A DNA stretch of 22,422 bases, taken from the IMG/VR virus record IMGVR_UViG_3300037847_003354, positions 1 to 22,422 of that record. One strand, 5' to 3'. The translations under genes and the position numbers were made by a program. Positions 1 to 22,422 of the stretch are shown here, piece after piece. The DNA is from a virus. Under the pieces are notes generated by a model, which did no database searches, was not told the DNA's origin, and saw nothing but the letters and a program-made list of their open reading frames with translations. The first letter of the stretch is position 1, and every line of letters begins with the position of its first letter.

Positions 1-317
1 GCTGTAGTTGCAGCTGTGGTCATGATTGTGGTAGTTGGCATTGGGATCTCAATATCAGTAAATGGGATCTCAATAATTTGTGCTTCAGGTGGAATTGGTT
101 GGGTGGTTTTTGCTTTTGGTGTTGTTGCTTCAGCTTCTGGAGGGGGATCCTCAACAATCCCTTCAATACCCGGTGGTGGTTGCAACGTGTTAGGCGGTAC
201 AACCAAGGGCTTGTAAGAGGGCAAGTCAGCCTCTGGGACCTCAAGTATGGGTACTGGTAAATCAGGAGCGTCAGGAAGTAAAAGAGAAGGCAGTTGGGGC
301 GGATTAGCCCACTCCAT
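1..317 (-). CDS. Proline-rich protein of unknown function (C-terminus cut by window edge)
   Basis: The frame opens with ATG at 317, one base inside the stop codon of the preceding gene (TAATG), and stays open for 105 codons to the window edge. The visible part is strikingly rich in proline, with threonine, glutamate and leucine (it starts MEWANPPQLPSLLLPDAPDL and later has PSYKPLVVPPNT and PPPGIEG). It has almost no predicted regular structure, and then becomes Thr/Ala-rich near the edge. No signal peptide or membrane segment is visible in this part; one could follow outside the window. Position after the fibre genes suggests a virion or lysis-associated role, but that is inference. I recall proline-rich proteins of this style in marine cyanophages without an assigned function. 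The open frame and the coupled start make a real gene likely. Confidence 0.7.
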   Translation of the reverse strand, partial: MEWANPPQLPSLLLPDAPDLPVPILEVPEADLPSYKPLVVPPNTLQPPPGIEGIVEDPPPEAEATTPKAKTTQPIPPEAQIIEIPFTDIEIPMPTTTIMTTAATT

Positions 318-478
318 TACTTATCACCAAACAAACCACGTTCAATGAACTTCACTGCTTCATCATCAACAGTATTGTCCGTTTGTTCAGAGAGCTTGGT
401 CAAAAGGTCAACGATGAGACGCTTAACCTTGTCAGAGTTGAGAAATGAAAAAAGAATTGGACGGATAAGGGTGATCAT
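317..478 (-). CDS. Small 53-residue hypothetical protein
   Basis: The ATG at 478 overlaps the previous gene's stop as ATGA, and the stop TAA overlaps the next ATG, so the gene sits in a coupled chain of three. The protein begins with a hydrophobic stretch (MITLIRPILFSFL) followed by a charged amphipathic helix-like part (KVKRLIVDLLTKLSEQTDNT) and ends in FIERGLFGDK. The N-terminal segment of about 12 apolar residues is too short for a confident membrane span. It may be a peripheral or very small membrane protein. A holin-like or lysis role is conceivable from its position after the tail genes but cannot be shown. It has no cysteines and no recognisable domain. Confidence 0.7.
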   Translation of the reverse strand: MITLIRPILFSFLNSDKVKRLIVDLLTKLSEQTDNTVDDEAVKFIERGLFGDK

Positions 479-918
479 GGTTCTTCAGGCCAAGTAGTAG
501 TAGGGTTGTCAATAAGTTCTTGGAGTGCTGCAACATCAGCACAGTTGTCAATTTCGGTTTGACGTGTGTTACACGCGGAACGAACATCACGACGATAATT
601 AAACCAATCAATAGGTACTTGACCGCCTGTTTCACGTGCTTTAATTACACGCCAATCAGACGGAGCTAGCAGTGAACCTGCAATTTCGTTTTGTGTTTGT
701 TTCCACAGTGATTTAAGTTGATCAAGGTCTTTAGGGTTATCTACACCCCAGTAAAAACGTTGATCCCAATAATCCTCGGGTTGGTCAACAATTTCTACAA
801 TACCAATAGCTTGCTTTTCTTCCAAAGTGGTCAAGCGCAGCCAATTAGCAGGGTAAGAAATACCATCGTGTGTAAATGCCCTGTCGTATTGCAGGGTCTT
901 ACCATTAAGTTGTAGCAT
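475..918 (-). CDS. Small protein resembling tail-fibre assembly chaperones
   Basis: This 147-residue protein follows the two fibre/adhesin genes directly. It begins MLQLNGKTLQYDRAFTHDG, and its central part has the pattern LLAPSDWRVIKARETGG, then PIDWFNYRRDVRSACNTRQ. The 'L..SDW.V.(K/R)..ETG...P..W..YR..VR' pattern is typical of small proteins beside phage tail-fibre genes (Tfa/DUF4376-like), which act as fibre-folding chaperones or fibre-tip partners. The match is by eye and partial. The middle (EIVDQPEDYWDQRFYWGVDN) is aromatic and acidic. The start ATG at 918 has no Shine-Dalgarno sequence. The stop overlaps the next start (ATGA). Alternative: a structural protein of unknown role found after fibres in cyanophages. 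Confidence 0.65.
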   Translation of the reverse strand: MLQLNGKTLQYDRAFTHDGISYPANWLRLTTLEEKQAIGIVEIVDQPEDYWDQRFYWGVDNPKDLDQLKSLWKQTQNEIAGSLLAPSDWRVIKARETGGQVPIDWFNYRRDVRSACNTRQTEIDNCADVAALQELIDNPTTTWPEEP

Positions 919-931
919 AGTTATTTGTTAG

Positions 932-3703
932 TTAGCGTGCGCGGGCAACTTTAAATGGATTCTCGGCAAATGCCATAAATAAATAATCCGTATTAGAGCC
1001 ATTGACATTGGAATTAGCGTTAGCTCTTACCTTGAAACCATTAGAAAGAAAGTCAATAGCATATTCTGCATGATCCGACTCAGTTCCTTCTGTGTCTGCA
1101 CGCAATACTTTTTGATTAACGTTGTATTCTCTACGTGCTGTATCCCACATAAACCACGCATTCTGTCCTGTCATGTTTTTAACAATCAAGAACCGGGGTG
1201 TAAATCCGCAGAAAACCATAGGTCCGTCGTTAGTATTACCAGTAGCTGTGTAGGAACCAATCAAACTAAAGCCCGGTACTGAAGTAAAGCAATATGCGAT
1301 GTTACTGCCACTTGCGTTTCCGACTTGGCCGACACCAAACACAGAAGAAGTTGGCTGACCACCCTGTTGAAAGATGTCAGAGTTACTATTAGCACTATTG
1401 CTATTATTTAGGCTCATATATTTTAGCCACGGGCTTCCAGTAAGATACGACGAACCTACATACCAATCACGGCTAGTATCTCTGTCTTTTATAATAATAA
1501 GTTCAGGAACAGCATTTAGACCGTGACCGATAGTTGCATTTTGACCATTACCAGTCCAAGTTACAATTGAAAATCCAGCGTTTTGATTTCTGCGGACACC
1601 AGAACTAATGCTTCCGCTAGTGAGGGTGGAATAAGATGACGAACCAGTACCCCAACACCAATTTACATAAGTACCATTGTTAACATTGATTAGATTTTGA
1701 CTATGTGTACCTTGAGCAACTGTAAAACCTGTGCTTGAAGTGCCAGTCAAATAGCCATAATCAGTGACATGGTTCTGTTTAAATTGTTCACTGGGAAAAA
1801 GAGAATTACTGACACCTCGGGCAGTGTCAAAAAGCCTATGATAATGACTATTGTTTCTACGTTTATGCCAAATTATGTCTGGCGTAAACGATAAACCGCT
1901 AATAGTTTTTGTGCTATTACCGTCGCCTGTATAAGTAATAACATCAAACACCGTTGAGGGATCCTCAATCGTCGGGTCTGTAAGGTTTGCAGTGCAAAGT
2001 GATTTATAACCTGATGGTGGTGTATGTTTAAATGGGCGCTGACCAAAGTTCAATGATGCTTTTCTAGACGTACCATTTAGAACAACAGAAGGAAGATAAG
2101 GACCATCAGTCAATCCGGTAAATGCAGTCCCTTGAGACGTGCCATTTTTGTAAAAAGTAAGAGACCCGTTGTCAGCATCAAATGCCACACCAATAACATC
2201 ACCAGTCGTCCAAGAACTGCCGTAACTTACGTTGCTGGTAGAAGGGGTATATTTACCGCCTGTTTCTGCGCCATAAGCATAAGATGACACACTGTGTAGT
2301 TGATGCTGAGTAAAATGCACAATGCCAAGAAGGTGCTCGTTACTGGTAACATTGTCGTACTCAAAATACCATTTACCAGAAGACATTCCAAACGTTCCAG
2401 CAGCTCCTTTCCAGCCATTATTGGTGCCTATAATATCTAAACAACCGTTACGAAGCGTAACTCCAGAATTTTGAAGAGGATTAAGCGTGCAATAGTTTCC
2501 GCCATTATTGCCAGAAGCTGCTTCGTAGTCTGTCGGCGTATCGATTAGGTTGTCAGATTGAATCGATTCTGAAACAATTTCATCGTTAATCTCAATAGCT
2601 CCAATCTTGACATAAGAAACTCCATCGGCTTTTTGAAGTTCTAGTTTAGTAAGCGTAATTGCTGAACCACTGTAAGCAGTTTTCCAGCCTTGTCCTGAGC
2701 CACTATTACCTGACCAAGAACCACTATTAACTTTATGACGATCACTGCCGTTATATGAGTAATAACGAATTTTGGTTACGTTAGAAATTCCAGTACTCCA
2801 ATTGATCGTAATGACTCTACCGTCGTGTGCAGTAAGAAAATCACCAGGGTACGAAGAATAAGCGCCGTTCCAAATATTGGGCCAATCCGTGTTTTCACTA
2901 GGATAACCGTTAGGAATGCTAACCGAGCCTTCTGGATAACTTGAAGGACCAGGACCCTGCAGGTTATAAACATTCCAATTGTTGTTATTGCCGCTGCTAT
3001 CCGTTCCAAGTGCAGAGTTGCTGCTGTTGTCAGAAAAATCTAAATACCAGCCAGTTGTACCGTATGTTCCACTGTATTCTTTAGGTTGCCAAACGTTGTT
3101 GTCGTCGTACTCCCCAAAGTCATCAGCATCTAGTTCTTGGTTGTCAATAAAATGGACCTCGGCTAGGTTAAAATCTGTAAAACCACCTTGATACAAGTTT
3201 TGAACACCGATGTAGTGGGGTTTATTTTGTAGGTTCATGGTGACGTTCTCGTTTGAACCTATTGCTCCGTTGTAGGTAGAGACGGTTTGCCGCTCGCCAT
3301 TAACGTAAAACTTTGTTCTATCGTTTTGATTTGACAACGTTGAATTAAACGCGTAAACGATGTGATACCACGCTGAAAAGTCCCGGAACTTTCTGTCAGT
3401 AACTTTTGCACTTCTAGTGGTACCGTTAACCCGGTGATGGGCAACTAACTCATCACTTTCAAAGCCAAACCAATCACGATTGCTATCATCGTCACGGCAA
3501 CCTAAAATTACAGCCTCACTGCTGTTTGAGGGGGTACGCTTTACCCAAGCTGATACTGTAAATTTGCGATTGTTACCAGAACCATAAGTTCTTGATAAAT
3601 AGGAGGAGTGATGATTGGTAAACCGCAGACTGCGTTCAATAGTGAAGCCGCCGCCAGAAGAACCGGCGGCACCTGCAAGGATATTATTATGAAAAATACT
3701 CAT
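932..3703 (-). CDS. Large adhesin-like tail protein with LamG-like and SPRY-like domains
   Basis: A 923-residue protein whose ATG overlaps the tail-fibre stop (ATGA at 3703-3700). After a Gly/Ala-rich head, residues about 20-190 look like a LamG/concanavalin-type jelly roll: FTVSAWVKR, then AWYHIVYAFNS, KFYVNGERQ, and FNLAEVHFIDNQELDADDFG. Residues about 275-380 resemble a small beta-sandwich binding module. Residues about 405-570 look like a SPRY domain (SGKWYFEYDN, then GDVIGVAFDADNGSLTFYKN). From about 600 to the end come repeated units with TYTGDGNSTKTI and FTPDIIWHKRR, then WTGNGQNATI and VPELIIIKDRDTSRDW, ending YLFMAFAENPFKVARAR. Such proteins are common in marine phages and are thought to bind surface glycans. 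It is probably a second receptor-binding protein or fibre tip. Which ligand it binds cannot be told. Confidence 0.85.
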   Translation of the reverse strand: MSIFHNNILAGAAGSSGGGFTIERSLRFTNHHSSYLSRTYGSGNNRKFTVSAWVKRTPSNSSEAVILGCRDDDSNRDWFGFESDELVAHHRVNGTTRSAKVTDRKFRDFSAWYHIVYAFNSTLSNQNDRTKFYVNGERQTVSTYNGAIGSNENVTMNLQNKPHYIGVQNLYQGGFTDFNLAEVHFIDNQELDADDFGEYDDNNVWQPKEYSGTYGTTGWYLDFSDNSSNSALGTDSSGNNNNWNVYNLQGPGPSSYPEGSVSIPNGYPSENTDWPNIWNGAYSSYPGDFLTAHDGRVITINWSTGISNVTKIRYYSYNGSDRHKVNSGSWSGNSGSGQGWKTAYSGSAITLTKLELQKADGVSYVKIGAIEINDEIVSESIQSDNLIDTPTDYEAASGNNGGNYCTLNPLQNSGVTLRNGCLDIIGTNNGWKGAAGTFGMSSGKWYFEYDNVTSNEHLLGIVHFTQHQLHSVSSYAYGAETGGKYTPSTSNVSYGSSWTTGDVIGVAFDADNGSLTFYKNGTSQGTAFTGLTDGPYLPSVVLNGTSRKASLNFGQRPFKHTPPSGYKSLCTANLTDPTIEDPSTVFDVITYTGDGNSTKTISGLSFTPDIIWHKRRNNSHYHRLFDTARGVSNSLFPSEQFKQNHVTDYGYLTGTSSTGFTVAQGTHSQNLINVNNGTYVNWCWGTGSSSYSTLTSGSISSGVRRNQNAGFSIVTWTGNGQNATIGHGLNAVPELIIIKDRDTSRDWYVGSSYLTGSPWLKYMSLNNSNSANSNSDIFQQGGQPTSSVFGVGQVGNASGSNIAYCFTSVPGFSLIGSYTATGNTNDGPMVFCGFTPRFLIVKNMTGQNAWFMWDTARREYNVNQKVLRADTEGTESDHAEYAIDFLSNGFKVRANANSNVNGSNTDYLFMAFAENPFKVARAR

Positions 3704-6700
3704 GAGTATGCAAGGGTAGCTACAGCGTGAATTGAGGTAGAAGAGCGGACGATGTAGTCGATCCGATCAACGCCATTTGCGGTAGTCGTGAGCGTGGGTG
3801 CGGCTCCACCTGCAAAGTCCCAGTAAGACCCGAATGCTGCTGTACGGTTTCCAGTTCCATCTTGAGTGATGAAGATAGAGCCGGATTGACCAGCAACCAG
3901 GTTGGTTGGGTTAGCAATGGTTGTGTTAGTTCCGAGCGTTAATCTAAAATTACAAGTAACTCCAAAGTTAGGGGTGATGGTTGAAGCGCTGGAGAGCGTA
4001 GAAATTTCAGCGACAGCGTTAGCTTGGGCAGTGATTTTGCCTCCAAACGTCGCCGAGCCATCGGCTTGTATGTATGCGTTTGTGGAACCATTTAATTGTG
4101 CATAGAAACATCCGTGGGAACTCGAAGTTCTATTAACAGTGGCGGGACCAGCAAACGTCGCAGAGCCGTCGGCAAGAATACTTGCATTAGTAGTATTATT
4201 CAAACGAGCATGGAAGCAAGGACTATTGCCAGTTGTCCGATTACTTCTAATTAGGCTTGATGCAATAATTGCAGGAACTGTTAGGTCACCAGTAAAATCA
4301 GCAGTACCATCAACATCCAGGCTGTCGCATTGCAACTCACCAGTAATATCTACGCCGTCTGATTTTGTTGAAAGCCTTACACCTCCGTCGTAATAAAGAT
4401 GTACATCTCCATTTTCGTTGGCAGCAAGATAGTTTTCACCGTTGTTGCTTTCAAGAACTAACTGTGAGTTACCACGAATATGTAGTTTGCCGGTCCCAGT
4501 ATCAGCAATGTAGGAGTCGCTGCCGTCGTGATAAATTCGCAGATCGCTGCCAGTGCCAAATCGTGCATTAACGTTGTCGATAAAATGCAAATTGTTGCCA
4601 ACGTTATCGTAGAAAATTTGACCGCCATCAATGTCTATCGCTCCATCAACATCCAGACTGTCGCACTGAACCTCGCCAGTTACGTCGATGCCGTCTGATT
4701 TGGTTGCAAGCTTTACGCTGTTGTCATAGTAAAGCTGTGCTGCTCCGTCAACAGTAAACGATGCCATAGTCTCACTATTGGCAGCGTTGGCGATAAAAAT
4801 ATCTTCGCCTCTAATAATTAAATGCCCTGTTCCTCCATCTTGAATGTAAGAGTTAGATCCATCATGATAAATCTGCAGGTCACTACCAGTGCCAAATTTT
4901 GCAATAGCACTATCATTAAACGTGACGTTACCAGTAAACGTACCACCAGCCAGTGGCATCTTCGTGGCAATACTGTTAGTGACAGTGGTAGAGAAGTTAG
5001 CGTCATCTCCAAGAGCAGCTGCCAACTCATTAAGAGTATCAAGCGTGCCAGGAGCACTATCAACCAAGCCTGCGACTTCAGTGTCTACGTAAGCTTTGGT
5101 AGCAGCATGCAGGTTGGAACTAGGAGCACCAGACAAAGTTAGTGCGCCTGTCAGAGTACCGCCAGTAAGCGGAAGTCTGGAGGACAAATCAACGTCACCA
5201 AAACTCAATACACCACTTCCATTAGTTTGAAGTGACTGACCATTGGTGCCAGTATCATTAGGCAGTGTTAATGTGTAATTAGCACCTGCGCTATGTGGTG
5301 GACCTTTGATCTTAATACCGTGAGAGTTGTTTTCACAGTTAAGTGTTAGTTCACCACTACCATTAGTACTATCACCTTTAACAATAACATTGTCATCAAA
5401 ACTAACAGCGCCAGTAAATGTACCTCCTGCAGTTGCCATTTTAGTAGCAATAGCAGTAGTATTTGCACTAATATTAGAGGTATTGGTACTGATATTAGAG
5501 GTGTTAGTACTAATATTAGAGGTATTAGTGCTGATATTAGATGTGTTAGTACTAATATTGGACGTATTAGTAGAAACTGTAGAATCCTGCGTAGCATTAG
5601 CGCTATCTACATACGCTTTTGTAGCTGCATGTAGGTTTGCAGTAGGTGCACCGGACAAAGTCAGCAGACCTGTCATCGTGCCACCCTGCTTTGGCATGTA
5701 CCTTGCCTCAGGATCTTCTGCAAAGTACTGCTTAAACTCCCACTTACTAGTAGAGGAGTTGTATTCCAGACGCATGGTCAGGTCAGATGAACCTGTAAAA
5801 CCACTGGGAATACCCGTAATGATGCTTTGAGATTGCAAACCTGTGGAATCAGTGACCTCAATTCGGTCTTGATTGCTAGGGCTACTAGGGAACGAAGCAA
5901 AATTAGCAACAGGCGTATAGAACACAGCAGATGCCACAGTTGAAGCAGCGGCATTTGCAGTTGCGTTAGCAGTGTTTGCGGTAGAAACAGCTGTACTGGC
6001 ATTCGAAGAAGCTGTATTAGCTGTCGATACGGCTGTAGACGCATTAGTAGAGGCAGTATTGGCGGTAGTTACAGCAGTATTAGCTTTGTCAATAGCTGTA
6101 TTAAACCCGCCTGCACCATCAGATTCACGAGAGTTATTTAGTGCGGTTGTTGCATTAGCGGATGCAGCATTAGCAGTAGTAACAGCATTAGATGCATTGG
6201 TTGATGCAGTATTTGCTGTACTTACAGCTGTGTTTGCACTATTAACGGCTGCGGTTGCATTGGTAGACGCAGTATTAGCAGTGGAAACTGCACTAGTTGC
6301 ATTGGTAGACGCGGTGTTTGCAGTAGAAACAGCTGCTGTAGCATTTGTAGATGCGGTATTTGCCGTACTAAGTGCATTAGAAGCGTTCGTAGCAGCGGTG
6401 TTTGCCGTGTTCGTAGCGCTGGTTGCTGCCGTAGATGCAGCATTTGCAGTGTTCGTCGCAGAAGTAGCTGCTGTAGAAGCTGCATTAGCCGTATTTACAG
6501 CATTAGTAGCAGCAGTAGAAGCAGAATTAGCCGTAACTACAGCGGCAGCTGCATCGGTATTAGCTTCATCCGATGTATCCGTAGATTCTTGGGTTACATA
6601 GAGAAGCTGAGTAAAGTTATCGTTCAGATCAACAGCACGTAACGCACTACCAGACTGAAAGTCAGACTGGATAGTAACGTTATCAGTGCTCCGAAAGATC

Positions 6701-6882
6701 TTGATAGCTTGTCCGCTAGGAGGAGCAGTAGTGAAGGTAACTGTACTCCCCGATACTGTAAATGCAGTGGTGGCTACGTTATTAACAGTGGCTTTTACGT
6801 CAGACGTATTGATATAATCAAAGGCGATAGAATATGCAGTTGTAGAACCATCACCTGTCGCAGTAAACGGTGAGTATGTCAT
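3700..6882 (-). CDS. Tail fibre protein (T7 gp17-like N-terminus)
   Basis: A 1060-residue protein, about twice the length of T7 gp17 (553). The first 100 residues match the T7-family fibre head that docks on the tail: YSIAFDYINTSDVKATVN, TFTTAPPSGQAIKIFRST, then ALRAVDLNDNFTQLLYVTQE. Residues about 101-315 are a low-complexity Ala/Thr/Ser/Asn shaft built on a 14-residue period (STANTASTNATAAV type), expected to form a trimeric coiled coil. Next come GGTMTGLLTLSGAPTANLHA and GGTLTGALTLSGAPSSNLHA segments, a TNTSNIS heptad array at about 438-472, and two 112-residue beta repeats (FGTGSDLQIYHDGSNSYI and FGTGSDLRIYHDGSDSYI). A shorter repeat pair (ADGSATFAG and ADGSATFGG) lies near the C-terminus. 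Its job is host recognition. No C-terminal self-cleaving chaperone is evident. A 3-nt gap separates it from the gp16-like gene. Confidence 0.93.
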   Translation of the reverse strand: MTYSPFTATGDGSTTAYSIAFDYINTSDVKATVNNVATTAFTVSGSTVTFTTAPPSGQAIKIFRSTDNVTIQSDFQSGSALRAVDLNDNFTQLLYVTQESTDTSDEANTDAAAAVVTANSASTAATNAVNTANAASTAATSATNTANAASTAATSATNTANTAATNASNALSTANTASTNATAAVSTANTASTNATSAVSTANTASTNATAAVNSANTAVSTANTASTNASNAVTTANAASANATTALNNSRESDGAGGFNTAIDKANTAVTTANTASTNASTAVSTANTASSNASTAVSTANTANATANAAASTVASAVFYTPVANFASFPSSPSNQDRIEVTDSTGLQSQSIITGIPSGFTGSSDLTMRLEYNSSTSKWEFKQYFAEDPEARYMPKQGGTMTGLLTLSGAPTANLHAATKAYVDSANATQDSTVSTNTSNISTNTSNISTNTSNISTNTSNISTNTSNISANTTAIATKMATAGGTFTGAVSFDDNVIVKGDSTNGSGELTLNCENNSHGIKIKGPPHSAGANYTLTLPNDTGTNGQSLQTNGSGVLSFGDVDLSSRLPLTGGTLTGALTLSGAPSSNLHAATKAYVDTEVAGLVDSAPGTLDTLNELAAALGDDANFSTTVTNSIATKMPLAGGTFTGNVTFNDSAIAKFGTGSDLQIYHDGSNSYIQDGGTGHLIIRGEDIFIANAANSETMASFTVDGAAQLYYDNSVKLATKSDGIDVTGEVQCDSLDVDGAIDIDGGQIFYDNVGNNLHFIDNVNARFGTGSDLRIYHDGSDSYIADTGTGKLHIRGNSQLVLESNNGENYLAANENGDVHLYYDGGVRLSTKSDGVDITGELQCDSLDVDGTADFTGDLTVPAIIASSLIRSNRTTGNSPCFHARLNNTTNASILADGSATFAGPATVNRTSSSHGCFYAQLNGSTNAYIQADGSATFGGKITAQANAVAEISTLSSASTITPNFGVTCNFRLTLGTNTTIANPTNLVAGQSGSIFITQDGTGNRTAAFGSYWDFAGGAAPTLTTTANGVDRIDYIVRSSTSIHAVATLAYS
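4309..4893 (-). repeat. Two tandem 336-bp (112-residue) repeats inside the tail fibre gene
   Basis: Two copies of a beta-structured unit lie 336 bp apart. The DNA segment at 4859-4893 aligns with 4523-4557, and 4645-4713 aligns with 4309-4377. The protein copies share FGTGSD-L-(Q/R)-IYHDGS, SYI, TG-H/K-L-IRG, then LYYD, VKLATKSDGIDVTGEVQCDS versus VRLSTKSDGVDITGELQCDS, and DVDG. The DNA copies differ mainly at third codon positions, so selection acts on the protein. This kind of unit is common in marine phage fibre shafts. Recombination between copies could shorten or lengthen the fibre. Confidence 0.85.
5467..5571 (-). repeat. Five tandem 21-bp units encoding TNTSNIS heptads
   Basis: Five back-to-back 21-bp units, with only a few substitutions between them, encode five TNTSNIS heptads at about residues 438-472 of the tail fibre. 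The heptad with Ile and Ser/Asn spacing suits a short trimeric coiled-coil or collagen-like spacer between the AATKAYVD module and the next shaft segment. The units are similar enough at DNA level for slipped-strand copy-number change, which would alter fibre length in multiples of one heptad. Confidence 0.9.
5940..6580 (-). repeat. Ala/Thr/Ser/Asn-rich shaft repeat in tail fibre gene
   Basis: Degenerate 42-bp units encode a 14-residue pattern (A-STANTASTNAT-AV type, two heptads) from about residue 101 to 315 of the tail fibre. A non-repetitive break, NNSRESDGAGGFNTAIDKAN, interrupts it about two thirds along. The spacing of small and apolar residues fits a long trimeric coiled coil. The reverse strand stays open through this stretch because the repeats contain few codons that give antisense stops. 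Confidence 0.85.
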
Positions 6883-6885
6883 GTT

Positions 6886-9800
6886 TTATCTAGGAATTTC
6901 TGTGAGTTGTTTGATTGCATCAGCAGTATCACTTGCTTCTGCATAGTTACCTTGATTGAGCTGTGAATCTCGATAAGATGTCATCTCTTTACGTGCTGCA
7001 TAGTCAGCATTTGTAGAGCTAAGGGCGTCAAAACCAGCCCTAAATGCATCATTATGAAGCTCATCCAGGAGTTGGTGGAGGAGAGTTTCTTTGATTGGGT
7101 ATTCTTCCTGGGTTTTTAGACCCCTTTCCTTCACATACTCTTTCATTTTTTTGTCCCAAAACTTTGGTCCAGCATTAAAGAGTTTTTCTACACGTTCTCC
7201 TAGCTTGTAATTCTGCGCAATCCAGTTATTAATGAATTGACGTTCCTCAGGCTTCAATGGTTGTCCATCTGTACGGTTACGACGAACGGTTTGAAGGTTA
7301 TCCCAGCCACTAGCAAGTAGTTGTTGACGCCAAGGCTCCATTCCAGGGTTTACCTTAAAGAAGGGTGCAAAGGTGTTCCATGCACGCGTCCAAGGATCGG
7401 TGTAGTTAATTGGATCACCAGTGTAAATATCGAGGTAATCCTCAATACCATCACCAATCAACCACTTGTTACGGTTAGCTAGCCAACCTTGGTAGTTGTT
7501 TTCAACATCTTTTAGTTGAGGTGTGATTGCCTTATTCAGGATGCTGCGGATACCAGCACCAGGAATAAGTTGGTCAGTGTTGTTGACCATGAAACGGTTT
7601 AATGCTGAAGGATCACCGCTAATAAGAGCAGCCAAAGGCTCAAATCCACTAAGGAAAGTTTTTTGACTGATGTTCATAGAGATGGAATGCGCCAAAGCAC
7701 GGAACCAATCTTCAGTAACAGCTTCGTCTACACGATTGAAGTTAGTGACAATGTCAGCAGTAAGACCAAGAAATGAATCGAAGGGTTCTAGTCCTTGATA
7801 ACTAAATGATTCACCAGTAATTGGATTAGTGATTGAAAATGGCTTGTAACCCATAGCTTGCATACGACGTTTTTCTGCATCGTCTTGGGGTCCAGATCCA
7901 GTAATAAGACCTTGTGCAGCCATCAATGCAGCTCCCATAACCACTGAACTACCCATCATGTAGCGACCGATATATTCAGATTGCAGTTGTTTAAACGCTT
8001 CAGGTCCAAAACCAGCAAGACCATGCTCAGACATAACGTCTTTGATCTGCCTTTCAGACTGTGCAGCAAACACACGCCTTGCTTTCCCTAGTGCAAGGTT
8101 TAGCTTACCGTTAGTGATAGCAGCAACTGCGTTACCAGGGCTAAATGTGGCAGCCAATTCAAGTGCATTAACGCCAGTACGGGGGAACATGAAGATGGAC
8201 TTCATGACTGGGAAGTTACGCATGACGTTTTCAAGACTGTCAACAACTTCAGAGTCAAGGTTAAGGTTGATTTCACCTGCAGCAAAGGCAGCAGCATCTT
8301 GAGCAACATTTGCAGAATCAGCCTTCATCAAACCGTCTGCATCAAACATCTCGTTATAGATGTTACGTTGCATCTTTTGGAAATCAGCTTCGTTAAAAGC
8401 ACCGCGTGACTGTGAAAGAAGATCATCGTATGCCTTTGCACGAGCTGCCATACTTGCGGAGAATGACTTAGTAAAGCCATCAATTGCACGCATGGAGTTC
8501 AAACCAAAACGAGGGATAGCATGATCATTGAAACGTGACAGAAGTTTTGTCATGTTCCAGACAGCAACCTTTCCAAAGTGCCCATCCTGATACCACTGGG
8601 ATGACATCTCTTCAAGAGTTTCGTAGTCATCAAGTGCATTGACCTGAAGATCTTTACGTGCATGGTTAGCAGAGGCACGTGGGTTATCTAGTGCATACTT
8701 CCACTCAGTCTGAAGGTTATTAAAACCACGTTGGAAGTTTTCAACAACACCACCGTAGGTGTACATAGCTCGTTTCCAAGCATCAGCACCTTCCTTGCCA
8801 CCGAAGATTCGACCACCTGCAGAGCCTGCAAAGACAGTCAAAGGTTTACCGACAAGAGCAATAGCAGCGCCAGCAGCGGCACGCACAGGTGCAAGACCAG
8901 TCAAGACACTGTTGTACCTAGCAGTCTGGATCTCACGTACAAGGTTTGAAGGCATTTCAGGGCTTCCATCACGGAAGGCTTTCTTCCAAAAACCAAGGCG
9001 ATTCTCTACAAGTTTGTTGAGAGCATGAATGGAATCAACCTTACCGCCAGTCTTTGCCATTTCACGGTAAAGAGGCTTCAGGTATTCAGGGTTTTGCTTA
9101 GCAACAGTCTTCAGTTCAGAAGCAAGTTCAGTTGCCTTACGTGTGTGCTCAGCAACAGCTTCAGTAAAATGATCAGCTTCGTTAGCCCACCAATCAACGT
9201 CAAGTGTGTCTGCACGCTTAGCTTCTTCAAGGAACTTGACAGCATTAAGACCAGTACCCTTGATTGATTTGTGGACACCTACTTCACGGATAAGCAAAGC
9301 AAGGTTATCAATAATCATTTCCTGCTGACTAGCAGTATTGACACTATCGCCAATGACATCAACAGCCGTAGAAAGGATGGCTTGATCCGTAGCAGCTTGG
9401 TTAGTCACCATTGCAGAGGCACGAAGCTTGGATGGTGAAATGATGTCCAAACCACGCATCAGCACTTCAGTTGCTTGTTTAGCGCCTGCAGTGGTAAGCA
9501 GCTTAATTTTTTCGCCACCAACTACAATGCGATCTTCGGTGAAGTCAAGAGATTTTTCAACTAATTTTTTAAACTCTTCAGGGTCAGACTTGGTAACAGC
9601 TTCTGTCAAAGCATTGAGTGCTTTCTTTTGTTCAGCAGCATTAACAGTCTCAGTACCATTTAAGGTCTTGATACGAGCATCAAACTCAGGCTTAGCTTTT
9701 TTGACAATGTCGTCTAGGAGAACAGAACGACCTGGAGCATCAGCACGAAGGATTTCCTTCATAAAATACTCAGAAGCTACAGGAGGAGCAGCACCATAAG

Positions 9801-10836
9801 TAGTACCAATATTGTCAGCAATACGTGCATGAGCGACCTTTGCCATAGGAACATCAGGTTGATAGTTCAGCACAGGACGTTCCATCTCATTAGATGGTGT
9901 ATTGACATACGGGTCATACTCGCCTGCTGCCTCTTCAAACCTCTGCACACCTTTTTCAATCAGTGCTTCTTCACGTGCATTTTGGTTTGCAACTACCTTG
10001 GCAACTAATTCGTCACCATTGGCTTGGTTGAGATTTGCAGCTTCAGTAAAGTTGCGCTCGTCAAGTACCTGCTTAGCTGCGTCATCCTTAGGAATGAGCG
10101 TAGTGCGTGGACGCAAAGAGAAGAATGCATCAGCAACACCAACAGCTCCACCTAAAGCAAAACTTTCCAACAAATTTTTGGCTCGAATTACATCAGGACT
10201 ATCGGAGTCACGGCTAGCCCAGGGAACCTGAACACCAAGCATGTCTTCCAAGGCAGTACCAAGGTTGCCAGCTTCATCTGTCTGCTCAGACACTGCCTCA
10301 ACAGCAGTACCTACACCAAGGTCTACAGCAATCTTGCCAAGGACCTGAGTACGACGAAGAGCAGATGCAGCTTGTACACCTTTACCAAGCTTGCCTGCAG
10401 CAGCAAGTCCCTGTGCACCCTTAGCAACTAGACCACCACCAGTGAGGGTGGGAATAATGATGCCAGAGGCGTCACGGATGAATTTATTGACACCGTTCAT
10501 CTCTCGATCACGACCATGGTGCTCATCCCACCACTCATCAGCAGGTTTAAGCCAGGGGATTAAAGAGGCAGCGTCGAATGCTGTGTCAATGACACCTGCA
10601 CCAACGCTAGCCACTTGTCCTACGACAGGAGTCTCAAGGACTCGATCACCCAGGTGCTTGCTATCTTCTTTTTCTTTTTCAGCAGCAGCGGCAGCCTTAC
10701 GCTTTTCATCCTCACGAGCTTCAGCATCACGTTGCTCTTGAATGCGTCGTTCTTCCTCCCGCTGTGCATTAAGGAGACGTTCCTCCTCTTCTAGTGGATC
10801 ATAATTAATTCGATCCAGTTCATTTGTAATATCCAT
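6886..10836 (-). CDS. Internal virion (core/ejection) protein, gp16-like
   Basis: 1316 residues, close to T7 gp16 (1318), and in the gp16 position between the gp15-like gene and the fibre. The first ~60 residues are a charged coiled coil (EEEERLLNAQREEERR, DEKRKAAAAAEKEKED) where T7 gp16 carries a transglycosylase domain; I see no lysozyme-type motif here. Apolar stretches occur at about 70-100 (VGQVASVGAGVIDTAFDAAS), about 126-150 (GIIIPTLTGGGLVAKGAQG) and about 957-980 (YMMGSSVVMGAALMAAQGLI). They could insert in membranes during DNA ejection. The middle is long and helical. The C-terminus (QLNQGNYAEASDTADAIKQL) is helical too. In T7-like phages gp16 is ejected into the cell and helps form the channel and pull in DNA. 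The start ATG overlaps the previous stop (TAATG) and has no Shine-Dalgarno sequence. Confidence 0.88.
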   Translation of the reverse strand: MDITNELDRINYDPLEEEERLLNAQREEERRIQEQRDAEAREDEKRKAAAAAEKEKEDSKHLGDRVLETPVVGQVASVGAGVIDTAFDAASLIPWLKPADEWWDEHHGRDREMNGVNKFIRDASGIIIPTLTGGGLVAKGAQGLAAAGKLGKGVQAASALRRTQVLGKIAVDLGVGTAVEAVSEQTDEAGNLGTALEDMLGVQVPWASRDSDSPDVIRAKNLLESFALGGAVGVADAFFSLRPRTTLIPKDDAAKQVLDERNFTEAANLNQANGDELVAKVVANQNAREEALIEKGVQRFEEAAGEYDPYVNTPSNEMERPVLNYQPDVPMAKVAHARIADNIGTTYGAAPPVASEYFMKEILRADAPGRSVLLDDIVKKAKPEFDARIKTLNGTETVNAAEQKKALNALTEAVTKSDPEEFKKLVEKSLDFTEDRIVVGGEKIKLLTTAGAKQATEVLMRGLDIISPSKLRASAMVTNQAATDQAILSTAVDVIGDSVNTASQQEMIIDNLALLIREVGVHKSIKGTGLNAVKFLEEAKRADTLDVDWWANEADHFTEAVAEHTRKATELASELKTVAKQNPEYLKPLYREMAKTGGKVDSIHALNKLVENRLGFWKKAFRDGSPEMPSNLVREIQTARYNSVLTGLAPVRAAAGAAIALVGKPLTVFAGSAGGRIFGGKEGADAWKRAMYTYGGVVENFQRGFNNLQTEWKYALDNPRASANHARKDLQVNALDDYETLEEMSSQWYQDGHFGKVAVWNMTKLLSRFNDHAIPRFGLNSMRAIDGFTKSFSASMAARAKAYDDLLSQSRGAFNEADFQKMQRNIYNEMFDADGLMKADSANVAQDAAAFAAGEINLNLDSEVVDSLENVMRNFPVMKSIFMFPRTGVNALELAATFSPGNAVAAITNGKLNLALGKARRVFAAQSERQIKDVMSEHGLAGFGPEAFKQLQSEYIGRYMMGSSVVMGAALMAAQGLITGSGPQDDAEKRRMQAMGYKPFSITNPITGESFSYQGLEPFDSFLGLTADIVTNFNRVDEAVTEDWFRALAHSISMNISQKTFLSGFEPLAALISGDPSALNRFMVNNTDQLIPGAGIRSILNKAITPQLKDVENNYQGWLANRNKWLIGDGIEDYLDIYTGDPINYTDPWTRAWNTFAPFFKVNPGMEPWRQQLLASGWDNLQTVRRNRTDGQPLKPEERQFINNWIAQNYKLGERVEKLFNAGPKFWDKKMKEYVKERGLKTQEEYPIKETLLHQLLDELHNDAFRAGFDALSSTNADYAARKEMTSYRDSQLNQGNYAEASDTADAIKQLTEIPR

Positions 10837-13655
10837 TAGTTAGCAGGAGTAAGACGTTCAACAACTTGTGGGTTCATATTTTGACTTTGCTGCCAAGGTG
10901 AAGGACCAAAGGCAATAGGTTGTGCACGCGCAGCTTCAATAATTGCTCTCTCTCTAACTGAGGCTTTATCAGAGGGACCAATCCAAGGTTGGATACCACG
11001 CTCACGGAGCAACGTCAGACCCAGTAGATCTTGAGTACGTTGGTTAAAGCGAGCATCGAGCGGTACACCAGCACGTTGTACAACACCGGGCAAAGTGTTA
11101 CCGATGAATTGATAGCGACCTGCAGCATGGACACGACCAGCTTTTTGCAACTCAATAACTTGACCAACAGTCAAATCAACCAAGTTGGCACCAATAATGC
11201 CTTTACTAGGACCACTGCGTCCAACGACCGTGCGTCCACCGTCAGCACCACCTTCGTTCATTGCGTTATAACCACCAACAGGATCAGACTCATACTTACC
11301 CAACACGTCCAATGCTCGTGATTGGGTCGGAGTCATTTGGTAGTTACGGGTATATACCGACTGTCCACCAGCAGACATAATCATAATGTCAGTGTTGGTA
11401 GGAGAAGGGTAGTTACGCAAGAATGAATAACGTGGAGGGATTACAGCCTCCATCTCGATAGCAGCTTCAATTTTGTTAAGAGCATCTTTGCTTTCCTCAC
11501 GCATACCATGTGCATCCATTTGCTTAAGCAATACTTCTGCGTAGCTATAGCTAGAACCATCAGGCTTTCTAGCTTTACGCTGAATCATTTGAATTTGAGG
11601 AACAATAGTTGGCTTCAAACCAGTATTGAGCTGCTCAGCGACTTTTTTAAGGGGATCAATATCGACAAGCTTAGTAGTAATACCAGAGGGGTTTTGTAAA
11701 AGGGCTTCGTTAATAGAAGATTCAGTGGCTTCATAATCACTAGTTTTTAGTTCTCTTTCCGTAGCATTCTTAAAGACTCCGGAACGGTATCCATCTTTTG
11801 CAACGTCAGTATCAAGAGCGTATTCACCTACATCTGTACCTTTGTTATACTCTTCGTTAAAAATTCCAATAGCTTGTTTGTATGCTTGGCTGTCTAACAA
11901 ACCGTCTTTACGCGCCTGAATATAATCAGTGCTGAATTTACGTAAAGCGTAATCAGCCATGATACCTAAAGATCGGTGTGTTGTTTTACCGTAAGTATTA
12001 GCACGATCACTCAGATAGTCTCGAATATGCTTGTCAGCTTTAGACCGTTCGTTATCAGAAGGTGCGGTGTTGTTTGTAGCTTTGGCTTTCTTTGCCAGAT
12101 CAACACGAGTTTCATAGGAAACAGGAAGCTTCATAGCCTCCTCAGCAGACATAAGACCGTATTTGATCTTTTCCTCTGCCAGGTCTACAAACGGTTTTTC
12201 ATCAACAGCTTCGGGAGTGAACTCACGAAACTTTTCTAGCGTTAAAATATGCTCATTATATAGAGGACCTTTTTTGCGGTATTGCTCCTGAAGATCGTCA
12301 ATATTTTCATTAGAAAGATCTATTTGATTATCTTCTTCAGTGACATCCTCAATCAGTTGATTAAGCATTCGGTCATGGTCTTTTTTAACAGCCATTTGCT
12401 CAGCTCGCTGTTCAGCCGTATAACGGTTGTAGACACGTTGAGCACGCTGTTGATTGATACTTAAAAAGTCGGCACGGAACAGCTCACCCAGGGTTTTGTT
12501 CCCCATTGACGGAAGCGTGGAGTTAGCAATTTCTGTAATCTCATCATCACTAAAACCAACAGGCACACCATTGACAATCTGACGTGGTGTTTCCATCAAT
12601 TTGAAAAGACGTTCGCGTGCCTCCTGCCTTCCGTTGGGAAGAAGAAATTGAAGACCAGCAAATGCTTTATGGAAGCGTCTTGCTGCACTAGGCTCAACTC
12701 TACTTTGAAAAACAGAGTTTTCTAAGGCTTGGATCTTGTCGAGCTTTTGTAGATTAAGTTCATTCTGAAGGGTACTAGAAACAATGGCATCTGCTTGCTG
12801 GCGCATCTTGCGCAATGCAGGCACAAGCATCGACGGCTTGATGCCATACATACCATTCTGCTTCAAATAGCCGTGCAATACCTGTTGAGCAACAAAAGCT
12901 TTGTCACGACTAGAGACTGCTTGTGAAGGAGTACCGTCTATAAATGTACCGTTTGGACCATAAAGTTTGACTTTAGTTTGGTTGTCGTTAGCAAACATAT
13001 TTTGCAAAGTAATACCAAACCGTTCAGACGCATAATCAAGTCTTGCTTGCCTTACTGCAACACTTAGGCCGTGAGTATTTTGCCGCATCTGGGCAACTTC
13101 AATTGGATCAGCACCAGCTTCTTCAGCAGATCTGGCACCGGCAAGAACATCAGTAGATTGAATGAAAAGGTTTTGATTAGTATAGTCGTCAGCAATATAA
13201 CCTTCTGCATCCTTGCGATCTGCAAGATCTTGAGTATAAAGTCTAGTTATTTCTTCATTATACTCTTTATCATACTTTTGTTTTTTAAAGCCAACATAGG
13301 CTTCAGCTGCAGACTTGCTTAGTGATGCAAGATTTTTGTAAATATCTTCACGATTTTGACCAGCGAGTTTGCGGCGAGCCTCCGCTTCTTCGAGTCGAAT
13401 CTTGGCATTATCTTTGCGGACCTCATTGTTGAGATCCATCATCCGATAAGACTCACTACGGAACTCATCCTCCTGATCCATAGCTCTATGGAAGGAGTTT
13501 AGATATGAAGCAGTGTTCGCGATATCTGCATCTCGTACAGCTTGAAGACCGCGTACGGTTTCTTCTGCCTGTTCAAGGATGCGTCTAGATGTATCGGGAA
13601 CCTGCAGTGGTTTGAACCCTCTATTTTCTTGGGCGTACCCTTGAAATTTAGACAT
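10836..13655 (-). CDS. Internal virion protein, gp15-like, with C-terminal lysozyme-like domain
   Basis: 939 residues against 747 for T7 gp15. The N-terminal three quarters is a long charged helical region (LEEAEARRKLAGQNRED, then TRLYTQDLADRKDAEGYIAD), as expected of a core protein stacked on the portal and ejected into the periplasm. The last ~166 residues (about 774-939) look like a lysozyme or lytic-transglycosylase fold. ALDVLGKYESDPVGGYNAMN places a likely catalytic Glu at residue 789 (codon 11291-11289), followed by LVDLTVGQVIELQ and HAAGRYQFIGNTLPGVVQRA. The 'AxGRYQFI' and 'GQV' motifs are typical of virion-bound peptidoglycan hydrolases. It likely cuts the cell wall locally during DNA entry. 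The extra length over T7 gp15 roughly equals this domain. The start ATG lacks a Shine-Dalgarno sequence and lies 6 nt after the gp14-like stop. Confidence 0.87.
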   Translation of the reverse strand: MSKFQGYAQENRGFKPLQVPDTSRRILEQAEETVRGLQAVRDADIANTASYLNSFHRAMDQEDEFRSESYRMMDLNNEVRKDNAKIRLEEAEARRKLAGQNREDIYKNLASLSKSAAEAYVGFKKQKYDKEYNEEITRLYTQDLADRKDAEGYIADDYTNQNLFIQSTDVLAGARSAEEAGADPIEVAQMRQNTHGLSVAVRQARLDYASERFGITLQNMFANDNQTKVKLYGPNGTFIDGTPSQAVSSRDKAFVAQQVLHGYLKQNGMYGIKPSMLVPALRKMRQQADAIVSSTLQNELNLQKLDKIQALENSVFQSRVEPSAARRFHKAFAGLQFLLPNGRQEARERLFKLMETPRQIVNGVPVGFSDDEITEIANSTLPSMGNKTLGELFRADFLSINQQRAQRVYNRYTAEQRAEQMAVKKDHDRMLNQLIEDVTEEDNQIDLSNENIDDLQEQYRKKGPLYNEHILTLEKFREFTPEAVDEKPFVDLAEEKIKYGLMSAEEAMKLPVSYETRVDLAKKAKATNNTAPSDNERSKADKHIRDYLSDRANTYGKTTHRSLGIMADYALRKFSTDYIQARKDGLLDSQAYKQAIGIFNEEYNKGTDVGEYALDTDVAKDGYRSGVFKNATERELKTSDYEATESSINEALLQNPSGITTKLVDIDPLKKVAEQLNTGLKPTIVPQIQMIQRKARKPDGSSYSYAEVLLKQMDAHGMREESKDALNKIEAAIEMEAVIPPRYSFLRNYPSPTNTDIMIMSAGGQSVYTRNYQMTPTQSRALDVLGKYESDPVGGYNAMNEGGADGGRTVVGRSGPSKGIIGANLVDLTVGQVIELQKAGRVHAAGRYQFIGNTLPGVVQRAGVPLDARFNQRTQDLLGLTLLRERGIQPWIGPSDKASVRERAIIEAARAQPIAFGPSPWQQSQNMNPQVVERLTPAN

Positions 13656-13661
13656 AATTAA

Positions 13662-14909
13662 TTAGAAGAATTTGTCGATCATTTGTGCTCCAAAACCTAC
13701 AGCAGCTGCAGCTCCAGCGACAACTGGATTACCTGACACCATACCAACAGTAGAAACAACACCTGCGACACCAGAAATACTCTGCAGGACAGGATTAGTA
13801 TCTTGAGCCATTTGATTTTGATTCTTAGCCCACACCGGTTTAACGGGTCTTGGTGGTTTAATTGCAAGAGGAAGTTTGGTTTCGAATGGCTTAGGAATAG
13901 CGGGTTGAATGGATGGCGACAACTGACGCTGTGCATAGGCAGCCATATCAGCGCCAAACTTTTGCTGTTGAATAGCAGCAACACGCTTTTCGTAAGAATC
14001 CGCAGCAGACAAAAGAGATCTACCCAACTGTTCGCGTGACATGTTGAACTGTTCAGTAGTAATACCAAGAGCCTTAGCTACTTGATCTTGCTGTGCTTTA
14101 AGACCTCTAACGGTGCTTCTTTTTTGCTGTCGTGCCTGTCGAGTTCGCAGTCGACGACCTCTTTCAATAAAGCCTTTTTCACCAAGCTGTGCATCGACAA
14201 TCTCGCGATCAATATCGATGGCTTGCTGTGATTTAGTAAGTTGATCAGCAATCAAAGCAGAGTTGACACCAGCAAGAGCCTGAATAGATTGCAGTGACCG
14301 TTGAGCAGTTCTACCAGCACGACCACGTGAACGTGACGCACCTTCTTCCTGCAGTGCTTGTAAACGGTTTTTGTATTGCTGCGTGTTGCTCTCAGCTTTA
14401 GCTTGCTGTTCACGTAGTTTCAGAGATTTCTGACGGTTTTCAGCCTGCAGTGTCTCCTGCTCAGCACCTAGTGAGAGCAGAGCTTTACTAGTCTGGAAAC
14501 CTCTTACAGCATCCTTAATACCTCTTTGCGCAGTATCGTACTGATACTTGCTATCAATGATTTGCTTTTGATAAGCAAGATTAGTTTCATCAGTCTCGAA
14601 TGCGTTAGCAAGAATTCGTTCATTAAAAACTTTTTCTTCACCCTCAAGCGCTTCCTTTTCAGCCTGTTGGTTAAAAATAAGCTGATCAACAAAGTTGCGT
14701 TCAGACTGCTCAAAAGCTTCTAGTTTTGCATCTTCGCGAATACTGCGAATCTGCATATTTGCCTTATAAGTATCCTTCGCTTGTTCGTCACGAAGTTGCT
14801 TATCTACCTTATTTTGGTAAATAGATGAATAGAAACGGTTAAGACCCTGTGCATAATTAGAGAGCTGTGTCTCCTTATTAGCCTTATATATTTTTTTACT
14901 GTCGCTCAT
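13662..14909 (-). CDS. Internal virion protein, gp14-like
   Basis: 415 residues from the ATG at 14909, in the gp14 position between tail tube B and the gp15-like gene. T7 gp14 is only 196 residues, so the assignment rests on position and character. The protein is almost all charged helix (LREQQAKAESNTQQYKNRLQ; RGRRLRTRQARQQKRSTVRG), with a proline-rich linker (IQPAIPKPFETKLPLAIKPP) and a Gly/Ala/Val-rich apolar tail at about 377-415 (SGVAGVVSTVGMVSGNPVVA, AAAAVGFGAQM). That tail could enter a membrane, fitting gp14's known role at the outer membrane during ejection. A TTG three bases upstream (14912) is also in frame, but the ATG is preferred. A strong Shine-Dalgarno sequence (AGGAGGG, 14920-14914) precedes it, and the ATG overlaps the tube B stop (TGATG). 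Confidence 0.8.
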   Translation of the reverse strand: MSDSKKIYKANKETQLSNYAQGLNRFYSSIYQNKVDKQLRDEQAKDTYKANMQIRSIREDAKLEAFEQSERNFVDQLIFNQQAEKEALEGEEKVFNERILANAFETDETNLAYQKQIIDSKYQYDTAQRGIKDAVRGFQTSKALLSLGAEQETLQAENRQKSLKLREQQAKAESNTQQYKNRLQALQEEGASRSRGRAGRTAQRSLQSIQALAGVNSALIADQLTKSQQAIDIDREIVDAQLGEKGFIERGRRLRTRQARQQKRSTVRGLKAQQDQVAKALGITTEQFNMSREQLGRSLLSAADSYEKRVAAIQQQKFGADMAAYAQRQLSPSIQPAIPKPFETKLPLAIKPPRPVKPVWAKNQNQMAQDTNPVLQSISGVAGVVSTVGMVSGNPVVAGAAAAVGFGAQMIDKFF

Positions 14910-16960
14910 CAAGCCCTCCTATAATATTTGGTAGAGTAGTTTCCTTCCCACATAGCTGAATTTAGTGAAACAATATAAGGGTTGTCGCTAAATACTTTTA
15001 AAGTGTAACTAGTATTACGTTGGTTAATTGGCACCGTAAAAACATTACGGTCTTCAATCGGAACTTGATCAAGCAGCGAGTAACCAGCATTGAAGATCGT
15101 ACCTGCAATAGTTTTTTCTGCTTCGTTATTAGCAGTTACTTTAAACTGCAAGCCGCCTGACAAGCCAACAGAAAACAGCATACGTGCAATAGTCAGGTAG
15201 GCTGTGTAATCAACAGTCTCCCCACTTCGATAAAACAGCCTAGGAAGATTAACTGAGAAGTTAAGCTTATATCCAACCTTCCAATTCAAAGAACTATAAT
15301 CCTTACCTGTAAGAACAAAATGATTACCACCTGACGTACTGGTAGTAGGAGTAAGGAAAAGACCAGACGCTGTAGAACCTGAAGTAGCATCTTGGACACA
15401 AACTGGCGTTAGTCCAGGAATTAACTCAAAGGGAACAAACAACTTAGTAGTTTTAGTTGCTGCGTCGTATGTCTTAGATGTAGGAGCAACCATAAAATCA
15501 AATGATGGGTTGCCACTAACAGTGGTTGTACTTGTAGGTAATGCGTTGAGCTTGGAAGTCAAGAGTGTCATCTGTCCGACACCTTTGACAACAGCAATCA
15601 TGGTGTCTGTGTCAGTCGCAAAGAACTGCACATCACCAGGCATTTCCCAGCTATACCAGGCACGCATGAGAGTCTGATCACCCTCAACGTATGACCTGTA
15701 GTAGTAGATCTTTTTACTTGCTTGTCCGTACAGTCCAATGAAAGAGTTCTGTGTATCAGAAAACATTGAAGACACTGACTGAGGAATGTACTGTGTAATA
15801 GTTTTTCCTAAGTCAACGAACAAAGGACTAGCACCTTGACCTTGTGTCTGCATACCAAACACACGGCAATAGTCAGTAGTCTTGTTAATGAAGACCATGT
15901 TGGTTCCGTTCTCAACGGGTGCTACAACAGGGTCAACCTCATAGTTGGAGATACTTTTGATGACAGCCTGTGTAGGGCTAAGAATGCCAGTGTCGGAGAA
16001 CAGCATGAACTGCTGCTGTTGACTGAACAACACAACACCCTGAGAAACAGGAACAGCTGCTGTCAGCGTGACAGGACGAAGGCTTACACACTTAAGATCA
16101 ATGGGATCAGCTTCAGTTTGGATCTGAGCTGAATTGACAAAGTAGTTGAAGAAGTTTTCTCCACGTGCAGGCTGGCTAAGGGTGACGTTGTCACCAGCCA
16201 AGAAACCAAGACGATTGTTTGCAAAGAAACCGTATGTCAATTTTTTGCCAATAAATCCTGGGGAAGGATTAGTGACATCATCACCGACAGTACGATTATC
16301 AAATGTAATTGCACTGAAAGTAAAGTTATTAGCACTTGTACGTACCAACTTATGTGGCATAGTGGCATTATCCAAGCCTTGAGATACGCCTGGCTTTACC
16401 GTTTCATTCCAAGTAGTGCCATCAGATTTGACATAGAAGTCATCCTCTGCTGCAGATGTATTACTAACCTTATAAACAGCACCGCTGTTAGAGCTAGCAC
16501 TAGGCAGATTAGCAATACTGTCAACAGTAGCTGCAATAGAACCACTGACATTGGTTGACGACATTGCAGTTGTAATCGTCTTGTTAATAACGATTATTTG
16601 ATCCTGCCTTGAGATCACATGAAAATCATTGTGATTACCATTTAGGTACGTTTGACTAGTACCGTTTGTCATTGTGGCTGCTGTGCCATCAGTGTTCCAC
16701 AGCTGGATTTGCTGTGCCTTGATAACACCTACATATGCTTCAGTACTGGAGACACGAAAATAAAACCAATGACCAGCTGCATATGTGGTGGATGATCCAA
16801 GGTCTGCTTTCCAACTAAAGCCAGGGCGTTTAATAAGACCGAAAGTCGGGTCTGGATATCCGTTAATAATTTCAGATACTTGATTAGGAAGCTTTTGATC
16901 GTCAGGTTGCGTGGATACACCACCCAGAAAATCAGGAATTTGTTGAGTGATGTTTGCCAT
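14909..16960 (-). CDS. Tail tubular protein B (tail nozzle), gp12-like
   Basis: 683 residues (T7 gp12 is 794). The N-terminus MANITQQIPDFLGGVSTQPD, then QKLPNQVSEIINGYPDPTFG and LIKRPGF, is the hallmark of T7-family tail tube B proteins. The rest is beta-rich, with segments such as FISKTTDY-like strands (actual MVFINKTTDYCRVFGMQTQG), ASKKIYYYRSYVEGD and MRAWYSWEMPGDVQFF typical of the family. It forms the distal part of the short tail and holds fibres together with tube A. The C-terminus (VSLNSAMWEGNYSTKYYRRA) is intact. The start overlaps the tube A stop (TAATG), so the two are probably translated together in matched amounts. No clear Shine-Dalgarno sequence precedes it. Confidence 0.95.
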   Translation of the reverse strand: MANITQQIPDFLGGVSTQPDDQKLPNQVSEIINGYPDPTFGLIKRPGFSWKADLGSSTTYAAGHWFYFRVSSTEAYVGVIKAQQIQLWNTDGTAATMTNGTSQTYLNGNHNDFHVISRQDQIIVINKTITTAMSSTNVSGSIAATVDSIANLPSASSNSGAVYKVSNTSAAEDDFYVKSDGTTWNETVKPGVSQGLDNATMPHKLVRTSANNFTFSAITFDNRTVGDDVTNPSPGFIGKKLTYGFFANNRLGFLAGDNVTLSQPARGENFFNYFVNSAQIQTEADPIDLKCVSLRPVTLTAAVPVSQGVVLFSQQQQFMLFSDTGILSPTQAVIKSISNYEVDPVVAPVENGTNMVFINKTTDYCRVFGMQTQGQGASPLFVDLGKTITQYIPQSVSSMFSDTQNSFIGLYGQASKKIYYYRSYVEGDQTLMRAWYSWEMPGDVQFFATDTDTMIAVVKGVGQMTLLTSKLNALPTSTTTVSGNPSFDFMVAPTSKTYDAATKTTKLFVPFELIPGLTPVCVQDATSGSTASGLFLTPTTSTSGGNHFVLTGKDYSSLNWKVGYKLNFSVNLPRLFYRSGETVDYTAYLTIARMLFSVGLSGGLQFKVTANNEAEKTIAGTIFNAGYSLLDQVPIEDRNVFTVPINQRNTSYTLKVFSDNPYIVSLNSAMWEGNYSTKYYRRA
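14914..14920 (-). promoter_or_regulatory. Strong ribosome binding site of the gp14-like gene
   Basis: AGGAGGG lies inside the 3' end of the tail tube B gene. The ATG at 14909 follows four bases after its last G. The in-frame TTG at 14912 would be only one base away from the site, so this motif decides the start in favour of the ATG. It is one of the few good Shine-Dalgarno sites in the window. Confidence 0.8.
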
Positions 16961-17583
16961 TATTGTCGATAAAGAGCATTGTAGGGTTCATAACTGACGT
17001 AGAAGTTACCACCTTCGGGATGACCAAAGAAGGTAAAGTCGCCTTGATTGCATTCATATTCCATTGCCATTGCACGGTTGTATTGTTCCTTTTCCCTCAA
17101 CAGTTGATATTGGGTAGGGTCACCTACAACACGGCTAGAAAAGATTGTCGCTGCACGTGCAACGATGTAGTCACGAATAGGTTTAGGAAGATCACCCCAA
17201 TCAAAGAAATATACGACATCAACAGTGGGTGTTTCTGTCCATTGATATGTGTGATTTTGACGATCATAAAGTTTGCCGTTGCGTTGCACAGCATCCTTAT
17301 CTTTATTTGCATGATGATTAGACAGGTCAACCTGCAGCACATCAGTCGGAATAGTTATTTCTTTTGTGGTTGCATCAGGAACAAAAGAGTTTAGGTGATA
17401 TTCTTTATTGTATGTCCAGCCTTCAGCCTGCACTTCACGTGACACGTGGGTCAGTGTTTCAAAAGCGAGCGCAACGTCCGGGTTGGTGTTTTCAAGTTGA
17501 GTAACAGGAGCTTGGCCTACAGACATGAGAATCTCATTTACTGCAGTCAGTTGATCAGTTGTAGGTGAACTAGGGATAGCCAT
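16960..17583 (-). CDS. Tail tubular protein A (head-tail adaptor), gp11-like
   Basis: 207 residues, near the 196 of T7 gp11. The pattern LTAVNEILMSVGQAPVTQLE, then PDVALAFETLTHVSREVQAE and GWTYNKEY, is characteristic of the family. So is the C-terminal KPIRDYIVARAATIFSSRVV segment, followed by a helix with EKEQYNRAMAMEYE. The protein forms the dodecameric ring below the portal and carries the fibres and the tube B nozzle. It is the first gene after the capsid terminator; the ATG lies 18 nt downstream of the end of the terminator's T-tract. Its expression therefore needs readthrough of the terminator, unless there is a promoter that I cannot see. No Shine-Dalgarno sequence is obvious upstream. 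Confidence 0.95.
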   Translation of the reverse strand: MAIPSSPTTDQLTAVNEILMSVGQAPVTQLENTNPDVALAFETLTHVSREVQAEGWTYNKEYHLNSFVPDATTKEITIPTDVLQVDLSNHHANKDKDAVQRNGKLYDRQNHTYQWTETPTVDVVYFFDWGDLPKPIRDYIVARAATIFSSRVVGDPTQYQLLREKEQYNRAMAMEYECNQGDFTFFGHPEGGNFYVSYEPYNALYRQ

Positions 17584-17601
17584 AAAGAGATCTCGTTCAA
17601 T

Positions 17602-17629
17602 AAAAAAAAGGGACCCCGAAGGATCCCTT
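17602..17629 (-). terminator. Intrinsic terminator after the major capsid gene
   Basis: Read on the minus strand, AAGGGATCC - TTCG - GGGTCCCTT forms a 9-bp stem (one G·U pair) closed by a UUCG tetraloop, followed directly by a run of T. It starts 14 nt after the capsid stop and ends 18 nt before the tail tube A start. T7 has its single late terminator (T-phi) at the same place, just after gene 10, where partial readthrough lowers tail gene transcription relative to capsid. The same role is inferred here. Confidence 0.93.
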
Positions 17630-17643
17630 GTGTATAAATAAAA

Positions 17644-18768
17644 TCAGAATGCAGAAGGAGCAGAAGCACCCACGTACAGCTCAACAGAAGCTGCAGGGTT
17701 CAGATAGTCTGCGCCACAGGCCAAGCGGCCGAGCATCACGTCGCCTTGGTAGACCACGGACACGTCGCCACTGGTGACTTGCACCTGAGGACCGATGGCT
17801 TCGACCATACCGGCTGCTTCCTTTTGGAAGATCAGACCGCAGGACTTAGCGCCAACTTCAGCGGCAGTACCGTAATCGTTGTTGATACCAGTCTGAGCGC
17901 CAGAGGCGTCTTCCATGGTTTCACCGACGAAGGAACCGACATTGGTCGGAGAGGTAACGCCAGTAGTACCGCCATAAGCAGTACCGTACTTACCCAGGAA
18001 CGGAATGTTCATGGACTTGTAGATCTTGATACCGGCGATCTCAATGATTCCGTTGCCGCCTTGCAGCGCGGTGCCTTGAGAATCGCGGTTGACCAGGCCG
18101 TTGGAACCAACAGCTTGGATCAGTTCGTAGTACTGACGGGGGTTCAGAACACCCACGCGACCGTCAGAAGAAACACCCTTCTCATCCAGAGCAGCAGCTG
18201 CGTCATAGAAAGCAGACACAAGGTTGGAGGAAGAGAAAGCGTCAGAATCGTTGGTGGTAGAACCCACGCGAATCTGAGTACCACCGGGCTCTACGAAGCC
18301 AGACTTGGTGATAGGGGAAGCTTGACGGGCACCACGTGCAACAGCACGGAAGGCAAGCCGGTCATACTTTTCAGCCAGTGCATAACCGATCTTCCGAGAG
18401 ATTTCGGAGCGCAGATCGTAGTGGCTGAGAACCTCATCGAGGTTGTAAACGAATGCACTGGAAATGAGCAGATCATCGACAGTGATGGTCTTTTCTGCCA
18501 CTGGCGGTGCACCATCAGAGTTGCCCAAAATGCTGTTGCCAGGCGTATGGAACTCAGATTTGGTACGGCCAGTGTAGATAAACTGAAGAGATTTGCCGTT
18601 CTTCAGTGTACGCTTCATAATCAGATCACGAGCAATCGTGTTATTCTGGAAGCCTTTAAACATCTCTCCACTAAACAGTTTCAAGTAGAGAGCGCGGGCG
18701 TCACCCGCAGCGTTAGATTGACCAGGCCGTGTAAGGCTAGTGGTCAAAGTAGAATTTTGTTGAGCCAT
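17644..18768 (-). CDS. Major capsid protein, gp10-like
   Basis: 374 residues, in the usual range for T7-type capsid proteins (T7 10A is 345). Family features include the N-terminal GDARALYLKLFSGEMFKGFQ, then GKSLQFIYTGRTKSEFHTPG, VDDLLISSAFVYNLDEVLSH and KIGYALAEKYDRLAFRAVAR. RVGVLNPRQYYELIQ and YQGDVMLGRLACGADYLNPA follow towards the end. It builds the icosahedral shell around the scaffold. The gene uses many C-ending and G-ending codons (ATC, AAC, GGC, CTG, ACC). Hand counts of three 60-base lines gave about 58-63% GC, against about 40% in lines of neighbouring genes, which fits very high expression. It has its own structured leader upstream and a terminator downstream. The AT-rich start region has no Shine-Dalgarno sequence. 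No sign of a T7-style frameshift extension is seen before the terminator. Confidence 0.96.
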   Translation of the reverse strand: MAQQNSTLTTSLTRPGQSNAAGDARALYLKLFSGEMFKGFQNNTIARDLIMKRTLKNGKSLQFIYTGRTKSEFHTPGNSILGNSDGAPPVAEKTITVDDLLISSAFVYNLDEVLSHYDLRSEISRKIGYALAEKYDRLAFRAVARGARQASPITKSGFVEPGGTQIRVGSTTNDSDAFSSSNLVSAFYDAAAALDEKGVSSDGRVGVLNPRQYYELIQAVGSNGLVNRDSQGTALQGGNGIIEIAGIKIYKSMNIPFLGKYGTAYGGTTGVTSPTNVGSFVGETMEDASGAQTGINNDYGTAAEVGAKSCGLIFQKEAAGMVEAIGPQVQVTSGDVSVVYQGDVMLGRLACGADYLNPAASVELYVGASAPSAF

Positions 18769-18778
18769 TAATTTAAGA

Positions 18779-18913
18779 GAATGTATTAATCAGTCTCTTC
18801 AAAGCTTTGAAGTGTGTGGTCTATCCCACCGTCTAGACGGCAGCTGAGGTATCCGCGTACGGGCTCAGTGCCATAGGCATGGGAGGTCCGACTCTGAGGT
18901 GCCTCCCACACGA
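18779..18913 (-). promoter_or_regulatory. Structured leader upstream of the capsid gene
   Basis: This 135-bp gap is the only sizeable non-coding DNA in the window and is full of inverted repeats. In transcript order they are TGGGAGG/CCTCCCA (908-902 with 886-880 of the 18 kb block, 15-nt loop) and TGCC-TAT-GGCA (18879-18869), itself nested between CTCAG (18898-18894) and CTGAG (18868-18864). Then come the perfect palindrome CCGTCTAGACGG (18840-18829) and the perfect 16-bp palindrome CTTCAAAGCTTTGAAG (18812-18797). GTGTGG (18911-18906) can also pair with CCACAC (18819-18814), giving an alternative long-range fold. A promoter for a phage polymerase, an RNase processing site or a translation-control leader are all possible. 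I recognise no known riboswitch or tRNA in it. Confidence 0.6.
18797..18812 (-). repeat. Perfect 16-bp palindrome 29 nt before the capsid start
   Basis: CTTCAAAGCTTTGAAG is its own reverse complement. In RNA it would form a 6-bp stem with a 4-nt loop, just before the AU-rich ribosome-landing region of the capsid gene. It could protect the 5' end of a processed capsid mRNA or be a protein operator on DNA. It has no T-run after it, so it is not a typical terminator. Confidence 0.75.
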
Positions 18914-19018
18914 TCACTCCTCTTCTTCTTCTTCAGGAGTGTCTTCTTCTTTTTTATCTTCAGGTTCAGGATCGTAACGAGTCACGTACGCCTGCATAAC
19001 ATTGCTTTGGTGAGCCAT
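18914..19018 (-). CDS. Short 34-residue acidic protein of unknown function
   Basis: An ATG at 19018 overlaps the preceding stop as TAATG and opens a 34-codon frame ending TGA at 18916-18914. The product starts MAHQSNVMQAYVTRYDPEPE and ends with a Glu-rich tail of six consecutive glutamates (KKEEDTPEEEEEE). It has no membrane segment and no cysteine. It is too short for routine ORF calling, but the coupled start right behind two coupled genes and the fit in the scaffold-capsid interval support it. A small acidic assembly factor, capsid-bound peptide or translational coupler are guesses. The alternative is a non-translated extension of the leader. Confidence 0.6.
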   Translation of the reverse strand: MAHQSNVMQAYVTRYDPEPEDKKEEDTPEEEEEE

Positions 19019-19224
19019 TAGGCAATACCATCTCTTTTATACTTAGTGGCAAGCTGTGATTGACCTGTAGTTCTCTGAGCATCTTTGAGAGTTTTACTAC
19101 TTGGACCACCTTCAGAACCTTTTAGGTTGGTAGAGTTGCCTGAATTAAAAGCAGCGTACACTGATGCTGCTCCCTCAGCAATCTCTAGAGCATCACTAAA
19201 ACCAAACTTTTTCTTTTTACCCAT
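19018..19224 (-). CDS. Small 68-residue hypothetical protein between scaffold and capsid
   Basis: The start ATG overlaps the scaffold stop (TAATG at 19226-19222), and a GGAG element lies about 11 nt upstream. The protein begins with a lysine cluster (MGKKKKFGFSDALEIAEGAA) followed by a short Ala-rich helix (SVYAAFNSG). A polar Gly/Ser/Thr-rich linker and a basic tail (LATKYKRDGIA) complete it. It is net basic, unlike its very acidic neighbours on either side. No known domain is recognised. The place between scaffold and capsid suggests a role in head assembly or a minor virion component; this is inferred from position only. Confidence 0.75.
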   Translation of the reverse strand: MGKKKKFGFSDALEIAEGAASVYAAFNSGNSTNLKGSEGGPSSKTLKDAQRTTGQSQLATKYKRDGIA

Positions 19225-19856
19225 TAGAATTCAATCTCCGAATTGTCTAGTTTGTTAATAACATCAGCCCTGTAGGCAGGGTCAGATTCATAGCGAGGGT
19301 CTGACATAGCCTGTACAAGTTCAGCCTGACTACGGAATCCTTGGGCAACAGTGGTGGGACTCTTGCCTGTAAGAAGCTCACCATCTACACCAGTGCCATC
19401 ACCGTACCGAGCCATGAGAGCTTGGACAGCAAAGAAGCAAGCGGCAGGATCACCTGAATCCATGACATCGTCATACATGTCGATCTCTGCTTCACTAAGG
19501 TTGTCGCTAGCCCAGCTGAGCATTTGCTCGTACTGCTGTTCGCCGCCTGCCATATCCTGAAGAGCTTCAATGTCTTCATCAGTAAGACCACCTTCAGTCT
19601 CTTCACCTTCCTCTTCTTCACCACCCTCAGGTTCTTCAGTAGGTTCCTCCTCTTGAGGCTCTTCTTCTTCAGTACCGAGCTTTTGTTGAAGCTCAAGGTA
19701 GGCTTGCTCAAGCTGTTCAGGTGAATTGTATTTACCAGCAAGCAGTGTCTCTTGTTCTTGTGCGAGCTGTTCACCCACCTCAAGTGAGTTCTGCTCTTCA
19801 GCGTTAAGTTCGCCAGGCTGTGCGACTGGCTCCATAGATGTAAGTGTTTCTGACAT
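19224..19856 (-). CDS. Capsid assembly scaffolding protein, gp9-like
   Basis: 210 residues (T7 gp9 is 307), very acidic, placed between portal and capsid. The N-terminal part is glutamate/glutamine-rich helix (EQLAQEQETLLAGKYNSPEQ), followed by a run of mixed Glu/Gly/Thr/Pro at about 63-88. A helical middle (EDIEALQDMAGGEQQYEQML) comes next. The C-terminus FRSQAELVQAMSDPRYESDP, then AYRADVINKL, carries the 'S..E...AM.DPRY..D..YR..V..KL' signature of T7-type scaffolds, the part that binds the capsid protein. The protein guides procapsid formation and then leaves the head. A start 8 nt after the portal stop and the overlap with the next gene place it inside the operon. Confidence 0.9.
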   Translation of the reverse strand: MSETLTSMEPVAQPGELNAEEQNSLEVGEQLAQEQETLLAGKYNSPEQLEQAYLELQQKLGTEEEEPQEEEPTEEPEGGEEEEGEETEGGLTDEDIEALQDMAGGEQQYEQMLSWASDNLSEAEIDMYDDVMDSGDPAACFFAVQALMARYGDGTGVDGELLTGKSPTTVAQGFRSQAELVQAMSDPRYESDPAYRADVINKLDNSEIEF

Positions 19857-19864
19857 GGGGTGGT

Positions 19865-21451
19865 TTACTCTTCTGTGGGTTGATTAATTTGTTGTGGTGT
19901 TGCTGGAGGCTGGGGTTGGTCTTGCTGACCTTCTGCCTGTGCAACCTGTGCAAACCTGCTGGCTTGCTTAGTAAGTTCAAGCTGCTCTTGCTGTTCTTGT
20001 GCAGCCTGTTGCTCGCCTTGTACCTCCTCAGCAGTGCGGACAAGGTTAAGTACATCAATACCTTGTGAGGTAGCAAGTCGTTTGACAACCTCTTCAGGGT
20101 TGATGTATTTGATGATTGCCTCAGGACCCATGGTTGCAGCAATGGTCTGCATAAACATGGAAAGACTTTCACGATCTTGACCACGACCCAATGCGTTTAC
20201 ACCAGCCACAATGGTTGGTTTGACAAGATTAGATGGGAGACGTGGGATCTCACCAGCTTTTTGTGCAACACTGAGTTTACGGTTGAGGTATGGAACAAGG
20301 AAATCAACAGTCAGCAGGGAGAATAGTCCACCGAGTTGCTGTTCCAGCTCCATCTGGGTCATGCGGACCTCTTCGGCAGTGGTGCGCTCACTATTGCGAA
20401 CAGTGAGGATAAGGAAGGCTTCTGCAATCCTACGTTCAAGTGATTGAATCATCTGATACGCAGTATTGAAGTCAGCTGTTTTACCAACTTGTACAACACC
20501 AATGTCGTCAGGTCTGCCCTGCACGATTGCACCATTACCAGCTTTAGCTAGGGTGCTGGGCTTAGTGGTACTAGAAGGTGACACAGTAAAGACAACCTTT
20601 GCTGCAGCTGCACTGCCTTCAATGATTGCTTGAGACAAAGCATCGAGTGATTTGAGATCACCAATGAATTCTTCTACCCTGCCTCTACCGTAGGCTTCAT
20701 TGTCTACGGTGTTGAACCTTAGTGCTAACCAAGGGTTTGTATCGAGAGGTGCCTTACCTTGAGACTTAGGGATAATCTTCCCATAAACCTCTTGGTGCCA
20801 GACAAAGCGATTGTTGTCACGCCTAATGTGGGTGTACACATCGCATTGGTTGTTCTGACCAGTCCCTGCATAGCTCTCCTCACTGTCAACAACCATTGAC
20901 TTGAGTTGAGGGAACATCTCCTCTACTAGTTTTTTGTTAATTCGTTCTTTAGTAACGATCTCAATTACATTACCTAGACCATCTCGATCTACAACATACC
21001 GGTTCAAAGGATAAAGCTTCAGTTTATCTTTTGCCATATAGATCAAAGCGTTACCTGCTACGACAAGATGCTTCAATGCTTGGTGTACGGTGACACGATC
21101 ATCAGATGCAGCGATCGATTCCATCATGGTGCGTTCGATCTTTGAAAATGACAAATCAAGATCAGAGCGAACCTTTGGATCAATGCCTTCACCAATCAGA
21201 CTGGTCTCGTCAACCTGAAGTTTGAAGAAGCTTGTTTGTACAGGAAGCAGGGCGAGCATTAGCTTGGAGGCCAATGTAACAACACCCTTTGCACCCACGC
21301 TTTGATAAGGATTAAGCAGAGTTTTGTGAGAACTGTTGTCCTCATCCTGCTTAATCAGGTATGGCAAAGTAAGTTTAGAAGCATCAATTGCGGATTGTAG
21401 AAACTGGTTCCGGTCAGAACTGAGAGCTTCGTACCGTGCTTGTGCTGTCAT
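19865..21451 (-). CDS. Portal protein (head-tail connector), gp8-like
   Basis: 528 residues, matching T7 gp8 (536). The N-terminus (ARYEALSSDRNQFLQSAIDA, SKLTLPYLI) and LLNPYQSVGAKGVVTLASKL, then MLALLPVQTSFFKLQVDE, are diagnostic of T7-family connectors. Also visible are VHQALKHLVVAGNALIYMAK and the later RIAEAFLILTVRNSERTTAE segment preceding EEVRMTQMELEQQLGGLFSL. The C-terminus is Gln-rich (EEVQGEQQAAQEQQEQLELT) and probably sits in the crown facing the internal core. It forms the 12-subunit ring through which DNA enters and leaves the head. The start ATG at 21451 has no Shine-Dalgarno site and is 4 nt after the stop of the basic protein gene. Confidence 0.96.
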   Translation of the reverse strand: MTAQARYEALSSDRNQFLQSAIDASKLTLPYLIKQDEDNSSHKTLLNPYQSVGAKGVVTLASKLMLALLPVQTSFFKLQVDETSLIGEGIDPKVRSDLDLSFSKIERTMMESIAASDDRVTVHQALKHLVVAGNALIYMAKDKLKLYPLNRYVVDRDGLGNVIEIVTKERINKKLVEEMFPQLKSMVVDSEESYAGTGQNNQCDVYTHIRRDNNRFVWHQEVYGKIIPKSQGKAPLDTNPWLALRFNTVDNEAYGRGRVEEFIGDLKSLDALSQAIIEGSAAAAKVVFTVSPSSTTKPSTLAKAGNGAIVQGRPDDIGVVQVGKTADFNTAYQMIQSLERRIAEAFLILTVRNSERTTAEEVRMTQMELEQQLGGLFSLLTVDFLVPYLNRKLSVAQKAGEIPRLPSNLVKPTIVAGVNALGRGQDRESLSMFMQTIAATMGPEAIIKYINPEEVVKRLATSQGIDVLNLVRTAEEVQGEQQAAQEQQEQLELTKQASRFAQVAQAEGQQDQPQPPATPQQINQPTEE

Positions 21452-21455
21452 TTAT

Positions 21456-22334
21456 TTAAGTAGTTGTTTTTGCAGCGCGTCGTTCTTGTCGCCGTTGTCG
21501 CCGTCTTTGTCGACGTGCGGAACGATCTTTAATACCAACAGCAGGAAGAGCGCCGTCTTCACTACTACGTGGTTTGAGAATATTCATTCCAGTCTCTTTA
21601 AACTTGTCAGCATTTGATGTCACATTTGCTGTAAGTTTACTGGTAGTTTCTTCAATCTTATCGCTATAGTTAATCTTACCAAGCTTATTCTTCAGGGCTT
21701 CTACTGCACCACCATACTTAGGTTCACTTGATCCAGGCAGCTGCGCACTTCTACTTGTAAGTGCTTTCATGGCATCGCCTTTCAGACCACGATCCCTGGC
21801 ACGCACAGCCATTTGATTACGCACATCACCGACATATCGCTGAGCATCGAAACCACCATCTTTGTTGGTGTATCTCTTGAGACGATCTGTTGTGTTTGCT
21901 TCTACCTTAAGACGTTTGGGCGTAAAGTTTTTTGCATCTTTAAATCGATCAGCCCACTGTTTAGCAACATCATCTGCGATACGATCAGGATTCCATGTAC
22001 TCTTATCGTCTTCAAAGGCGTCAACAAAATCTATATCGAGTTCCTTATCGAGGAAAGTTTCTAGGTCTTTATCGTCTTTGGGATTTTTTATTTTGTTACG
22101 CTTAATGCCAAGCAGTTTTTTAGCGCCAGGACGAAGCGTAATACCTTTTTTATCAACAAGTCTTGTACTAATACGCTTAAGAGCTTTCCTTTTTACACCA
22201 GCTTCCTTAGCTGCTTTGACCTGTTTGCGAATCTCCCTCTTTGCTACCTTGCGTTCCTTAGGAGTTCCTGCCTTGGCACCACGCTTAATAGCTTTTCTAA
22301 CTTGTTTTTTGGCTCTAACTTTTTTCTTAGCCAT
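21456..22334 (-). CDS. Very basic 292-residue protein upstream of portal, unknown function
   Basis: Both ends are extremely rich in lysine and arginine. The N-terminus reads MAKKKVRAKKQVRKAIKRGA and continues in the same vein to about residue 85 with (KA)K/R-rich repeats. The C-terminus is ARRQRRRQRRQERRAAKTTT. Between them is a more acidic part (DKDLETFLDKELDIDFVDAF) and a mixed helical region. The start is well defined by GGAGG with 6-nt spacing. The position just before the portal corresponds to T7 genes 7 to 7.3, of which gp7.3 is a small virion protein, but this protein is larger and I see no sequence match. A DNA- or capsid-binding virion protein is a plausible inference from charge. 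No catalytic motif is visible. Confidence 0.8.
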   Translation of the reverse strand: MAKKKVRAKKQVRKAIKRGAKAGTPKERKVAKREIRKQVKAAKEAGVKRKALKRISTRLVDKKGITLRPGAKKLLGIKRNKIKNPKDDKDLETFLDKELDIDFVDAFEDDKSTWNPDRIADDVAKQWADRFKDAKNFTPKRLKVEANTTDRLKRYTNKDGGFDAQRYVGDVRNQMAVRARDRGLKGDAMKALTSRSAQLPGSSEPKYGGAVEALKNKLGKINYSDKIEETTSKLTANVTSNADKFKETGMNILKPRSSEDGALPAVGIKDRSARRQRRRQRRQERRAAKTTT

Positions 22335-22422
22335 CGAGTTCCTCCATGTATTTAATCACCCACTCCACAACACTACGTTGACCAGAGCGGTACATAACTT
22401 TTTGCATTGAATCATCAGGTGT
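22327..22422 (-). CDS. C-terminal end of an unknown small protein (start may lie outside the window)
   Basis: A frame open from the window edge ends at TAA (22329-22327), overlapping the first codons of the basic protein gene. The visible 31 residues read TPDDSMQKVMYRSGQRSVVE and then WVIKYMEELDG. Internal ATG codons exist, so the true start could be inside the window, but the frame is open to the edge. The 8-nt overlap with the next gene and the GGAGG lying in its last codons (MEEL) are typical of tightly packed phage genes. Position suggests a protein of the T7 gp6.5-7.3 interval. No family can be named from so short a piece. Confidence 0.65.
   Translation of the reverse strand, partial: TPDDSMQKVMYRSGQRSVVEWVIKYMEELDG
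22341..22345 (-). promoter_or_regulatory. Ribosome binding site of the basic protein gene
   Basis: GGAGG, extended to GGAGGAA, sits 6 nt before the ATG at 22334, inside the 3' end of the preceding reading frame. It fixes the start of the basic protein gene and is the strongest Shine-Dalgarno site here besides that of the gp14-like gene. Confidence 0.8.

Follow-up and report, generated by a model that had tools for sequence, protein, structure and literature searches.

A lambda-type lysozyme domain on the gp15-like protein of a probable cyanophage, and a likely exchange slot for wall hydrolases

Introduction

Which protein of a T7-like phage brings the enzyme that opens the cell wall at entry? 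In T7, an SLT transglycosylase domain lies at the N-terminus of gp16 (our matches fall at residues 9-123), and passages of Swanson, Hou and Cingolani (2022, PMC8954989) describe T7 gp15 as having no such domain. In the DNA analyzed here, a whole IMG/VR virus record of 22,422 bases (hereafter the window), a lysozyme-like domain lies at the C-terminus of the protein in the gp15 position. An earlier note on this DNA read the placement as special to this phage and suggested that the stop/start boundary between genes 15 and 16 may have moved past the gp16 domain. We asked whether the domain is a displaced T7 enzyme or one of another kind.

Results

The locus and the gp15-like protein

On the minus strand, in the order of transcription, the window encodes a portal-sized ORF, ORFs in the scaffold, capsid and tail-tube positions (all four names come from gene order and size), a nozzle, a gp14-position protein, the gp15-like and gp16-like proteins and a T7-type fibre. 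The annotated genes are as follows.

3700..6882, minus strand: tail fibre (gp17-like), downstream of gp16; Pfam Phage_T7_tail, E 7.9e-14
6886..10836, minus strand: gp16-like internal virion protein, 1316 aa; phrog_6651, E 1.6e-195
10836..13655, minus strand: gp15-like ejection-tunnel protein, 939 aa ORF, predicted wall hydrolase at the C-terminus; phrog_24152 at residues 3-720, E 1.1e-32
13662..14912, minus strand: gp14-position protein, 416 aa; phrog_20153, E 1.5e-19, and synteny
14909..16960, minus strand: tail nozzle (gp12-like); Pfam Phage_nozzle, E 6.3e-149

The gp15-like gene lies behind the nozzle and between the gp14 position and gp16, which is the position of a T7-type gp15, and its ORF overlaps that of the gp16-like protein at stop and start, as TAATG. 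The tail fibre (3700-6882, minus strand) has tandem STNTSNI-type repeats and long TANTAST-type stretches.

The full-length gp15-like protein was modeled with AlphaFold2 (pLDDT 71.5, pTM 0.37). The body of the model (residues 145-603) aligns with five T7 core-protein or ejectosome entries (9jyy, 7eyb, 6yt5, 6ysz and 7k5c) at Z 6.1-7.0 and with the PhiM1 ejectosome chain 8vb2_E at Z 5.9, and these make up six of the nine top rows among 963 aligned chains. Two of the T7 titles name gp15; the other T7 chains are labeled gp15 from their length, as is 8vb2_E as OEP. Since Z values of 6-8 are middling and helical models reach them through a common arrangement, the likeness of the modeled body to T7 core proteins is suggestive only. 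The top Foldseek match, again 8vb2_E, is non-significant (E 0.62). Comparison by hhalign of the gp15 and gp16 profiles with the single T7 and phiKMV sequences, of low power with one-sequence templates, gave no signal (for the gp15-like profile, probabilities of 0.1% with phiKMV and 0.2% with T7), and the label "gp15-like" therefore comes mainly from synteny and size.

A 46.9-kb relative (G001) shares with the window a capsid that is 99.7% identical, a portal that is 98% identical and a gp16 that is 95% identical. It carries psbA, a T7-type RNA polymerase, ThyX, polA, a T7 terminase domain and a chlorophyll-binding-type (hli-like) match. From this gene set a marine picocyanobacterium is the most likely host, and from sequence the window phage is most likely a T7-like phage of cyanobacteria.

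A lambda-type lysozyme domain near the gp15-like C-terminus

Two features were assigned within the C-terminal part of the gp15-like protein.

10941..11351, minus strand: predicted lambda-type lysozyme domain, the exchangeable cassette, about residues 769-905; PHROGs, relatives, PDB profile and model
11289..11291, minus strand: Glu789 codon, proposed catalytic acid, at the place of lambda R Glu19; alignments, model and structural match

Residues 773-880 match phrog_1200, named "endolysin" (E 1.3e-6), and three more PHROGs fall at the same place, two without known function and one named transcriptional regulator. Among Pfam models, none reached its cut-off on the protein and SLT was absent; the sole match touching the region is a chance-like one to SOUL (residues 729-778, E 0.047). 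The domain is 88-96% and 57% identical to its counterparts in IMG/VR relatives. A profile of 11 homologous domains found lambda lysozyme in the PDB (3d3d/1am7) at E 5.6e-5, compared with E 0.22 for the single domain sequence, and a profile of lambda-type domains recovered lambda R at E 7.9e-6.

In the structure model, the best match of the domain (residues 768-911) is to residues 82-252 of 8kea_A (Z 7.6 over 122 aa, 4.2 A, 21% identity), a stretch within the span (56-265) given in passages of PMC10966104 for the lysozyme domain of the A-1(L) hub. Residues 771-908 match lambda lysozyme 1am7 at Z 6.9 (113 aa, 4.3 A, 21% identity), a match that is weak in Foldseek (E 1.5). Slt-type enzymes reach Z 5.0-5.3, against 6.9 for lambda lysozyme, so a distant common fold of the window domain and these enzymes remains. 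Glu789 closes the modeled helix 776-789. The 1am7 match begins by pairing residue 771 with residue 1, which if ungapped places Glu789 at position 19; residue 19 of lambda R is Glu, which we take to be catalytic, and lambda-type lysozymes presumably belong to GH104. Unlike the window domain, lambda R is a free-standing lysis enzyme of 158 aa. On these sequence and model matches, the conclusion holds that the gp15-like ORF carries a predicted lambda-R-type lysozyme domain near its C-terminus. The observation in the earlier note of a lysozyme-like domain with Glu789 at this end is confirmed.

Glu789 and the GRYQF segment are invariant across the aligned window-type, L040 and S-TIP37 domains, and the Glu789 column varies in the alignment with the most distant members. 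The invariance argues against a catalytically inactive domain that has kept no more than the fold of a lysozyme and serves only to bind the wall or to position the tunnel there. The replacement of this domain by another lytic-enzyme-like domain in one relative (L028, below) likewise suggests selection for wall cutting, and we regard a dead domain as unlikely.

Could the domain joined to gp15 instead be the endolysin of the phage, which works late, at lysis, and not during entry? The 46.9-kb relative gives this some support, as no separate wall hydrolase was recognized there (9 proteins; 32 ORFs, with 25 of 28 families listed and Pfam run on part), and our ten profiles match nothing in it outside gp15-sized ORFs. 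The domain nevertheless belongs to a protein in the position of an ejection protein, and several cyanopodoviruses have, besides a gp15 hydrolase, either a separate gene of glucosaminidase type further downstream or a gene annotated as endolysin or lysozyme. Stand-alone members are also few in the domain family: 72 of 87 ORFs are longer than 600 aa and four have 250 aa or less (of at least 293 places in IMG/VR the best 80 were taken, and others were added to make the 87; some contigs are entered twice and some are cut). Action at the end of infection is accordingly very unlikely in our view.

Of 103 phage records, 60 were listed; the highest identity to the window domain in these, 48.6%, belongs to Synechococcus phage S-CREM2 (L129:2501-2923), where the matching stretch is part of a large protein of this cyanomyovirus that is annotated "endolysin (virion protein)". 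A cellular source of the cassette was not identified among 158 candidate genome-contig stretches, of which four were confirmed, all MAG-titled and with 28-46% identity.

Conserved flanks and replacement of the cassette

The lysozyme domain is framed by two conserved segments.

11352..11555, minus strand: conserved hinge before the cassette, residues 701-768 (NYPSPTNTDIMIMSAGG); left swap joint near residue 764
10839..10940, minus strand: conserved gp15 tail, residues 906-939; motif W[RQ]xxxxM[NR]PxV, retained on cassette replacement

The clearest case of replacement is L028 (IMGVR_UViG_3300017767_000258; L081 is the same contig), whose gp16 is 93% and gp15 body 75% identical to those of the window. 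Compared by codon, the DNA of the two gp15 genes is 85-96% identical between residue 680 and about 764, but 66-82% around an indel; identity is 33-62% across the cassette and 90% beyond about residue 916. Matches of the L028 cassette are to a lytic transglycosylase (PDB 9udh, E 3.4e-4) and to stretches of a tape-measure protein from Rhodobacter phages and of an internal capsid protein from a Rhizobium phage. Despite the replaced cassette, L028 retains the gp15 tail FGPSPWQQSQNMNPxVVERLT. In a 27-row maximum-likelihood tree of gp16, L028 is sister to L029 inside the clade with lambda-type cassettes (SH-aLRT 99), so the replacement most simply occurred in the line of L028.

This clean swap is known from one metagenomic contig, as would be expected if it were a chimeric assembly. 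However, the 943-aa frame of L028 is open across both joints, and both flanks show the contig's own divergence (the gp15 body and gp16 identities given above) and do not copy any other contig that was fetched. Independent isolate genomes, moreover, supply the wider variety of cassettes described below. We consider an assembly artifact very improbable.

A looser form of the tail pattern (W/F-[RQK]...[ML][NRQ][PF]) occurs behind four glycosidase types (lambda-type, L028-type, SLT and SLT_3) in 22 of 92 gp15 rows; the tail of L050 is alike, though the pattern missed it. In some gp15s the tail-like motif is followed by a further peptidase-like domain. A further relative, L027, is 88% identical to the window in gp16, 83% in the nozzle and 66% in the gp15 body, yet 89% in the lambda cassette. 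Identity between the window and L025 along gp15 is 98% over residues 1-400, 72% over 401-600, 66% over 601-700 and 83-97% to the end, a profile that points to recombination within gp15 beyond the cassette.

Predicted wall enzymes on gp15 of the relatives

Per-protein scans gave a Pfam wall-hydrolase match above the curated cut-off in 10 of 39 gp15-position proteins. Glucosaminidase was found in DSL-LC07 and S-SRP01, SLT in S-CBP4, L088, L085, L122 and S-CBP3, SLT_3 in S-CBP3 and L061, Hydrolase_2 in S-SBP1 and Phage_lysozyme2 in S-CBP2, and Peptidase_M23 is present as a second domain in S-CBP4 and S-SRP01. Matches below the cut-off occur in WH11-B (Hydrolase_2) and in P60 and Syn5 (Phage_lysozyme2). 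The gp15s of L028, L040 and S-TIP37, like that of the window, have no Pfam wall hydrolase.

We built profiles from the Pfam-matched domains and from the lambda-type and L028 domains; with these, whose seeds match by construction, one of seven glycosidase types was assigned to 57 of 92 gp15 rows (glucosaminidase 17, lambda-type 14, SLT 12, SLT_3 5, tail-lysozyme 5, SleB-like 3 and L028-type 1). L028 and L081, being one contig, share a single entry in this count, and L119 is apparently the genome of S-CBP1; for want of an adjacent gp15 ORF of 250 aa, 17 of the 80 loci were omitted. One row has an M15-like domain alone. The profiles recognized neither a glycosidase nor a peptidase-like domain in the remaining 34 rows, which include P-SSP7, P-SSP2, P-GSP1, 9515-10a, NATL2A-133 (first ORF only), HTVC119P and CRP-361, and one of which (L083) is a mis-picked gp14 ORF from the contig of L026. 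Peptidase-like second domains are of three kinds (M23, M23-like and M15-like, which are our own labels) and are paired with several glycosidase types; the lambda-type domain, for example, occurs alone, with an M15-like domain (L040) or with an M23-like domain (L087).

On a 79-row FastTree of gp16, the glycosidase type changes 15 times (least possible 6; mean of shuffled assignments 44.3) and the peptidase type 11 times; this tree has long branches and omits 10 of the 23 fetched phage records, including the five with tail-lysozyme domains. On the 27-row tree, made from chosen rows, four glycosidase-type changes suffice, which is the least possible and suggests that cassettes pass down mostly by inheritance, with an occasional replacement.

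Near the window by gp16 is a 19-row clade whose gp15s have no recognizable hydrolase (L054, L055, L057, L059, L060, L062, L064, L066-L068, L070-L072, L074, L075, L077-L079 and L084). In three of these (L057, L060 and L074), Pfam at E 0.01 found no hydrolase in gp14 or gp16 either.

The M23-like domain is C-terminal in the gp15s of L087 (residues 853-968), S-CBP1 (L011, 870-987) and P60 (L020, 874-999). In all three a "STGPHLDVK"-type stretch precedes the "HGIDY"-type one, as if circularly permuted; doubled sequences gave no single longer match to a two-sequence M23 profile among the matches listed.

Separate glucosaminidase-type genes of 187-325 aa are present in 14 loci (L119 repeats L011), e.g. 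L005:12534-13097, L010:11116-12084 and L011:13458-14426. Several lie downstream of tail fibres and are likely lysis enzymes, and the phages mostly also have a gp15 hydrolase.

The gp16-like protein and the gene boundary

In a Pfam search of 27 gp16-type ORFs, drawn from 24 phages, no ORF matches SLT or a lysozyme at E 0.1; Peptidase_M23 is found in one of them, which is not that of the window. The window gp16-like protein has no wall hydrolase by Pfam or PHROGs. One feature of its N-terminus was taken from the structure model.

10663..10797, minus strand: predicted charged helix, gp16-like residues 14-58

The model of residues 1-650 is poor (pLDDT 56.8, with residues 52-243 below 50), and its top match is a designed helical protein (Z 7.5), with no hydrolase among the best 50 matches. 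Because residues 52-243 were modeled below pLDDT 50, the absence of a gp16 hydrolase is drawn from the profiles. The charged helix agrees with the charged gp16-like N-terminus of the earlier note, and no second hydrolase is recognized there by profile. In S-CBP3 (L001:5767-9581), S-RIP1 (L012:5234-9231) and S-CBP2 (L021:3116-8592) the gp16 region holds two consecutive ORFs, which may reflect a true gene split, a frameshift or an error in sequencing.

The proposal that the gene 15/16 boundary moved past the gp16 transglycosylase, leaving the T7 domain at the end of gp15, accords with the adjacency and unchanged order of the genes. T7 gp16 residues 9-123 also match SLT domains on the gp15s of other phages of cyanopodovirus type (E 1.7e-11), so that an ancient transfer of SLT is possible in those phages. 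The window domain, however, is of lambda type and lacks profile similarity to T7 gp16 residues 1-156 (hhalign probability 0.4%, of low power since one side is a single sequence). It is followed by a gp15 tail that is independent of the cassette, gp16 starts directly at the end of gp15, at the same place, in five close relatives, and the slot is occupied by unrelated enzymes. For the window domain we therefore reject a boundary shift, which is extremely improbable given its lambda type and the tail behind it. The observation in the earlier note thus stands and its interpretation is partly supported.

Discussion

A hydrolase on gp15 is already known from T7-like phages and is not peculiar to the window. 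The gp15-position internal virion protein of Pseudomonas phage phiKMV, gp36 (898 aa), is annotated "internal virion lysozyme motif". Unlike the window domain, its C-terminus looks T4-lysozyme-like by eye, a family assignment that we presume, and none of the ten profiles matches gp36 at E 1. In Pectobacterium phage PhiM1, passages of PMC11440229 place a lysozyme-like domain at residues 718-903 of the gp15-type core protein (OEP; PDB 8vb2), nearly the same place as in the window; they also give the PhiM1 gp16-type protein an endolysin-like domain (268-528), whereas none was recognized in the window gp16. As in phiKMV gp36 and PhiM1 OEP, the hydrolase-like domain lies at the C-terminal end of the gp15-position protein. 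The portions of Swanson, Hou and Cingolani concerned with this point describe the hydrolase domain of T7 gp16 as able to swap to the gp15 homologue and name gp35 of coliphages K1E and K1-5, said to have lysozyme activity, with which we compare the window by description. That swap is between proteins, whereas in the window's relatives the enzyme type changes inside one slot.

Other likenesses are more distant. With T7 gp15 and gp16 the window proteins share gene order and, for the gp15 body, a middling structural match; with lambda R the domain shares a profile and structural match and the Glu at the place of Glu789. The lysozyme domain of the Anabaena myophage A-1(L) hub protein gp15 (8kea) likewise belongs to a cyanophage virion, but it sits in the baseplate hub of a contractile tail, and passages of PMC10966104 report the ability to hydrolyse cells for two other domains of the hub. 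The parts of a cyanopodovirus genome paper (PMC9860041) that mention internal core proteins contain no hydrolase. Among the titles and abstract openings listed, from a limited part of the literature, we found no description of an exchange slot on a podovirus or cyanopodovirus core protein. The basic placement is not new; the newer part is a gp15 C-terminus that appears to behave as such a slot.

We consider it likely that the window encodes a T7-like gp15 ejection-tunnel protein with a fused lambda-R-type glycosidase, and that its C-terminus is a slot in which unrelated hydrolases are exchanged by recombination between conserved flanks. By analogy with T7, whose gp15 is described in passages of PMC8954989 as the periplasmic tunnel, with a hydrolase opening the wall, the protein would be packed in the internal core, with presence in the virion and copy number following from the analogy. 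At infection it would leave through the portal and nozzle and reassemble across the periplasm, with a timing that we infer. Its lysozyme domain, as part of the gp15-like ORF, would be delivered with gp15, as the earlier note had supposed, and may cut glycan strands with Glu789 as the acid, letting the tunnel pass the wall. The gp16-like protein would then need no wall-cutting domain of its own.

For the cyanopodovirus-like relatives of T7 more widely, we lean somewhat towards seeing the end of the tunnel protein as a socket. A hinge and a WRQxxxMNP-type tail would frame a cassette that is replaced whole while the gp15 body and gp16 are kept, with an enzyme possibly matched to the host wall. 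The socket would accept lambda lysozyme, two SLT types, another transglycosylase, glucosaminidase, a SleB-like enzyme or tail lysozyme, and a peptidase-like domain may or may not follow.

Descriptions of the entry enzyme of T7-like phages usually draw on T7 gp16; in this phage it would be carried by the tunnel protein and be exchangeable. The window type and the L028 type form a natural pair, which differs in the cassette and is close in the flanks and neighboring genes. With this pair one can test if the ejectosome carries its wall enzyme as a free module and if the type of enzyme follows the peptidoglycan of the host.
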